This document shows, in pieces, positions 1 through 64,000 of a stretch of DNA of 64,000 bases. Position 1 is the first letter of the stretch; the number at the start of each line of letters is the position of its first letter. The notes under the pieces were generated by a model. The model saw nothing but the letters and a program-made list of their open reading frames with translations, was not told where the DNA came from and searched no databases. This DNA is from Thiomicrorhabdus xiamenensis (GTDB lineage: Bacteria > Pseudomonadota > Gammaproteobacteria > Thiomicrospirales > Thiomicrospiraceae), in assembly GCF_013282625.1 (NCBI RefSeq), contig NZ_CP054020.1:2108001-2172000 (forward strand). The letters are read 5' to 3'. The translations under genes and the position numbers were made by a program.

Positions 1-1435
1 CATGATTCCGTTTATCAAACACTTCCAGACAGCGGTTAAATCCTGTTCACAGGGTGGTGTTCGCGGCGGAGCGGCAACCCTGTTCTACCCGATCTGGCAC
101 CTAGAAGTCGAATCCCTTGTGGTACTGAAAAACAACCGCGGCGTCGAAGAAAACCGAGCCCGCCATCTGGATTACGGCGTACAAATCAACAAGTTGATGT
201 ACCAACGCATGCTGGAAGGCGGCATGATCACACTATTCAGTCCGTCCGACGTACCAGGCTTGTATGACGCTTTCTTCGCCGATCAGGATGAATTCGAACG
301 CCTGTATAAGATATACGAAGCCGATCCGACCATCCGTAAAAAACAACTTAAAGCGATCGAACTGTTTACCCAGGTCGCCCAAGAGCGTGCACAGACCGGC
401 CGTATCTACATTCAAAACGTGGACCACTGTAACAACCACAGCCCGTTTGATGCGCACCAGGCTCCGATTCATCAATCCAACCTGTGCCTGGAAATCGCTC
501 TGCCGACTAAACCGCTCAACTCTGTCGAAGATCCGGACGGTGAAATCGCACTGTGCACGCTTTCGGCATTTAACTTGGGTGCCCTGGAAAACCTTGATGA
601 GCTGGAAAAACTTTCCGATCTGATCGTTCGCGCGCTGGACAGCCTGCTTGACTATCAAGACTATCCGGTTCCGGCAGCGGAACGCGCCAGCATGGGGCGC
701 CGTACATTAGGAGTCGGCGTAACCAACCTGGCTTACTATCTGGCCAAGAACGGAACAAAATACTCCGACGGCTCCGCCAACGGACTGGTTCACCGCGCTT
801 TCGAAGCAATTCAGTACTACCTTCTTAAAGCGTCCAACAGATTGGCGCAGGAACATGGTGCGTGCGATTACTTCAATGAAACCACCTATTCGCAAGGCAT
901 TTTACCGATCGACACCTATAAAAAAGATATCGACACTGTCTGTGATGAACCGCTGCACCTGGACTGGGAAGCGCTGCGCAGCGATATCAAACAACACGGT
1001 TTGCGTAATTCGACACTAACGGCTCTAATGCCTTGCGAAACTTCTTCGCAAATTACCAACTCAACCAACGGGATTGAACCGCCACGAGGCTATGTTTCGG
1101 TCAAAGCGTCCAAAGACGGTATCCTGAAACAGGTTGTACCAGGCTTTAAAGAGTGCCGCGATAATTACGAGTTGCTATGGCACATTCCGAACAACCACGG
1201 CTATCTGCAACTGGTCGGAATCATGCAAAAATTCGTTGACCAGGCGATTTCCGCCAATACCAACTATGATCCGTCACGCTTTGACGAAGATAAGGTGCCA
1301 ATTAAAGTCATCCTTCAAGACCTTCTATACGCTTACAAGATGGGATTAAAAACACTTTATTATCACAATACCCGTGATGGTGCTGACGATGCACATGAAG
1401 ACGATGGTTGCGCCGGCGGCGCCTGCAAACTGTAA
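1..1435 (+). CDS. nrdA: Ribonucleoside-diphosphate reductase, class Ia alpha subunit (3' part)
   Basis: This is the large catalytic subunit that reduces ribonucleoside diphosphates to deoxyribonucleotides together with NrdB. The frame is open to the left edge, so the gene starts outside the window; about 477 C-terminal residues are visible, against roughly 760 in E. coli NrdA. Visible signatures are the active-site segment HQSNLCLEI holding the thiyl-radical Cys and its Glu partner, the tyrosine pair in LYYHNTRD that receives the radical from NrdB, and the C-terminal DDGCAGGACKL tail whose two Cys re-reduce the active site. A strong terminator follows directly. The partner gene nrdB is not adjacent but lies 36 kb away with its own promoter region. 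Identity is secure. Confidence 0.97.
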   Translation, partial: MIPFIKHFQTAVKSCSQGGVRGGAATLFYPIWHLEVESLVVLKNNRGVEENRARHLDYGVQINKLMYQRMLEGGMITLFSPSDVPGLYDAFFADQDEFERLYKIYEADPTIRKKQLKAIELFTQVAQERAQTGRIYIQNVDHCNNHSPFDAHQAPIHQSNLCLEIALPTKPLNSVEDPDGEIALCTLSAFNLGALENLDELEKLSDLIVRALDSLLDYQDYPVPAAERASMGRRTLGVGVTNLAYYLAKNGTKYSDGSANGLVHRAFEAIQYYLLKASNRLAQEHGACDYFNETTYSQGILPIDTYKKDIDTVCDEPLHLDWEALRSDIKQHGLRNSTLTALMPCETSSQITNSTNGIEPPRGYVSVKASKDGILKQVVPGFKECRDNYELLWHIPNNHGYLQLVGIMQKFVDQAISANTNYDPSRFDEDKVPIKVILQDLLYAYKMGLKTLYYHNTRDGADDAHEDDGCAGGACKL

Positions 1436-1450
1436 CACTGTGTTACCTAG

Positions 1451-1480
1451 AAAAAGCCCTTTTAACCAAGGGCTTTTTTT
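1451..1480 (+). terminator. Rho-independent terminator of nrdA
   Basis: An AAAAAGCCCT / AGGGCTTTTT inverted repeat around a short AT loop ends in a run of seven T. It starts 15 bases after the nrdA stop codon. Confidence 0.9.
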
Positions 1481-1594
1481 ATGCCCGAAGCACATTCCCC
1501 TCTAAAAAACCCACACGCTAAAAACCGATAAACAAGATACCAATCTAAAAAGTCCACCCTTCCACATAAGAAGCAATAAGCCGTTTTATTGACC

Positions 1595-1609
1595 GATCAA
1601 TTCTTGATC
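1595..1609. promoter_or_regulatory. Short palindrome in the urtA upstream region
   Basis: GATCAA-TTC-TTGATC is a perfect 6-base inverted repeat in the otherwise AT-rich 314-base space between nrdA and urtA. It could be a regulator half-site pair, but I cannot assign it to any known factor. Confidence 0.25.
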
Positions 1610-1629
1610 CAGAACAAAAAACCAAACAT

Positions 1630-1666
1630 TGCACCAATAATAAAAAATCCTCACCAATAAAGTGCG
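1630..1666 (+). promoter_or_regulatory. Tandem NtrC-like activator sites upstream of urtA
   Basis: TGCACC begins at 1630 (a perfect NtrC half-site). A degenerate dyad, TCACC-AATAA-AGTGC, lies at 1651-1665 and keeps the CAC-N7-GTG core of the TGCACC-N5-GGTGCA consensus. The shared string CACCAATAA occurs at 1632-1640 and 1652-1660, exactly 20 bases apart, which puts both copies on the same face of the helix. The distance to the sigma-54-like element at 1731 is about 65-100 bases, normal for an enhancer. The individual sites are imperfect, so this is moderate evidence. Confidence 0.45.
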
Positions 1667-1730
1667 GAATAAACCTTTTAAACCAAACAAAAACCATTTC
1701 AAACATTGTATTTCAATGATTTATAAAAAA

Positions 1731-1746
1731 TGGCATGTTCAATGCT
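1731..1746 (+). promoter_or_regulatory. Sigma-54 (RpoN) promoter of the urt/fmd operon
   Basis: TGGCATGTTCAATGCT matches the sigma-54 consensus TGGCACG-N4-TTGCW at all but two of the fixed positions, with the invariant GG at -24 and GC at -12 ten bases apart. It ends 48 bases before the urtA ATG, giving a short leader. Sigma-54 control of urea or amide uptake is typical of Ntr-regulated genes. Confidence 0.7.
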
Positions 1747-1794
1747 TAAAGAGAGGCGAAATTTTCTTCAACCACTCAATCTAAGGAAAATTCT

Positions 1795-3051
1795 ATGGAT
1801 AACAAAATTTCGCCAGCAACAATGAAACGACGAAAAGTTCTTAAATCACTCCTTGCCATTCCAGCAGCCATGGCTCTGGCAGGCGGAACTTTCGGTTCTC
1901 TTGCTCACGCTTCAGAAGCTAACACTACAGGCCTGGCCGTCACTGACGACACGGTAAAAGTGGGGATTCTTCACTCTGTAACAGGGACTATGGCAATCAG
2001 TGAAACCGGTTCCGTTCAGGCAGAAAAACTGGCCATTGAGCAAATCAACGCAATGGGCGGTGTTTTAGGCAGAAAGATTGAATATATTCAAGAAGATGGT
2101 GCAAGTGACTGGCCAACCTTCGCTGAAAAGTCTAAAAAACTATTGGTTAACGACAAAGTTGCGGCGGTATTCGGATGCTGGACATCTGCTTCACGTAAAG
2201 CAGCACTTCCAGTATTTGAACAATACAACGGTATGCTTTTCTACCCGACTTTCTATGAAGGGCTAGAGCAATCTCCTAACGTAATCTACACAGGTCAAGA
2301 AGCGACTCAGCAGATCCTGAAAGGTATCGACTGGGCGAAAGAAACCAAAGGCGCTAAGAAATTCTTCCTACTTGGTTCTGACTACATCTGGCCTCGTACT
2401 TCAAACAAAATCGCTCGTAAACACATCGAGAAACTTGGTCTGAAAGTTGTTGGTGAAGAGTACTACCCTCTTGGTCACACTCAGTTCAACTCAGTTATCA
2501 ACAAGATCAAACTTAAAAAACCAGACGTAATCTTCACGACTGTTGTAGGTGGCTCTAACGTTGCATTCTACAAGCAGCTTAAAGCAGCCGGTATCGATCT
2601 AACTAAAGAAAAACCATTAGTACTGACACTATCTGTTACCGAAGATGAAATCCTAGGTATTGGTGGCGAGAACGTTGAAGGTCTATACGCTTCAATGAAG
2701 TATTTCCAGAGCCTACCGAACGACAACAACAAAGCATTTGTTGAAGCCTTCAAGAAAAAATGGGGTGAGAAGAGCGTTATCGGTGACGTAACTCAAGCAG
2801 CTTACCTAGGTCCTTGGCTATGGAAAGCAGCAGTAGAAAAAGCAGGATCTTTCGATGTTGACGCTATCAAGAAAACACTTCCTGGTATCGAATTGACTAC
2901 GGCTCCTGAAGGTTATGTAAAAGTTCACCCGAACCATCACCTATGGTCTAAATCTCGTATCGGTCACGCTAAAGCAGACGGTACCTTTGAGGTGGTTTAC
3001 GAATCAAAAGATTTGATTGAACCAAACCCATTCCCTAAAGGTTATCAATAA
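1795..3051 (+). CDS. urtA: Urea/short-chain amide ABC transporter, periplasmic binding protein
   Basis: This 418-residue binding protein delivers urea, or possibly short-chain amides such as formamide, to the UrtBCDE membrane complex. The N-terminus MKRRKVLKSLLAIPAAMALAG carries a twin-arginine motif and a hydrophobic core ending in AHA-SEA, so Tat export is likely, as for cyanobacterial UrtA. The mature part has the type I periplasmic binding fold with VKVGILHSVTGTMA near the start and GCWTSASRKAALPVFE, both typical of UrtA/FmdD. The start ATG follows an AAGGAAA ribosome site. It is first in an operon with urtBCDE, fmdA and fmdB; because formamidase is in the same operon, the alternative name fmdD is possible and the true ligand is open. 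Confidence 0.92.
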   Translation: MDNKISPATMKRRKVLKSLLAIPAAMALAGGTFGSLAHASEANTTGLAVTDDTVKVGILHSVTGTMAISETGSVQAEKLAIEQINAMGGVLGRKIEYIQEDGASDWPTFAEKSKKLLVNDKVAAVFGCWTSASRKAALPVFEQYNGMLFYPTFYEGLEQSPNVIYTGQEATQQILKGIDWAKETKGAKKFFLLGSDYIWPRTSNKIARKHIEKLGLKVVGEEYYPLGHTQFNSVINKIKLKKPDVIFTTVVGGSNVAFYKQLKAAGIDLTKEKPLVLTLSVTEDEILGIGGENVEGLYASMKYFQSLPNDNNKAFVEAFKKKWGEKSVIGDVTQAAYLGPWLWKAAVEKAGSFDVDAIKKTLPGIELTTAPEGYVKVHPNHHLWSKSRIGHAKADGTFEVVYESKDLIEPNPFPKGYQ

Positions 3052-3125
3052 GCACTTAGTGCGCGCGCAGCTAAAGGCTGCCGCGCCTAATTAAATACTT
3101 TCTATAGAGAGTATTTAATTAGGCG
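3052..3125 (+). promoter_or_regulatory. Tandem stem-loops between urtA and urtB
   Basis: Two hairpins follow the urtA stop. The first is GC-rich (3061-3086, GCAGC/GCTGC plus five more pairs across a one-base bulge). The second has a 16-bp perfect stem (3084-3099 with 3110-3125) extended by three more pairs to a 4-base TATA loop. They share three bases at 3084-3086, so the outermost pairs compete. There is no adjacent T-run; a run of T appears 20 bases later. The likely role is to protect the urtA transcript end or to reduce read-through, giving more binding protein than membrane subunits. Confidence 0.6.
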
Positions 3126-3192
3126 AATTCAAAATAACAAGATCTTTTTTTCACTTCCGAACAACTCACTTTATCCACTAGGAGGAAAGTAC

Positions 3193-4119
3193 ATGTTTGC
3201 CGATTATACATGGGCTGAACTCGGCTCAATCTTTGCAATGCAAGGCTTCTCTGGATTAATACTGTTTGCAGTATTACTCCTGATGGCCTTAGGTCTAGCG
3301 ATCATCTTTGGACAGATGGGCGTAATCAATATGGCACACGGGGAATTTATGATCCTGGGCGCTTATATTACCTACCTCACATCCAATCTTTTTGCCGACT
3401 TTCTTCCTAGCCTGTTCGACATCTATTTCTTTGTCGCCATGATTTTTGCCTTTATAGGGACTTTCATCCTAGGCATGCTTGTGGAGTGGAGTCTAATTCG
3501 CCATCTATACAAAAGACCACTGGACACGCTTCTAGCGACATGGGGACTGAGTCTAATCCTACAACAACTTTACAGAACCGTTTTCGGGCCTCGTGAAGTC
3601 GGCGTAAGTCTTCCGGATTGGATGATGGGATCTTATGCACTGACAGATACCATCGAAATTCCGATTAACGGGATTATCGTTATGGTCATTACTTTCGTTA
3701 TCACCGTAGGCGTTTTCCTATTCCTACAAAAATCACGAAAAGGTAAACAAGCGCGAGCAGTCGTTCAAAACCGTGCCATGGCAGGTGCTGTTGGTATTAA
3801 CACCGCTAAAGTCGACCGTTTCACCTTCGCACTGGGTTGCGGGATTGCCGGGATTGCCGGAGCGACTTTCACCATGATCGGCTCGACAGGACCAACTTCA
3901 GGCCAGCTGTATATCGTAGATACCTTCCTGGTCGTCGTATTCGGTGGTGCAGCAAGCTTACTTGGAACCATTGCATCTGCGTTCTCAATTGCACAAGCAC
4001 AATCCATTATGGAGTTCTTCTTAAGTGGCTCTATGGCAAAAGTATTAACCCTACTAGCGGTCATCGTAATTTTGATGCTACGTCCGCAAGGCTTGTTCTC
4101 GCTTAAAGTGCGTAAATAG
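3193..4119 (+). CDS. urtB: Urea/amide ABC transporter permease UrtB
   Basis: First inner-membrane subunit of the urea/amide importer, 308 residues, related to LivH of branched-chain amino acid transporters. It is almost entirely made of hydrophobic segments, with the conserved LAIIFGQMGVINMAHGEFMILGAY block near residues 35-58 and the EAA-like loop region with GINTAKVDRFTFALGCGIAGIAGA. A strong AGGAGG site precedes the ATG by 8 bases. The stop TAG is part of the AGGAGG site of urtC. It is shorter than fused UrtB versions with an extra N-terminal domain. Confidence 0.93.
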   Translation: MFADYTWAELGSIFAMQGFSGLILFAVLLLMALGLAIIFGQMGVINMAHGEFMILGAYITYLTSNLFADFLPSLFDIYFFVAMIFAFIGTFILGMLVEWSLIRHLYKRPLDTLLATWGLSLILQQLYRTVFGPREVGVSLPDWMMGSYALTDTIEIPINGIIVMVITFVITVGVFLFLQKSRKGKQARAVVQNRAMAGAVGINTAKVDRFTFALGCGIAGIAGATFTMIGSTGPTSGQLYIVDTFLVVVFGGAASLLGTIASAFSIAQAQSIMEFFLSGSMAKVLTLLAVIVILMLRPQGLFSLKVRK

Positions 4120-4127
4120 GAGGCATA

Positions 4128-5243
4128 ATGTTACAAAGTAAATTTAAATCGTTAACCCCAAGAAATGACGTACTGTCATTTGTTGTACTCGCAGTTTTGC
4201 TGCTTGTCCTACTGCCTCTATTGTTTGATATTTTCCGACTAAACCTGATCGGGAAATATCTAACCTTCGCATTCGTGGCAATCGGCCTGGTTTTATCCTG
4301 GGGTCTGGGGGGAATTCTCAGTCTGGGGCAAGGTATCTTCTTTGGTATCGGCGGCTATGCCATGGCGATGTTCCTTAAACTGGAAGCATCGACACCGGAA
4401 AATACGGCAATCCAATCAACTCCTGGAATTCCTGACTTTATGGACTGGAACCAGCTAACGGCTCTGCCATGGTTCTGGGAACCCTTCCACAGCTTCGGTT
4501 TCACACTTGTAGCAATCATCGTCTTACCGGCAATTTTTGCTTACATTATCGGTGCTGCAATGTTTAAACGACGCGTGGGCGGGGTGTATTTCGCAATCAT
4601 CACTCAGGCAATCGCTGCAATCTTGACCATCCTTATCATTGGTCAGCAGGGCTACACAGGTGGTGTTAACGGTATCACTGACTTGAGAACGCTACTTGGC
4701 TGGGATATCCGTACCGATTCAGCCAAATATGTACTCTACTTTGTCAACGCCATCTTACTGCTAGCGGTTCTAGTTGCTGCACAGTACATTCGTAAAAGCA
4801 AACTGGGTCGTCTACTGGTCGCAATGCGCGACAGTGAAGACCGTGTCCGCTTCTCCGGATATGACGTAGATAACTACAAAATTTTCATCTTCTGTATTGC
4901 AGGGATCTTCTCTTCGATCGGTGGCGCCATGTTCACGCTGCAAGTCGGATTCATGTCGCCTTCACTGATCGGTATCGTTCCATCGATTGAAATGGTTATC
5001 TTCGCAGCCGTAGGTGGAAACCTGTCTATCTTCGGTGCCGTTTACGGAGCGCTGATCGTCAACTGGGCAAAAACCATCTTGTCCGAATCCTACCCGGAAG
5101 TATGGTTGTTTGCGATGGGTGCACTGTTCATCGCGGTTGTACTGGCATTCCCTAAAGGTTTGGCAGGACTGTATGAGACTTACCTTCAGCCAAAAGTCGA
5201 CAAGTTTCTCGACAAGAAGCTAAAGAAAGATAAAGCAGAGTAA
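4128..5243 (+). CDS. urtC: Urea/amide ABC transporter permease UrtC
   Basis: Second permease subunit, 371 residues, LivM-like. Hydrophobic segments are spread over the whole length, with the family block LVLSWGLGGILSLGQGIFFGIGGYAMAMFLK near residues 56-86 and VGGNLSIFGAVYGALIVNWAKTILSE near the C-terminus, followed by a lysine-rich cytoplasmic tail. It starts 8 bases after urtB with an AGGAGG site overlapping the urtB stop, so the two are translationally linked. Confidence 0.93.
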   Translation: MLQSKFKSLTPRNDVLSFVVLAVLLLVLLPLLFDIFRLNLIGKYLTFAFVAIGLVLSWGLGGILSLGQGIFFGIGGYAMAMFLKLEASTPENTAIQSTPGIPDFMDWNQLTALPWFWEPFHSFGFTLVAIIVLPAIFAYIIGAAMFKRRVGGVYFAIITQAIAAILTILIIGQQGYTGGVNGITDLRTLLGWDIRTDSAKYVLYFVNAILLLAVLVAAQYIRKSKLGRLLVAMRDSEDRVRFSGYDVDNYKIFIFCIAGIFSSIGGAMFTLQVGFMSPSLIGIVPSIEMVIFAAVGGNLSIFGAVYGALIVNWAKTILSESYPEVWLFAMGALFIAVVLAFPKGLAGLYETYLQPKVDKFLDKKLKKDKAE

Positions 5244-5263
5244 AAGGAAATTTGGAGAAGACC

Positions 5264-6010
5264 ATGTATCAACAAAAAGATTTTGTACTCAGTGTTGAAG
5301 GCTTAACGGTTTCATTTGATGGATTCAAAGCGGTGAACAACGTTTCCTTCTACATCGAAGAACAGGAAATTCGCGTCATTATCGGCCCTAACGGTGCCGG
5401 TAAGACCACCATTCTGGATCTTATCTGCGGAAAAACCAAATCAACAGAAGGGTCCATTAAATTTAAAGGTAAAGAACTTACCAAACTGCGTGAGCACGAA
5501 ATTGTTCACGCTGGTGTCGGCCGTAAATTTCAGAACCCGTCAATCTATGAAGATTTAACGGTATTTGAAAACCTGGAGCTTTCTTACCCTAAGGGCAAGA
5601 AAGTATGGGGTGCTCTAACCTTCACTCGAGACCAAGCGGTTATCGACAAGGTAAATGAGATTGCCGAAATGATTTTCTTGAAAGAGATGCTGCAAAGCAA
5701 AGCCAGTCTACTGAGCCACGGCCAGAAGCAGTGGCTGGAAATCGGCATGCTTCTGATCCAGGACCCTGAGCTGCTTATGCTGGATGAACCTGTCGCCGGT
5801 ATGTCGGTTTCGGAAAGAAAGCAAACCGCGGCACTACTGCAAAAAATTACCCAAGACCGTTCAGTACTTGTTATCGAACATGACATGCACTTCGTTGAAG
5901 AGATTGCTGACCGTGTAACTGTAATGCACCAAGGTCAAGTACTTTCGGAAGGTTCAATGGATCATGTTCAGTCAGATCCGAAAGTTATCGAAGTCTACCT
6001 AGGTCATTAA
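5264..6010 (+). CDS. urtD: Urea/amide ABC transporter ATP-binding protein UrtD
   Basis: First ATPase subunit (248 residues, LivG-like). Walker A is GPNGAGKTT, the signature is LSHGQKQWLEIGMLL, and Walker B is LLMLDEP followed by VAGMS. The chosen ATG has GGAG seven bases upstream; an in-frame TTG at 5252 lies upstream of that site and is unlikely. With UrtE it drives ATP-dependent uptake through UrtBC. Confidence 0.94.
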   Translation: MYQQKDFVLSVEGLTVSFDGFKAVNNVSFYIEEQEIRVIIGPNGAGKTTILDLICGKTKSTEGSIKFKGKELTKLREHEIVHAGVGRKFQNPSIYEDLTVFENLELSYPKGKKVWGALTFTRDQAVIDKVNEIAEMIFLKEMLQSKASLLSHGQKQWLEIGMLLIQDPELLMLDEPVAGMSVSERKQTAALLQKITQDRSVLVIEHDMHFVEEIADRVTVMHQGQVLSEGSMDHVQSDPKVIEVYLGH

Positions 6011-6025
6011 GAGGAGATCTACAAC

Positions 6026-6715
6026 ATGTTAGAAATTAAAGACTTACATGTCGCCTACGGAGAGAGTGAGGTCGTAAAAGGGTTAAATCTTTCTCTTAAA
6101 GAAAACGAAATTATCGCGGTACTGGGACGAAACGGGATGGGTAAAACCACACTCATGAAATCCCTGATCGGCATGATCCCGTCCAAAAGCGGATCGGTTC
6201 AACTCAAAGGCAAAGAGCTTAACGGAATGAAAAGCCATGACCGCGTTGCGGCTGGCGTCGGCTTCGTTCCTCAGGGAAGAATGATTTTCTCGACTATGAC
6301 CGTCGAAGAAAACATCGAAACCGGCCTGACAACAACCAAGGAAACCAAGGTTCCGGAAGAGCTGTACAACATCTTCCCGATCCTGCGTGACTTCCGCAAA
6401 CGTCGAGGCGGGAACCTTTCCGGTGGGCAACAACAACAGCTGGCCATTGCCCGCGCGCTGGCCAGTAACCCTGACGTGCTGCTACTGGACGAACCGACAG
6501 AAGGGATCCAGCCATCGATCATCAAAGAGATGGCACACACCCTGAAAGAGATCCGCGATTCGCACGGGTTATCCATCATCGTGTCTGAACAGGTTTTGAG
6601 CTTTGCACTCGATGTTGCTGACCGAATCATCGTCATTGAGAAAGGCAAAATCATTCACGATCAGCCTAAAGATGAAGTCGATGAAGACCAGATAGCGAAA
6701 TTCCTATCGGTTTAA
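6026..6715 (+). CDS. urtE: Urea/amide ABC transporter ATP-binding protein UrtE
   Basis: Second ATPase subunit (229 residues, LivF-like). Walker A is GRNGMGKTTLMKSL, the signature is LSGGQQQQLAIARAL, and Walker B is LLLDEPTEGIQP. The EGIQP string after Walker B is characteristic of the LivF/UrtE branch. A GAGGAG site precedes the ATG. It is followed after 58 bases by formamidase, with no terminator, so import and hydrolysis are probably co-transcribed. Confidence 0.94.
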   Translation: MLEIKDLHVAYGESEVVKGLNLSLKENEIIAVLGRNGMGKTTLMKSLIGMIPSKSGSVQLKGKELNGMKSHDRVAAGVGFVPQGRMIFSTMTVEENIETGLTTTKETKVPEELYNIFPILRDFRKRRGGNLSGGQQQQLAIARALASNPDVLLLDEPTEGIQPSIIKEMAHTLKEIRDSHGLSIIVSEQVLSFALDVADRIIVIEKGKIIHDQPKDEVDEDQIAKFLSV

Positions 6716-6773
6716 CAACAAACGGAATTCCTCTCAACCACTAACTTCTCACAACCACAACGGAGCTTTTAAA

Positions 6774-8006
6774 ATGGCTGAAACGATAGTTAAAATCGAT
6801 CTTTCAAAGTCCGCCTACGAAAATGAACAAGTTCATAACCGCTGGCACCCTGACATTCCTATGGCCGCCACAGTCAAGCCAGGTGATGATTTCATCCTTG
6901 AATGTTATGACTGGACTGGTGGACAGATCAAAAACGACGACGACGCATCGGATATCCGTGACGTTGACCTGTCTCAGGTTCACTTCCTTTCCGGTCCGGT
7001 CGGCGTTGAAGGCGCACAGCCTGGTGACCTTCTTGAAGTCGATATCCTTGATATCGGTACTTTTGAAGAAAGTAACTGGGGGTTCAACGGACTTTTCTCG
7101 CTTAACAACGGTGGCGGCTTCCTGACCGATCACTATCCTGATGCACAGAAAACCATCTGGGACTTCAACGGTATCATGACCAAATCTCGCCATATTCCTG
7201 GCGTTGAATTTGCAGGTCTTCTGCACCCGGGTCTGATCGGTTGCCTACCTTCAAAAGAGATGCTTAAAGAATGGAACGAGCGTGAAAAAGCGCTTTACGA
7301 TACAGAACCTGATCGTGTTCCTGCACTGGCTACCCTTCCATACGCTGAGACCGCTCACATGGGTCAGATGAAACCGGATGCAGCAAAAGAAGCGGCTAAA
7401 GAAGGTGCTCGTACGGTACCACCACGTGAACACGGCGGTAACTGTGACATCAAAGATTTGACCAAAGGTTCAAAAATCTACTTCCCAGTATACGTAGATG
7501 GCGCCGGTCTATCGGTTGGTGACCTACACTTCAGCCAGGGTGACGGTGAAATCACTTTCTGTGGTGCGATCGAAATGGCAGGATGGATTCACCTGCGTGT
7601 CAACCTGATCAAAGACGGTATGAACAAGTACGCAATCAAGAACCCGATCTTCAAACCAAGCCCTCTGACTCCTCGTTACGACGACTACGTTGTCTTCGAA
7701 GGTATTTCGGTTGACGAAGAAGGCAAACAGCACTACCTGGATGTGAACGTCGCATACAAGCAGGCGTGTTTGAACGCGATCGAGTATATGAAGAAATTCG
7801 GTTATACCGGTGAACAGGTTTACTCACTACTGGGTACCGTTCCGACGCAAGCACATATCAGTGGTATCGTTGATATTCCAAATGCGAGCGCGACACTTTG
7901 GATGCCAACCGGAGTATATGACTTTGATATCAACCCTAACGCCGAAGGACCAACCAAACAAGTCGATGAAAGCGTCAAGGTTCCAATCGCTCCGGACGAG
8001 AAATAA
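6774..8006 (+). CDS. fmdA: Formamidase, acetamidase/formamidase family
   Basis: Cytoplasmic hydrolase that splits formamide (and usually other short amides less well) into formate and ammonia. The 410-residue protein matches the FmdA family of Methylophilus methylotrophus along its length: NRWHPDIPMAATVKPGDDF at the start, GPVGVEGAQPGDLLEVDI, an HPGLIGCLPS segment, PREHGGNCDIKDL, and GDLHFSQGDGEITFCGAIEM. The family works as an oligomer and is unrelated to nitrilase-type amidases such as AmiE. It sits directly behind the importer genes and before fmdB, the classical fmd arrangement. GGAG lies upstream of the ATG. Confidence 0.95.
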   Translation: MAETIVKIDLSKSAYENEQVHNRWHPDIPMAATVKPGDDFILECYDWTGGQIKNDDDASDIRDVDLSQVHFLSGPVGVEGAQPGDLLEVDILDIGTFEESNWGFNGLFSLNNGGGFLTDHYPDAQKTIWDFNGIMTKSRHIPGVEFAGLLHPGLIGCLPSKEMLKEWNEREKALYDTEPDRVPALATLPYAETAHMGQMKPDAAKEAAKEGARTVPPREHGGNCDIKDLTKGSKIYFPVYVDGAGLSVGDLHFSQGDGEITFCGAIEMAGWIHLRVNLIKDGMNKYAIKNPIFKPSPLTPRYDDYVVFEGISVDEEGKQHYLDVNVAYKQACLNAIEYMKKFGYTGEQVYSLLGTVPTQAHISGIVDIPNASATLWMPTGVYDFDINPNAEGPTKQVDESVKVPIAPDEK

Positions 8007-8023
8007 TTTAAGGAGTTTTGCCA

Positions 8024-8413
8024 ATGCCTGTTTATGATTACAAATGCCAAGAACATGGAATTTTTCATGAGTTAGCGACCATCGATGATGCCGCTGAACC
8101 CATGCCTTGCCCACACTGCCAAGAACTTGCGCCACGAATCCTAATGGTTCCGCCGGAAATTCTTGATATGGCGCCTGAAAAGCGAAAAGCCATTGAGAGA
8201 AACGAAAAAGCCCAGCACGAACCAAAAATGTCGACTAAGGAAAGTCGTGCAGAGGATGAAGAACGTCGCAAGTTTGAAGAAAAGCTCCACAAACACCATC
8301 ACAAGGGTTGTGGTTGCGGAGGCCATCATAAGAAAAAGGCTTCCAATCTAATGTGGACCGCAAATGGCGAGAAAATGTTCCCATCAATGCGTCCTTGGAT
8401 GATTAGTCACTAA
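8024..8413 (+). CDS. fmdB: FmdB family zinc-ribbon protein
   Basis: A 129-residue protein with an N-terminal zinc ribbon: MPVYDYKCQEHGIFHE, then PCPHC, giving a C-x2-H / C-x2-C metal site. The middle is charged and probably helical (residues 48-92). The C-terminal region holds a second Cys/His cluster, HKHHHKGCGCGGHHKKK. FmdB is thought to regulate or mature the amide-degradation proteins, but its biochemical role is not established. The ATG at 8024 has AGGAG eight bases upstream; an in-frame TTG two codons earlier is too close to that site. It is the last gene of the operon. Confidence 0.88.
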   Translation: MPVYDYKCQEHGIFHELATIDDAAEPMPCPHCQELAPRILMVPPEILDMAPEKRKAIERNEKAQHEPKMSTKESRAEDEERRKFEEKLHKHHHKGCGCGGHHKKKASNLMWTANGEKMFPSMRPWMISH

Positions 8414-8430
8414 ATAGCTTCGGCAAAGAA

Positions 8431-8468
8431 AAAGCCTCGAATATTCACCTGAATATCGGGGCTTTTTT
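8431..8468 (+). terminator. Terminator of the urt-fmdAB operon
   Basis: An imperfect inverted repeat AAGCCTCGAATATTC / GAATATCGGGGCTT with a four-base loop is followed by TTTTTT. It lies 18 bases after the fmdB stop. Confidence 0.8.
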
Positions 8469-8638
8469 CATCTCTACAAGCCACGTTTCCAAGTTACTGT
8501 ACCGGTCCGTTTCCAACCCCCCTTACCTTCTCAAGTCACCGTTAATTGACATTACTGAGTGCTGCACGCATTGGGAAACAAACACCACCTGTACCGTACC
8601 GATCTTAAACGTCAACTGTATTACAAAGGATAGATAAT

Positions 8639-9172
8639 TTGAAACTCGCAACATGCATACTCCTGCTTACAGCCTTCTTTTCTGCTCAAAGCCTGGCAAA
8701 TGACGCCGACGATAAGAAGCAGCAAATTGAAATCGGCAAACTTTACTACCAGAACCTGTTCGCTAACCAACCAGGAAAAAGCTATGAACTGCTTTCATCC
8801 AAGGACAAGGAATCCTTTAGCAAAGAACAATTCTCTCGAGTCATCGCTTTAAAAACGGCCGTTTTGGATAAAAACAGAGTGGTCACCATCAAAGGGGCAA
8901 GTATTACCGAATCCGATGACAACATGGCTGTGGTCCAGGTCTCGGCAGAACTCTCAACCCCGGGCACTAAGGAGGTAAAAACAGTCAAGGCAACGCAACT
9001 ACTGCTAAAAGAAAACAATGAATGGAAAGTGTATTCTGCGCACGCAATCGCATCAATCCTCATGCAAGCTAAATATGCATGCGATAAGGACACTTCTATC
9101 GCCAAGCAACTAAAAGAAGAAGGCTGCACCCTTTATTACGGAACAAAAAACCCGAACATAGAGCAAAAATAA
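8639..9172 (+). CDS. Exported protein of unknown function
   Basis: A 177-residue protein read from TTG, with AAGGA eight bases upstream. The first 20 residues form a typical Sec signal peptide (hydrophobic LATCILLLTAFFSAQ, cleavage after SLA). The mature part alternates helix and strand; the segment from about residue 80 to 130 ends in LLLKENNEWKVYSAHA, a pattern seen in small NTF2-like periplasmic domains, but I cannot name a family with confidence. Two Cys (in KYACDKD and EEGCTLY) could form a disulfide. It stands alone between the fmdB terminator and the convergent gene at 9338. Function unknown. Confidence 0.65.
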   Translation: MKLATCILLLTAFFSAQSLANDADDKKQQIEIGKLYYQNLFANQPGKSYELLSSKDKESFSKEQFSRVIALKTAVLDKNRVVTIKGASITESDDNMAVVQVSAELSTPGTKEVKTVKATQLLLKENNEWKVYSAHAIASILMQAKYACDKDTSIAKQLKEEGCTLYYGTKNPNIEQK

Positions 9173-9294
9173 TTAATTCGCTATCGGATGACAGGCACGG
9201 GCTTATAACATAGCGTGCTATTTATGAATCTGGAACTGGCGCTGAGAAGGTGAAGAAAACCGTATCATCAGAGTGTCTCCCTCTTCTCAAAGCG

Positions 9295-9314
9295 AAAAAA
9301 GCCCCTTAAAGAGG
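9295..9314 (-). terminator. Terminator downstream of the VWA gene
   Basis: Read on the minus strand, CCTCT-TTA-AGGGG (one G-T pair) forms a 5-bp stem followed by CTTTTTT. It lies 24 bases past the stop of the minus-strand gene. Confidence 0.6.
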
Positions 9315-9337
9315 AGTACACAGATCAAGGTAAGCAA

Positions 9338-11083
9338 TCAAGCCAGGAACGACTTAAAGACCTTTAAATAAAGCTTAGTCAGGATTTGCGGAAGCTTCTC
9401 CGCATGCTCGACCACCTCATAATGCCCTTTTCTGAAAATTTTCTGCACGTAATCGTCTGCATTCTTATCTAGAGAAAGGCAAAATGTCTTGCAACCGGTC
9501 GACTCAATGTCTTTAATCGCCACTGCGCTATCTTCAATCAAATACTGAGAGTCATACACATCGATATCAGAGGGCTGACCATCGGTAATCACCAGAATCA
9601 GTTTATGCCGCTCAGGACGTCGGCTGATTTTATGAAATGAATGCCTTAGTGCCGTACCCAGTCGCGTTGAATAAGCGGCTTTGGCCTGCCCCAAAGTAGC
9701 CAGAGAGCTTTCCGATTCGCCATCGAAGTCTTTAAAGTTGTAATAGGACACTTCACCACGGCCGTTGGAATTAAACCCCTGAATCGCATACGAATGCCCG
9801 AGACCGTCGAGCAACTGAGAAAGTACGACCGTGGAATCCAACGTTAGATCCAACACACTCTCGCCACCTTCCGCATGCTGATCGTTCATCGATTCAGATA
9901 AATCCAGCAACACCAGCAAGGACAGTTCGTGCTGACGTTCGCGGACGTGATCGATATAGATACGCGACTCCGAGGCCGCACCGCCTTTTTTCAATTCAAC
10001 CAGCTGATCGACAAGGGCCTCGAAATCGAGTTCCACACCATCTTCCTGCTTCTTTCTGCGATGCATCTGAGACTGATAGGATTGAATAATATGCTGCAGC
10101 TTGTTTACAAAGCTTCGATAGTGCTCTATCCGCTGTTCAAGCGCGTTTGAATCTTGTTCGTGGAAAGTAATTTCATCCAGCGAACACCACTTCTGCTTCC
10201 AGCGGGCGATCTTATAATCCCACTCGGGATAGGCAAACATTTCATGCGTCGGCGAATGTTTTAACAGTGAGGACTGAACCTCTTCATCGACGGTTGTAAA
10301 AACCAGCCCCTCAACCTCGCCGGCTCCCTCTTTATAACTGGAAACCGACTTACCATCCAGCACTTCTTCGTAACCGATTCCGGTAACGCTGACCGACTCG
10401 TCATCTCCGCTAGCCTGTTCACTTTGGGTCGCGACTTCTTCATAGGCATTCCACAGATAGGAATTATCATCGCGGTAATCAACCAGCCTGAATTCATCCC
10501 TTTCATTCATACTGATACGCATCTGACCGATATCGTTGGCCAGTGCGAGACCGATTGAACGGAAAAGCAATGGATTTTCGACATCCTCATCTACCGCCTG
10601 CTGAAAAAGCCGACGCGCTTTAGTGACAAAAGGATTGTCCTCGATATCCACCTCATTCACCAAGGCATAAGCGACGGCATAGGCGATCTCGGCAAACTGC
10701 AACGAGTTAGACGGCGTTTTAGTGAAATGCCTGCGGAAAAGCGAGCGCATACCCGGAAACACCTGAGACGCCAAATATTCCACTCTGGCATCTTCTAAAA
10801 GCGAAATCAGAACCAGTTGGCGATTATTCAAACCGGAGGAGTCTTGGGGTACGGAATACACAAGGTGTGCAGCCGCATGTAAAGCCGAACTCAAGAAGCG
10901 CTGACGGGCTTCTTTAAAGGTCTCAGCTTCAATAAATTCGGGAAGGAAAATGGTACCGGCTCTGACAAGCGGCACCATTTCATTATCGTTTAGAGGAAGC
11001 ACTCTGAATGAGCGCCCCCAGAAGGCTAATAATGTAAGTTCTAATTGACGCTGTACATCATTTAATAAAACGTGGTAACTCAT
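9338..11083 (-). CDS. NorD/CbbO-like von Willebrand factor A domain protein
   Basis: A 581-residue cytoplasmic protein. The N-terminal half resembles the NorD/CbbO family (ALHAAAHLVYS, LISLLEDARVEYLA). The C-terminal 190 residues are a VWA domain with the metal-ion site intact: DLSESMNDQ (D-x-S-x-S), the Thr in STRLGTALRH and the Asp in VITDGQPSD. NorD and CbbO normally act with a MoxR-type AAA+ partner (NorQ, CbbQ) to activate metalloenzymes or Rubisco; no such ATPase is in this window. The gene follows amiE after 25 bases on the same strand, so it is probably co-transcribed with it. A role in amidase assembly or activation is only an inference from position. The start lacks a clear ribosome site. 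Confidence 0.8.
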   Translation of the reverse strand: MSYHVLLNDVQRQLELTLLAFWGRSFRVLPLNDNEMVPLVRAGTIFLPEFIEAETFKEARQRFLSSALHAAAHLVYSVPQDSSGLNNRQLVLISLLEDARVEYLASQVFPGMRSLFRRHFTKTPSNSLQFAEIAYAVAYALVNEVDIEDNPFVTKARRLFQQAVDEDVENPLLFRSIGLALANDIGQMRISMNERDEFRLVDYRDDNSYLWNAYEEVATQSEQASGDDESVSVTGIGYEEVLDGKSVSSYKEGAGEVEGLVFTTVDEEVQSSLLKHSPTHEMFAYPEWDYKIARWKQKWCSLDEITFHEQDSNALEQRIEHYRSFVNKLQHIIQSYQSQMHRRKKQEDGVELDFEALVDQLVELKKGGAASESRIYIDHVRERQHELSLLVLLDLSESMNDQHAEGGESVLDLTLDSTVVLSQLLDGLGHSYAIQGFNSNGRGEVSYYNFKDFDGESESSLATLGQAKAAYSTRLGTALRHSFHKISRRPERHKLILVITDGQPSDIDVYDSQYLIEDSAVAIKDIESTGCKTFCLSLDKNADDYVQKIFRKGHYEVVEHAEKLPQILTKLYLKVFKSFLA

Positions 11084-11108
11084 GCATACATCGTCAATTC
11101 AGAGGAGC

Positions 11109-12152
11109 TTAGCGATGCTCGGTTGAAGTCTCTTCGTTAGGAATGCCGTCGATAGGACACTCTGCAGTTCCCACTGTCTTACGGGTAATCTTCTCAACCT
11201 GCTCTTTGGCTTTTTCAGGATCATTGATCCAAGTTGAATAGAACTCGTAAGGACACGCTGCCACACCCTGATCATCTTCACCGGAGTTGATCTTACCGGT
11301 GTAACCGCGGTGCAGAAGCTTGAACAGGTGGTTTTGAGACTGAGCGTTTTTACGGAAGTCACGGATTTGCGAAACGGATAGCTCGGCATACTGAATACCG
11401 TAATCTTCTTCACCACACTCACCCAGGGTATGACCGTCGAAACCGATAATCGCAGAGTGACCGAAGTAAGAGTAAACACCGTCGAAACCACTTGCGTTAG
11501 CAACCGCTACGTAAGTATTGTTCATCCAGGCCATCGCTTTAGAGACCATGACTTGCTGCTCTTTAGCCGGATACATGTAACCCTGACAACGAACCACCAG
11601 TTCGGCACCCTTCATCGCACAATCACGCCAGATTTCAGGATAGTTACCGTCATCACAGATAATCAGACTGATCATCATACCCTTAGGCCCTTCGGTAACA
11701 TAAGTCTTGTCACCTGGGTACCAACCTTCAACCGGACACCAAGGCATAATTTTTCTGTATTTCTGAACAATTTCACCTTCGTCATTAATCAGAATCAAAG
11801 TGTTGTATGGTGCCTTGTTAGGATGCTCTTCGTGCTGCTCACCGGTCAGGGAGAAAACACCCCAGGTTTTCGCTTTCTTACAAGCTTCAGAAAAAATTCG
11901 TGTTTCGTCACCAGGAATTGTCGACGCGGTGTCGTACATTTCCTTGGCGTCATACATAATGCCGTGAGTAGAGTACTCAGGGAAAATCACCAGATCCATC
12001 CCCGGTAGCCCCTGTTTCATGCCAATAATCATGTCGGCAATTTTCTGTGCGTTATCAAGCACTTCGGCCTTTGTATGCAGGCGCGGCATTTTATAGTTAA
12101 CAACCGCGACACCTACTGTATCGTTACTGGAAGAGATATCTCCATGTCTCAT
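11109..12152 (-). CDS. amiE: Aliphatic amidase
   Basis: Nitrilase-superfamily enzyme hydrolysing short aliphatic amides such as acetamide and propionamide to the acid and ammonia in the cytoplasm. The 347 residues follow Pseudomonas AmiE almost residue for residue ([27 protein letters not shown] at the start). The catalytic triad falls at the same numbers: Glu59 in FPEY, Lys134 in KYRK, Cys166 in [12 protein letters not shown]. The close relative AmiF (formamidase) is less likely from the N-terminal match. No amiB, amiC, amiR or amiS lies nearby; instead a VWA gene follows. The upstream region carries an NtrC dyad and a sigma-54-like element, pointing to nitrogen control rather than amide induction. 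Confidence 0.95.
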
Positions 12153-12260
12153 GCTAATTCCCCATAAACTCTGAATTACTAATTAAAAACATTAAAACTG
12201 CGCTATCGTCGAAATGGGCAATAACTCTCAGCCCCAGCGCAGTACATAGGAACTATCAAT

Positions 12261-12276
12261 AACAAAAGACATGCCA
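12261..12276 (-). promoter_or_regulatory. Candidate sigma-54 promoter of amiE
   Basis: On the minus strand TGGCATGTCTTTTGTT resembles TGGCACG-N4-TTGCW with two mismatches. One of them changes the -12 GC to GT, which usually weakens such promoters. It lies about 110 bases before the amiE start and about 135 bases from the NtrC dyad, a plausible enhancer distance. Confidence 0.5.
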
Positions 12277-12409
12277 AGATCCTTTATTTCAAACCTGAGA
12301 CAAAAAAATAACTATCTAATTGATTTAAAAGAAAAAAATATCTTAAAGACAAAATAAGATATCCAGTGAAAAATTCAACACACATTACTACATGGTTGAA
12401 TGAGGGGCT

Positions 12410-12426
12410 TGCACCATAAAAGTGCA
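12410..12426 (-). promoter_or_regulatory. NtrC-binding site upstream of amiE
   Basis: TGCACC-ATAAA-AGTGCA matches the NtrC consensus TGCACC-N5-GGTGCA at 11 of 12 fixed positions. It sits about 260 bases upstream of the amiE start, beyond the sigma-54-like element. The rest of the 12153-12493 stretch is AT-rich and shows no reading frame of interest. Confidence 0.7.
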
Positions 12427-12493
12427 TTTAATTTCAAAAACGCAACACTCTCTGGAACACCTATTCTCAAAACACCACCCGATCTCCAAAAAC

Positions 12494-12520
12494 AAAAAAA
12501 CAGGCCGAAGCCTGTTTTTT
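12494..12520 (-). terminator. Terminator at the end of the urease operon
   Basis: AAAAAACAGGC-CGAA-GCCTGTTTTTT is a perfect inverted repeat with A and T runs on both sides, so it can work in either direction. It lies 15 bases past the stop of the minus-strand nickel permease gene. Confidence 0.92.
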
Positions 12521-12535
12521 AAGAGTCATTTGCCA

Positions 12536-13201
12536 TCAACTAAAGAGAAGATAGCCACCAACACCGATAGAGGTCACCCCCATAAGCGAATAACCGCCGC
12601 GCAGCAGCACTTTAGACTGCATCAGTTTTTGATTCAACAGCATGAGCGCAAAGCCGAAAACCACAAAGATAATGGCCACGCCCAAGGTAAAGCTAAAAAT
12701 CATCATCGAGCTAACCGCTTGCTCGGACAAGGCCGCTAACGACACCAGCATACCACGCGCACCGCCGATACCCATCAGCACACCCAGCGTTGCCGCCATT
12801 GCCCAACCCCTTTTAGTCACATCGGTCGTCTGCCCGTCGGCATGGCTGTGGGATTTTCCATACCAGATATGAATATGCTCACGGCCATCATGCGAGTGTT
12901 TGCTCAGGTGAATACGATCGGCAAGCACCAGATACAAAAGATAAGCCCCCATTATCATTAACAGCGAAACACCAGCAATATCACCCCAGGACAACAGATC
13001 CTCGGAAAGATCAAACTGCTGCAACAACAAGGCAAACAGATACAAGCTGACACCATGTCCAATGGCAAAACCGAGCGCCACCTTAAACACGCGACGGCGC
13101 TCACGACCAATCGAAAAATCAGCAATCGCCGTAAGATGATCCGGCCCGAAAGCGTGCAGCATGCCATAAAAGAAGACGATTAACAGGCCGGTTTCCAACA
13201 T
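12536..13201 (-). CDS. ureH: UreH-type nickel permease
   Basis: A 221-residue inner-membrane protein with about six hydrophobic segments. The first carries HAFGPDHLTAI, the H-x4-DH nickel-binding signature of the NiCoT/UreH superfamily, followed by FAIGHGVSLYL. The loop before the fourth segment is rich in His (HLSKHSHDGREHIHIWYGKSHSHADG), a likely metal-collecting region. Its start ATG overlaps the ureG stop as TGATG; a GTG just upstream is less likely. As last gene of the urease operon it probably supplies nickel for the active site. The name ureJ/hupE is used for similar neighbours; the HAFGPDH motif favours the UreH group. Confidence 0.82.
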   Translation of the reverse strand: MLETGLLIVFFYGMLHAFGPDHLTAIADFSIGRERRRVFKVALGFAIGHGVSLYLFALLLQQFDLSEDLLSWGDIAGVSLLMIMGAYLLYLVLADRIHLSKHSHDGREHIHIWYGKSHSHADGQTTDVTKRGWAMAATLGVLMGIGGARGMLVSLAALSEQAVSSMMIFSFTLGVAIIFVVFGFALMLLNQKLMQSKVLLRGGYSLMGVTSIGVGGYLLFS

Positions 13202-13803
13202 CACAACATCCCTTTTTCAACAATAAAGTCGACGACCGTCTGCAGACCATCGAGCTTTTTCAGATTGGTAAATACATATGGCTGTTCGCCGCGCTGCATT
13301 TTAGTATCGCGATCCATCACCTCCAGACTGGCACCGACATAGGGGGCTAAATCAGTCTTATTGATAATCAGCAAGTCCGACTGCGTAATACCCGGCCCGC
13401 CTTTACGAGGAAGTTTATCGCCAGCCGCAACATCAATGACATACAAAGTCAGATCAGAGAGTTCCGGACTGAATGTCGCGCTCAGGTTATCGCCGCCGGA
13501 TTCGATAATCACCATATCAAGGCTATCGAACTTTTCCTGAAGCTCTTCGATCGCGGTTAGATTCATCGACGCGTCTTCGCGAATCGCCGTATGCGGACAA
13601 CCACCGGTTTCAACCCCGACAATACGCTCTTCATCCAAGGCGTTCTGTCGAATCAGGATCTGCTGATCTTCCTTGGTATAGATATCGTTCGTCACAACGG
13701 CAATATTGTAATCGTCGCGCATTGCCTTACATAACATCTCAATCAGAGCTGTTTTTCCCGAACCAACCGGCCCGCCAATTCCCAATCTCAAAGGACCTTT
13801 CAT
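13201..13803 (-). CDS. ureG: Urease accessory GTPase UreG
   Basis: SIMIBI-class GTPase (200 residues) that drives nickel insertion into urease. The P-loop is [16 protein letters not shown], switch regions include [13 protein letters not shown] and the metal-binding CPH motif in [13 protein letters not shown], and the base-recognition motif is NKTDLAP. Length and motifs are standard. It starts 18 bases after ureF and overlaps the permease gene by one base. Confidence 0.97.
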
Positions 13804-13821
13804 GCGTACTCCATCGCTTTC

Positions 13822-14487
13822 TTATGAACGAAATAATCGTGAATATTGAATTTCATGCCTGGCACTGAGAATGGCGTAATTCGGCAAACTCATCCCCAAA
13901 GCATCTTTTGGTAAATTTTGCGCCGTTTCAACCGCTTCCAGCACAACTTCGTCTAATTCGAGCATCATCACCTGGGCCTGCGTCTGACCGATCGAACAGA
14001 GCTTCAACAATGCGGCAATCTGGTTTTCAAGCCAACTCCAGGCAAAAGCGGTCAATGCCTGCTGCAGATCAACCCGCCAAGCCTGGGCAAAGCGGGCATA
14101 AACCACGGGAAATGAAGTCTTGCGGTTAAACCGATCCTCGATCGGCACGCCCATCGGCTCTGCCAGCCGTAGCAGAGCGCGACTCAAATGGGTATCTTCC
14201 TGCAAAAGTTCCTCGGTCTCTCTCAGCGCCCGACTGGTCTTGGCCAGTACATTAAGCTGCGTATAATCCTCTTGCTCCCAAAGCGCATAGGCCTGAGCAA
14301 TCACGGCCAAATCATTGTTAGCCAGCGAATGCCTGAGTAGCAAAGTCATCCATGCCTTGGCTTGCCCAATATCCGCAATCTGACCTTGATGAACCGCAGC
14401 CTCCAAGCCTTGCGAATAGGCGTAGGTACCAATCGGCAAACTCGGACTATTGAGTTGCAGGAGCCTGAGGAGTTTTTGTTGTGACAC
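13822..14487 (-). CDS. ureF: Urease accessory protein UreF
   Basis: A 221-residue helical protein of the UreF family, the link between UreD on apo-urease and UreG. The family N-terminus LLRLLQLNSPSLPIGTYAYSQGLEAAVHQG is clear. The start is GTG with only a weak ribosome site (GGGG further upstream), so its expression may depend on translation of ureE, whose stop is 16 bases before. Confidence 0.94.
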   Translation of the reverse strand: MSQQKLLRLLQLNSPSLPIGTYAYSQGLEAAVHQGQIADIGQAKAWMTLLLRHSLANNDLAVIAQAYALWEQEDYTQLNVLAKTSRALRETEELLQEDTHLSRALLRLAEPMGVPIEDRFNRKTSFPVVYARFAQAWRVDLQQALTAFAWSWLENQIAALLKLCSIGQTQAQVMMLELDEVVLEAVETAQNLPKDALGMSLPNYAILSARHEIQYSRLFRS

Positions 14488-14503
14488 TCGTAAACCCCGT
14501 TAA

Positions 14504-15001
14504 TCAGTGATGATGGTGGTGTTCATGGCTGTGCGCATGTGCATGAGAGTGCTCATGTCCGCCGTGATGATGACCGCCCCCATAAGCACCGCTCTCCGGC
14601 TGGAAACTTGCCATTTCGGAGGTAACCGTTCCGCCGAGCTGGCGCACCATATCATCCAGAACATGGTCGTGCACATAGCGCAACCATTCCGGCTCGACCT
14701 GCAAAGGAACATGGCGATTCCCCAGATGATAGGCAATGCGTAACAGCAGATGGGTGTCGGGCGCTGTAATCGTCGAGACCGATTCCAAGGCTGCTTTAAC
14801 GACAACGCTTTCCCCCTGCTGGTTACTCAGCACATCGCCCTCACGCAACACCGTACCGCGCGGCAAGAACAACCCAACCTCTTCTCCACTGTCCAGAGAG
14901 GCTTTTAAACGGCTTTTCTCGCGCTGACTGAAACTCAGCGTCAAGGTTCCAAGATTCAAATCATCTTGTTTCGCCTGATTAACAACAAAAAACTCTTTCA
15001 T
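14504..15001 (-). CDS. ureE: Urease accessory nickel metallochaperone UreE
   Basis: A 165-residue protein. The N-terminal domain is UreE-like (LTLSFSQREKSRLKASLDSGEEVGLFLPRG), the central domain has the metal-site block AYHLGNRHVPLQVEP, and the C-terminus is a His-rich tail (GGGHHHGGHEHSHAHAHSHE and five more His) that binds several nickel ions. The tail resembles that of Klebsiella UreE. A clear AAGGAA site precedes the ATG. Confidence 0.96.
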   Translation of the reverse strand: MKEFFVVNQAKQDDLNLGTLTLSFSQREKSRLKASLDSGEEVGLFLPRGTVLREGDVLSNQQGESVVVKAALESVSTITAPDTHLLLRIAYHLGNRHVPLQVEPEWLRYVHDHVLDDMVRQLGGTVTSEMASFQPESGAYGGGHHHGGHEHSHAHAHSHEHHHHH

Positions 15002-15012
15002 AAACGATTTCC

Positions 15013-16722
15013 TTAAAACAAAAAGTAGCGCTGAGCCAGTGGCAACTGGTCAAAAGGCTCGCAAATGATCAATTCACCATCCACCTTCACTTCATAGGTT
15101 TCCGGGTCAACCGTAATATTCGGCATCAAATCATTCAGAACCATATCCTGCTTGCGGATATTGCGCGTATTACGCACAGGCTTGACGATCTTCTGCAGCT
15201 TCAATTTATCCGCAATCCCGTCCTCATAGGCCGTCTGCGAGACAAATGTAATCGAAGTATTGCTCATCGAAGGCCCTTGAGCGGCAAACATGCCTCTATA
15301 GTGAACCGGCTGAGGAGTTGGAATCGAGGCATTGATATCCCCCATCGGCGCTGCGGCAATCATGCCGCCCTTGATAATCATTGAAGGCTTAGCTCCGAAA
15401 AAGGCCGGTTTCCACAGCACCAGATCGGCAAATTTTCCGACTTCGACCGAGCCGACATAATCGGCAATACCATGAGTGATTGCCGGGTTGATAGTGTATT
15501 TCGCGACATATCGCTTGGCGCGGAAGTTATCGCAATCCCCACCCTCATCTTCAGGCAGAGCGCCTCTCTGAACCTTCATCTTGTGCGCCGTCTGCCAGGT
15601 ACGGGTAACCACTTCTCCGACTCGACCCATTGCCTGCGAATCGGAAGAAATCATCGAAAACGCGCCCAGATCATGCAGAATATCCTCTGCCGCAATGGTT
15701 TCGCGACGGATTCTGGACTCGGCAAAAGCGACATCTTCGACAATATTCGGATCAAGGTGATGGCACACCATCAACATATCGAGATGCTCGTCAATCGTAT
15801 TCACTGTAAACGGGCGCGTCGGATTAGTTGAGGAAGGCAAGACATTCGGCAGCTTACAGGCCACGATAATATCCGGGGCGTGCCCGCCTCCGGCACCTTC
15901 CGTATGATAAGTATGGATAACACGATCTTTCAGGGCAGCAATCGTCTCTTCGACAAAACCGGATTCATTCAAGGTATCCGTATGAATAGCAACCTGTATA
16001 TCGTAGTCTTCGGCAACCGACAGACAGTTATCGATAGCGGCAGGCGTGCTGCCCCAATCTTCATGCAGTTTCAGTCCGATAGCACCGGCTTCCACCTGCT
16101 CGATCAACGGATCGGGAAGCGACACATTCCCCTTGCCGAGAAAACCAAGATTCATTGGAAAAGATTCTGCGGACCGTAGCATCTGATGAAGATACCAAGG
16201 GCCTGGAGTACAAGTCGTTGCATTAGTACCGGCCGCAGGACCGGTTCCACCGCCGATCATGGTCGTTACTCCGGACATAAGCGCTTCTTCAATCTGTTGC
16301 GGACAGATAAAGTGGATATGCGCATCGATACCACCTGCGGTCAGGATCTGACCTTCTCCGGCAATCACTTCCGTTCCGGCACCGATCTCAAAATCCACTC
16401 CCGGCTGAACATCCGAATTACCGGCTTTACCGATGGCGGCAATATTTCCATCCTTAATACCGACATCGGCTTTAACGATTCCCCAGGTATCCAGGATCAA
16501 CGCATTGGTAATAACGGTATCCATAACCCTGTCAGAACAGGCCTGTCCCTGCCCCATACCATCGCGGATAACCTTACCGCCACCGAATTTGACCTCTTCG
16601 CCGTATAAAGTGTAATCCTGCTCGACCTTGATCCACAGCTCGGTATCGCCCAGACGCACCTTGTCGCCGACAGTCGGGCCATACATCTCGCTGTAAGCTT
16701 TTCGATCCAATTTATAACTCAT
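15013..16722 (-). CDS. ureC: Urease alpha subunit
   Basis: Catalytic subunit (569 residues) hydrolysing urea to ammonia and carbamate at a di-nickel site in the cytoplasm. Nickel ligands and active-site motifs are intact: HIHFICPQQ, the lysine that becomes carbamylated in [38 protein letters not shown], and the flap MVCHHLDP with its Cys and His. The start ATG overlaps the ureB stop. Subunit split (UreA, UreB, UreC) is the usual bacterial three-chain form. Confidence 0.98.
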
Positions 16723-17036
16723 GCATCCTCCCCAAGCGGTCCCATGACTTTCTGTTGAAAACCGTAAACTTTGCGTTTACCGCCAATGGCAACCAACTCG
16801 ACTTTGCGAACCTGCCCCGGCTCGAATCGCACGGCTGTTCCCGCCGGAATATTCAAGCGAAATCCCTTGGCCATTTCCCGGTCAAACTGTAATGCCGGAT
16901 TTACTTCATAAAAGTGGTAATGCGACCCAACCTGAACAGGACGGTCCCCCGCATTGGCGATTTCAAGCGTAACCACCTCTCGGCCGACATTCAGCTCTAC
17001 GTCACCTTCGGCGACTAAAATCTCTCCCGGAATCAT
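16719..17036 (-). CDS. ureB: Urease beta subunit
   Basis: A 105-residue structural subunit of urease. It starts [16 protein letters not shown], with [17 protein letters not shown] and the C-terminal KRKVYGFQ, all characteristic. A GGAGG site lies just upstream of the ATG, and the end overlaps ureC by four bases (ATGA). Confidence 0.97.
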
Positions 17037-17045
17037 CTCGACCTC

Positions 17046-17348
17046 CTATACAATTGGCTGATGCACGGTAACAAGCTTGGTTCCATCCGGAAAAGTCGCT
17101 TCTACCTGTACTTCATCGATCATTTCGGGGACACCATCCATCACCTGTTCCCGACTTAGGACCGTGGTTCCAAAATCCATCAGTTCGGCAACCGTTCTTC
17201 CATCCCGGGCACCTTCCAATATCGCACAACTAATCAGCGCAATCGCTTCCGGATAGTTCAATTTCAGGCCGCGGGCGAGCCTGCGTTCTGCAACCAGACC
17301 TGCCGTAAACAGCAACAACTTATCTTTTTCTCTTGGTAAAAGCTCCAC
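17046..17348 (-). CDS. ureA: Urease gamma subunit
   Basis: A 100-residue subunit with the standard sequence [39 protein letters not shown] and the conserved [17 protein letters not shown] near the end. The start codon is GTG behind a strong AAGGAGG site; this is supported by family alignment of the MEL-PREKDK start. Confidence 0.97.
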
Positions 17349-17385
17349 TCCGCCTCCTTATAACCTTACTTAACGAATACCGATC

Positions 17386-18225
17386 CTAAGTCTTCCAAAT
17401 TCTCGGATAGACCGGAGGAACGCCAATTACTAAAGACCTTGAAATCTCCCAAGCGCGTATCAAGCGACTTTTCAAATCATCGAGATCAGAATCCAATGTT
17501 CGTAAAACCAACACTTCATCGACCAGTGAAATGCCGCACGAAACCGACCACGCCTCCTCAAGCAGCAGCGAGCGAATTTCTTTAAGAATGTTTTTATCCG
17601 CATGATAAAAAAGCATAGTCGCCATCAGCGTCTGTGCATCAAGGGAAAAAGGACTGCTTAAAAGTTCCGATTGGCCCGAGAACACAAACCGGTCGATAAA
17701 AATCGGTTCTTCATGCAAATTGATCGTCAAACTCTGAACCAGCTGACCGTTCTCGAATGCTTCTTGCATGGCTGGACGGCCCAAGCCGACGATATCCCAG
17801 GCAATCAACCGGCAATTTGTATCGTGCAAATTAAAGACCAGACTGTTCTTGACACTGGAGCGGTCGAAAAACAGGGTTTCCTGAGGCAGCCATTCAAGCT
17901 CACATCCGCCCGATACTTCGACCGTTTGAGTTTGACAGGCTGTTTTGCCCAGACTCCGATAGAATTTCGTTGCCGCAGGCGTACTGATCAAAGCCTTGGA
18001 GTCAGGCTGCATATCGACATTTAACGACAACTGGTCGCCGGCAACGACGCCGCCCGGCGGGTGAATGACCAGAATCGTCGGTCGATCTTCTTCCTGATAG
18101 TAAGGCCGTTGCAGTACAAGAGGACCAAAGTGTTTCTTATCTTTTACAACGGTTTTATTCCATCGGTTAACCAATGAAAAAGATAAAAAACCTTTCCATC
18201 CCTGATTCAGTGAGGTATTAATCAT
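17386..18225 (-). CDS. ureD: Urease accessory protein UreD
   Basis: A 279-residue accessory protein that binds apo-urease and lets UreF/UreG load nickel. Family motifs are GPLVLQRPYYQEE, HPPGGVVAGDQLSLNVD and TPAATKFYRS. It is the first gene of the urease operon. The ATG lies only 7 bases from the terminator hairpin behind the porin gene and I find no ribosome-binding site, so either initiation is inefficient or the start context is unusual. A promoter for the urease genes is not visible between the porin and ureD; read-through from the porin gene is possible. Confidence 0.94.
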   Translation of the reverse strand: MINTSLNQGWKGFLSFSLVNRWNKTVVKDKKHFGPLVLQRPYYQEEDRPTILVIHPPGGVVAGDQLSLNVDMQPDSKALISTPAATKFYRSLGKTACQTQTVEVSGGCELEWLPQETLFFDRSSVKNSLVFNLHDTNCRLIAWDIVGLGRPAMQEAFENGQLVQSLTINLHEEPIFIDRFVFSGQSELLSSPFSLDAQTLMATMLFYHADKNILKEIRSLLLEEAWSVSCGISLVDEVLVLRTLDSDLDDLKSRLIRAWEISRSLVIGVPPVYPRIWKT

Positions 18226-18232
18226 TTTGAAT

Positions 18233-18259
18233 AAAAAAAGGAGCCGCAGCCCCTTTTTT
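18233..18259 (-). terminator. Terminator between torF-like porin and ureD
   Basis: AAAAAAGGGGC-TGCG-GCTCCTTTTTT on the minus strand (one G-T pair) with a T-run. It ends 7 bases before the ureD start codon and lies 26 bases after the porin stop. Confidence 0.75.
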
Positions 18260-18285
18260 CCTAAACTAGGCTGACAAACGTCAGA

Positions 18286-18981
18286 TTAGAAAGTAAAGCC
18301 GTAAGTAAGTTGCAACAGAGGCTTCTCTAGTGCAGTATCGTCTACCGCATCACCGAACGCCTTGCTCACTTTGAAGCTTAGGTTGTCAGTTGCCGCATAG
18401 CTGATGTTTACATCGCTGTATTCAGCTGCGTCGTTATCTGACAGAGTTGTACCGTAATGAAGACCGATCGCTCCCATTCCGTAATCTAGAGAAACGTACT
18501 TGTAGTTATCTGCATCATCAGTCTCTGTATTGATATATACAGTTGCAGAGAAATCTTTATAACCTAGACCAAGAACATATTCAGAGATCAAGTTCACATC
18601 ACCATTCACGTCTGGATCGCGATCATAGCTTGAACCAGCTGCTGCAGGATAGAAATAAGCGGCATAACCGATATTCAAAGAAACATCACCGAAAGTTGGT
18701 GCATAACCACCGTAAACATCGAACTCAGTACTTCCAGAAGCACCTTCAGAAGAAGTCCAAGTACCTAGATACAAACCTGATTCATGAGAATAATCGGCTC
18801 CACCAAAAACAGTACCAGCACTCTCACTGATCTGTAGACCACGCCACAGATACATGTTACTTACTGCTGCGTTATAAGAAATCTCACCCGCTTGAACTGA
18901 TGCAGGTGTTACCGCCATAGCTGCAGAACCAGCAACAGCAAGTGACAGAAGAAGTGGTTTTAGTTGTAGTGATTTTTTCAT
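18286..18981 (-). CDS. TorF family putative outer-membrane porin
   Basis: A 231-residue outer-membrane beta-barrel protein. It has a Sec signal peptide (LLLSLAVAGSAAMAVTPASVQA), then alternating aromatic/polar strands, the NMYLWRGLQIS segment typical of the TorF/Gcw_chp group, and a C-terminal aromatic YGFTF suited to BAM recognition. The substrate is unknown. Its place directly upstream of the urease operon makes a role in passage of urea or small nitrogen compounds worth considering, but nothing in the sequence proves it. GGAG precedes the ATG. Confidence 0.85.
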   Translation of the reverse strand: MKKSLQLKPLLLSLAVAGSAAMAVTPASVQAGEISYNAAVSNMYLWRGLQISESAGTVFGGADYSHESGLYLGTWTSSEGASGSTEFDVYGGYAPTFGDVSLNIGYAAYFYPAAAGSSYDRDPDVNGDVNLISEYVLGLGYKDFSATVYINTETDDADNYKYVSLDYGMGAIGLHYGTTLSDNDAAEYSDVNISYAATDNLSFKVSKAFGDAVDDTALEKPLLQLTYGFTF

Positions 18982-19251
18982 CTATTAAATCTCCAAGACG
19001 GGTTTGAGTTGTTATAAAAAAGCAAATTAATTTCACAAACCCTATTAACCCGATATAGGCCAAAAAATAAATAAATCTTATATTTCAATCACTTAAAATT
19101 TATTACCAAAAAACAAGGTTTTTACCAAGCTTACAAGAGCACCAAAAAGAAACGTCAAAAGACACTACTTGGTGCAATAAGGATTCACTTCAATCCCCTA
19201 CAAAGCAGGCGACAAAGTGTTGGGAAATGGCGGTATTTGCAGCCCGAAAAC
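18982..19251. promoter_or_regulatory. Upstream region of the porin gene
   Basis: This AT-rich non-coding stretch has no convincing sigma-70 or sigma-54 promoter that I can fix by eye. It does contain a 7-base inverted repeat, GCACCAA (19139-19145) and TTGGTGC (19169-19175), about 160-195 bases before the porin start. The arms resemble NtrC half-sites but stand 23 bases apart instead of the usual five. Confidence 0.3.
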
Positions 19252-19285
19252 AAAAAAGCCTCCGGTGCTTGCCGGAGGCTTTTTT
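19252..19285 (-). terminator. Terminator of nudE-cysQ
   Basis: AAAAAAGCCTCCGG-TGCTTG-CCGGAGGCTTTTTT, a perfect 14-bp stem with A and T runs on both sides. It lies downstream of the minus-strand cysQ gene. Confidence 0.95.
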
Positions 19286-19309
19286 AACAAGAACGCGTAA
19301 TTTGAGCTT

Positions 19310-20191
19310 TTACATAACTTCAGGAATGGCTGGCCACGGGTAATCTTTCTGGCAGACCGAAATAAAGAAAGGATTTAACAGGGTTGGCGTTTGCACATAT
19401 TCCAGAGGGTGACCGGCGGCATTTAACACCGCGCCTCCGGCAGCCTCCAGGATGGCTTGCGAGGCCGCCGTATCCCACAGAGAGGTCGGACCGAAGCGAG
19501 GATAGACATGAGCCTTGCCCTCCGCGACCAGACAGGTTTTTAATGCCGAGCCCATTTTGACGGTTTCATTGCTACCCAACTCCGCCATAAACTGCTGGGT
19601 TCTTCCTCCATGGCGACGACTGACGGCGACTTTAGTCACTTCTTCCTCGCTTAAGCGAGCCGCTTCGATCGGCTCGGCTGCGGACAACAGATCTCCCATA
19701 TTCAGGTTATCCATATCCTGCTGATAAATATCCAGCGGCAGTTTATAGGCGCATGCCTCTTCACGAAGCGCATAATAAAGCGTCCCCACTTCTGGGCCGA
19801 AGACCACACCAAGAACAGGATGATGCTCGACAATCAAAGCAATGTTAACGCTGTATTCACCGGTACCGGCAATAAACTCTTTCGTTCCATCCAGAGGATC
19901 GACCAGCCAGAATATCGGCCAGTGGCGTCGCTCCTCGAACGGAAAACGGGAAACACTTTCCTCGGTCACCAAAGGGATATCCGGAGTCAGTTTCTGCAAG
20001 GCTTGAAAAATCAGATTGTCGGCATAGCGGTCGACTTCGGTAACCGGTGTTCCATCCTTTTTATGCTCGACAGCCAATTCCCGGTTATCCCGGTACATTC
20101 TGGAAATTTCCAAACCGGCATTCAAAGCGATCCGACACACTTCCGGAAGCCATTGTTGAAGCTGGGTCAACGTAATCGCAGACTGTTGCAT
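19310..20191 (-). CDS. cysQ: 3'(2'),5'-bisphosphate nucleotidase CysQ
   Basis: Inositol-monophosphatase-fold enzyme (293 residues) that removes the 3' phosphate from PAP, the by-product of sulfate assimilation. Metal-site motifs are visible: the Glu pair in LVTEES, WLVDPLDGTKEF (DPxDGT) and, near the C-terminus, LWDTAASQAILEAAGG. Its ATG follows the nudE stop codon without any gap (TAAATG), so it depends on nudE translation. A perfect terminator follows. Confidence 0.93.
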   Translation of the reverse strand: MQQSAITLTQLQQWLPEVCRIALNAGLEISRMYRDNRELAVEHKKDGTPVTEVDRYADNLIFQALQKLTPDIPLVTEESVSRFPFEERRHWPIFWLVDPLDGTKEFIAGTGEYSVNIALIVEHHPVLGVVFGPEVGTLYYALREEACAYKLPLDIYQQDMDNLNMGDLLSAAEPIEAARLSEEEVTKVAVSRRHGGRTQQFMAELGSNETVKMGSALKTCLVAEGKAHVYPRFGPTSLWDTAASQAILEAAGGAVLNAAGHPLEYVQTPTLLNPFFISVCQKDYPWPAIPEVM

Positions 20192-20740
20192 TTAAATTTT
20201 CCCCAGATGTTTCAGAACCAATAAAAGTGCTGCATAAGCGCGTCCTTCGGAAAAGTCCGGATGGGCAACCAATTCCTGCCAGTCATCCAGATGCCACGGA
20301 ACGACTTCCAACGGCTCCGGCTCATCGCCTGGCGCTTCGGAAGGGTGAAGATCAGTCGCCAACACTATATGTGTCTGATGCGTCATATAACCGGCCGCCA
20401 GACTGACACTGTCCAGCAACTCGACCTTTTTCGGAAGATGACTGATCTCTTCCTGGCTTTCTCTTATCGCAGCCTCTTTCCAACCTTCACCCGGATCAAT
20501 CTTACCTTTCGGAAAACCAAGTTCATAACGCCCGACACCGGCACCAAACTCGCGAATCAACAGTAAAGTTCCGTCTTCCAGAACCGGCACGATCAATACC
20601 GCTCCGCCATCGCCGGCAAGCAGGCGTTCATAGACTACTTCCGCGCCGTTCGAAAACGCCAGATGCTGCGATTGAACCGTAAAAATCCGCGACTTGGCCG
20701 CGATTTTTTCCGCTAGAATAGAGGGCAGTTTTTGACTCAT
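20192..20740 (-). CDS. nudE: ADP compounds hydrolase NudE
   Basis: Nudix hydrolase (182 residues) cleaving ADP-ribose, NADH and related ADP compounds. The Nudix box is GKIDPGEGWKEAAIRESQEEIS, which keeps G-x5-E-x7-RE-x2-EE, but the Gly normally two residues after the EE is Ser. The catalytic Glu residues are present, so activity is expected. In E. coli nudE also lies next to yrfG; here yrfG is divergent, 66 bases away. GAGG precedes the ATG. Confidence 0.9.
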   Translation of the reverse strand: MSQKLPSILAEKIAAKSRIFTVQSQHLAFSNGAEVVYERLLAGDGGAVLIVPVLEDGTLLLIREFGAGVGRYELGFPKGKIDPGEGWKEAAIRESQEEISHLPKKVELLDSVSLAAGYMTHQTHIVLATDLHPSEAPGDEPEPLEVVPWHLDDWQELVAHPDFSEGRAYAALLLVLKHLGKI

Positions 20741-20806
20741 ACAACCTCGTCAGGCTTTAGATATTAACGATCAAATAATCATACGCTAAAGGGGAAAGGC
20801 TTGCCA

Positions 20807-21457
20807 ATGAACTGGAACCAGATCGACACCGTTTTGCTGGACATGGACGGCACCTTGCTGGATCTGCACTTCGATTATCACTTTTGGATGGAAAGCGTGC
20901 CCGAAGCCTACGCACATCAGAACCATCTCTCCATCGAACAGGCCAAAGAGCAGATTCACCAGCAGATTCACTCGCAGACCGGAACCTTGAACTGGTACTG
21001 CTTGGACTACTGGAGCGAAACGCTGAATCTCAATATTGCCGAATTGAAACGAGAATTCAAAGATCAGATCAAGGTTCACCCGGAAGTCATCGATTTTCTG
21101 GCCGCTTTGCGCCAGCATGGCAAAACCGTCGTCATGGTCACCAATGCGCACCGTGACAGCCTGGCCATTAAACTCGAGATGACCGAAATCGGTCAGTACT
21201 TCGATCATTTGATCTCGGCACATGACTTCGGCATTCCAAAAGAGGACATCCGCATCTGGAGCGAGATCCAGCATGTTCAGCCGTATGATCCAGAGAGAAC
21301 GCTACTGATTGACGATAACCTGCATGCGCTGCAAACTGCCAGGGAATATGGTATCGCTTTCCCGCTGTGCGCGACTCATGTCAGCCCGAAACTGGACAAG
21401 ATCGACCCACAAGGCTTTGCGCATTTTGAAAAATACTCGGAAATCATGCCGCGCTGA
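20807..21457 (+). CDS. yrfG: GMP/IMP nucleotidase YrfG (HAD family)
   Basis: HAD-superfamily phosphatase, 216 residues, expected to dephosphorylate purine mononucleotides. HAD motif I is LLDMDGTLLDLHFD, motif II lies in VVMVTNAH, and motif III/IV in LIDDNLHAL. The DLHFDYHFW string is typical of YrfG. The ATG at 20807 has AAAGG seven bases upstream; the TTG two codons before overlaps that spacing and is less likely. Convergent with tpm, 12 bases apart. Confidence 0.92.
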   Translation: MNWNQIDTVLLDMDGTLLDLHFDYHFWMESVPEAYAHQNHLSIEQAKEQIHQQIHSQTGTLNWYCLDYWSETLNLNIAELKREFKDQIKVHPEVIDFLAALRQHGKTVVMVTNAHRDSLAIKLEMTEIGQYFDHLISAHDFGIPKEDIRIWSEIQHVQPYDPERTLLIDDNLHALQTAREYGIAFPLCATHVSPKLDKIDPQGFAHFEKYSEIMPR

Positions 21458-21469
21458 ACACAAATCCGC

Positions 21470-22099
21470 TCAGAGGCGAAGAATCAGCACCTTCTCGACC
21501 ACACGATTGCCTTTACGCTCGAAAACCTCCTGATCGACAACCTCAATCGAAGAAAAACCGCCGAACAGCTGGCGGACTTCCTGCTCGCTCACTGAAAACG
21601 GCGGACCGGCCATCGAAGACTGATCATATTCCATAACCACCATTAAAAACGGTACCCCTTTCGGCAAAATCCGTTGCAAGTGCTGCGCATACTCGAGGCG
21701 CATCTGCGGAGGCAGAGCAACAATTGCCGCTCGATCATAGACCGCGCCGACCGCTTTGCAGTCCTCGGCCGTCAAACTGAAAAAATCACCGCACAAAAGC
21801 GTCATCTGCTCCAGCTCATAACCACAGAAACAATCGTGCGGCACCGGCCGAGCCGCCAGGTTATTTTCCTGCAGAAATTCGTCTAAAGCCTTCTGCGACA
21901 ACTCTACACCGATAACATCATGCCCTAAGTCACGAATCCAAAGCATATCCAGCGTTTTTCCGCACAGCGGCACCAACACCTGCTCGTCTCCGCGCAAACC
22001 TAACTTGGGCCAAAAATCCCGTAAAAAACGATTAATCTCTTTCTGATGAAAGCCAACAACTCCGCTTTCCCACATCTCGTGCCAAAAATCCGCCTGCAC
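21470..22099 (-). CDS. tpm: Thiopurine S-methyltransferase family protein
   Basis: SAM-dependent methyltransferase (209 residues) of the bacterial TPMT family, known from tellurite and selenium methylation and thiopurine methylation. The family N-terminus ADFWHEMWESGVVGFHQKEIN, the SAM motif VLVPLCGKTLDMLWI and the YDRAAIVALPPQMR block are all present. The start is GTG behind GGGAG. The physiological substrate is unknown. Confidence 0.93.
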   Translation of the reverse strand: MQADFWHEMWESGVVGFHQKEINRFLRDFWPKLGLRGDEQVLVPLCGKTLDMLWIRDLGHDVIGVELSQKALDEFLQENNLAARPVPHDCFCGYELEQMTLLCGDFFSLTAEDCKAVGAVYDRAAIVALPPQMRLEYAQHLQRILPKGVPFLMVVMEYDQSSMAGPPFSVSEQEVRQLFGGFSSIEVVDQEVFERKGNRVVEKVLILRL

Positions 22100-22178
22100 T
22101 GCGTACTCCCTGATAACTTGCTGCGTATGCGTTTATAATAAGCGCGCAAAATTGTGCCATATTTTACAAGGATCGGCG

Positions 22179-22715
22179 ATGGAACAGACGCAAAACGCTA
22201 AAAGCTCAAAACTCTGGCATAAAGCCTGGTTCAAGAACCTGTTAACGGTTTTGGTTTTCGTCACCGTCTTTTTGGCATTGCGCCCGTTTATGCAAGGTGA
22301 CGTCCTCGAAGGTCAGGCGCCGAAACTGCAACTGACCAGCCTGAACGGACAAACGCTGGACCTGCAGAAAATGAATGCCGAAGGCGAAGTGGTACTGATT
22401 CACATCTGGGCTACCTGGTGTCCGATCTGCAAATTCAGCCGTGACGGCATTGAGGATATTGCCGCCGATTACAAAGTAATCAGTATTGCCACCCAGTCCG
22501 GCGATGACGAGCAGCTTCTGAGTTATGCCCGCCAGCACGAGATGAACGCCGACTATCTGGTTAACGATCTGGACGGCGCGCTCGCTGCGCAGTTCGGCGC
22601 CAAAGCGGTACCGGCGGATTTTGTCATTTCCCCGAACGGCGAAATCGCCTTTGTCGAAGTCGGACTGACCAGTTCCATCGGTCTGCGCTTTCGTCTCTGG
22701 TGGGCAGGACTCTAG
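22179..22715 (+). CDS. Membrane-anchored thioredoxin-like protein (TlpA/ScsD type)
   Basis: A 178-residue protein with an N-terminal membrane anchor (residues about 16-34) and a periplasmic thioredoxin fold. The active site is WATWCPICKFS (C-x2-C), and a cis-Pro is seen in KAVPADFVI. ScsD- and DsbE-like proteins reduce or oxidise periplasmic disulfides. The ATG at 22179 follows AAGGA by six bases. It is followed by the spermidine-synthase-like gene after 9 bases, so the two likely share a transcript. Confidence 0.87.
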   Translation: MEQTQNAKSSKLWHKAWFKNLLTVLVFVTVFLALRPFMQGDVLEGQAPKLQLTSLNGQTLDLQKMNAEGEVVLIHIWATWCPICKFSRDGIEDIAADYKVISIATQSGDDEQLLSYARQHEMNADYLVNDLDGALAAQFGAKAVPADFVISPNGEIAFVEVGLTSSIGLRFRLWWAGL

Positions 22716-22724
22716 AGCATTCAT

Positions 22725-23441
22725 ATGAAATTTAACGGCATGATTATCCATACGGCGCGCGACGAGTACGGCCTGGTTCAGGTTGTCGAAAATCGCACTA
22801 CCCGCAAACTGCACTTCGACTCACCTGTCGAGCAAAGCTGCATTTTCCGCAACGCGCCCATGACCTTGAACTTCGAATACCAGCAGAAAATGATCGCGCT
22901 GGTCAACGAACATTTCCAAGCCCGTAAACAGCCCAAAAACTATCGGGTATTGATGCTCGGCATGGGCGGCGGCACCATGGCGCACCACCTTTATCACAGC
23001 CTACCAAATCTGCAAATGACAATAGTCGAACTGCGCCAGATCGTGATCGATATTGCTTATAAATTTTTCGGTTTGCCGGATGCTCCGGAAATCGAAGCGG
23101 TACAAGCCGATGCGATTAAATACATTCAGGAATTAGCCGACGAGTGCGAAAGCGACGCAATTTTTAAGTACGATGCCATCCTGATCGACATTTTCGATGC
23201 CGAGGGACTGCCTTCCGAACTGAGTTCCTCTTCTTTTCATCAGGCGATTAGCCGCTGTCTGAAACCCGGAGGCCGCTTGATTTTCAATTTATGGAACCGT
23301 ATCGAACCGGGCAGAGAAAGGGAAAACACTGAACAGAGTGCGGAAATCCTCGCCTATTGGCAGAGAGAAGAAACCCATAAAACACAAAACCAGTATCTGA
23401 TGCATTCGACCAGCAATCTGATTTTGTGTCTGGATTTTTAA
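22725..23441 (+). CDS. Spermidine-synthase-like methyltransferase-fold protein
   Basis: A 238-residue protein with the Rossmann fold of polyamine aminopropyltransferases: VLMLGMGGGTMAHHLYH (nucleotide-binding motif), TIVELRQIVIDIA, and YDAILIDIFDAEGLP (gatekeeping Asp region). It is shorter than true SpeE (about 285 residues) and the N-terminal beta domain is reduced. Many such proteins have no proven polyamine activity, so the exact reaction is open. No decarboxylase for SAM is nearby. Confidence 0.7.
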   Translation: MKFNGMIIHTARDEYGLVQVVENRTTRKLHFDSPVEQSCIFRNAPMTLNFEYQQKMIALVNEHFQARKQPKNYRVLMLGMGGGTMAHHLYHSLPNLQMTIVELRQIVIDIAYKFFGLPDAPEIEAVQADAIKYIQELADECESDAIFKYDAILIDIFDAEGLPSELSSSSFHQAISRCLKPGGRLIFNLWNRIEPGRERENTEQSAEILAYWQREETHKTQNQYLMHSTSNLILCLDF

Positions 23442-23444
23442 TTC

Positions 23445-24011
23445 TCAGTCGTTATCCGACAAACGCTGGCCTGTCATGCGTTTTAAAGTGGCGTCCTTGT
23501 CGATAAAGTGATGTTTCAAAGCCCCTGCAATGTGCAGAACCACGGCCAAAATAATCAGATTACCGCCCAGCCCGTGCAATGTCTTGCCTAAACCGGCCAG
23601 AGTTGCATTCAACGCAATGACTTCCTGCGGGTTTTGCGGATCCGGGTTTCTGGCCAGCAATTCCAGTCCGAAAAATGGAATACCATGGCCGCCCAGCCCG
23701 GACATCATCATACCCGAAATCGGCATCAGAACCGTCCCAACAATCAACACCCAGTGAACAACTTTAGATAAAGTGATTTCCAGAGGTTTGTACTCGCGAA
23801 CCGGCTCAAGCCAACCGTTTTTCACTCGCCAGTAGATACGCCACAAAATGAAGGCCAGCAGCAAAACTCCGAACGACTTATGCCACGGATAGAGTGCAAA
23901 AACCTCCGCTTCGTCCATATAGACGCCGGAGGCCAACATCGCAATCATTCCGAAAGCGACGACCCAATGAAGAAAGAGAGTCTGTCTGCTGAGTTGTTGT
24001 TTTGTATCCAT
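23445..24011 (-). CDS. cybB: Cytochrome b561
   Basis: Four-helix inner-membrane di-haem cytochrome (188 residues). Candidate haem ligands are His in FLHWVVAFG, YPWHKSFGV, TLHGLGGN and VVLHIAGALKHH. CybB transfers electrons from quinol, including to superoxide in E. coli. AGGAGG lies upstream of the ATG. Convergent with the preceding plus-strand gene. Confidence 0.93.
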   Translation of the reverse strand: MDTKQQLSRQTLFLHWVVAFGMIAMLASGVYMDEAEVFALYPWHKSFGVLLLAFILWRIYWRVKNGWLEPVREYKPLEITLSKVVHWVLIVGTVLMPISGMMMSGLGGHGIPFFGLELLARNPDPQNPQEVIALNATLAGLGKTLHGLGGNLIILAVVLHIAGALKHHFIDKDATLKRMTGQRLSDND

Positions 24012-24135
24012 TTAATCCTCCTGAGAGCGGTGAGCTGATCATAATAAAAGCGCTTTGAACATTTTAGGAAACGGCGGCCGTTGATTATGAAATTTTTATT
24101 ATGTCTGCTGACGGTCGCCGATTAATCCTACAAAC

Positions 24136-24597
24136 TTAAGCTGCTGGACCAAATGCTCGCTGCGGTAACTTGGCGCGCTGTTCGTCCGTCAACAGCTTAT
24201 GTACCTGCTGGCGTGTCTGCTGACGCATCTGTTGCATGTTCTGTTGTTTTTGCATCAGTACCTTACGAATCGCATCCTGCTGCTGCTTGCTTAAATCCAG
24301 TTTTTGGGTCATGCGCTCGATCCGGTTTTCCACTTTCAGCTGCATCAAAGCTTCGCGTTTTTCAGCACTCATGGCTTTGTTTTGAAAATGCCCTTTTTGC
24401 ATTCCACCGCCATAACAGCCTTTACGAGCGGCGTCCTGCAGACGGTTATGTTTATGCTTCATGCATTGCGAATGACCATAACTGCCTTCGCCTTTGTACA
24501 TTCCTTTGTTCTGACAGAAGTCTCCGTTGCCGGCAAAAGCCAATGTCGTAATACCACTTAGAGCAACGATACCGATAATAGATGCTACTTTTTTCAT
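24136..24597 (-). CDS. Spy/CpxP family periplasmic protein
   Basis: A 153-residue exported helical protein. The signal peptide ends at LAFA. Two LTxxQ-type motifs are visible (KLDLSKQQQDAIRKVL and LLTDEQRAKLPQ), the hallmark of Spy and CpxP chaperones, with Met/Gln-rich helices between them. The second of two ATGs is chosen because AGGAG lies seven bases before it. It lies just behind the BaeSR-like genes; in E. coli spy is a BaeR target, so regulation by this system is a reasonable inference. Confidence 0.82.
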   Translation of the reverse strand: MKKVASIIGIVALSGITTLAFAGNGDFCQNKGMYKGEGSYGHSQCMKHKHNRLQDAARKGCYGGGMQKGHFQNKAMSAEKREALMQLKVENRIERMTQKLDLSKQQQDAIRKVLMQKQQNMQQMRQQTRQQVHKLLTDEQRAKLPQRAFGPAA

Positions 24598-24708
24598 TGT
24601 CATTCTCCTGAACCATTCATTGAAACCGAAGGGTTTGCTTCGGGTTGTGTTCAGTATGCAATCGAATCGTGCAAACTTTATGCAAGGAAAAAGAGAAGCT
24701 GTGCAAGA

Positions 24709-25419
24709 TTATGCATCGCTCGGAGAGACATCCTCCGCAAAAGCATTCGCGGCAAACTTGTAACCGACGCCGTAAACTGACTGAATCCAATCATTTTCCC
24801 CTAAAGCCGCATTCAACTTCTGACGCAGCTTTTTAATATGGCTGTCGATGGTACGGTCAGAGACGATCCGGTGGTCGTGATAAATGCTGTCGATCAGCTG
24901 AGCCCGGGAAAAAATTCGTCCCTGCGCCTGAGACAAGGTACGCAGAATCTCAAACTCCACTGCCGACAGATCCACTTTATTGCCCTGATAACGAACCTGA
25001 TAACGCTCGCCATCCAGAATCCAACCGTTATCCTGAGGGGGCTCGCCGACCGGTTTGGCGCGACGCAGGAGCGCTTTGACACGAGCAACCACTTCGCGCG
25101 GACTGAACGGTTTGCAGATATAATCATCCGCCCCCATCTCCAAGCCGAGAATCCGGTCAACTTCTTCGACTCTGGCGGTCAACATCATAATCGGTATCTG
25201 GCTGAAAGCGCGAATCTGCTGACAAAGTTCAATGCCGTCGCTATCCGGTAGCATGATATCCAGAATAACGCAGTCGGCCGGATTATCCTTGAGCCATGGC
25301 ACCACTTCCGCGCCACGGTCAAAATACTGCGTCTCATAGCCGAAACTGTGCAGATACTCGATTAAAATTTCGGCAATTTTGACTTCATCTTCGACGATGA
25401 CGATTCTCTCTCGGCTCAT
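24709..25419 (-). CDS. baeR: BaeR-like response regulator (OmpR family)
   Basis: A 236-residue response regulator. The receiver domain has VIVEDEVKIAEIL, the phospho-acceptor Asp in CVILDIMLPDSDG, and MLTAR with Lys in ICKPFSPREVV. The C-terminal half is an OmpR winged helix (SDRTIDSHIKKLRQKL). It overlaps the kinase gene by four bases. Assignment to Bae rests on similarity and on the Spy-like gene next door; other envelope-stress pairs are possible. Confidence 0.85.
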   Translation of the reverse strand: MSRERIVIVEDEVKIAEILIEYLHSFGYETQYFDRGAEVVPWLKDNPADCVILDIMLPDSDGIELCQQIRAFSQIPIMMLTARVEEVDRILGLEMGADDYICKPFSPREVVARVKALLRRAKPVGEPPQDNGWILDGERYQVRYQGNKVDLSAVEFEILRTLSQAQGRIFSRAQLIDSIYHDHRIVSDRTIDSHIKKLRQKLNAALGENDWIQSVYGVGYKFAANAFAEDVSPSDA

Positions 25420-26846
25420 CCATGCTCCTTTTTCGGCAATCTCACCGCAACTTGCAAACCACCTGATTCAGAGGCGGTGAACTCTAGTGACCCGCTATGC
25501 GCGTCAACGATTCGACTGACCATCGCCAACCCCAACCCGGCGCCTCCAGAGCGGCGATTACGCGACGGATCGGTACGGAAGAAACGTTCGGTCAGTTTCT
25601 GCAAGTCCTCCGTTTCGACGCCCGGTTCCGAATCTTTCACGAGTATCAGCCAGTTTCGATTTTCTTCCTGCAGCGATAATTCAATCCCCCCTTGAGCGCC
25701 GTTGCTGCGCGTGGAATCGGTATAAGCCACGGCATTATGCAGCAGGTTACTCAACATCTGCGTCAGGCGCTTTTCATCACCATGCACCAAAGCCTTCAGC
25801 GACTCTGGAACATGCAACTGGAATGCAACGCCCTTGGCTTGCGCCTTGGCACGATAATTCGCCGACACCATATGGATCAACTGCGTCAGATCCACCGTCT
25901 GCATCACATACTGCAAGGCACCGACATCGCTCAAACTCAGTTGATAAAGATCTTCGATCAAATGCTGCAACAACTCCACTTCCTGGTGCAGGTTGTGCAA
26001 ACTTTTATCATCCATCGGGCGGATACCGTCGCGCATGGCCTCAATGGAGCCTTTCAGTACCGTCAAAGGCGTGCGCAGTTCGTGTGAAATATCGGCAACC
26101 CACTGATTACGGCTCTGCAGAGAAGCCTGCAAAGTATTGGCAAGATGGTTGAAATCTCTTTGCAAAGCGCCGAACTCGTCCGAGCGACTGACCTTGGTGC
26201 GTTTCTGATAATCTCCTTGCGCCAGAGCGCGAACCGACCCGGTCAGTTCACGGATCGGCACCAGAAAATGGTTAGCCAGCGGCCACAGAATAATCAGAAC
26301 CAGCAAGGTAATCAGAACTGCGCCCAGCGTTAGAATCTTGAATTGCGTCTGGGCAAACTCGATATCGGCCTGCTCGATCAATTCACGCAAGGGGTGATAA
26401 CCGATCTGCGCAACAACTTTATCGTTCACATAGACCGGGAGGCGCATGCAGGCTTTTGTCATTTTCGGACCGAGAACCATCTGTCCGTCGCTGCTCATCA
26501 AACTGACACGCTCTTCGAATGCATCCGGCGCATACGGACGTCTTCTCGGCTCGCGTTTGAGAATAAACGGCAATATGGCCGGGTTTTGACTTAAATCGAT
26601 ACGATGCGAAAGGTGCAGCAGCCGCTGCCAGTTTGCAAGAGGAAGATCATCGACCTCTTCGGTCGATTCATATTGCAGATAGACTTCCAGATTGTTTTTC
26701 AGACGTTCCAACCGCTGCTGATCTCTTTGATCCACATAGTGCAGAATCGTCTTGTGCAGCACATATTGATTGCTCCACAAAAGCGCCCCGAGAATGACAA
26801 ACCCGAACAGCAGCAGAAAACCGACCAGTTTTAAACGAATCCCCAT
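25416..26846 (-). CDS. baeS: BaeS-like sensor histidine kinase
   Basis: A 476-residue membrane kinase. It has two transmembrane segments (about residues 7-29 and 170-190) flanking a periplasmic sensor region, then a HAMP domain, the H-box WVADISHELRTPLTVLKG, an N-box around LLHNAVAY and a G-box GAGLGLAMVSRIV. It forms an overlapping pair with the response regulator. The signal sensed is unknown. Confidence 0.87.
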   Translation of the reverse strand: MGIRLKLVGFLLLFGFVILGALLWSNQYVLHKTILHYVDQRDQQRLERLKNNLEVYLQYESTEEVDDLPLANWQRLLHLSHRIDLSQNPAILPFILKREPRRRPYAPDAFEERVSLMSSDGQMVLGPKMTKACMRLPVYVNDKVVAQIGYHPLRELIEQADIEFAQTQFKILTLGAVLITLLVLIILWPLANHFLVPIRELTGSVRALAQGDYQKRTKVSRSDEFGALQRDFNHLANTLQASLQSRNQWVADISHELRTPLTVLKGSIEAMRDGIRPMDDKSLHNLHQEVELLQHLIEDLYQLSLSDVGALQYVMQTVDLTQLIHMVSANYRAKAQAKGVAFQLHVPESLKALVHGDEKRLTQMLSNLLHNAVAYTDSTRSNGAQGGIELSLQEENRNWLILVKDSEPGVETEDLQKLTERFFRTDPSRNRRSGGAGLGLAMVSRIVDAHSGSLEFTASESGGLQVAVRLPKKEHG

Positions 26847-27027
26847 AGCCTTCCCTTTGGCACTATTTCGGTTACTTTACCGTAAAATCGACAGGCAAAA
26901 TTGCAAAAAATATGCAACCCGAACCGAGGCGAACTCAGCTTAATCCCGAACCATAAACTGCTATACTCATAACCAGATTGATCCATTCCTAATAATTCAC
27001 AGCAGGCATCAAAGAGTCCGCGATTCC

Positions 27028-28026
27028 ATGAAACGATTTTCACATTTATTCTACGCCATTCTGACTATCATCCTTTTTAACCCGCTCAATTTGGCACAGG
27101 CGAACCCGGGAGCTGAAGAACATTCCGATTCGGACAAGGCTCCGAAGCTCGCTTATCTGGTCTCCGATATCCATATTCCTTTCTGGGAGATCATGAGCCG
27201 AGGCATTCAGGAGCAGGCGCGAACGCTTGGCTATCAGCTAGAGATATACAGCGCGCACAACGAAGCTAAACGCGAACTGAAAAACACCCTCCAAGCCATT
27301 AAACAGAATGTTTCCGGAATCATTGTTTCGCCAACCAACTCTTCCGCTTGCGTCACCATTCTCGAATTCGCCCGCAAAGCCGGCATTCCGGTTGTTATCT
27401 CGGACATCGGAACCGAAAGTGGCGACTACGTCAGCTATATCTCTTCGGATAATTTTCAGGGCGCCTACCAGATCGGACAGGTGTTGACCGAAAAGATGCA
27501 CGCTCTCGGCTGGCAAAACGGCAGTGTCGGTATCATCGCAATTCCGCAATCGAGAGAAAACGGAAAAAGCCGAACCGCCGGATTCCTGAAAGCGTTGGAA
27601 GAAGCCGGTATTAAAGGCGGCGGTCTCAAACAGCAGATTACCTTCTCCTATCAGGAAACCTATGACTACAGCATCGAACTAATCAAACAGACCCCGGATC
27701 TGAAAGCGATCTGGCTTCAGGGCTCCAATCGTTACCGGGGAGCTCTGGACGCAATACGTGACAGCGGTAGAGAAGGCGAAATTCTATTGCTGACTTTCGA
27801 CGCCGAACCGGAGTTTCTGGAATTGATCCCGCAAGGCGTCCTGATCGGCTCCGCCATGCAGCAGCCGTTTTTAATGGGCGCCACGGCCGTTTCGGTATTG
27901 GATAATTTTTTACATGGGAAAAAGGTCGAGAAAGAGATTAAACTTTCCGTCTTACCGATTTCCACTGCGAACATCGATAAAATGCAGTCGACTATTGAAC
28001 GAAATGTACTGGGAATACTGAAGTAA
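27028..28026 (+). CDS. Periplasmic sugar-binding-type protein
   Basis: A 332-residue type I periplasmic binding protein of the RbsB/LacI-like group (Peripla_BP_4). It has a signal peptide (first 25 residues, ending QANPG), LAYLVSDIHIPFWEIMSRGIQEQARTLGY, GIIVSPTNSSACVTILEFARKAGIPVV, and a C-terminal lobe. No transporter genes follow. Instead the gene is three bases upstream of a membrane GGDEF/EAL protein with a periplasmic sensor domain, like LuxP-LuxQ-style partnerships. It probably works as a ligand receptor, not for uptake (inference). Confidence 0.83.
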   Translation: MKRFSHLFYAILTIILFNPLNLAQANPGAEEHSDSDKAPKLAYLVSDIHIPFWEIMSRGIQEQARTLGYQLEIYSAHNEAKRELKNTLQAIKQNVSGIIVSPTNSSACVTILEFARKAGIPVVISDIGTESGDYVSYISSDNFQGAYQIGQVLTEKMHALGWQNGSVGIIAIPQSRENGKSRTAGFLKALEEAGIKGGGLKQQITFSYQETYDYSIELIKQTPDLKAIWLQGSNRYRGALDAIRDSGREGEILLLTFDAEPEFLELIPQGVLIGSAMQQPFLMGATAVSVLDNFLHGKKVEKEIKLSVLPISTANIDKMQSTIERNVLGILK

Positions 28027-28029
28027 CCT

Positions 28030-30534
28030 GTGAACGTGAAATCCAAACCGATCAAAAACAACTCGATCTATCTGAGATCCGGACTGATCATTATCGCCTC
28101 GGTGCTACTGGTCATGGCCGTCACGACTTTTTTTGCCTACCAGGGCGAGAAACAGCGTCTCGATCTCGAAATCAAGGAAAACGCGCATCGCACCATGATC
28201 GCCGCCGAAGATCATATTACCGACATGATCGCTTCCTACTCGGTCAACGAATACAGCAAAATCATTCATAACGAAATCGAACACAACGGCCTCTTTGCGA
28301 TGATTATCCAGGACAGCAATATGAGCGCTCTCCTCGGAGAGGCGGTTTATTACAAAGGTTATATTCGCAACCCGAAAGGAGAAGTCGTCGAATACGACCC
28401 TGACAACAGTCTCCAGAATCAGCAACTGCGCGAGGCCTATTTTTCTCTGAAAAAAAATCTGACCGATGCGCAAGAAAACCCGCTTGGCACTATCACGGTG
28501 TATATCTCCGATAACGAACTGAAAAAACGTCTGGACGGTCTGTTGATCGATAACCTGCTCAGCGCCTTGGCAATTTCGCTTTTGCTGGTCACCACCCTGT
28601 TTATTATGATGCGCATGCAGCTTTTGCGCCCGCTGACGGAGATTATCGAAACTATTTCCCACCGGGATTCCGACGGCCTGCCGAAACACTTTGTACCGAT
28701 CAAAGGGCCTAACGAGATCCAGACGCTGGGCCGAACCCTTAATCACATGGTCGGCGCCATCAAAGCCTCACAGGGCCAGCTGCTGCAACAACAAGAGGCA
28801 CTAAAAGCTGCGACCAACCGCTTCCAACTTGCCATTGACGGCTCTCGCGACGGGCTTTGGGACTGGCTTATCAAAGAGAATGACATCTACTTCTCGGAGC
28901 GCTTCGCCAATATGCTCGGCTACGAGCCGGAAGAGCTGGATTCAACACCTGATGCCTGGATGCAACTTATCCACCCCGACGACCTGGATAAGATGAGTTA
29001 TCACATTAACCAATACCTGAAAGGTAAAGGCGACAAAACCTACGAAAGCACCTTCCGCATGCGGACCAAACAAGGCGAATGGCGCTGGATCAGTTCGCGG
29101 GGCAAAGCCCTGTTTGACGAAAACGGCGAGGCAGTCCGTTTTGTCGGTTTTAACTCGGACATCACCAAAGCGATACAACAGCAGGAAGAGCTGCAGGAAC
29201 AGAAAAACATTCTGCAGTATTACGCCAGCCACGACCCGCTGACCGGTCTAGCCAACCGCAGTCTGTTTTATGACCGGCTCGAACAGGCCATCAAGAAATC
29301 ACAGAGAAATTCCGAGAAACTGGCCGTCTTCTTTATCGATCTCGATAACTTCAAAGAGATCAATGACTCTCTGGGGCACGATATCGGCGACGAAGTGCTC
29401 AAAGCGGTTTCCGAACATCTCAAAAAGCTGATCCGCTCCGGCGATACTTTCGCCCGTCTGGGCGGCGATGAGTTCACAATCCTGATTGAAGAGCTTAAAC
29501 AGGAACAGCACGCCTCGATCCTGGCGGAAAAAATCGTTAAAGATCTCAATCAGCCGATCCTCGTGCGTAACCATGAGCTTCATCTCGGCTGCAGTATAGG
29601 TATCAGCATCTATCCAGAAAACGGCGACAACCCGACCGATCTGCTGAAAAATGCCGATGCCGCCATGTACCGCGCCAAGAATCAGGGGCGTAACAACTTC
29701 CAGTATTATTCACGGGAGATGACCGAAGAAGCTTTCGACCGTTTGAATATGGAAGCCAATATCCGCTCCGGAATACAGAACGACGAGTTCGTGGTCTATT
29801 ACCAACCGCAGATCGATTTTAGCAACCGCAAAATTATCGGCATGGAGGCTTTGGTCAGATGGAATCATCCGGAACTCGGCTTTATTCCTCCGGCGAAATT
29901 TATTCCGGTAGCGTCCAGCACCGGGGTGATTGTCGAGCTTGACCGCCATGTCATGAAAAAAGCCGTTCAGGACTTTGCCGGCTGGCATAAACAGGGATTG
30001 GAACCGGGTCGTCTTTCGATGAACCTGAATATCAAACAGTTGCAGCGCGAAGACTTTGTCGAATTCCTCAAATGGTTGATTACCGATTCCAACTGTCAGG
30101 CTCGGTGCCTGGAACTTGAAGTGACCGAGGGCGAGCTGATGAATAATCCTCAGCAGTCGATCCAGCTCCTGAAACAGATCGATCAGCTTGGCATCACCCT
30201 CTCTCTGGATGATTTCGGAACCGGCTACTCGTCACTGTCGTACCTGAAACGACTGCCGATCTCCAAACTGAAAATCGACCAGTCCTTCGTACGCGACCTG
30301 CCGGACGACAAAGAGGATGCTGCCATTACCGGTGCGATTATCGCTCTGGCGAAGAGTCTGAAGCTGGATATTCTGGCCGAGGGTACCGAAAACGAAGAAC
30401 AGGTTCGTTTTTTGAGTGAGCAGGGCTGCTCGAACTTCCAAGGCTACTATTTTGCCAAACCGATGCCTGCCGATAAGATCAAAGACTATCTGAGCCAATT
30501 CCGCTCCGAAGCGTTCGCGGAAGATAAAGGGTAA
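28030..30534 (+). CDS. Membrane sensor with HAMP, PAS, GGDEF and EAL domains
   Basis: An 834-residue c-di-GMP enzyme. Order: transmembrane segment (about residues 15-38), periplasmic sensor of about 140 residues, second transmembrane segment (about 178-198), HAMP, PAS/PAC (about 265-390, DGLWDWLIKENDIYFSERFANMLGY), GGDEF (about 400-560) with an intact RLGGDEF active site, and EAL (about 580-830) with GMEALVRWNH, NLNIKQLQ, DDFGTGYSSLSYLKRLPISKLKIDQSF. Both catalytic sites look intact, so it could make or degrade c-di-GMP. Start is GTG with no clear ribosome site; translation is probably coupled to the binding-protein gene three bases before. Confidence 0.92.
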   Translation: MNVKSKPIKNNSIYLRSGLIIIASVLLVMAVTTFFAYQGEKQRLDLEIKENAHRTMIAAEDHITDMIASYSVNEYSKIIHNEIEHNGLFAMIIQDSNMSALLGEAVYYKGYIRNPKGEVVEYDPDNSLQNQQLREAYFSLKKNLTDAQENPLGTITVYISDNELKKRLDGLLIDNLLSALAISLLLVTTLFIMMRMQLLRPLTEIIETISHRDSDGLPKHFVPIKGPNEIQTLGRTLNHMVGAIKASQGQLLQQQEALKAATNRFQLAIDGSRDGLWDWLIKENDIYFSERFANMLGYEPEELDSTPDAWMQLIHPDDLDKMSYHINQYLKGKGDKTYESTFRMRTKQGEWRWISSRGKALFDENGEAVRFVGFNSDITKAIQQQEELQEQKNILQYYASHDPLTGLANRSLFYDRLEQAIKKSQRNSEKLAVFFIDLDNFKEINDSLGHDIGDEVLKAVSEHLKKLIRSGDTFARLGGDEFTILIEELKQEQHASILAEKIVKDLNQPILVRNHELHLGCSIGISIYPENGDNPTDLLKNADAAMYRAKNQGRNNFQYYSREMTEEAFDRLNMEANIRSGIQNDEFVVYYQPQIDFSNRKIIGMEALVRWNHPELGFIPPAKFIPVASSTGVIVELDRHVMKKAVQDFAGWHKQGLEPGRLSMNLNIKQLQREDFVEFLKWLITDSNCQARCLELEVTEGELMNNPQQSIQLLKQIDQLGITLSLDDFGTGYSSLSYLKRLPISKLKIDQSFVRDLPDDKEDAAITGAIIALAKSLKLDILAEGTENEEQVRFLSEQGCSNFQGYYFAKPMPADKIKDYLSQFRSEAFAEDKG

Positions 30535-30690
30535 TGACACTGAAACGGCTGAGCGCTCTGTCAAAAAGATAAATCAAAAATAAACCGAGGCAAGCGAAGT
30601 TTTAAAAAGCGCAATCGGCGAAGCGGAAACAACGTCTCCCGGAGCAGAGTCCGCTTCCGGAAAGACGCCAAAAAGAATGCTCGGGAGCAA

Positions 30691-30867
30691 TTATTCTTTT
30701 GATCTGAAAATGCAGTTTTCAGCGTAGGATTTCGCTTCGTTTGCAGACCACTCCCCTTTCGGCTTCTGATCCATCTCTTCACACCAGGCCTGACTACCGA
30801 CTTCAGCCGAACAGCCACCAAGAATCAGTCCACTCAGCAAAACCGTTAAATAGAAACTTTTTTTCAT
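30691..30867 (-). CDS. Small DUF3012 lipoprotein
   Basis: A 58-residue lipoprotein. The signal ends in the lipobox LILGGC, followed by SAEVGSQAWCEEMDQKPKGEWSANEAKSYAENCIF, the whole of the DUF3012 family pattern with two conserved Cys. The ATG chosen has GAGGAAA upstream; an upstream in-frame ATG would bury the signal peptide. Function of the family is unknown. Confidence 0.85.
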   Translation of the reverse strand: MKKSFYLTVLLSGLILGGCSAEVGSQAWCEEMDQKPKGEWSANEAKSYAENCIFRSKE

Positions 30868-31114
30868 TTTCTTTCCTCTATGTAAATACACCGGCGGAGA
30901 CGACCGTCCACTCCGCTTGAAAATATGCTATCACTATCCGCATAAAACTTCGCAAAATCATATCCCTAAAAACCGCATGGACACTGTTTTTCCGCGACAG
31001 ATCCATTCCCGTTTCCGTTTCCGCAAAAGAAGCCGGACAAATCGAATCCTCTGCACTCGACGCAATACAAGGTTTATAATCTGCAAATTCTTTATTGAGC
31101 ACTAAGGTATTTGT

Positions 31115-33037
31115 ATGGCACTGCTGTTTCTACGCGATATTCAACTCAGCTTCGGCTCGGCGCCGCTACTCGACAAAGTCAGTCTGCAGATCGAACCGAA
31201 CGACCGTGTCTGTATTGTCGGACGAAACGGCGAAGGCAAATCCACTCTGCTCAAGGTCATTGAAGGCATTATTCCGCCGGACGACGGAACGCGCATCGTG
31301 CAGGATGGCGTGCATATCGCCAAATTACAACAGGAAGTACCGCACGACACCCATGGTTCGGTATTCCATATCATCGCCCAGGGACTCGGCGACATCGCTC
31401 CGCTGCTGGATAAATTCCATAAATTGAGTGTCAAAATGGAGCAGGATTACTCCGACGAGGTTTTGGCGCATTTCACCCAGGTACAACAGGAAATCGATGC
31501 CAAAAACGGCTGGGAGTTGAATCAAAAAGTCGATACCGTCATATCCAAACTCGGTCTGCCGGCCGATGTCGAATTCTCAACCCTTTCAGGCGGAATGAAA
31601 CGCCGCGTCCTGCTCGCTAAAGCCCTGGTTCAGGAACCGGACATTCTGCTGCTCGACGAACCGACTAACCACCTGGACATCCCTTCAATCCAATGGATGG
31701 AAAACTTTTTGACCTCGATGCGCTGCGCACTGGTTTTCATTACCCACGATCGTTCGTTCCTGCAGGCGCTGGCCAACCGCATCGTCGAACTGGATCGCGG
31801 AAAACTCTCCAACTGGGAATGCGATTACCATACCTATCTTGAACGCAAGGCCGAATGGCTTGAGGCGGAAGCCAAACAGAATGCCGAATTCGACAAGAAA
31901 CTGGCTCAGGAAGAAGCCTGGATACGTCAGGGAATCAAAGCGCGTCGTACCCGCAACGAAGGTCGCGTACGTGCCCTGAAGCAACTGCGCGAGGAACATA
32001 AGGCGCGCCGTTCGCAGCAAGGCAAAGCCAATCTGCAGACCAATATTGCCGACACCTCCGGAAAACAGGTTATCGAAATCAAAGAGCTGGGCTTCAACTA
32101 TCCGAATAAACCGATCGTTAACGGCTTGTCGAGCGTGATAATGCGCGGAGACAAGGTCGGCATTATCGGTGAAAACGGCTGCGGTAAATCCACGCTGATC
32201 AATTTGCTGCTTGGCAAACTGGAACCTCAGGAAGGTTCGATCAAACTCGGTACCAACCTTAAAATCGCGTACTTCGACCAGCATCGTGCGCAGTTGAATG
32301 AAGAGTTGCCGGTCATCGAAAGCGTCCTCGAGGAAAGCGATCATGTCGAAATCAACGGTCAACGCAAGCATGTCATGGGCTATCTGGGCGATTTCCTGTT
32401 CAGCCCGGATCGAGCGCGCCAGCCGGTCAAAGCGCTCTCCGGCGGGGAACGAAACCGACTTCTGCTGGCGCGCGTCTTTGCCAAACCGTCCAACCTGCTG
32501 ATTCTGGATGAGCCGACCAACGATCTGGACGTCGAAACACTGGAACTGCTTGAAGAGCTGTTGATGAACTATCAGGGTACGGTGCTGATCGTCAGCCACG
32601 ACCGTGAATTCCTCAATAATGTCTGCACCAGTTCACTGGTCTTCGACGCGCCGGGCGACGTCAACGAATACGTCGGCGGCTACGACGACTGGTTGCGCCA
32701 GCGTCCGAGACACTATACGGAACAGAATAAAACCGAAAAACCGGAAAAGAAAACCGAGAAAAAATCAGAGACTCCAACTGCGCCCAAAAGCGAAAATAAA
32801 CCGCCGCAAAAGAAAAAACTCAGCTACAAAGACCAGCGCGAATACGACGCGCTACCGCAATTGCTGGAAGACCTGGAAGCACAAATCGAGACTCTGAACG
32901 AAGAAATCTCCCAGCCGGATTTCTACTCTCAGGATCAGGAGACGATACAAGGCGTGCTGGGCAAACTGCAGGAAAAAGAAGCCGAGCTTGAGGCTGCCTT
33001 TGAGCGTTGGGAAGAGTTAGAGGCTCTGATTTCATAA
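31115..33037 (+). CDS. uup: ABC-F family ATPase Uup
   Basis: A 640-residue cytoplasmic ABC-F protein with two ATPase domains: GRNGEGKSTLL with LSGGMKRRVLLAKAL and LLLDEPTNHLD, then GENGCGKSTLI with LSGGERNRLLLARVF and LILDEPTNDLD. A Lys/Glu-rich linker leads to the C-terminal coiled coil (about residues 570-638) that marks Uup. Uup acts on ribosomes and influences transposon excision. The ATG follows AAGG. Confidence 0.94.
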   Translation: MALLFLRDIQLSFGSAPLLDKVSLQIEPNDRVCIVGRNGEGKSTLLKVIEGIIPPDDGTRIVQDGVHIAKLQQEVPHDTHGSVFHIIAQGLGDIAPLLDKFHKLSVKMEQDYSDEVLAHFTQVQQEIDAKNGWELNQKVDTVISKLGLPADVEFSTLSGGMKRRVLLAKALVQEPDILLLDEPTNHLDIPSIQWMENFLTSMRCALVFITHDRSFLQALANRIVELDRGKLSNWECDYHTYLERKAEWLEAEAKQNAEFDKKLAQEEAWIRQGIKARRTRNEGRVRALKQLREEHKARRSQQGKANLQTNIADTSGKQVIEIKELGFNYPNKPIVNGLSSVIMRGDKVGIIGENGCGKSTLINLLLGKLEPQEGSIKLGTNLKIAYFDQHRAQLNEELPVIESVLEESDHVEINGQRKHVMGYLGDFLFSPDRARQPVKALSGGERNRLLLARVFAKPSNLLILDEPTNDLDVETLELLEELLMNYQGTVLIVSHDREFLNNVCTSSLVFDAPGDVNEYVGGYDDWLRQRPRHYTEQNKTEKPEKKTEKKSETPTAPKSENKPPQKKKLSYKDQREYDALPQLLEDLEAQIETLNEEISQPDFYSQDQETIQGVLGKLQEKEAELEAAFERWEELEALIS

Positions 33038-33053
33038 AACATCACACTTTCAA

Positions 33054-33069
33054 GGGGCTTGCACGCCCC
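33054..33069 (+). terminator. Weak terminator-like hairpin after uup
   Basis: GGGGC-TTGCAC-GCCCC follows the uup stop by 16 bases, but the downstream sequence has only scattered T, so termination would be weak. Between it and position 33182 the sequence is AT-rich with no feature I can support. Confidence 0.4.
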
Positions 33070-33182
33070 GCCCTTCTATTAGCCAGAACCTATCATAAAC
33101 ACTAGAAACCATTGTATTTACCTATAGAAACTTGAAATAGAGTTTTCACTTTGTTAGGGTATGCAGCAACTTTAAGCAACCA

Positions 33183-33382
33183 AGACTTAAATTATCTTTT
33201 TTCATACTGCAATTACATTGCTGTCTTTTGCGTTTAGGCGCACTTTTTTAGGCCGTGAAAACCGGTCAAGTCTAATCCCTAGGGCAAAACCCTCAGGATC
33301 AATCGTAAGGCATATGCAGCGAGGGACAACCCTGCCTCAGTCAATTCACCGACTTTACGCTGTTTCGAATATGCTCTTAACG
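33183..33382 (+). ncRNA. Structured leader RNA upstream of ectA (candidate riboswitch)
   Basis: The 420-base space before ectA folds well by hand. A hairpin GCCG/CGGT (33252-33266) and an extended hairpin ATCC-CT-AGGG / CCCT-CA-GGAT with CAAAA loop (33275-33299) are followed by a three-way junction. Its closing stem pairs 33304-33315 with 33369-33382 (12 pairs, two one-base bulges), continues as CAGCG/CGCTG (33317-33321 with 33358-33362), and holds hairpins AGGG-ACAA-CCCT (33322-33333) and AGTC/GACT (33339-33354). AAGTCT (33268-33273) can pair with AGACTT at 33183-33188 or with AGACTT at 33448-33453 just before the ectA start, a possible switch. I cannot match it to a known class from memory; ion- or osmolyte-sensing would suit the gene. 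Confidence 0.6.
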
Positions 33383-33458
33383 TCTTTTGTGTTTCTCAAA
33401 TTAACTTTTGTTTCAGCGCGATTGGTCAAAGATTCATCTTTAACCGAAGACTTCTACT

Positions 33459-34004
33459 ATGGAGATCGATACAGATAATTCACTGATTAGATATCGCCGT
33501 CCCCGTCTGGAAGACGGCCTCAGAATTTACCAACTGATTGCCGATTCACCTCCTCTGGATCTGAATTCGAGCTATCTGTACTTTTTGCAAAGTTCGCATT
33601 TCGCCGATACTTGTGTTGTTGCCGAAAGTGACGGCGAATTGCTGGGTTTTATTTCCGGCTATCTACGCCCGGACAAACCCGAAGAGCTGTTTGTCTGGCA
33701 GATGGTCGTCGCCCAAACGGGCCGTGGCCGAGGTATCGCCAAAGGTTTGGTCAAGCAATTGATCAAACAGAGCCTGGCTTTCAGTCAAGCACCTTTGCAA
33801 TCCCTAAGCTGCACAATCAGTCCGAGCAATCAGGCATCGCAAGGCGTGTTCAAGAGCCTGGCAAAAGCTTTCGGACTGACTCTACGCAGCGAAACCTTTC
33901 TGACCGAGGCGCATTTTTCCGGTCAGGAACATGAAGCGGAGGATTATTACTTCCTAACCGCTCCCGATGGCCAAAGCCTGAATGATTACTTAACCGATAT
34001 TTAA
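33459..34004 (+). CDS. ectA: L-2,4-diaminobutyrate N-acetyltransferase
   Basis: GNAT-fold enzyme (181 residues), second step of ectoine synthesis: acetylation of 2,4-diaminobutyrate. Family features are IRYRRPRLEDGLRIYQLIADSPPLDLNSSYLYFL, DTCVVAESDGELLGFISGY, FVWQMVVAQTGRGRGIAKGLV (acetyl-CoA loop) and SPSNQASQGVFKSLA. The ATG lacks a good ribosome site, which fits control by the leader RNA. First gene of ectABC. Confidence 0.95.
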   Translation: MEIDTDNSLIRYRRPRLEDGLRIYQLIADSPPLDLNSSYLYFLQSSHFADTCVVAESDGELLGFISGYLRPDKPEELFVWQMVVAQTGRGRGIAKGLVKQLIKQSLAFSQAPLQSLSCTISPSNQASQGVFKSLAKAFGLTLRSETFLTEAHFSGQEHEAEDYYFLTAPDGQSLNDYLTDI

Positions 34005-34062
34005 ATAGCACCAATAACACTATTTAAACCGTTTTAAACAAATTTAAGATTGAGAGAAAACT

Positions 34063-35325
34063 ATGTCAGATTTAGAAATTTTTAATACTTATGAATCCGA
34101 AGTTCGCGGGTACATTCGTTCTTTCCCGACTATATTCGACACCTCTAAGGGTGCCGAAATTTGGGACACCAATGGTAAACGTTACATCGACTTTTTCGCC
34201 GGTGCCGGTGCCTTGAACTACGGCCACAACAATCCGACAATCAATACCGCGATTATTGAATATCTGCAACGTAACGGTATTGGTCACGCCCTGGACATGG
34301 GGACGGTCGCCAAGAAAGAATTTATCGAAGCTTTCGTTACCAAAATCCTGCAACCGCGTCACCTGAACTACAAGCTGCAATTTGTCGGCCCGACAGGAAC
34401 CAACGCCATCGAGACGGCGCTGAAAATCGCGCGTAAGGTAAAAGGCCGCAAACAGGTAATGAGTTTCACCAACGGTTTCCACGGTATGTCGATGGGTTCT
34501 TTGAGTATTACCGGTAACCAGTATTACCACGACGACAGTTACGGCGTTCCGGGTTATACCTATCAGGTACCTTTCCATAACTACCTTGGTGATAAGGTCG
34601 ATACCATCGCTTACCTGCGCAAAATTCTTGAAGATGCATCTTCAGGTACCGAACTGCCGGCAGCGATCGTACTGGAAACCATTCAGGCCGAAGGTGGGAT
34701 TAATGTCGCCGGTCCACAATGGCTGAAAGACCTGCGTAAGATCTGTGATGACTTCGACATTCTGATGATTGTGGATGATATCCAGGTCGGTAACGGTCGT
34801 ACCGGTGACTTCTTCAGTTTTGAACGCGCCAACATTCAGCCTGACATCGTTACGCTGTCGAAATCCATCGGTACCGGTCAACCTATGTCGCTGGTACTGA
34901 TGAAACCGGAACTCGACAAATGGTCTCCGGGTGAACACTCAGGTACCTTCCGCGGTAACAACCTGGCATTTGTCGCCGCTGCCACCGCTATCAACGAATA
35001 CTGGTCTGACGACAACTTTGCCAACGAAAACAAAGAAAAATCCAAATTAATTGAAGAGCGTATGCAAGATTTGGCGCTTTCGTATCCGCACCTGACGAAA
35101 GATGTTCGCGGACACGGCTTTATCTGGGGGATTGAATTCCGTGACCCGGAATTGTGCGGCAAAGTATGCAGCGAATGTTTCGAAAAAGGTCTCGTCATTG
35201 AAACGGCCGGTTCGGAAGGCAATGTCATTAAATTCTTGGGGCCTCTAGTCATCTCTGAAGAGCTGATCAACGAAGGTTTCGACATCCTGAAGAACGCGAT
35301 TAAAACCTGTTCGGCAGATTACTAA
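34063..35325 (+). CDS. ectB: Diaminobutyrate-2-oxoglutarate transaminase
   Basis: PLP enzyme (420 residues) making 2,4-diaminobutyrate from aspartate semialdehyde with glutamate as amino donor, the first committed step to ectoine. Motifs: FFAGAGALNYGHNNP, GPTGTNAIETALKIARK (phosphate binding), FHGMSMGSLS, IVDDIQVGNGRTG and the PLP lysine in TLSKSIG. It starts 58 bases after ectA behind GAGAG. Confidence 0.96.
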   Translation: MSDLEIFNTYESEVRGYIRSFPTIFDTSKGAEIWDTNGKRYIDFFAGAGALNYGHNNPTINTAIIEYLQRNGIGHALDMGTVAKKEFIEAFVTKILQPRHLNYKLQFVGPTGTNAIETALKIARKVKGRKQVMSFTNGFHGMSMGSLSITGNQYYHDDSYGVPGYTYQVPFHNYLGDKVDTIAYLRKILEDASSGTELPAAIVLETIQAEGGINVAGPQWLKDLRKICDDFDILMIVDDIQVGNGRTGDFFSFERANIQPDIVTLSKSIGTGQPMSLVLMKPELDKWSPGEHSGTFRGNNLAFVAAATAINEYWSDDNFANENKEKSKLIEERMQDLALSYPHLTKDVRGHGFIWGIEFRDPELCGKVCSECFEKGLVIETAGSEGNVIKFLGPLVISEELINEGFDILKNAIKTCSADY

Positions 35326-35385
35326 TCCAGAAACGATGAATAAGAAAAGGCTTGCCGCTCGGTGAGCCGAAAACAAGGAATTTCC

Positions 35386-35784
35386 ATGATTGTAAAAAAC
35401 CTATATGACGATGTTATCGGCACCGATGCCGATGTTGACAGTAAACAATGGACCAGCCGCCGTTTGCTGCTGGCCAAAGACGGCATGGGCTTCTCCCTGC
35501 ACGACACTTTGATCAAGGAAGGCGAAGATCTTCACCTCTGGTATAAAAACCACCTTGAAGCGGTGTACTGCATTGAGGGTGAAGGTGAAATCTACGATAA
35601 AGCGACCGGAATTACTCACCCGATCCGCGAAGGGACTGTCTACGCATTGAACGAGCATGATCAGCATATCCTTCGCGCCAATAAGGGCTCGCAAATGCGC
35701 ATGGTCTGTGTATTCAACCCACCGGTCACCGGGCGTGAAACGCACGACAAAGACGGCTCTTACAACCTTCCAAGCGAAGACTAA
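35386..35784 (+). CDS. ectC: Ectoine synthase
   Basis: Cupin enzyme (132 residues) that cyclises N-acetyl-diaminobutyrate to ectoine. It starts MIVKNLYDDVIGTDADVDSKQWTSRRLLLAKDGMGFSLHDT and contains HLWYKNHLEAVYCIEGEGEI, with iron-ligand candidates Glu (LEAVYC), Tyr (TVYALNEHDQH) and His. The ATG at 35386 follows AAGGAA; an upstream in-frame start adds eight residues that the family lacks. Confidence 0.96.
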   Translation: MIVKNLYDDVIGTDADVDSKQWTSRRLLLAKDGMGFSLHDTLIKEGEDLHLWYKNHLEAVYCIEGEGEIYDKATGITHPIREGTVYALNEHDQHILRANKGSQMRMVCVFNPPVTGRETHDKDGSYNLPSED

Positions 35785-35790
35785 GCGTTT

Positions 35791-35822
35791 TTAAGGATCC
35801 TTTCGGAAAGGCGTATTTTTTT
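35791..35822 (+). terminator. Probable terminator after ectC
   Basis: CCTTT-CGG-AAAGG forms a short hairpin followed by CGTATTTTTTT. The stem is only five pairs, so partial read-through into ask_ect is likely. Confidence 0.45.
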
Positions 35823-35946
35823 AATGAATCGCGCTTTCCGAAGAAGATTAATTCTTCCCTTGAGAAAAGTGTGGCGGTAAAATATCGCCCATTTTTCTCA
35901 GGCAAGTAAATGGCCCTTAAAAATCGTTTTAGAGATCGCTAAACCT

Positions 35947-37407
35947 ATGTCAAACCAAGAAAATTCACAAAGCGCGCCCCGTCAACTAAGTGTTGAAAAA
36001 GTCGGCGGCACCTCAATGAGCGCCTACGAAGCGGTGCGCGATAACATCGTGCTCTATCCGGCATCCCCTTACAATCGGGTTCTGGTCGTCTCGGCCTACG
36101 GCGGCGTGACCAACCTGTTGCTTGAGCACAAAAAAACCGGACAACCCGGTGTTTACGGCTTGTTTGCCCGTGGCGACGACAGCCATAACTGGCAGGAAGC
36201 GCTGGAAACCTTGCGTGCAGAACTGTTAAAAATCAACAGTGAACTGTTCAGCGACGGTGAACAGCTGAAACATGCCAACGCCTTTATCGATGCCCGTATC
36301 ACCGACACACGAGAAGTACTGGTTCACCTGCATGAAATCTGCCGTCACGGCCACTTCGAACTGCGTGAACATCTTTTGACCGTGCGCGAGCTGCTGGCTT
36401 CGATCGGTGAAGCCCATTCGGCCTACAACCTGGCTGAATTGCTCAAGAACCAAGGGGTCAACAGCGTATTTGTCGACCTGACCGGCTGGGATCGTAAAGA
36501 GATCCTGCCTTTGGACGAGCATATCGAAACCGCTTTCGCCGATGTCGACTTTAGCACCACCTTACCGATCGTCACCGGTTATGCACACTGTGAAGAAAAC
36601 CTGATCAGTACCTTTGACCGCGGTTACTCGGAGATGACCTTTAGCCGCATCGCCGTTATGCTGAAAGCGACCGAAGCCGTCATTCATAAGGAATTCCACC
36701 TTTCTTCCGCGGACCCACGTCTGGTCGGTGAAGAGAACGCGGTACCGATCGGAAAAACCAGTTACGACATTGCCGACCAACTGGCCAACCTCGGTATGGA
36801 AGCGATTCACCCGGGTGCAGGTAAAGGCTTGCGTCAGGCACGAATCCCGCTGCGCATCATGAACACTTTCGAACCGGAGCATCACGGTACGCTGATTACT
36901 GCGGACTATAAGAGCGAGGAACCGAAAGTCGAAATCATCGCAGGTATGGATTCACTGATTGCTGTCGAAATCTTCGATCAGGAAATGATGAACGAACAGG
37001 GCAACTACGAAGCCCAGATTCTGAAAGTGACCAATCGCAATAAGTGCCAAGTGGTAAGTAAGGATTTCAACGCCAATACGATCACCCTGTATATCAACAG
37101 TACCTTGAACAAGGTAAACCACGCGACCAGTCAACTGGAAGAACTGTTCCCATCGGCGCAGATTACCACCAGCAAACTGTGCATGGTTTCGGCAATGGGC
37201 AGTAATATGCGCGTCAAGGGGCTTCTGGCCAAAGCGATCCAAAGCTTGGCCGACAAAGGCATCAATATCGAAGCCATGCATCAGAATACCCGTCAGGTAG
37301 AGATGCAGATCTTTGTCGATTCCGACTGCTACGCAACCGCCGTCAAAGCGTTGCACCAGAAACTGATTGAGGTGCACGATCACGGTATGGCAATCGCCTC
37401 GCACTAA
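35947..37407 (+). CDS. ask_ect: Ectoine-specific aspartate kinase
   Basis: Aspartokinase (486 residues) of the Ask_Ect type, which feeds aspartyl phosphate into ectoine synthesis and is less sensitive to lysine/threonine feedback. Visible: the kinase start LSVEKVGGTSMSAYEAVRDNI, SEMTFSRIAVMLKATEAVIHKEF, DPRLVGEENAVPI, and C-terminal ACT repeats (VSAMGSNMRVKGLLAKAIQSLADKGINIEAMHQ). It is linked to ectABC but separated by 162 bases, so it may also have its own promoter. Confidence 0.94.
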   Translation: MSNQENSQSAPRQLSVEKVGGTSMSAYEAVRDNIVLYPASPYNRVLVVSAYGGVTNLLLEHKKTGQPGVYGLFARGDDSHNWQEALETLRAELLKINSELFSDGEQLKHANAFIDARITDTREVLVHLHEICRHGHFELREHLLTVRELLASIGEAHSAYNLAELLKNQGVNSVFVDLTGWDRKEILPLDEHIETAFADVDFSTTLPIVTGYAHCEENLISTFDRGYSEMTFSRIAVMLKATEAVIHKEFHLSSADPRLVGEENAVPIGKTSYDIADQLANLGMEAIHPGAGKGLRQARIPLRIMNTFEPEHHGTLITADYKSEEPKVEIIAGMDSLIAVEIFDQEMMNEQGNYEAQILKVTNRNKCQVVSKDFNANTITLYINSTLNKVNHATSQLEELFPSAQITTSKLCMVSAMGSNMRVKGLLAKAIQSLADKGINIEAMHQNTRQVEMQIFVDSDCYATAVKALHQKLIEVHDHGMAIASH

Positions 37408-37450
37408 AAGTGCTACATACGCGCCGGCATTCGATCGGCCTTGAAAAAGA

Positions 37451-37486
37451 AAAGCGATGACGGATCTTCCGCCATCGCTTTTTTTC
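37451..37486 (+). terminator. Terminator of ask_ect
   Basis: AAAGCGATG and CATCGCTTT form the outer stem, CGG/CCG the inner stem across one mismatch, followed by seven T. It lies about 45 bases after the stop. Confidence 0.93.
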
Positions 37487-37589
37487 ACTTCGTAGCCCTG
37501 AAAATTACCGGCGCGATCTCCTCTGCTCCCCATAGTGGAGATTAAACCGAATCATCTGCAAGAAGCAACATGTAATACTCGCCGTAACC

Positions 37590-37633
37590 ACTATAAATTG
37601 TTACCATTAAAAACCAAAAACACAACCTATAGT
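37590..37633 (+). promoter_or_regulatory. Tandem NrdR boxes upstream of nrdB
   Basis: ACTATAAATTGT (37590-37601) and ACAACCTATAGT (37622-37633; on the other strand ACTATAGGTTGT) both resemble the NrdR box core ACTATATCTTGT. They start 32 bases apart, the three-turn spacing known for paired NrdR boxes. The remaining sequence to the nrdB start is AT-rich, with a GGGGC-CAA-GCCCC hairpin at 37724-37736 before the ribosome site. Confidence 0.7.
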
Positions 37634-37764
37634 AAAAAAACACAAGAAAGAGAGAACTCCTGAAATATTTTAAATGACAATTAATCTCATTCAGTACTAA
37701 AATAGTCAATCTCTTAAAATTTCGGGGCCAAGCCCCTGTTTCGATTTAGAAGGAATAAACGGAT

Positions 37765-38898
37765 ATGAGTTGCCAAGATAAAAACACCTACTCAACTTTT
37801 TGTCAGGGTCACAATAATGCAATGAAAGAGCCGATGTTCTTTGGACAAAATGTGAATGTGGCGCGTTACGATCAGCAGAAATATCCGTTTTTTGAAAAAT
37901 TGATCGAAAAGCAACTTTCCTTCTTTTGGCGCCCTGAAGAAGTAGACATCTCAACCGACCGTTCCCAGTATTCGCAACTGCCGGAAAACGAGCAGCATAT
38001 CTTCGTCAGCAACATTAAATACCAGACCCTTCTGGACTCGGTTCAGGGACGCAGCCCAAACGTCGCGTTGCTGCCTCTGGTATCCATTCCTGAACTGGAA
38101 ACCTGGATCGAAACCTGGGCCTTTTCGGAAACGATTCACAGTCGCTCCTATACGCACATTATCCGCAATATCTTCACCAATCCGTCCGAAGTATTTGACG
38201 ATATTGTCGATAACGACGAAATCACCAAGCGCGCACTGGCTGTCACCTCGCACTATGACGAACTGATCGCCTTGACCAACAAAATGTACGCCGAAGAGAT
38301 TGACCTGAATGACAATCCGGAATTCCGCAAACAGATCAAGAGCCAACTTTATCTGACCATGGTTTCGGTCAATGTTCTGGAAGCCATCCGTTTCTATGTT
38401 TCCTTCGCCTGCTCATTCAGCTTTGCCGAAAGATCGCTGATGGAAGGTAACGCCAAAGTCATCAAACTGATTGCCCGCGATGAAGCTTTGCATCTTTCTG
38501 GAACCCAGAACATCCTTAATCTGATGGCCGATGGCAAAGATGACCCTGAAATGGCTGTCATCGCCAAAGAACAGAAGGAAGCGGCCATCGAAATTTTCCG
38601 CTCTGCAGCGCAACAGGAAAAAGAGTGGGCCGAATACCTGTTCAAGGACGGCTCGATGATCGGTCTGAATGCCAGCATTCTCAAAGAGTATGTCGAATAC
38701 ATTACCAATGTGCGCATGAAAGCGCTGAATCTGGAACCGATTTTCGAAAACCGCAGTAATCCGCTGCCATGGATGAATAACTGGCTGGTCAGCGATAATG
38801 TACAGGTCGCTCCGCAGGAATCGGAAATCAGCTCCTACCTTGTAGGGCAAGTCGACTCCAAAGTCGATACCAACGACTTCAGCGACTTCTCCCTATAA
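37765..38898 (+). CDS. nrdB: Ribonucleoside-diphosphate reductase, class Ia beta subunit
   Basis: Di-iron, tyrosyl-radical subunit (377 residues) of class Ia ribonucleotide reductase. The radical Tyr lies in [12 protein letters not shown], iron ligands in FSETIHSR and [11 protein letters not shown], and the C-terminal tail [15 protein letters not shown] is the segment that docks on NrdA. AAGGA precedes the ATG. Its partner nrdA ends at 1435, so the usual nrdAB operon is split here; no ferredoxin gene (yfaE-like) follows. Confidence 0.97.
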
Positions 38899-39014
38899 GG
38901 GTTACACTTCTCATTTTCCGTCGGCGGCAGAGTTTCTGCCGCCTCTCTCCCCCCGTCATAAATTTTTCACCTAGCTGTGACATAAGCGTCATTCGTGCTC
39001 ACTAAACTGGCCGA

Positions 39015-39716
39015 ATGAAACGATGTTATTTAGCTTTTTTACGCCACGCACAGTACGAACAACAGCCGCAGACGCCAAGCGCCCTACAACCCTACGGATT
39101 GACTGAAGAAGGGTTTGCGCAAAGCCGCAAGGCCGCCAAAGCGCTGCAAAAACTGATCAAGCACCAAAAGTGGCAACTTTACCCAAGCATTTACAGCTCG
39201 AATCTGTTGCGCTCCTGGCAGACTGCCACCGAAATCAAGCACCAACTCAAACAGTCCTGTCAGATAGAAACGACCTCTGCGTTGAACGAGCGTTCCGTCG
39301 GTGCTCTGGCCAATCTGACGCTTGAACAGATTGAAGCAGTGATTGACCAGGATCCTCGGTTCGCACCTCTGCCACCGCACTGGAAAAGCAATTCCGACTT
39401 CTGCCTGCCGGTAGACGGTGCCGAATCCCTTATGCAGGCCGGCACACGTGTCAGCCAGTTCATTCAACAGACTGCTCTTCAGGTCATGGCCAACAGCGAG
39501 TCGAATAATCAGTTGATCGTAATGGTCGGCCATGGTGCAGCCTTTCGTCATGCCGCCTATAAACTCGGTCTGCTGGAAAAAGCGGAGATCGGTCGTTACT
39601 CAATGCACTATGCGCAACCGATGGTTTTCGAATGCCGCCTAAAGGGACACCAACTGGAAATCGACCTGCTCGCCGGAAAATGGAAAGTGCGTCAGGAAGA
39701 AGAACGCCCTGATTAA
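39015..39716 (+). CDS. Histidine phosphatase family protein
   Basis: A 233-residue protein of the phosphoglycerate-mutase-like (histidine phosphatase) superfamily. The catalytic His is in the variant motif LAFLRHAQYEQ, the second catalytic His in VMVGHGAAFRH, and an Arg in YSSNLLRSWQTA. It is longer than SixA. It is the first of six consecutive plus-strand genes (to 45027) dominated by kinase and phosphatase folds, which suggests it removes phosphate groups added by that system; this is inference. No clear ribosome site. Confidence 0.82.
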   Translation: MKRCYLAFLRHAQYEQQPQTPSALQPYGLTEEGFAQSRKAAKALQKLIKHQKWQLYPSIYSSNLLRSWQTATEIKHQLKQSCQIETTSALNERSVGALANLTLEQIEAVIDQDPRFAPLPPHWKSNSDFCLPVDGAESLMQAGTRVSQFIQQTALQVMANSESNNQLIVMVGHGAAFRHAAYKLGLLEKAEIGRYSMHYAQPMVFECRLKGHQLEIDLLAGKWKVRQEEERPD

Positions 39717-39748
39717 ACGGATCGCAAAATTTTAGTGGAGGACTTCTG

Positions 39749-40969
39749 ATGAATGCCCTGACAGAAAGTTGGTCGACTGCCAACGAATTCAATCCCCCTC
39801 ACCGCTGGCAGACGCCGGGAAAAGATATCTACTTTTTCTGCGACCTGCATGCCGATGCCGACGCTCTGCTCAACTCCCTGAAATTAAGCGGACTGATCGA
39901 ACAGCGTTCGACTCATGAAACGCTTTATCTTTCACCCGGCGCAGAAAACGCTCAGATTCTGATCGGCGGGGACTGCTTTGACAAAGGCCCGAGTAATCTG
40001 GCGCTATTCCGTCTGTTGAATCAACTGCGTACACGCCATCCCGACCTGGTTCTGCTGTCAGGCAATCACGATCTGAGAGTCTATGCCGGACTTTTAGCCA
40101 CCAATCATCTGGACGATCTGCGACAATCCCACTTTTTCGTACGAATGGGGCGAAAAACCGCCGCTTTTTTCGCCGAAATCTTCGAGCAGTATTGCTGGAA
40201 TGAAAAAGTTGAACCTTTACCACAGAGCCTGATTGAAGCTCAGCTGATGCCCGACGAGCAGTGGTTTGAACTTTTTCCGCAGTACGCCTGTAACTTTATG
40301 AGCGACAAACAGCTCAAAAAAGAGCTCAAGCAGATCCGCAAAAAGAAACTGGACTTCATCGAGGCGTGGAGTGCATACGGTTATGACTGGAATCAACTGA
40401 TGCAAGCGGTTAACAAAGCCAAGCAGTTGTTCATCGAAGCAGAGGGGGAATTTTCCTGGTTCTTCCAAAACCTGCAATTAATGCAGCAGCATGGCAGTTA
40501 TCTTTTTTGCCATGCTGGAATCGACGACCGGATCGCACACCGTCTGCTGAAAGAACCGGTCGAACGCATCAACCAACAGTTCAATCAGGCATTACAGCAA
40601 GGCAAGATTTTCGAAATCTACTACAGTGAACTGGGGAATGTCGTGCGCACCAAATACCGCAATAAAGACTGGGCCTTTTCAGAACTGGGCGCGCAGGCTC
40701 TGAAAAACCAGCGAATCTATGCACTGGTTAACGGACATCGGGCCCACCACAACGGTCAACAACTGGTTATTCGTCAGGGCATTCTGCATTTTGAATGCGA
40801 TACGGAACTTAACGCCAACTGCCGAGCCAAAAGCAACCTGCCGGCAAACGGTCAAGCTGTTACAATATTCTCTTCCGACGGCACGGTTCAGGCGTTAAGC
40901 AACGATCTGAGCGCGCCGAAACAGTTCCACCCTTCAAGGTTCACAAACCCGAACGTTAGATACAATTGA
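39749..40969 (+). CDS. Calcineurin-like metallophosphoesterase
   Basis: A 406-residue metallophosphoesterase. Metal motifs are in order: FCDLHAD (D-x-H), IGGDCFDKGP (GD), LLSGNHDLRVYAG (GNHD), FCHAGIDDR and VNGHRAHHNG. It resembles PPP-type phosphatases. A long insert rich in Lys/Glu (around residues 160-240) separates the GNHD motif from the later His motifs. GGAGG precedes the ATG, and the gap to the preceding gene is 32 bases, so it belongs to the same operon. Confidence 0.82.
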   Translation: MNALTESWSTANEFNPPHRWQTPGKDIYFFCDLHADADALLNSLKLSGLIEQRSTHETLYLSPGAENAQILIGGDCFDKGPSNLALFRLLNQLRTRHPDLVLLSGNHDLRVYAGLLATNHLDDLRQSHFFVRMGRKTAAFFAEIFEQYCWNEKVEPLPQSLIEAQLMPDEQWFELFPQYACNFMSDKQLKKELKQIRKKKLDFIEAWSAYGYDWNQLMQAVNKAKQLFIEAEGEFSWFFQNLQLMQQHGSYLFCHAGIDDRIAHRLLKEPVERINQQFNQALQQGKIFEIYYSELGNVVRTKYRNKDWAFSELGAQALKNQRIYALVNGHRAHHNGQQLVIRQGILHFECDTELNANCRAKSNLPANGQAVTIFSSDGTVQALSNDLSAPKQFHPSRFTNPNVRYN

Positions 40970-40995
40970 TCAGCGGGTAAAAGAGGGCGTTCATA

Positions 40996-41292
40996 ATGGC
41001 AAAGAAACCGCAATACTTCGAGCATGAATCTCTGCAAGACAAAGAGTCCGTTGTTAATTATCTGAAAGCCCTGTCCAAAGGGATCGAAAAGGGCGAAATT
41101 CTGCTGTCGGACGATGAAGATACCCAGATCATCAATACCAGCGAACTTACGCAAATGAATATCAAAGCCAGCAAAACCAAAAAAGAACAGAGCCTGCGCA
41201 TCAAACTCAGCTGGACCAACGATACCGATGACGACGACCCGGATAATGCACCGCTTTTTATAAAAGCCAAAAAGCCCAAGAAAAAGAAATAA
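40996..41292 (+). CDS. Amphi-Trp domain protein (GAK-type system)
   Basis: A 98-residue acidic/basic protein. The central part IEKGEILLSDDEDTQI...KKEQSLRIKLSWTNDTDDDD fits the amphi-Trp domain, named for an amphipathic strand ending in a conserved Trp, as I recall the family. The C-terminus is a Lys-rich tail (KAKKPKKKK). It may be the substrate or carrier of the neighbouring kinases. GAGGG precedes the ATG; spacing to the phosphoesterase gene is 26 bases. Confidence 0.68.
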   Translation: MAKKPQYFEHESLQDKESVVNYLKALSKGIEKGEILLSDDEDTQIINTSELTQMNIKASKTKKEQSLRIKLSWTNDTDDDDPDNAPLFIKAKKPKKKK

Positions 41293-41341
41293 GCCTCTTG
41301 TTCACCGATCTGTCTTGTCAATTTCACGGTACACAACCACT

Positions 41342-42976
41342 ATGAATCATTTTCCCGAGGTCTATGAAAGTCTGCGCTTTCTATTGATCGATCTGCAAAA
41401 ACAGCTGCAAACCATCTACGACGGCATCGCGGAAAATGATCCGAGCCTGTTCCTTAAAAGCCTCGAACGTATCGACTATATCGAAAACGCCCATCTCAGC
41501 TTACTGAACCGCTCTTACAACAGCAGCCTGCGACAAGACCGCGAATATCAGGCTCAGCTGCAGGGCTTTGAACATATTTCCTATAGCCTGCATCACCTCT
41601 CCTCGCAGCTCGAAGCCTTATGCTTTCAATTGGAACAGTGCAAATCACTGAAACTGTTGCAGAAAAAGCGTATCTTCGCAGCGCTTGAAGACCTCAATAA
41701 AGGATTGTCGCTGATCGAACCGGCCGTCGAAAGTGAAGAGCTGACCCTGTCGATCGACATCTGCCAGCTCCAGGGGCGGATTGAGAAAAGCTGTCGTCAG
41801 CAACTGGACCGCTATCAGGACAACCTGAAAACCGGACAGTACAGCCAGGCACTGATGCAAAGCAGCTTTATCGTCCGCGACATTCTGAATATGGCCGATG
41901 CCCTACTTAAAATCGGAGAAGGAATTATCTCCGGTAAACTCGGTCAGTTTATCCAGATTGACCGTTATCAGACGCTGGAAGCCAGCTTGTCCGAACTGGA
42001 TTACGACCTGACCGAACAGAGCATCAATATCCACTCTATGGGCGAAACCAAATCCGGCTGTACGATTTCCGGCGTCACCTCGGCCAGCGAAGCGCAGGAA
42101 GAGATTCTGGCGATCTTTAAACAGGGACGTAAAGACAAGCTTCTGGAAGAAAAGATCGGTATCGAAAGCTGGCACGAGAAATTCCCCGGGATCGCTCCGG
42201 AAGTGTATTCCTATCAGAAACAGGGCGACAAAGCCGCATTGCTGTTTGAATACCTGACCGGAAAGACCTTCGACAAGCTGCTTCTGGAAGACCGTCAGGC
42301 GCTGCAATCCGGTCTGAACCGATTGTTTGCCACCCTCAGCGAAATCTGGCAAGCCACCGAAAAAAGCAAGCCGATCAGCGCTAACTTTATGCGGCAGCTG
42401 CAGAAACGACTGAAAAACGTCTACGCCGTACACCCTGAATTCAACCTTAAAAGCAAGGGACTGCGCATCGGCGATGCCCAGCAGGCGTCATTGGAACAGC
42501 TGATCAAGCAGGCCGCCAAACTGGAAGAGAAGTTTCAGGTGGCCAATGCGGTTTATATTCACGGCGACTTCAATGTCGACAATATCCTTTACGATGCCGA
42601 AAAGGACGATATCAGCTTTATCGACCTGCATCGCTCCGAATACCTTGACTACACTCAGGACCTCTCGGTACTGATGGTCTCTTTCTACCGCCTGACCAAC
42701 TACGATCCGAAAGTGCGTCGGCGCATCCGTCTGACCATCGAAGCGATTTACGACTTCGGTGCCGACTATGCCGAACAGAATAACGATAATGACTATGCAA
42801 AACGCATGGCACTCGGACTGGCGCGTTCTTTTATCAGCTCGACCCGCTTCGTGCTCGATAAGGAACACGCCAAATCCATGCTCTTTAAGGGGCGTTACCT
42901 CTTGGAACAACTGATAAATCTTCCGAAAAAAGAACTGCCCAACTATCAGCTACCAAAGGAGCTCTTCCGTGACTAA
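41342..42976 (+). CDS. APH-like phosphotransferase with long helical N-terminus (GAK-type system)
   Basis: A 544-residue protein. Residues 1 to about 240 are helical with no recognised domain. The C-terminal half is a kinase of the aminoglycoside phosphotransferase fold: YIHGDFNVDNILYD (catalytic Asp and Asn) near residue 405 and FIDLHRSEYLDYTQDLSVLM (metal-binding Asp). It overlaps the ATP-grasp gene by 8 bases. The ATG at 41342 has no good ribosome site; an in-frame TTG 27 bases upstream is no better. The target of phosphorylation is unknown. Confidence 0.75.
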   Translation: MNHFPEVYESLRFLLIDLQKQLQTIYDGIAENDPSLFLKSLERIDYIENAHLSLLNRSYNSSLRQDREYQAQLQGFEHISYSLHHLSSQLEALCFQLEQCKSLKLLQKKRIFAALEDLNKGLSLIEPAVESEELTLSIDICQLQGRIEKSCRQQLDRYQDNLKTGQYSQALMQSSFIVRDILNMADALLKIGEGIISGKLGQFIQIDRYQTLEASLSELDYDLTEQSINIHSMGETKSGCTISGVTSASEAQEEILAIFKQGRKDKLLEEKIGIESWHEKFPGIAPEVYSYQKQGDKAALLFEYLTGKTFDKLLLEDRQALQSGLNRLFATLSEIWQATEKSKPISANFMRQLQKRLKNVYAVHPEFNLKSKGLRIGDAQQASLEQLIKQAAKLEEKFQVANAVYIHGDFNVDNILYDAEKDDISFIDLHRSEYLDYTQDLSVLMVSFYRLTNYDPKVRRRIRLTIEAIYDFGADYAEQNNDNDYAKRMALGLARSFISSTRFVLDKEHAKSMLFKGRYLLEQLINLPKKELPNYQLPKELFRD

Positions 42977-43874
42977 TTTGAAAATTGGCGTTGTCGGTAT
43001 TCCCGGCAAATGGTCAACCGAAGTCCTGGCCGACGAGATCGAAGCGAAAACCGGTTTCCGGATGGTCATCGATATCGAAAAAGTCGTCGCCGATCTCTCG
43101 ACGCCGAAAGTCACCTATCAGGGGCAGTGCCTGTGCGAACTCGACGGCATTATTATCAAAAAGATCTCTCAGACCTACAGCCCGATGGTGATCGACCGTC
43201 TGGAAATTCTGCGTTTCGTCGAATCCTGCGGTGTGAAAGTCTATTCCAAACCGAGCGAGATCATCCGCCTGGTGGATCGCATGAGCTGCACCATCTCCCT
43301 GGCGCGGGCAAAAATCCCCATGCCGAAAACGTGTATTACCGAAGATCACGACGCCGCCTTCAATACCGTCAAAGAATTCGGTGAAGTGGTGCTCAAGCCG
43401 CTGTTTTCCACCAAGGCGCGCGGTATGGAAGTGATAAAGGCGGATCAGAAGGAGAGCGAAATCCGCAAACAACTGCAGGCGTTCTATCACACGCATCAGT
43501 TTTACTACATTCAGCAGAAAATGAATTTGCCCGGTCATGACATGGGGCTGGTTTTCCTCGGCGGCGAATATCAGGGCGCCTATGCCCGGGTCGCCAACGG
43601 CGACAGCTGGAACACTACCATTCACTCCGGAGGCAAATACGCCGAAGTGAAGCCGTCGCAGGAAATCATCGACATGGCCCAAAAAGCACAGGCGCAGTTT
43701 GACCTCTCCTATACCACGGTCGATATTGCCGAAACCGATCAGGGGCCGGTCTGTTTTGAAGTGTCTGCATTCGGAGGGTTCAAAGGCGCCAAAGAAGGAT
43801 TGAACCTTAATATGGCGCAGGCCTACACTGATTACGTCATTCAGGATTTACAGAAAAGCGATGCCAATGATTAA
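42969..43874 (+). CDS. GAK system ATP-grasp enzyme
   Basis: A 301-residue RimK-like ATP-grasp protein. The N-terminus KIGVVGIPGKWSTEVLADEIEAKTGF is characteristic of the GAK-system group; the ATP-grasp core includes MSCTISLARAKIPMPKT, VVLKPLFSTKARGMEVI and the metal site in CFEVSAFGGFKG. ATP-grasp enzymes ligate a carboxylate to an amine or thiol through an acyl phosphate, so this member may add an amino acid or make a peptide bond; the substrate is unknown. Start GTG behind AAGGAG, overlapping the upstream gene by 8 bases. Confidence 0.83.
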   Translation: MTNLKIGVVGIPGKWSTEVLADEIEAKTGFRMVIDIEKVVADLSTPKVTYQGQCLCELDGIIIKKISQTYSPMVIDRLEILRFVESCGVKVYSKPSEIIRLVDRMSCTISLARAKIPMPKTCITEDHDAAFNTVKEFGEVVLKPLFSTKARGMEVIKADQKESEIRKQLQAFYHTHQFYYIQQKMNLPGHDMGLVFLGGEYQGAYARVANGDSWNTTIHSGGKYAEVKPSQEIIDMAQKAQAQFDLSYTTVDIAETDQGPVCFEVSAFGGFKGAKEGLNLNMAQAYTDYVIQDLQKSDAND

Positions 43875-45027
43875 TGCGTCCCTGATTTCGGAATTGATTG
43901 CCAGCCAGCCTGAGGTGCACTCTTCCTGCCTGGAGATTAACCTTAAAGACGCCTGTTACCGAGTGCACAGCAACAGTGAAACTTTGTTGCAGGAGCTGGC
44001 CGACTATTTCGGTAATCTGTCCGTGTGGAGCGACGAGGACACGAATAGCGATAAGACGCAAACTTGGGAGACGATTTTTATCTTCGAATCGTCCCTTGCT
44101 GAAGAACTGATTGCCGCCACCGACTGGCAGGACTGGAAACGCGAAGCCGGCAAAAGCGGACGCAAAGATGCGGTTTATGATCTCGACACTGCGCACGGCA
44201 AACTGCGCCTGCTGTATAAGGTCAAAACCGGGATGCTGTTCCTGCAACCGGCCAGACCGACCCCGGAGTTTCCTCTTATGGCCTTCGGCCCTGCGGAAAA
44301 GCATCCCAACCAGATTATCAACTTTATTCTGACCCAGTATCTGAACCGGCATATTCGAAGCAACTGGCTGCTCGGGCACGCCGCAGGCTTGCAGATCAAA
44401 CAACAGGGTGTCGCCATCGCCGGGCTCTCCGGCGGCGGTAAATCGACTCTGATGCTGCATCTTCTGGAAGAAGGTGAACACTTTATCAGTAATGACCGTC
44501 TGCTGTTTAAAGCGGATGCCGCAGAGCACATGCTGATGCGCGGCATCCCAAAGCAACCGCGAATCAACCCGGGCACAATTGTTCATAACCCGCGTCTGCA
44601 CTCGCTGATTAGCGAACAGCAACGCAGCGAATTTCTCGCCATGCCACAGGAAGCACTGCGCGCTCTGGAGATGAAATTCGATGCCCCGGTAGACCGGCTG
44701 TATTGGGAAAACTGCTATGTTCAGGAGCGTGAACTGGACTGGATAGTGATTCTGAACTGGCAGGCGGTCAGCAATGAACGCACTCAAGTGCATCGCACAA
44801 CTTTGCAGGAGTCGCCGCACCTGATCCCGGCACTGGTCAAAAGCCCCGGCCCTTTTTACAGCGACGCCTCGGGCGAATTTCTGAAAAACGGTCTGATTCC
44901 GAATCCCCTCGACTATCAGCAGGCTTTAGGCAAAGTACCGGTTCTGGAACTGACCGGCAAAATCGATTTCACCGAAGCCAAATCGTTAATACTCGACCAA
45001 CTGAATCAGTCGTCAGAAAACCTGTAA
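43861..45027 (+). CDS. HprK-related kinase B (GAK-type system)
   Basis: A 388-residue protein with a P-loop of the HPr kinase type, GVAIAGLSGGGKSTLMLHLLEEG (about residues 181-203), followed by FISNDRLLF, where the Asp is a likely catalytic or metal residue. About 180 N-terminal residues form a separate domain typical of HprK-related kinase B. No HPr-like carrier gene is nearby. It overlaps the ATP-grasp gene by 14 bases (8 if the second ATG is used) and ends 5 bases before a convergent gene, with no terminator between them. Confidence 0.83.
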   Translation: MPMINASLISELIASQPEVHSSCLEINLKDACYRVHSNSETLLQELADYFGNLSVWSDEDTNSDKTQTWETIFIFESSLAEELIAATDWQDWKREAGKSGRKDAVYDLDTAHGKLRLLYKVKTGMLFLQPARPTPEFPLMAFGPAEKHPNQIINFILTQYLNRHIRSNWLLGHAAGLQIKQQGVAIAGLSGGGKSTLMLHLLEEGEHFISNDRLLFKADAAEHMLMRGIPKQPRINPGTIVHNPRLHSLISEQQRSEFLAMPQEALRALEMKFDAPVDRLYWENCYVQERELDWIVILNWQAVSNERTQVHRTTLQESPHLIPALVKSPGPFYSDASGEFLKNGLIPNPLDYQQALGKVPVLELTGKIDFTEAKSLILDQLNQSSENL

Positions 45028-45032
45028 TTGAA

Positions 45033-45863
45033 TCAGAACTGCGGCAGATACAGCGCCTGCCCGCTCTCGTCATGAAAGCTCTGCAGCTGCATCTCCAACG
45101 CTTCCTGCAGAATCAGCGGTTGCAGGACCTCTTTGGCTTCGCCCTCAGCGACAACCTGCCCCTGTTTAAGTAGAAGTACCCGATCGGCTAGCTGCATGGC
45201 CAAAGGCAGATCATGCACTACCATAATCACGCCCAGTCCCTGTCTACACCACTGACGTAACATCGCCGCAAAACACTGCTGATGACGCATATCCAGAGCG
45301 GCATTCCACTCATCCATCAGCAGCCACCTGCCGCTGAAATCCATTTCTTCGCCGCGCTTTTCACAGTCGCCAAGAGGCCAGATCTGCGCCAGAGCACGCG
45401 CCAGCTGCGCCCGTTTAAACTCCCCGCCGGACAGACTCAAGATCGAACGATCCAGCAGGTTATCCAAGTCGCAAATCGTGATAATACGCTGCAGACAGCG
45501 TTCGAAGCGCCCTTCATGCCGATAGGCTTCCAGTAATTCACTGCTGTACTGAATTTCCAATCCCAAACTGACGAGTTGACGGACGGTGAAATCAAACTGC
45601 ACCCCTTGCTGCTGCTCGACGACGGCCCGTTGCAGCGCAAGCGCCTGTAGACTGATACTGGACAGCGCCTCTTTGTGCCAGAAAATCTCGCCCTCGGTCG
45701 GTTCGAGGCTTTTTGCCACAAGGCTTAGCAAGGTGGATTTTCCCGCGCCGTTCTGCCCTAGAATGACATTGATCTGCCCACTCTGGAATTCGGCATTGAT
45801 CTCTTCAAGCAACTCCGTTTTAGCGATTCGGTAAGCGAGGTTCTGACAGACGATTCGTTTCAT
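45033..45863 (-). CDS. hmuV: Haem/siderophore-type ABC importer ATP-binding protein (HmuV-like)
   Basis: ATPase subunit (276 residues) of a FecCD-type importer. Walker A is GQNGAGKSTLLSLVAK and the signature is LSGGEFKRAQLARALAQIW. Walker B reads LLMDEWNAALD: Asp and Glu are present, but the usual Pro after DE is Trp. The insert around the signature and the length are typical of HmuV. The ATG chosen overlaps the permease stop as ATGA with GAGG upstream. Haem, vitamin B12 or ferric siderophore are all possible substrates. Confidence 0.82.
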   Translation of the reverse strand: MKRIVCQNLAYRIAKTELLEEINAEFQSGQINVILGQNGAGKSTLLSLVAKSLEPTEGEIFWHKEALSSISLQALALQRAVVEQQQGVQFDFTVRQLVSLGLEIQYSSELLEAYRHEGRFERCLQRIITICDLDNLLDRSILSLSGGEFKRAQLARALAQIWPLGDCEKRGEEMDFSGRWLLMDEWNAALDMRHQQCFAAMLRQWCRQGLGVIMVVHDLPLAMQLADRVLLLKQGQVVAEGEAKEVLQPLILQEALEMQLQSFHDESGQALYLPQF

Positions 45864-46873
45864 TGACGCCATCCTCTACGCTGTTTAAGCAACATCATCA
45901 GGAAGAAAGGGGCGCCGATCAAAGCCATCAGAAGCCCGATCGGCAACTCGAGAGGATGCAGCATGACTCGCGCCAGCCAGTCGGCCAGAACCAGCAGTAT
46001 CGCTCCGCCAAGGGCACTTAAAGGCAAAACCAGACGATGATCGGAGCCGACCCATAAACGGACAATATGCGGCACCACCAGACCGACAAAACCGATGACA
46101 CCGACCACCGAGACGGCACTGCTGACCATCAGGGCGCTGAAAATCATTACCTGCCATTTGAAACGACCTGTATCGAAGCCCATATAGCGAGCACTGTTTT
46201 CGCCCAGAACAAACGCATTCATCGCTCGGACCAGCCGCCACAAAACCGCCGTACAGAACAGCACCACAGCCGACACACCCACTACCGATGGCCATGAAAG
46301 ATTGACCAGCGACCCCATCAACCAGAAAGTCACCGTCCGCAACTGCACCAGATCCGCGACACTAAGTAACAGCTGAGTGGCCGCACCCATAATGGCATTA
46401 ACGGCCACCCCAGCCAGCAGCATCAGCGCAATATCGGTCTGACCCGATTTCGTCGCCAGTCGGTAAATCAGCAGCGTCGCCAGAAGTCCGCTGGCAAAAG
46501 CGAAAAAACCGATCTGCCATAATGCGACCTGTTGCCAGAGCCAGCCGCCAAGCACCATAATCGCTACCGCACCAAAGGCGGAACTGCTGGCGACGCCAAT
46601 CAATCCCGGCTCGGCCAGCGGATTGCGGAAAAGCGCCTGCAAGGCAACACCGGCGACGGCCAGACCGGCCCCAACAATGATCGCCATCAGGACGCGCGGC
46701 AAACGGAACTCCTGCAAAATAAACCACTGCTGGGTACTGACCCCTTCCGTCAGCAAGGTACTCCAGTTCAGCGAACTGTGCCCGACAAACAGATGCCCGA
46801 GCACAGCCAGCAGCAGAATTCCGCCCAATATCGCCGATCTGCGTGCCGGAAACGCTCCCGAAGCTTTTCTCAT
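45860..46873 (-). CDS. hmuU: FecCD-type ABC importer permease (HmuU-like)
   Basis: A 337-residue inner-membrane permease with about nine to ten transmembrane segments. Family blocks are LPRVLMAIIVGAGLAVAGVALQALFRNPLAEPGLIGVASSSAFGA and GFVGLVVPHIVRLWVGSDHRLVLPLSALGGA. The ATG overlapping the yihY stop (ATGA, with GAGG upstream) is preferred to a start 40 codons earlier inside yihY. No periplasmic binding protein or TonB receptor gene accompanies the pair in this window. Confidence 0.86.
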   Translation of the reverse strand: MRKASGAFPARRSAILGGILLLAVLGHLFVGHSSLNWSTLLTEGVSTQQWFILQEFRLPRVLMAIIVGAGLAVAGVALQALFRNPLAEPGLIGVASSSAFGAVAIMVLGGWLWQQVALWQIGFFAFASGLLATLLIYRLATKSGQTDIALMLLAGVAVNAIMGAATQLLLSVADLVQLRTVTFWLMGSLVNLSWPSVVGVSAVVLFCTAVLWRLVRAMNAFVLGENSARYMGFDTGRFKWQVMIFSALMVSSAVSVVGVIGFVGLVVPHIVRLWVGSDHRLVLPLSALGGAILLVLADWLARVMLHPLELPIGLLMALIGAPFFLMMLLKQRRGWRQ

Positions 46874-47775
46874 GTCATTGCCTCGGGTGCCTGCGCTTTC
46901 AATTGCGCCTTTTTCCAACCCAGATACTGTTCGCTGAGCGTTGCGACCACAGCACCGTTCCAGATCACAATAAACCAGATCAGGTACAGCCAAAGCAGAA
47001 ACAGCGGCACGGCGGCAAAAGCGCCGTAGATAAGATCATAGGTCGGGAAGAGCTTGACGTAGATTCCGAAACCGACTTTGAGCAATTCCATCTGCAGCAT
47101 GGCCATAAAACCGCCTAAAAAAGCCGCCCGGGTGGAAACGTGACAAGCCGGAACGAATTTATACAGCAAGGTAAATCCGAGCCAACTCAAGGCGACCGGA
47201 ATAATTTTCAAACCGAACAGCAGTTTCTCGATAAAAGGCGTGGTATCGCTGACCAAAGGCAATGCCAGAATCGCCGAGCTCACCAACAGGCTCAATCCGA
47301 GCAGAATCGGCCCAAACAGACTGATGCCGAGATAGTGCAACAGACTGACCCACCAGCGCCGTTTTGCCCCCTCAGGCCAAAGCTGGTTGAGTTTCTGATC
47401 CACTTTCCACAGCAGCATCACAGTGGTTAGAAACATCATAATCAGCCCCGGCCATTTCAGATGCGTTGCCTGAAACGAGAACTGCAACAGATAATCCTGA
47501 ATCACCGGTTGGGAACTGGGCATCAGGTTTTTGACGACCTGATCCATGACCAACGCTTCGAAATCGTAAAAGTAACTCGATACCGAAAACAGCGCCAGCA
47601 TCACACCCAGCATCGGCACGATTCCAATCAGCGAGGTATACGCCAGAATCGCGACGGCATCGGAGCCTTTCTGCTGCTGAAAACGCACCGCCGACCTGAA
47701 CCAGAAACGCCAGTGGGCAATGTTTTTAAACACGGAAAATGAACTTTTGTAATCTGTTTGTCGTGCCGAAGGCAT
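46870..47775 (-). CDS. yihY: YihY/ribonuclease BN-like inner-membrane protein
   Basis: A 301-residue protein with six predicted transmembrane segments and the YihY family pattern (AILAYTSLIGIVPMLGVMLALFSV, YGAFAAVPLFLLWLYLIWFIVIWNGA). The older RNase BN label is wrong for the family; function is unknown. It overlaps the HmuU-like gene by four bases, so they share a transcript. Divergent from the oxoprolinase gene. Confidence 0.88.
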   Translation of the reverse strand: MPSARQTDYKSSFSVFKNIAHWRFWFRSAVRFQQQKGSDAVAILAYTSLIGIVPMLGVMLALFSVSSYFYDFEALVMDQVVKNLMPSSQPVIQDYLLQFSFQATHLKWPGLIMMFLTTVMLLWKVDQKLNQLWPEGAKRRWWVSLLHYLGISLFGPILLGLSLLVSSAILALPLVSDTTPFIEKLLFGLKIIPVALSWLGFTLLYKFVPACHVSTRAAFLGGFMAMLQMELLKVGFGIYVKLFPTYDLIYGAFAAVPLFLLWLYLIWFIVIWNGAVVATLSEQYLGWKKAQLKAQAPEAMT

Positions 47776-47914
47776 AGTCGGGAGGATCCTTGGAACAGTT
47801 TTTAGACATTTGCGCCTATAATAACGCCGCCGGAGCTTTTTTTCTTGCTCTGCGTGCCTTTGAAGGCAAAAACCGAGGCAACTTTTTCAAACGGAAAATC
47901 AACGGGGAAATAGA

Positions 47915-50900
47915 GTGGGTGTAAAACAGTGGCAATTCTGGATAGACCGCGGCGGAACCTTTACCGATATCGTCGCGCAGGCTCCCGACGGCAAGCTGTA
48001 CACTCATAAACTGCTTTCGGAAAACCCAGAACGCTACCAGGATGCCGCCATCGCCGGTATCCGGCATTTCCTTCAGGTCGCCGAACCGGCACCAATCCCG
48101 GTTGAACAAATCGCCTGCGTTAAAATGGGCACGACCGTCGCCACCAACGCCCTGCTGGAACGTAAAGGCGAAGCGGTGGCGCTGGTAACCAACCAAGGCT
48201 TTGCCGACGCTCTCAAGATCGGCTATCAGAATCGCCCGGACATTTTCGCTCTGGAAGTCCGCACCGCGGCACCGCTGTATCAAAAGAGTATTGAAATCCC
48301 CGGACGAATGGATGCCGACGGCAACGAAATCGAAGCGCTTGACGAAGCGGCAACCAAAGACGGTTTACGTACCCTCAAACAAGCCGGCTACCAGGCCATT
48401 GCGATAACCCTGCTGCACAGCTATCTCAACCCACAACACGAAAAACAGGTGGCTCAATGGGCGCAGGAGATCGGTTTTACCCAGATATCCACGTCTGCGG
48501 ATACATCGGCATTGATCAAATATATCGCGCGCGGCCGCACGGCGGTCGTTGACGCCTACCTCAGTCCGATTTTACACCGCTATGTACGTCAGGTTGCCGG
48601 TCAGCTTCCAGGCGTTGATCTGCAGTTTATGCAGTCTCATGGCGGCCTGTGTCAGGCAGAGCGTTTTCAGGGAAAAGACGCCATTCTCTCAGGCCCTGCA
48701 GGTGGTATCGTCGGTGCCGTCAAAACCGCGCAAATGGCCGGTTTTGATGAAATCATCGGTTTCGATATGGGTGGCACTTCGACCGATGTCTCGCACTATG
48801 CCGGAGAGTTGCAACGCAACTTCGAAACCGAGGTCGCCGGTGCGCAAATGCGCGTGCCCATGCTCGATATCCACACGGTCGCCGCCGGAGGCGGGTCGAT
48901 TATCCACGCCCATCACGGTGAGTTGCGGGTCGGCCCGGAATCTGCCGGAGCCAATCCGGGACCGGCGGCTTACCGACGTGGCGGCCCTCTCAGCGTAACC
49001 GACGCCAACCTTCTTCTCGGCCGCATTCAAAGTCAGCACTTCCCGGCCGTTTTCGGTGCCGACGGTACACAACCGCTGGATCGAGAGATCGTCGAGCAGA
49101 AATTTTCCGCTCTGGGCCAGGCATTGAATATGACGCCCGAATCACTCGCCGAAGGCGCTTTGCTGATCGCTGTCGAGACCATGGCGAATGCGGTGCAGAC
49201 CATTTCTACCCAACGCGGCTATGACCTGAAAGACTACACCATGGTCAGTTTCGGTGGTGCCGGAGGACAACATGCCTGCGCCGTTGCCGATAAATTAGGG
49301 ATTGCTCAGGTTTTGCTGCATCCTTACTCGGGCGTTCTCTCCGCTTACGGTATGGGACTGGCGCAGAATTCGGTACTGATTACCCGCTCCCATCAACAGC
49401 CTCTTGAACACCTCAAAGAGCTGCATAACAACTTGGAATCGCAAAGAGCGGAAGCCAGAAAAGCACTGGAACAGCAAGGCGCTCAGTTCGCCGAAGACAA
49501 AATCACCCTGCATCTTAACTACCAGGGCAGTGACACCACTTTGGATGTCCACTGGCAGGAAGAATCCGGTGCCAACGACTATCGATGTGCCTTTGAGATT
49601 CAGCACCAGCGGCAGTTCGGCTTTCGTCTGGATGCGGACATCCATATCCACAGCATCAGCGTTGAAGCTTTGAGTACCGCCCATCAGGCCCGCAAACTGG
49701 CGCCTGCCGACAAGGCTGTGGCCGAAGCCGAAGAACAGGTGCAAACCTATCATGACGGCCAATGGCACGATACACTGGTTTTTCAGCGCGATCAGCTCGC
49801 TTTGCATCAGATCTTGCAGGGACCGGCGCTGATTCTGGAATCAACCGGCACCATCTATCTGCAGCAGGGATGGCAGGCAAAACTGCTGCAAGACGGACAG
49901 CTGCTGCTGGAAAAGAATCTGCAGCAAGACGCCGCTCAAGCGCCTGCGCAAGACACGGGATCAACGGATTTGAATGCGAAGATCGACCCGGTTAAACTCG
50001 GACTTTACAATCACCGCTTTATGGCGATTGCCGAACAGATGGGAGCGGTTCTGGCGAAAACTGCACACTCGGTCAATATCAAAGAACGTTTAGATTTCAG
50101 CTGCGCACTTTTCGACCGCTACGGCCAGTTGATCGCCAACGCCCCGCATGTTCCGGTTCACCTTGGTTCAATGGGCGAATCGGTTAAAACCGTCATTCAG
50201 CGGCATGCCGAACAGCTTCAGGAAGGCGACTGTTACGCCCTGAACAACCCTTACGCGGGCGGAACCCACTTGCCGGATATTACCTTGATCTCACCGGTAT
50301 TTATTGATGGAGCCTGCCAATTTTATGTCGCATCACGCGGGCATCATGCCGATGTCGGTGGCCTGACGCCCGGTTCCATGCCGGCTGACAGTCGTCATAT
50401 TGAAGAAGAAGGCGTTCTGCTTGACTGTGTGCAGGTTGTTAAAGCCGGCGAACTGCAGTCCCGGATCATTCACGACGCTTTTAGCCAGGCACGCTATCCG
50501 GCACGCAATCTAACCCAGAATCTGCACGACCTTCAAGCGCAAATTGCCGCCAACCAGACCGGAATAAGCGGTTTGCAAAAACTCTGTGCCAAAACCGGCG
50601 TGTCCGAGGTCAGTGCTTATATGGCATTTGTTCTGCAGCATTCCGAGCAGGCAGTCAAAGCTTTGCTTGCACAATTAAACAACGGACACTTCTGTTACAA
50701 CACCGATCAGCAAACGCAAATTTGCGTGCGCATCGACATTAATCGCAGCGCTGGGAAAGCACGTATCGACTTTACTGGAACCAGTGCGCAACAGAACAAT
50801 AATTTCAATGCCCCCTATGCCATTACCCGCGCGGCAACGCTGTATGTGCTACGCACCCTGATCGATCAGCCGATTGCGCTGAACGACGGCTTTCTTCAAC

Positions 50901-51508
50901 CTATCGAGCTGGTTGTTCCAGAGAACTCGATGCTCAACCCGAGTTATCCGGCCGCGGTGGTTGCCGGTAATGTCGAAACCTCGCAAGTAGTCACGGATGC
51001 ACTCTACGGCGCCTTGAAAGTTCAGGCCGCTTCACAGGGAACCATGAACAATCTGACTTTCGGTGATGAAACCTGGCAGTATTATGAAACCCTGTGCGGA
51101 GGAACCGGAGCTGGGAAAAGCTATAACGGAGAAGATGCCGTGCACAGCCATATGACCAATTCGCGCCTGACCGATCCGGAGATTTTCGAGCTGCGCTATC
51201 CGGTTCGTTTAAAACGCTTTGCGATTCGCCACAACAGCGGCGGAGAAGGTCGTTTTCACGGCGGTAACGGCTGCGAAAGACATATCGAATTTCTCAAACC
51301 GATGACGGTCTCAGTGCTGAGTAACCACCGCACTGTCGCCCCTTACGGCATGGACGGCGGCGCTCCCGGAAAAACCGGACAACAGGGTTATCTGGCGCAA
51401 GAAAGCGACCATGTCGAATGGTTGCAGAGCACCTTTACACAAACCTTCAAATCCGGTGACCAGCTATGGATGCATACGCCGGGCGGCGGCGGTTACGGTA
51501 AAAAGTAG
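47915..51508 (+). CDS. 5-oxoprolinase (hydantoinase A/B fusion)
   Basis: A 1197-residue cytoplasmic enzyme with both halves in one chain. Hydantoinase_A part (about 1-670): [50 protein letters not shown], the ASKHA-type ATP site. Hydantoinase_B part (about 690-1190): MGSMGESV region, [43 protein letters not shown]. Single-chain architecture matches ATP-dependent 5-oxoprolinases, which open 5-oxoproline to glutamate; hydantoin hydrolysis is an alternative. Start GTG behind GGGGA. No partner genes nearby. Confidence 0.88.
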
Positions 51509-51548
51509 TACGGCAAGAAGAGCGTGAAAACGCTTTCTTATAGCGAAT

Positions 51549-52493
51549 TCAAACAGGGAAACGGCTGCGGCTAATGCTTCGCTTGCCGTAATCAATCCCG
51601 GAAAATTCGGCAAAGTCCTGCAGACTCCTTTCGCTTCCCAAACCAAAAGCACCTAACGGCTTGCCGTGATACAGCAGATCGGCCATTCTTTGCCGCGCTA
51701 AATCTTTCAGCTCATACCAGCGGTAATCTCTCTGCGAATCCCATTTTTCATGCCAATGATGGGCATCATAGGCGTTATCCGGCAGCTTATAAAGATGATA
51801 CAAAGGAATATGCGGCGGGTGAAAAATATCCCAACCACGAGTAAAAGCACGAATCGCAAGATTCTGCTCTTCGCCGTGAAAGTACAAACGCGGATCATAG
51901 GGCACTTCATCCACAAATCGCCCCCAAGTAAAGATAAAGCCGCCTGCCAGATGAAATCCGGGAACCATTTCGCGCGTCATTAAATGTTCCGCACGAAAAT
52001 GCAGAACCGGATCGTCATCTTTTAATGCTTCTTCAGCCTTCGGTCTGAGGGCCAGAACCGTTTCCTTGGACGGCGTGGATTTGATTACCGGCTGAGTGCC
52101 TTCGAACTCAAAGGCATACGGATAGGTTGACAGAATCGGCTTGGATGAAAGCCCATCCAGCGAATGAAACTGCTCGATTAAAACCGAGTCCCATCCCTGC
52201 TCGAAATAAGTATGCGAATCAATCTGCAATAAATAAGTCTCATTCTGGTAAAGCGAGAAAACCAGTGACCGGGCCCAGGAAACGCCTCGACTCTGTACCG
52301 GATCGATATGCACATAGCGGATCTGCTTCTGGAACTTGAAACGGCGGATTATGTCATTGCGGCTTTGTGGGTGCTGATCAACCACCCCGAACACCAGCCG
52401 TTCGGGATTATCTGCCTTGGCATAAGCCTGAGCCAGCGTAAACAGCAAAACTGGATCGACATAAGATGCCAGAGACACAAAGATCTTATCCAT
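51549..52493 (-). CDS. GlcNAc-transferase-type glycosyltransferase (GT60-like)
   Basis: A 314-residue protein of the family that includes the Dictyostelium Skp1 GlcNAc-transferase. Start MDKIFVSLASYVDPVLLFTLAQAY, the LLQIDSHTYFEQGWD motif (D-x-H metal site instead of D-x-D), GGFIFTWGRFVDEVPYDPRLYFHGEEQNLAIRAFTRGWDIFHPP. The cytoplasmic acceptor is unknown; bacterial members are little studied. It lies 14 bases behind the DJ-1 gene on the same strand. Confidence 0.82.
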   Translation of the reverse strand: MDKIFVSLASYVDPVLLFTLAQAYAKADNPERLVFGVVDQHPQSRNDIIRRFKFQKQIRYVHIDPVQSRGVSWARSLVFSLYQNETYLLQIDSHTYFEQGWDSVLIEQFHSLDGLSSKPILSTYPYAFEFEGTQPVIKSTPSKETVLALRPKAEEALKDDDPVLHFRAEHLMTREMVPGFHLAGGFIFTWGRFVDEVPYDPRLYFHGEEQNLAIRAFTRGWDIFHPPHIPLYHLYKLPDNAYDAHHWHEKWDSQRDYRWYELKDLARQRMADLLYHGKPLGAFGLGSERSLQDFAEFSGIDYGKRSISRSRFPV

Positions 52494-52507
52494 GCCCGCT
52501 TCCCTGT

Positions 52508-53062
52508 TTACGCCCTGACCAATCCGGCCTCGACCGTTTGCCGTACATCAGCGCCCTGCAGTTTCTGCAGAAGATGCAGAGCGAAATCCATTGCCGTCCC
52601 CGGGCCTCTGGAGGTAATAATCTGACCGTCTTCTACAACAGATTCATTTGAAAACTGCATGTCATGCGCCGGCTGTTTTTCAATTACCCCAGGATAACTG
52701 GTTGCCTGCTTGCCATCCAGCAAGCCGGCGGAAACCAGAACCTTCGGCGCCGCACAGATTGCGGCCGCCAAACCACCCATTTCAACCGTATTTTTGAGTT
52801 TTGCAATAATTCGCGGATCTGCCTGAAGATAATCTGCGCCCGGCAAACCACCCGGCAAAACGACCAAGTCATAATGATCGTCGATCACTTCATCCAGTGT
52901 TTTCTGGGCAACTAACTGCACGCCGCGACTTGCGGTGATGATGGTATTGTCATCCAAACTGGCGGTCACGACCTCGACGCCACCACGCACAAGAATATCG
53001 ATAATGGTAACCGCTTCGAGCTCTTCACACCCTTGTGCCAAAGGAACCAGTACTTTGCTCAT
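52508..53062 (-). CDS. yajL: DJ-1/YajL family protein
   Basis: A 184-residue DJ-1/PfpI-fold protein. The reactive Cys is in AAICAAPKVLVSAGLL, the conserved Glu in PLAQGCEELEAVTIIDILVRGG, and LVVLPGGLPGADYLQ is typical. YajL is a stress-response protein with chaperone and proposed deglycase activity; the deglycase role is debated. Confidence 0.9.
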   Translation of the reverse strand: MSKVLVPLAQGCEELEAVTIIDILVRGGVEVVTASLDDNTIITASRGVQLVAQKTLDEVIDDHYDLVVLPGGLPGADYLQADPRIIAKLKNTVEMGGLAAAICAAPKVLVSAGLLDGKQATSYPGVIEKQPAHDMQFSNESVVEDGQIITSRGPGTAMDFALHLLQKLQGADVRQTVEAGLVRA

Positions 53063-53101
53063 TTTTCACTCCCTATGCCGTTTTGTTTCATCCTGACAAA
53101 T

Positions 53102-53137
53102 AAAAAAGCCACCGTCACTTTCGTTCAGGTGGCTTTA
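53102..53137 (-). terminator. Terminator of ctpA
   Basis: AAAGCCACC / GGTGGCTTT outer stem with A and T runs on both sides, downstream of the minus-strand ctpA stop. Confidence 0.85.
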
Positions 53138-53156
53138 TTTCGCTCATACGCGCCGC

Positions 53157-54494
53157 TTATTTAAGCTGCTGGGCCAGAATCATAGTTCTGACAATACGCA
53201 TGGCCTCGCTCAATTCAAAGTCTTTATCCAGCAGCGCTTCCGTTTCCTTGGAAACTCTCTCCTGCTCGGTCAGCTCTTCTTCCTCTTTATCGCCATTCCC
53301 GTTGGACAGGTGACCGGAAAGGTCCTTCTCTTTGATGTTACCGATCTTGGACTTTTCGACCTTCTCAACTTTCAGCAAATCGATCTTCACATCCGGTTGA
53401 ATCCCTTCGGCCTGAATCGAACGTCCCGACGGCGTAAAATAACGAGCCGTGGTAATCTTCATGGCTGCTCCGTTATTCAGCTGCATCAACGTCTGTACCG
53501 ACCCTTTACCGAAGGTATCGCGGCCGGCGATAATCGCGCGTTTCTGATCCTGAAGCGCCCCGGAAACGATTTCAGAAGCCGAAGCTGAACCTTCATTCAC
53601 CAACACGACAATCGGCTTACCTTTCATAAGATCGCCACCTTCGGCTTCGAAACGCATCTGTGAATTACGAATACGACCTTCGGTGTACACAATGAGTCCG
53701 TCATCAAGGAAAGCGTCGGAAACTTCAACCGCTGCGGTCAAAACGCCGCCCGGGTTGTTACGCAGATCCAACACAAGCCCCGACAAAGGCTTGCCATTCT
53801 CTTTTTCCAAAGTTGAAATCGCTTTGCTCAGATCCTGGCCGGTACGCACCTGGAACTGACTGATACGAACATAGCCGATATCGTCTTTAAGCATACGCTG
53901 CTTAACGCTTTTCACCTTGATGACTGCTCGCGTCAATTCAACCGTAAAAGGCGCATCAACACCGTCACGTACGACGGTCAATTCGATTTTGGTTCCCGGC
54001 TTACCGCGCATGATCTTGACCGCTTCGCTCAAGGTTTTGCCCTTAACCGGCTCGGAACCGAGTTTGATAATCAAGTCACCGGCTTTCATGCCCGCTTTCT
54101 CAGCAGGAGTATCGTCAATCGGAGAGATGACCTTCACAAAGCCGTCTTCCATACCGACTTCCATTCCTAACCCGCCAAATTCGCCGCGCGTATGTTCTTC
54201 CATCTCCTTGGCGTCAACCGGAGGCAGGTAAGCCGAATGCGGATCCAGGCTGGAAAGCATGCCGCTGATTGCGCCTTCAAGCAATTTTTTATCATCAACC
54301 TGATCAACATAATCTGTGGAGATTCTTTCATAGACTTCAACAAAAGCACGTAGCTCCTGCAAAGGAATGGAATTGGTCTGTTGAACGGTCGTTTCGTCAC
54401 GATCCGCCCATACAGTGGTTCCGACAGCAATCATAGCTCCAAAAATTACGCCGGTTCCGACCCACATGACTTGTTTTATTTTCGATATAGCCAC
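53157..54494 (-). CDS. ctpA: Carboxy-terminal processing protease (S41 family)
   Basis: A 445-residue periplasmic protease anchored by one N-terminal membrane segment (about residues 8-28). A PDZ domain (FGGLGMEVGMEDGFVKVISPIDDTPAEKAGMKAGDLIIKLG) precedes the Ser-Lys dyad: Ser in NEGSASASEIVSGALQD and Lys in GRDTFGKGSVQT. The C-terminus is charged. The start GTG has GGAG six bases before it; a TTG four codons upstream lies inside that site. Divergent from the ArsR gene. Confidence 0.92.
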   Translation of the reverse strand: MAISKIKQVMWVGTGVIFGAMIAVGTTVWADRDETTVQQTNSIPLQELRAFVEVYERISTDYVDQVDDKKLLEGAISGMLSSLDPHSAYLPPVDAKEMEEHTRGEFGGLGMEVGMEDGFVKVISPIDDTPAEKAGMKAGDLIIKLGSEPVKGKTLSEAVKIMRGKPGTKIELTVVRDGVDAPFTVELTRAVIKVKSVKQRMLKDDIGYVRISQFQVRTGQDLSKAISTLEKENGKPLSGLVLDLRNNPGGVLTAAVEVSDAFLDDGLIVYTEGRIRNSQMRFEAEGGDLMKGKPIVVLVNEGSASASEIVSGALQDQKRAIIAGRDTFGKGSVQTLMQLNNGAAMKITTARYFTPSGRSIQAEGIQPDVKIDLLKVEKVEKSKIGNIKEKDLSGHLSNGNGDKEEEELTEQERVSKETEALLDKDFELSEAMRIVRTMILAQQLK

Positions 54495-54693
54495 AAGGCT
54501 CTCCAATTAGATAAATCTTCAAAATAATCTAGCATTTATAATGTTTTCAACCACAGGATTCAAGTTTGTTCGCCATTTTTCCACAAAAAAATATTAGCAA
54601 CTCATAAAATATCCTTGAGGTGACTTATTCAGGCAACTTCTATAGAATTTACATAAATTTTCAGTAATATCGTTATATAGTGAATTGATCAGA

Positions 54694-55011
54694 ATGAGTG
54701 AAGAAAACGTCCCATTTGAAATGAAAGAAGACAATATCAATAAAGCCTCTAAAGCATTAAAAGCGATGGGGCATCCTCTTCGGCTGAAAATTCTTTGTGT
54801 TATCGGACAAAATGAATTGCCTGTAATGGAAATTGTCAAACAAGTGGGAACAACTCAAAGTAACATTTCCCAACACATCGATATTCTGCGTGAAAAAGAG
54901 ATTATCACCTCCCGCCGGGAAGGCAGCAAAATCCTTTGCCGAGTCCGCGATCATAACATTCTCACTCTAATGAGTGCGATGCAGCAGACCTTCTGCCCGA
55001 CCGAGAACTAA
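54694..55011 (+). CDS. ArsR/SmtB family regulator with cysteines
   Basis: A 105-residue winged-helix repressor (ALKAMGHPLRLKILCVIGQNELPVMEIVKQVGTTQSNISQHIDILREKEIITSRREGSKILC). It lacks the ELCVCDL metal motif of ArsR. Three Cys (LKILC, SKILC, QTFC) are placed in a way that recalls the thiol/persulfide sensors BigR and SqrR, but I cannot verify the geometry. The ATG at 54694 is used; ribosome site weak. It stands alone, divergent from ctpA. Confidence 0.8.
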   Translation: MSEENVPFEMKEDNINKASKALKAMGHPLRLKILCVIGQNELPVMEIVKQVGTTQSNISQHIDILREKEIITSRREGSKILCRVRDHNILTLMSAMQQTFCPTEN

Positions 55012-55106
55012 GCACTAAACACCGTTCTCAGTTCAAAGCGAAAGGCGACATCAGCCTAAGGTTCGAACCCCCATTTTCTATAAATGCTTTTCCTGCAGAG
55101 GAAGCA

Positions 55107-55940
55107 TTAAGCACCGTTCAGATTCATACGCAGATCAAACTGCGCTCTTGCCGCCTGAAGCTGATCGGTTCTCTGCGCTAAATTGGCACCATCAACCCGA
55201 ACTGACTGATTATCCATCTGCGCCATCTCAGCGTTAGGAAGGATAGTACTCGCCGTTTCCATCCGGGAATCGCTGTCAGCCCCCTGTATGGAATCTGCTC
55301 CCTGTACCTCTGAAGATTCAGCGGTATTGCCGTCATCCTCTGTCGTTTGCCGAGCCATTTCCGCGCGTGCCTGCATCATCATCTGTGATGCTGCGGACGC
55401 GACCCGCATATCCTGTGCAGAAGGCTCGGCAGGCGCCAAGGCAGCATTTTGTACTACGATCGCTTTTTGCAGAGTCGCTTCCGGATCATTAGCAACGGCC
55501 GAAGTATCTATCCCCACTTCTCCGCCAATAGCATAGCGTTTACCATCCGGCCCTGTCTGATAGGTAAAACTCATTCCCCGTGCATAGGCTCCGGCAACAC
55601 TTAAGTGTGCCATTTCATGCGCACGCACTTCCCGATCGCGAGATTTCAGCTGACTGATCACCTGCTCGACTTGTTGCTGGCTAAGTCGCTGATCTTGAGT
55701 CTCTTGAGGAGCCTGACTGCCGGAAACGACTTGCTGCGACTGATCGGACACTGTTCCTTGATCCGGAACTCGTTGCGAAGGCTGAGATTTTAGATTCTGT
55801 TCTGTAACGGAATTCGTGTTCGAAAACGGTAACTGAGTAGCACTCTCCTGAGGCATCACTTTTCCCTGCCCGGTCAAAGCCGAACTCAAAGGAATTGAGG
55901 TTGCAGGTTGTGATGAGACAGTGCTGAATGAAATCGCCAT
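55107..55940 (-). CDS. Putative HEMAH metalloprotease (SprA/CJM1_0395 family)
   Basis: A 277-residue protein. Residues 1 to about 100 are low-complexity, Gln/Ser-rich. Then REVRAHEMAHLSVAGAYARGMSFTYQTGPDGKRYAIGGEVGIDTS, where HEMAH is a zinc-protease HExxH motif. The rest is Ala/Gln-rich with another disordered tail. Family function is uncertain; relatives occur next to flagellar or surface genes. No signal peptide is visible. Confidence 0.8.
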   Translation of the reverse strand: MAISFSTVSSQPATSIPLSSALTGQGKVMPQESATQLPFSNTNSVTEQNLKSQPSQRVPDQGTVSDQSQQVVSGSQAPQETQDQRLSQQQVEQVISQLKSRDREVRAHEMAHLSVAGAYARGMSFTYQTGPDGKRYAIGGEVGIDTSAVANDPEATLQKAIVVQNAALAPAEPSAQDMRVASAASQMMMQARAEMARQTTEDDGNTAESSEVQGADSIQGADSDSRMETASTILPNAEMAQMDNQSVRVDGANLAQRTDQLQAARAQFDLRMNLNGA

Positions 55941-56056
55941 TGTTTTACAAAACCGTTAAAAATTACAGTCGATAAATTGATTATAATAAAAACAATCGGA
56001 CTTGATAAATAAAAGTCACTTACGAATCATAGACTTAGTTTTTTTGGAGGTCTATT

Positions 56057-56260
56057 ATGGCGATTTCCACAGACGTATCAATGAATGCGCTGCCAATGCA
56101 ACCGACCTATAGTCAGCAGCAGGCGCCGGTCGGTATGCTGAAAAAATCCATTGATCAGCAAAGCCAGGCGGCAATGATGTTAATCAACAGTATTCCGCAA
56201 ATTCCCAGTAATCCGGCACCGCAGGGAAGTTTGGGACAGAATATCGACGTCAAAGCTTGA
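56057..56260 (+). CDS. YjfB-type putative motility protein
   Basis: A 67-residue protein ending LKKSIDQQSQAAMMLINSIPQIPSNPAPQGSLGQNIDVKA, which fits the YjfB (putative motility protein) family, including the terminal GQNIDVKA. A GGAGG site lies just upstream of the ATG. It is divergent from the HEMAH gene, 116 bases away. Function unknown. Confidence 0.82.
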   Translation: MAISTDVSMNALPMQPTYSQQQAPVGMLKKSIDQQSQAAMMLINSIPQIPSNPAPQGSLGQNIDVKA

Positions 56261-56297
56261 ATACCTCGACTGAGAAAACGCGGAACCAGAAACGACA

Positions 56298-56333
56298 AAG
56301 CCGATCCGTCTCTAGTGACTGACCGGCTTTTTT
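56298..56333 (+). terminator. Terminator of the YjfB-like gene
   Basis: AAAGCCG-ATC and GAC-CGGCTTT form the stem with a seven-T tail. It can also serve the convergent glmS gene. Confidence 0.8.
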
Positions 56334-56360
56334 TCAGCTCTTCTTGTAAAGAAGCTGTTT

Positions 56361-58214
56361 TTACTCAACTGTTACCGATTTAGCCAGATTACGCGGCTGA
56401 TCAACGTCGGTTCCCTTAATCAGCGCAACATGATAACTCAATAGTTGCAGCGGGATATTAAAGGTGATCGGCGCGGTAATTCGTCCGACATTGGTGGTTG
56501 CCTTGACGACATGAAAGTTATCATTATCGCTACTGACACAAGAACCTTCGTCTTCAAAAACGATCATCTGACCGCCACGCGCCTTAACTTCCTGAAGATT
56601 GGATTTCAATTTCTCAAGTAACTCGTCCTTCGGAGCAATGGCGACTACCGGAATCTGCTCGTCGATCAACGCCAGAGGGCCGTGCTTCAACTCGCCTGCC
56701 GGATAGGCTTCAGCATGAATGTAGCTGATCTCTTTAAGCTTGAGTGCCCCTTCCATGGCAATCGGGAACATGGTTCCACGCCCGAGAAACAGAGCACTGG
56801 TTTTATCTGCGAAGGAGAGCGCAATCTGCTTGATTGTCTCTTCATGCTTAAGCGCATTCTGAATCAGCGTCGGTAGCTTTTGCAGCCCATGAACAATCGT
56901 TTTTTCACGTTGTTCCGTTAAGCGCTTCTGTACCTGACCGATAGCCGTCATTAACAGCGCCAGCGCTACTAATTGGGTGGTAAACGCCTTAGTCGATGCC
57001 ACACCGATTTCCGGACCGGCATGCGTCAGGAAAACCAGATTCGACTCACGCGTCAAACTTGACTCCGGCGCATTACAGATGGTCAGGGAAGCGATTCCCG
57101 GAAACTGCTGTTTAGCCTCTCTTAAAGCAGCCAGAGTATCCGCCGTTTCACCGGACTGACTGATTGTAACCAGCAACGTTTTATTCCGGATCACTGGATG
57201 GCGATAACGGAATTCGCTAGCAACTTCAACCGAACAAGGCAGCCCGAGGATATCTTCAAACCAGTATCTCGCCACCATTCCGGCATGATAACTGGTACCG
57301 CAGGCGATGATTTGAATATTCTCGATCTCGGCAAAAATGCTTTCCGCGCGATGACCGAATGCGGAAACCAGAACCGAAGAATCCGTTATACGCCCCTGCA
57401 AAGTATCGATAACCGCCTGCGGCTGCTCGAAAATCTCTTTGTGCATATAGTGCCGGTGCTCGCCAAGCTCGACAGAGTGGCTGCTTAAACTGGAGGTAAC
57501 AATCGAACGTTCAACCGGTTCGCCGTCTTTGTCGAAAATCTGCAGCTGATCGCGGCGGATGCTGGCAACATCCCCTTCATCCAAGAAAATAAATTGCTGC
57601 GTCACCGGTAGAAGTGCGGAGACATCCGAGGCGATAAAATATTCGCCGATTCCAACGCCGATCACTAAAGGGCTGCCACAACGGGTCGCCACTAACAGAT
57701 CGGGCTGGTCGATGGCGATTACGCCCAAAGCGTAAGCACCGTCCAGATGTTCCACCGTGGCTTGCACGGCTTTAAGCAAGTCGCCGTTAGCGTTATCCAA
57801 TTCGGAATCCAGACAATGGGCAACCACTTCGGTATCGGTTTCCGAGGTAAAGCGATACCCCTGTTCAATCTGCTTTTCTTTCAGATCGGCAAAATTTTCA
57901 ATAATACCGTTATGAACCACGGCAACGCGATTGTTACAGATATGCGGGTGTGCGTTCTGCTCAGCCGGTACTCCATGAGTTGCCCAACGGGTATGCGCGA
58001 TGCCGATTTGTCCTTGAAACGGATGTTCCGTGCGTTCGATCTTATCATTTAACTGTCGAATTTTGCCCAGTGAACGCACTCGCTCGATTGCTCCCTCCGA
58101 ACTGATTAAGGCAATACCGGACGAGTCATAGCCACGATATTCAAGACGACGTAAACCCTCAAGTAAAATAGGAGTCAGATTCCTTTCCGTGACTCCCCCA
58201 ACAATTCCGCACAT
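56361..58214 (-). CDS. glmS: Glutamine-fructose-6-phosphate transaminase (isomerizing)
   Basis: A 617-residue cytoplasmic enzyme making glucosamine-6-phosphate for cell wall and LPS synthesis. The N-terminal glutaminase domain starts MCGIVGG with the catalytic Cys2; two SIS domains follow (CGTSYHAGMVARYW, TISQSGETADTLAAL, LGRGTMFPIAMEGALKLKEISYIHAEAYPAGELKHGPLALI), and the C-terminus DQPRNLAKSVTVE is conserved. No upstream glmU; no sign of a glmS ribozyme. Confidence 0.97.
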   Translation of the reverse strand: MCGIVGGVTERNLTPILLEGLRRLEYRGYDSSGIALISSEGAIERVRSLGKIRQLNDKIERTEHPFQGQIGIAHTRWATHGVPAEQNAHPHICNNRVAVVHNGIIENFADLKEKQIEQGYRFTSETDTEVVAHCLDSELDNANGDLLKAVQATVEHLDGAYALGVIAIDQPDLLVATRCGSPLVIGVGIGEYFIASDVSALLPVTQQFIFLDEGDVASIRRDQLQIFDKDGEPVERSIVTSSLSSHSVELGEHRHYMHKEIFEQPQAVIDTLQGRITDSSVLVSAFGHRAESIFAEIENIQIIACGTSYHAGMVARYWFEDILGLPCSVEVASEFRYRHPVIRNKTLLVTISQSGETADTLAALREAKQQFPGIASLTICNAPESSLTRESNLVFLTHAGPEIGVASTKAFTTQLVALALLMTAIGQVQKRLTEQREKTIVHGLQKLPTLIQNALKHEETIKQIALSFADKTSALFLGRGTMFPIAMEGALKLKEISYIHAEAYPAGELKHGPLALIDEQIPVVAIAPKDELLEKLKSNLQEVKARGGQMIVFEDEGSCVSSDNDNFHVVKATTNVGRITAPITFNIPLQLLSYHVALIKGTDVDQPRNLAKSVTVE

Positions 58215-58351
58215 AGTTATTTTTCTCGTATCAAAATTTACCGCTTATAGTAGCATTCACGGCCGTAAGCCCCAACCAAAACCTCGTTATAAGGTCAAAG
58301 ATAATTACTGTCCAACTGGCAATGGAACAGAGAGCATCCGGATAAACTAAA

Positions 58352-58386
58352 AAAAGCAAAGCCGATTCATGTCGGCTTTGCTTTTC
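58352..58386 (-). terminator. Terminator of the glycogen operon
   Basis: AAAAGCAAAGCCGA-TTCATG-TCGGCTTTGCTTTT is a perfect 14-bp stem with A and T runs at its ends, downstream of glgP on the minus strand. Confidence 0.93.
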
Positions 58387-58409
58387 TAAGGCGACCTTTC
58401 AAGCGATCC

Positions 58410-60923
58410 CTAACAGGCAATATCAACCGAACCGGTATCGATCGGCGTTAACCCCCAAATCTCGTCGTTATACTGCTGCATGGTGCGATCGGTCGAAAAG
58501 ATACCACTGCGCGCGGTATTAACGATACTTTTACGCACCCAGCTTTCACGATCCTGATAGGCGTGTGCCGCCTGTTCCTGAACGGAAATATAACTTTGGA
58601 AATCCGCCAAGGTCATCCATGGATCTTGCGAAGATTTCATCGAACGAATAATCGGATCAAAAATCCCCGGCTCAAACTGATTGAAATGACCGGATTCAAG
58701 CAGCCCCATCACCGCCTGCAGATCGTTGCTCTGATCAATAAAGATCTGCGGATTGTAATAGCGACGCAGTTCTTCCACTTCGGGAGTTTTCAAACCGAAA
58801 AGGAAAAAATTTTCTTCGCCGACCGTTTCCAGAATCTCGACATTGGCGCCATCCAAGGTACCGATGGTTAAAGCGCCGTTCATCATAAACTTCATATTCC
58901 CGGTACCGGATGCCTCTTTACCGGCTGTCGAAATCTGCTCAGAGAGATCCGTCCCCGGGCAGATAACCTCCATCGCCGAGACCCGGTAATTCGGAAAGAA
59001 GGCCACCTTAAGTTTATCACCGACATCCGGATCTCGATTCACCACATCGGCGACATTATTGATCAACTTGATAATCAATTTTGCCATGGCATAACCCGGA
59101 GCCGCCTTACCGCCGAAAAGTACTGCGCGATTGGTCCAGTTATCGATTTGACCCCGCTTGATGCGCGAATACAGATGAATGACATGCAACACATTCAATA
59201 ATTGGCGCTTATATTCATGAATACGCTTGACCTGAACATCGAACATTGACTCCAAAGGCAAGTTTACGCCGGTTTCTTCCAAAACCAGATCTGCCAGACG
59301 CTTTTTGTTCTTCTGCTTTACTTCATGCCAGCGTTTACGGAACATTGCATCCTCAGCCAAAGGCTCGATCTGTTGCAAATCCTCCAAATGCGTAATCCAG
59401 TTTTCGCCAATATGCTCTTTCAGCAACGCGCGCATATCCGGGTTGCATCCCGCCAACCAGCGACGCTGGGTTACACCATTGGTTTTATTGTTGAACTTCT
59501 CCGGCCACAGCTGATAGAAATCATTGAACAGCCCTTCTTTAAGAAGATTGGAATGCAATTCGGCCACGCCGTTAACCGAGTGGCTGCCGACAATAGCCAG
59601 ATACGCCATACAGATATTGTCATTCTCGTCGACAATCGACATTCGACGCTGTCGTTCCGTATCCGCAGGCCACTTCATGGCAACTTCGGTCAGGAAACGA
59701 CGGTTGATCTCGTAAATGATATCCAGCGGCCGGGGCAACAATTTCTGAAACAGTTCTCGCGGCCATTTTTCCAGCGCTTCCGGCAGCAACGTATGGTTGG
59801 TATAAGCCATGGTCTGCGTCGTAATGCGCCACGCTTCGTCCCATCCCATACGCTCTTTATCGACCAGAAGTCGCATGAGTTCGACTACCGCCAAGCTAGG
59901 ATGCGTATCATTTAACTGGAAAGCGTTATATTCAGCAAAATCACTGAAATCGGAACCGTATTTTTCCGTCCATTGTGTCAGCACATCCTGAAGGGATGCG
60001 GATACCAGAAAATACTGCTGTTTGAGACGCAATTCCTTACCGTTTTCGCTCGAATCGTTCGGGTACAAGACCTTGGTGATATTCTCCGCTTCCGATTTCT
60101 TCGCGACCGCTTCGTGATACGAGCCGGCATTGAATTCGGACAGGTCAAACCCTTCCTTAGCCATCGCCCACCACAATCGCAGAGTATTGACCGTCTCGTT
60201 TTTAAAACCGGGAATAGGGACATCATACGGAATCGCCAAAACCACATCGGCATGTTCCCAGTGCGCAATCAGATTACCGGAAACCGGATCAATATACTCT
60301 CGCGATTCCCCGCCGAACTTGACGACTTGCGTATATTCCGCCCGCTGAATCTCCCATGGATGGGGGCCGAAACCCAACCAGTGATCGGGCTGTTCAACCT
60401 GATAGCCGTTCTGGATTATTTGCCGGAACATCCCGTATTCATAACGGAGACCGTACCCCATAACCGGTAGTTTCAACGTCGCGCAACTGTCCATAAAACA
60501 GGCCGCCAGACGCCCCAGACCGCCGTTGCCCAGACCCGCATCGCGTTCGGTATGCTCAATCTCTTCGAAATCCAGACCAAGATCGTAAATCGCTTTTTCC
60601 GTCGCGCTCTCGATACCTAAATTCAATAGATTATTTGTCAGTGAACGGCCGATCAAAAACTCCATTGAGAGGTAGTAAGCTTTTTTGAGTTTTCCATTAT
60701 GATTGTATGCGGCCCAGGTTCGTTTCCAATGCGTCATCAAGCGATCACGCGTTGCATAGGAAAGCGCTTTAAAAAGATAGTAGTCCTCGGACGTCAGCTG
60801 TCTTCCCAAGGTATGGCATAAGTACTTCAAAAAGTCCGCTTCGATCGCGTCTTTGTTCATGCCGATATGAGGCAACATATCGCTGATCACTTCCAGTCTT
60901 TTGGCTTCGATTTCCGTTGGCAT
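58410..60923 (-). CDS. glgP: Glycogen phosphorylase
   Basis: PLP-dependent enzyme (837 residues) releasing glucose-1-phosphate from glycogen. Clear motifs: EDAGLGNGGLGRLAACF-like segment (RDAGLGNGGLGRLAACFMDS), GYGLRYEYGMF, and the PLP lysine in EASGTGNMKFMMNGALTIGTLDGANVEI. It overlaps the glgA stop by one base (TGATG). Confidence 0.97.
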   Translation of the reverse strand: MPTEIEAKRLEVISDMLPHIGMNKDAIEADFLKYLCHTLGRQLTSEDYYLFKALSYATRDRLMTHWKRTWAAYNHNGKLKKAYYLSMEFLIGRSLTNNLLNLGIESATEKAIYDLGLDFEEIEHTERDAGLGNGGLGRLAACFMDSCATLKLPVMGYGLRYEYGMFRQIIQNGYQVEQPDHWLGFGPHPWEIQRAEYTQVVKFGGESREYIDPVSGNLIAHWEHADVVLAIPYDVPIPGFKNETVNTLRLWWAMAKEGFDLSEFNAGSYHEAVAKKSEAENITKVLYPNDSSENGKELRLKQQYFLVSASLQDVLTQWTEKYGSDFSDFAEYNAFQLNDTHPSLAVVELMRLLVDKERMGWDEAWRITTQTMAYTNHTLLPEALEKWPRELFQKLLPRPLDIIYEINRRFLTEVAMKWPADTERQRRMSIVDENDNICMAYLAIVGSHSVNGVAELHSNLLKEGLFNDFYQLWPEKFNNKTNGVTQRRWLAGCNPDMRALLKEHIGENWITHLEDLQQIEPLAEDAMFRKRWHEVKQKNKKRLADLVLEETGVNLPLESMFDVQVKRIHEYKRQLLNVLHVIHLYSRIKRGQIDNWTNRAVLFGGKAAPGYAMAKLIIKLINNVADVVNRDPDVGDKLKVAFFPNYRVSAMEVICPGTDLSEQISTAGKEASGTGNMKFMMNGALTIGTLDGANVEILETVGEENFFLFGLKTPEVEELRRYYNPQIFIDQSNDLQAVMGLLESGHFNQFEPGIFDPIIRSMKSSQDPWMTLADFQSYISVQEQAAHAYQDRESWVRKSIVNTARSGIFSTDRTMQQYNDEIWGLTPIDTGSVDIAC

Positions 60924-62443
60924 CAGACTATCTCCTTATAAAGGGATTCATACTGTTTGGCACTTTCTTTCCAGTCGAACGTCTGTAGCATCCCCTGCTT
61001 TTGAATCTGTTGCCAGCGACGTTTCTTGTTCGTGAACAGATAAAGCGCATGCTGAATGGTCGAAAGAAGGGCATGTCGGCTGGGCTCATAAAAGACGAAA
61101 CCGGTCGCCTCTCCGGATTTCAATGCATCCTCGTTCGCATTCACCACGGTATCGGCAAGACCTCCGGTATGATGGACAATTGGAGGCGTTCCGTAAGCCA
61201 GACTATACATCTGATTCAAACCGCAAGGTTCGAAACGAGACGGCATCAGGAACATATCTGTTCCGGCTTCGACCAGATGTGCCAACTCTTCCGAATAACC
61301 GATATGACACCAGACTCTTTTCGGAAAATCCCGTGCAATGCGGCATAGCTCCGCTTCAAAATGTTTATCTCCCGAACCGATAAAAGCAAAATTGGCATCC
61401 GTTGTGGCCAATATTTCCGGCAGCACAGACAGCACTAGATCGATTCCTTTCTGCGCTACCAGCCGACCGACGAAACCGATTAGCGGTCTGTCCAGCCATT
61501 CATCAAAATGGTTTTCATCCGGCAATGACTGATCCGGATGCAGAGCGCAAAAGGTCTTTAAAAGTTCCGCTTTGTTTTTTCTTTTGGCGCTGGTGCGTCC
61601 TTTCTTCTCGGAATAGCGGTAAGGAATCAATGGATCGCTGTGCGGATTCCAGACATGCTCGTCAATTCCGTTAAGAATACCGACCAGACGGCCCTGTTCG
61701 GCTCTTTCCTGAAGAATCCCTTCAAATCCGTACGCGTACTCATAGGTGCAGATTTGCCGCGCGTATGTCGGGCTGACCGTCGTGATCCAATCGGCATAGG
61801 CGACACCGGCTTTCAGCATCGAAAAATGCCCCCAAAACTCCACACCGTGCATTGACCACAGATTGTTGGGCAATCCTAATCCATCAAACAACTGCTTCGG
61901 AAAGTTGCCCGGGTAAGCCATATTATGGATGGTAAAAATCGTTTTCGGGCGATGGATTTCGACACTCAGTAAACCCGCGGCCAACCCCGTCTGCCAATCG
62001 TTGAGGTGAACCACATCAGCCGCCCACTTAAGATTGCAACGATCCATTGCCAATTCAGTAATCACCTTGGAAAACACACCGAAGCGTTCGCCGTTATCCC
62101 ACCAATCAGTTCCATCCTCGGCCAGATAAGGATTCCCGGCACGACCGAAGAGTGCAGGAATATCCACCAACCAGACCGGAACCTCTATCGAATCAAAAGC
62201 ACCGGCTTTTAATTGCAGAATACGGACATCCAACTGTTTGCCGCACCCACCGATCTTGAAACTGGCAACCTGACGATAGGACTTGTCCGGCAGTTTTTCC
62301 ATCACATCGTGATAGGCAGGAAGCACCATGCGAACCTGATGTTTAAGCTTTTTCAAGGCGTTGGGCAAACTGCCGCTGACATCCGCCAGACCGCCGGTTT
62401 TAATTAAAGGATGCGCTTCCGAAGTGGCAAATAAAATTTTCAT
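60923..62443 (-). CDS. glgA: Glycogen synthase (ADP-glucose)
   Basis: GT5 enzyme (506 residues) extending alpha-1,4-glucan from ADP-glucose. The N-terminal KTGGLADVSGSLP motif binds ADP-glucose, with HLNDWQTGLAA, and the C-terminal domain has FEPCGLNQMYSLAYGTPPIVHHTGGLADTV. It lies 23 bases behind glgB. Confidence 0.97.
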   Translation of the reverse strand: MKILFATSEAHPLIKTGGLADVSGSLPNALKKLKHQVRMVLPAYHDVMEKLPDKSYRQVASFKIGGCGKQLDVRILQLKAGAFDSIEVPVWLVDIPALFGRAGNPYLAEDGTDWWDNGERFGVFSKVITELAMDRCNLKWAADVVHLNDWQTGLAAGLLSVEIHRPKTIFTIHNMAYPGNFPKQLFDGLGLPNNLWSMHGVEFWGHFSMLKAGVAYADWITTVSPTYARQICTYEYAYGFEGILQERAEQGRLVGILNGIDEHVWNPHSDPLIPYRYSEKKGRTSAKRKNKAELLKTFCALHPDQSLPDENHFDEWLDRPLIGFVGRLVAQKGIDLVLSVLPEILATTDANFAFIGSGDKHFEAELCRIARDFPKRVWCHIGYSEELAHLVEAGTDMFLMPSRFEPCGLNQMYSLAYGTPPIVHHTGGLADTVVNANEDALKSGEATGFVFYEPSRHALLSTIQHALYLFTNKKRRWQQIQKQGMLQTFDWKESAKQYESLYKEIV

Positions 62444-62466
62444 AATGGCTGTTCAAATCCGTTTTC

Positions 62467-64000
62467 TTAATCTTTTCTTTTTAAGACCAGTACACCCAAA
62501 GGCGGCAGGGTTAAATCCAGATGGAAGGGTTGATTCATCCAATCGCCCTCCTGCGCCGGAAGGTGGCCGCCATTGCCGAGATTTCCGCCCCCGAAACATT
62601 CCGCATCCGAATTAATCAATTCCAGATACTCGCCCGCCTCCGGAACACCGATACGATAATTTTCGCGAGGAACCGGCGTGAAATTGAAAAGGCAGATTAC
62701 AGTCTCGTCATCACTGTGACGCATAAAACTCAAAACCGACTGCTGGTAGTCGTGACAATCAATCCAGCTGAAACCATCGCTTTCAAAGTCTCTCTGGTGC
62801 AAGGCGCTATGCTCCTTATACAGGCGATTCATTTCCCTGCTGAACAACTGAACGCCCCGGTTTAAAGGATGATCACACAAATACCAGTCCAGAGAATGCG
62901 ACTCGGACCACTCTCCCCATTGGGCGAACTCCGATCCCATAAAGAGCAGTTTTTTACCCGGGTGCAGCATCTGATATCCCAATAGCAGTCGTACATTTGC
63001 CGCTTTTTGCCAATCATCGCCCGGCATCTTGCCGATCAGAGATCCCTTCAGATGCACCACTTCGTCGTGCGACAAAGGAAGAATGAAATTTTCCGAATAG
63101 GCATACATCTGACTGAATGTCAGTTCACTGTGATGATAGGAGCGGAAAACCGGCTCTTTCTCAATATAGGACAACGTGTCGTTCATCCAACCCATATTCC
63201 ATTTCATCGAGAACCCGAGTCCGCCCATCCAGGTTGGACGCGACACCATCGGCCAGGAAGTCGATTCTTCGGCCATAACCAATACGCCCGGAGCCTGAGC
63301 ATGGACTTCGGCATTCATCGTCTGCAAAAATTCAATGGCGTCCAAATTTTCCCGACCGCCATATTTGTTCGGCAGCCAGTCACCGTCATTTCGCGAATAG
63401 TCCAGATAAAGCATGGACGCAACCGCATCAACCCGCAGACCGTCGATATGCAACTCCTTAACCCAATAGAGCGCATTCGCAATCAGGAAATTTCGGACTT
63501 CATTGCGTCCGAAGTTGAAAATATAGGTCCCCCAATCCTGATGCTCACCCATACGAGGATCTTCATGCTCATACAACGCAGAACCGTCAAAACGCCCCAA
63601 TGCAAAACTGTCTTTTGGAAAGTGTGCCGGAACCCAATCGAGAAAAACGCCAATCTGATTCTGGTGACAGTGGTCAACAAAATAACGGAAATCGTCCGGC
63701 GTTCCGAAGCGGCTTGTCGGAGCGAAATAGCCGGTCGTCTGATAGCCCCATGACTGGTCAAGCGGATGTTCTGAGACGGGCAAGAGTTCAATATGGGTAT
63801 AACCCATCCACTGAACGTATTCGACCAGACGGTGCGCGATCTCCCGATAATTGAGAAAATTCCCGTCATCGTCTTTTTGCCAGGAACCCAAATGCACTTC
63901 ATAAATATTGATCGGTGCCTTATGCCAGTCGGAATGCCCGCGCGCCTGCATCCAACTCTGGTCTTGCCAGCGATAATCCGATTCGGTAATCCGGCATGCG
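62467..64000 (-). CDS. glgB: 1,4-alpha-glucan branching enzyme (5' end outside the window)
   Basis: GH13 branching enzyme; about 510 C-terminal residues are visible and the frame stays open to the right edge ([30 protein letters not shown]), so an internal ATG at 63951 is not the start. Catalytic residues: Asp in [16 protein letters not shown], Glu in [10 protein letters not shown], and the PLSHDEVVH block. First visible gene of the glgB-glgA-glgP operon. Confidence 0.97.

Follow-up and report, generated by a model that had tools for sequence, protein, structure and literature searches.

A six-gene GAK operon of Thiomicrorhabdus xiamenensis with two core phosphatases and a probable place in the Pho regulon

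What purpose is served by a gene cluster that places a PhoU-APH fusion kinase, an ATP-grasp enzyme and an HprK-related kinase beside two phosphatases and a small amphi-Trp protein, and do all of these genes belong to one system? At positions 39015-45027 of the 64-kb stretch of Thiomicrorhabdus xiamenensis DNA that was analysed (the window), six adjacent open reading frames lie on the plus strand, all of them confirmed and conserved (Table 1). Purifying selection was apparent on the genes, with Ka/Ks values of 0.016-0.174 in a simple ungapped comparison with the nearest relative. The last three genes overlap, as an earlier note on this DNA had described, the APH-like kinase and ATP-grasp genes by 8 bases and the ATP-grasp and HprK-B genes by 14. 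The listed TTG start of the kinase is probably too early, since homologues align from the downstream ATG.

Table 1. Features of the GAK locus, in window coordinates.
Feature	Position	Strand	Evidence
Pho-box-like array, four 7-bp units	38953-38992	+	best array in 64-kb window
-10-like hexamer TAAACT	39003-39008	+	read from sequence
Histidine phosphatase (HP), branch 1	39015-39716	+	PF00300 (His_Phos_1) 1.5e-20
PPP/ApaH-like metallophosphoesterase (MPE)	39749-40969	+	PF00149 (Metallophos) 2.3e-5
Amphi-Trp protein, 98 aa, N-terminus FEHESLQD	40996-41292	+	TIGR04354 62.5 bits
PhoU-APH fusion kinase	41342-42976, alternative start TTG 41315	+	PF01636 7e-11
GAK ATP-grasp enzyme (RimK/MptN-like), GTG start	42969-43874	+	TIGR04356 3.5e-139
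HprK-related kinase B (HprK-B)	43861-45027	+	TIGR04355 7.6e-83

GAK membership and the two phosphatases

The assignment of the cluster to the GAK system, proposed in the earlier note, was borne out, as the amphi-Trp protein, the ATP-grasp enzyme and HprK-B all exceed the NCBIfam GAK cut-offs (62.5 bits against 31 for TIGR04354; 462.8 against 300 for TIGR04356; and 278.5 against 200 for TIGR04355, which has one match only in the genome). The Pfam models His_Phos_1, Metallophos, Amphi-Trp and APH each exceed their gathering scores, and Hpr_kinase_C matches HprK-B weakly (22.7 vs a gathering score of 33.3). The likeness of HprK-B to HprK is confined to the P-loop region, and its P-loop and NDR residues are invariant in 74/74 homologues (fragments dropped). 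The nearest PDB entries to the ATP-grasp enzyme are LysX and RimK, i.e. amide ligases rather than kinases, and all 81 of its homologues carry EVS where LysX/RimK have E-V-N. No match to the GAK CofD-like model (TIGR04357) was detected at E <= 0.001 in 62 genomes of the order, that of T. xiamenensis included. The XXXCH model (TIGR04358) had no match in the T. xiamenensis genome and a single sub-cut-off match in the 62 genomes, in one without GAK; XXXCH may be an alternative small protein of GAK systems.

Linkage of these genes was also found elsewhere. Among 50 well-flanked GAK loci the APH kinase and the amphi-Trp protein are both present in 50, HprK-B in 49, and HP and MPE in 45 each. Because the gene group holding the CofD-like protein sits in only 17 of the 50, we treat the CofD-like gene as optional. 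The most constant part is the kinase together with the ATP-grasp enzyme; three reduced systems (genomes G017, G018 and G019) contain the amphi-Trp protein, kinase and ATP-grasp only, the hydrolases having been lost. Judged from record titles, GAK genera include Thiomicrorhabdus, Halomonas, Roseibium, Thalassospira and Rhodopirellula, which we take to span at least two phyla.

The two phosphatases had been described in the earlier note as extras, a view that their frequency in the 50 loci and their distribution among genomes contradict. Tabulated across 398 genomes sampled from the window's own phylum, their co-occurrence with GAK is near-perfect: the MPE family was found in 15 of 16 GAK genomes and the HP family in 14 of 16, compared with 0 of 382 others in either case (Fisher test). 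Within the order, MPE occurs in 25/33 GAK genomes vs 0/29 others, and specifically in 25 of the 28 GAK genomes with HprK-B and in none of the five without it. Chance neighbourhood is ruled out by this co-occurrence; HP and MPE are core GAK parts and GAK-specific families, and the suggestion that kinases and phosphatases form one unit was upheld. Catalytic residues are intact, HP residues R10, H11, R66, E92 and H173 being invariant in 65/65 homologues, and eight of nine checked MPE metal-site residues in 59/59 (the ninth, H330, in 58/59; fragments dropped in both cases). A symmetrical Ap4A hydrolase model was weakly matched by 25 of 26 MPE family members. In genome G024 the HP-MPE pair lies 190 kb from the rest of the GAK genes, and G219 contains no HP match.

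Pho boxes and the PhoU domain

Directly 5' of the HP gene lies an array with an 11-bp period (CCGTCAT-AAAT-TTTTCAC-CTAG-CTGTGAC-ATAA-GCGTCAT), matching the Pho box as characterised in two papers, namely tandem 7-bp direct repeats with an 11-bp period (PMC4415409; PMC3465305). This array has the top score on either strand of the window, had no equal among 1000 dinucleotide-shuffled versions of the upstream region, and scores with period 11 alone among the periods tried (8 to 14). Such boxes are enriched before GAK operons of the order (14/18 vs 5/124 controls; locus L062, whose contig is in G016, was counted inside the order and L149 was excluded from the counts). Outside the order, 11/55 loci and 16/311 controls have at least 14 of 18 matches, and the excess is not significant at 13 matches (18/55 vs 65/311; p 0.08). 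In G024 both the unlinked HP-MPE pair (17.7) and the main operon, L060 (22.2), have a box of their own. On this upstream sequence, membership of the T. xiamenensis operon in the Pho regulon is probable.

It is chiefly within the window's order that the Pho box stands out clearly, and none was seen in the three reduced systems.

The hexamer TAAACT, 10 bp 3' of the array, has a similar placing by eye in several relatives; as it lies only 6 bp 5' of the first ATG, a leaderless transcript is predicted. A generic sigma-70 scan does not report TAAACT. Generic scans returned two promoter-like sites (4.8 expected; nothing above chance) and nine terminator-like sites (9.4 expected), all nine of the latter on the minus strand.

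The kinase comprises a PhoU-like helical part (approximately 41342-41990) followed by the kinase proper (approximately 42020-42976). A PhoU domain was matched at the N-terminus of 21/25 family members at E <= 1 (best 2.7e-14), the window's kinase alone giving no PhoU match at this threshold. Searched against the PDB, the N-terminal family profile matched PhoU 4q25 at 3.8e-9, with designed coiled coils scoring nearly equal. In the structural model (pLDDT 87.9) the N-terminal part is helical and the kinase half resembles APH(3')-Ia, the 50 Foldseek matches listed being phosphotransferases or related kinases. Judged by these profiles, the APH-like kinase family is one with an N-terminal PhoU domain, an assignment made at the level of the family.

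Candidate roles of the cassette

Phosphate homeostasis is the role to which the Pho boxes, together with the PhoU domain, point. Our leading explanation, to which we give an even chance, is that this complete six-gene, CofD-less GAK operon, probably of the Pho regulon, runs a phosphate-gated write/erase cycle. Scarce inorganic phosphate would lead PhoB to bind the 11-bp repeat array and switch the operon on; the PhoU-like domain would gate the APH-fold kinase, the ATP-grasp enzyme and the HprK-like kinase would carry out further ATP-driven steps, and HP and the ApaH/PPP-like MPE, as dedicated phosphatases, would reverse these steps, with the amphi-Trp protein as substrate, carrier or receptor (for background, see PMC4415409, PMC3465305, PMC6537752, PMC8003754 and PMC8064635). 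As a first guess, the target may be a compound rich in phosphoanhydrides, either like polyphosphate or a small messenger bearing phosphate groups; the guess rests on the DIPP-like Nudix protein added in many relatives and the polyphosphate-binding CHAD protein of some. Many GAK relatives carry a SixA-Nudix fusion, and DIPP1 is the nearest PDB entry to its Nudix half (5e-14); some have a CHAD gene, a Na/Pi symporter with PhoU, or stand-alone PhoU genes, and the same-strand genes recurrently added inside GAK clusters are hydrolases. T. xiamenensis itself has a stand-alone SixA-like match and no SixA-Nudix fusion in the cluster, no DIPP-like Nudix in its genome at E <= 1e-10, and a CHAD gene some 69 kb from the cluster. 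These points weigh against the explanation, as do the weaker Pho-box excess outside the order, the missing PhoU match for the window's kinase by itself, the box-less reduced systems and an ATP-grasp enzyme nearer to amide ligases than to kinases.

Several of these accessory genes were considered as parts of the system. The DIPP-like Nudix half does not track GAK within the order, given its presence in 8/60 genomes, four with GAK and four without. The SixA half was rejected as GAK-specific (in the order, 57/60 genomes have a stand-alone SixA-like match whether or not they carry GAK), and CHAD was rejected as a core part (8/50 loci); the CHAD count in the order (20/32 GAK genomes vs 7/28 others) was disregarded because the distribution follows genus and assembly completeness.

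The amphi-Trp protein is a possible modified substrate. Its model (pLDDT 73.8) consists of a strand, a helix and four strands, the fold being left unclaimed because no PDB match reached E <= 0.001. An N-terminal FxHxSxQ signature is conserved in GAK copies (F, H and Q in 64/64; S in 63/64) and was not found in eight GAK-free matches above cut-off. This signature and the presence of the protein in every well-flanked locus favour a cycle of protein modification, the reading of the earlier note, a tentative candidate and on balance a doubtful one, in which the amphi-Trp protein would be phosphorylated by the kinases or ligated by the ATP-grasp enzyme, perhaps at His10 or Ser12, and restored by the phosphatases; the restriction of MPE to HprK-B genomes within the order fits removal by MPE of a mark set by HprK-B, and G219, which lacks an HP match, also has Tyr for the amphi-Trp His. 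However, the signature is kept in systems without HprK-B (G017 and G041), and G219, with Ala for Ser besides, retains its kinases, ATP-grasp and MPE. Ser12 is also Ala in G203 and Val in L062, and together the HprK-free systems and the Ala/Val variants weaken Ser12 as an obligatory HprK-B target. Moreover, one weak amphi-Trp match in the GAK-free genome G142 starts FRHDGP, and the Lys tail occurs in some copies only. Phosphate salvage, in which hydrolases would degrade stored polyphosphate or phosphorylated metabolites during starvation while the ATP-using enzymes recycle or sense, we consider unlikely: the Pho boxes, the hydrolase-rich neighbourhoods of relatives and the weakly ApaH-type MPE are consistent with it, as is the precedent of yeast Ppn2, an ApaH-like endopolyphosphatase (PMC8220851), but the kinase and ATP-grasp enzyme are the most constant parts and it is the hydrolases that reduced systems drop.

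Quite improbable is the biosynthesis of a small molecule or peptide, with the ATP-grasp enzyme as amide ligase, the CofD-like protein, where present, as transferase and the kinases and phosphatases protecting and deprotecting an intermediate on an amphi-Trp carrier. The closeness of the ATP-grasp enzyme to MptN/RimK/LysX and the CofD-like gene of 17/50 loci speak for such a pathway, yet the universal EVS in place of E-V-N and the recurrent addition of hydrolases rather than scaffold-building enzymes speak against it, and the Pho link would be left unexplained. A bolder extension of the phosphate-gated cycle, which we regard as a long shot, would make GAK a phosphate-signalling pathway with a phosphoanhydride messenger of its own, the bacterial equivalent of inositol pyrophosphates, written by the PhoU-kinase, ATP-grasp and HprK-like enzymes, erased by HP, the ApaH-like enzyme and, in many relatives, the DIPP-like Nudix, and received or carried by the amphi-Trp protein, PhoB setting the dose.

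Comparison with known systems

In eukaryotic inositol-pyrophosphate turnover, the PPIP5K ATP-grasp kinase is joined with a histidine phosphatase and DIPP Nudix enzymes act (PMC11836120; PMC8064635); ATP-grasp, histidine phosphatase, the DIPP-like Nudix of GAK relatives and, as proposed for GAK, phosphate homeostasis are common to both. The GAK ATP-grasp enzyme, in contrast, matches RimK/LysX in the PDB, the T. xiamenensis genome is missing the DIPP-like Nudix, and no link between inositol phosphates and GAK was found. GAK HP belongs to Pfam branch 1, whereas the histidine phosphatase of PPIP5K is of branch 2. The ppk-pptA(CHAD)-Nudix operon of Streptomyces, a member of the Pho regulon, is phosphate-controlled, as the GAK operon probably is, and encodes phosphoanhydride proteins, and several GAK loci carry CHAD and Nudix genes (PMC8003754); GAK differs in its APH, ATP-grasp and HprK-like enzymes and amphi-Trp protein, and inspection by eye of the 20 largest groups of GAK-neighbouring genes revealed no PPK. 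HPr kinase/phosphorylase and its target similarly pair an HprK-superfamily P-loop kinase with a small protein, but only the P-loop region of HprK-B matches HprK and the amphi-Trp model matches no known fold with confidence.

Within the collection of papers searched, we found none on the GAK system, amphi-Trp or the component models TIGR04352 and TIGR04354-TIGR04358, and none combining three of PhoU, ATP-grasp, HPr kinase and CofD, or of PhoU, phosphotransferase, polyphosphate and histidine phosphatase. The nearest known system is the NCBIfam GAK set itself (TIGR04354-TIGR04358), which has the same amphi-Trp, HprK-B and ATP-grasp proteins side by side; T. xiamenensis differs in having no CofD-like or XXXCH match, and the five models, going by their names and one-line descriptions, do not extend to HP, MPE or the kinase's PhoU part. 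GAK has been known as a set of sequence models. The probable Pho-regulon link and the two phosphatase families as standard parts now provide this orphan system with a growth condition to use, a reporter and assayable enzymes, and its cassette with a first testable role, in phosphate homeostasis.

The operon and its phosphatases

All six plus-strand genes previously claimed as a cluster were found as described, and the proposed GAK placement held for three products, which pass the NCBIfam cut-offs (amphi-Trp, 62.5 bits; ATP-grasp, 462.8 bits; HprK-related kinase B, HprK-B, 278.5 bits). Pfam matches were obtained for four products (histidine phosphatase, HP; metallophosphoesterase, MPE; amphi-Trp; and the APH-like kinase, APH), while the HPr-kinase Pfam match of HprK-B fell below the cut-off. 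The closest relative found was Thiomicrorhabdus sp. 6S3-12 (ATP-grasp protein, 96%), with Ka/Ks of 0.016 to 0.174 across the six genes in a simple ungapped comparison. A relative of the neighbouring ribonucleotide reductase beta gene is found close to GAK in 12 of 81 stretches, including the window.

Features of the window and their positions
Feature	Position	Remark
Ectoine-like cluster with its aspartate kinase	33459-37407	shortly before the operon; presumed from translations
Class Ia ribonucleotide reductase beta subunit	37765-38898	immediately 5' of the operon
Candidate Pho-box array, 5' of HP		CCGTCAT-AAAT-TTTTCAC-CTAG-CTGTGAC-ATAA-GCGTCAT, then 10 bp, TAAACT, 6 bp, ATG
-10-like hexamer end to HP start codon	39003-39015	6 bp; similar spacing in several relatives, by eye
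GAK operon	39015-45027	HP, MPE, amphi-Trp, APH, ATP-grasp, HprK-B
Kinase start	ATG 41342	better placed than TTG 41315, judging from alignment to relatives
ATP-grasp	42969-43874	contains EVS
1197-aa protein	47915-51508	hydantoinase/oxoprolinase-like by eye

From 494 candidate loci of an ATP-grasp profile search the best 80, from named genomes, were taken, and this set is therefore biased to close relatives; counts were made on the 50 loci in which at least 5 kb precede and at least 6.5 kb follow the ATP-grasp gene, and the other 30 were excluded. The same genes cluster across these well-flanked loci, as linkage elsewhere would require: APH and amphi-Trp in 50/50, HprK-B in 49/50, HP and MPE in 45/50 each. 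Both phosphatases are absent from four loci (L051, L060, L093 and L119), HP from L059, and MPE and HprK-B from L057. The most frequent order is APH, ATP-grasp, HprK-B, (SixA-Nudix), HP, MPE, amphi-Trp; the window's group differs in having the block HP-MPE-amphi-Trp in front.

The earlier note had regarded the phosphatases as extras to GAK, a view that these locus counts and the co-occurrence it proposed tabulating both contradict. Among 398 genomes sampled from the window's phylum, the same for each profile, 14 matched the GAK ATP-grasp, 15 MPE and 14 HP. Two genomes (G201 and G245) gave no ATP-grasp match yet had phosphatases; on their contigs HprK-B, which sits at the contig edge, is grouped with SixA-Nudix, HP and MPE, and the number of GAK genomes was therefore set at 16. 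MPE occurs in 15/16 and HP in 14/16 of these; with a threshold of E up to 1e-20, none of the remaining 382 genomes has either of them (Fisher p ~3e-26 and ~5e-24 respectively, not strict probabilities because the genomes are related). The exceptions are G094, whose contig stops inside HprK-B, and G219, with no HP match.

Within the order Thiomicrospirales, MPE is present in 25 of 62 genomes, every one among the 33 with an ATP-grasp gene (32 above the cut-off plus G051, where the gene is split). Of these 33, 28 have HprK-B; all six GAK-free genomes examined lack it. MPE is found in 25/28 HprK-B-bearing versus 0/5 HprK-B-free GAK genomes. MPE is unlinked in G024 (~190 kb off, accompanied by HP), G052 and G060 (L152); in G060 it lies on another contig with an interrupted reading frame and is probably a decaying copy. 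The two phosphatases are core GAK members. Reduced systems in G017, G018 and G019 (L160, L170 and L171) yielded amphi-Trp, kinase and ATP-grasp alone, a possible minimal core, with no HprK-B, MPE or Pho box found.

Kinase, ATP-grasp and amphi-Trp proteins

By profile comparison, the GAK APH kinase family carries a predicted PhoU domain. With a threshold of E up to 1, Pfam PhoU matched 21 of 25 APH proteins (best 2.7e-14) but gave no match to the window's kinase, and the N-terminal profile retrieved PhoU proteins from the PDB (4q25, 3.8e-9; more weakly 1xwm, 1t72, 2i0m and 1sum). Designed coiled-coil chains match this profile too (best 1.5e-8), a common behaviour of helical sequences. The kinase model (pLDDT 87.9) divides into a kinase part and an N-terminal part made of helices, with APH(3')-Ia as top Foldseek matches. 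Two loci (L067 and L108) additionally carry a stand-alone PhoU gene.

All 81 ATP-grasp homologues (80 loci plus the window) have EVS at the LysX/RimK E-V-N position. In relatives that Asn binds metal, and the change suggests altered chemistry; the closest solved relatives are amide ligases.

In the amphi-Trp protein F8, H10 and Q14 are invariant in 64/64 GAK copies and S12 in 63/64. Of 21 matching genomes among the 398, 13 have GAK, with N-termini F-x-H in 12 and F-x-Y in G219; the motif is absent from the eight GAK-free matches above the cut-off, and a match below it, in G142, starts FRHDGP. At L147, the G219 system lacking an HP match, FKYEALLD replaces FxHxSLQD. A PDB search with the model (pLDDT 73.8) gave no match at E up to 0.001. 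Judged from these alignments, the N-terminal signature marks GAK membership; alone it is no proof of a modification site.

Candidate Pho boxes

PhoB boxes are described in PMC4415409 as tandem 11-nucleotide units with seven conserved bases each, and PMC3465305 gives the E. coli consensus CTGTCAT-A(AT)A(TA)-CTGT(CA)A(CT). The four-unit array 5' of HP scored highest on both strands of the 64-kb window (20.7; its own one-unit shift, 12.3; next, 9.7), a score reached in 0/1000 shuffles, and was seen at period 11 alone among periods 8 to 14. Under a matrix built on E. coli sites, a score of at least 14 was reached by 19/74 upstream regions of GAK first genes versus 12/444 control upstream regions of the same loci (outside the order, 6/56 versus 9/311), and by 9/19 further non-repeat regions (excluded were L149, scored wrongly, and the duplicates L161, L173 and L174). 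Scoring by the published consensus only (at least 14 of 18 matches; the near copy L045 and seven more loci with the first gene too close to a contig edge dropped) gave 14/18 GAK loci versus 5/124 control regions inside the order, 11/55 versus 16/311 outside and 25/73 versus 21/435 overall; at 13 matches outside the order the difference was not significant (18/55 versus 65/311, p 0.08). The unlinked HP-MPE pair of G024, one of the 19 further regions, has its own candidate box (17.7; main GAK operon, L060, 22.2), and the three reduced systems have none (7.7, 5.0 and 4.0). Given the hexamer spacing, the transcript may be leaderless.

Accessory genes and predicted role

Accessory genes in the 50 well-flanked loci among the best 80 of 494 comprise a SixA-Nudix group (27), a Nudix group (18), CofD-like (17), CHAD (8) and a Na/Pi symporter (5). 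The closest PDB match of the fusion's Nudix half is human DIPP1 (5e-14); Ap4A hydrolases (2e-9) and an 8-oxo-(d)GTP phosphatase (7e-6) follow. In the alignment with DIPP1 a serine-rich loop and an R-x-R-x-W segment have counterparts; S213, R289, R291 and W293 are invariant in 14/14. DDP1 has a phosphate-clamp region, parts of which are missing in MutT1 (PMC8064635). We take the loop and segment to be a region of this type, and infer residue-by-residue equivalence. CHAD domains are described as binding polyphosphate (PMC6537752). The accessory genes point to phosphoanhydrides in relatives. The fusion and CHAD are absent from the window's cluster, the Nudix part was not found in its genome, and within the order four genomes with GAK and four without have that part; the hint therefore concerns other family branches, not this copy.

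RHG lies close to the start in 27 of 39 long fusion proteins; in L078, L088 and L098 (Rhodopirellula/Stieleria) the SixA half lacks it and the Nudix half is retained. CHAD genes adjoin ParA-like ATPase genes in L085, L094 (Pfam check) and L100, perhaps for placing polyphosphate granules.

From core phosphatases, PhoU-kinase and Pho boxes together, we predict a role of the operon in phosphate homeostasis. These three elements are new; the GAK operon itself is an ordinary one of its known kind.
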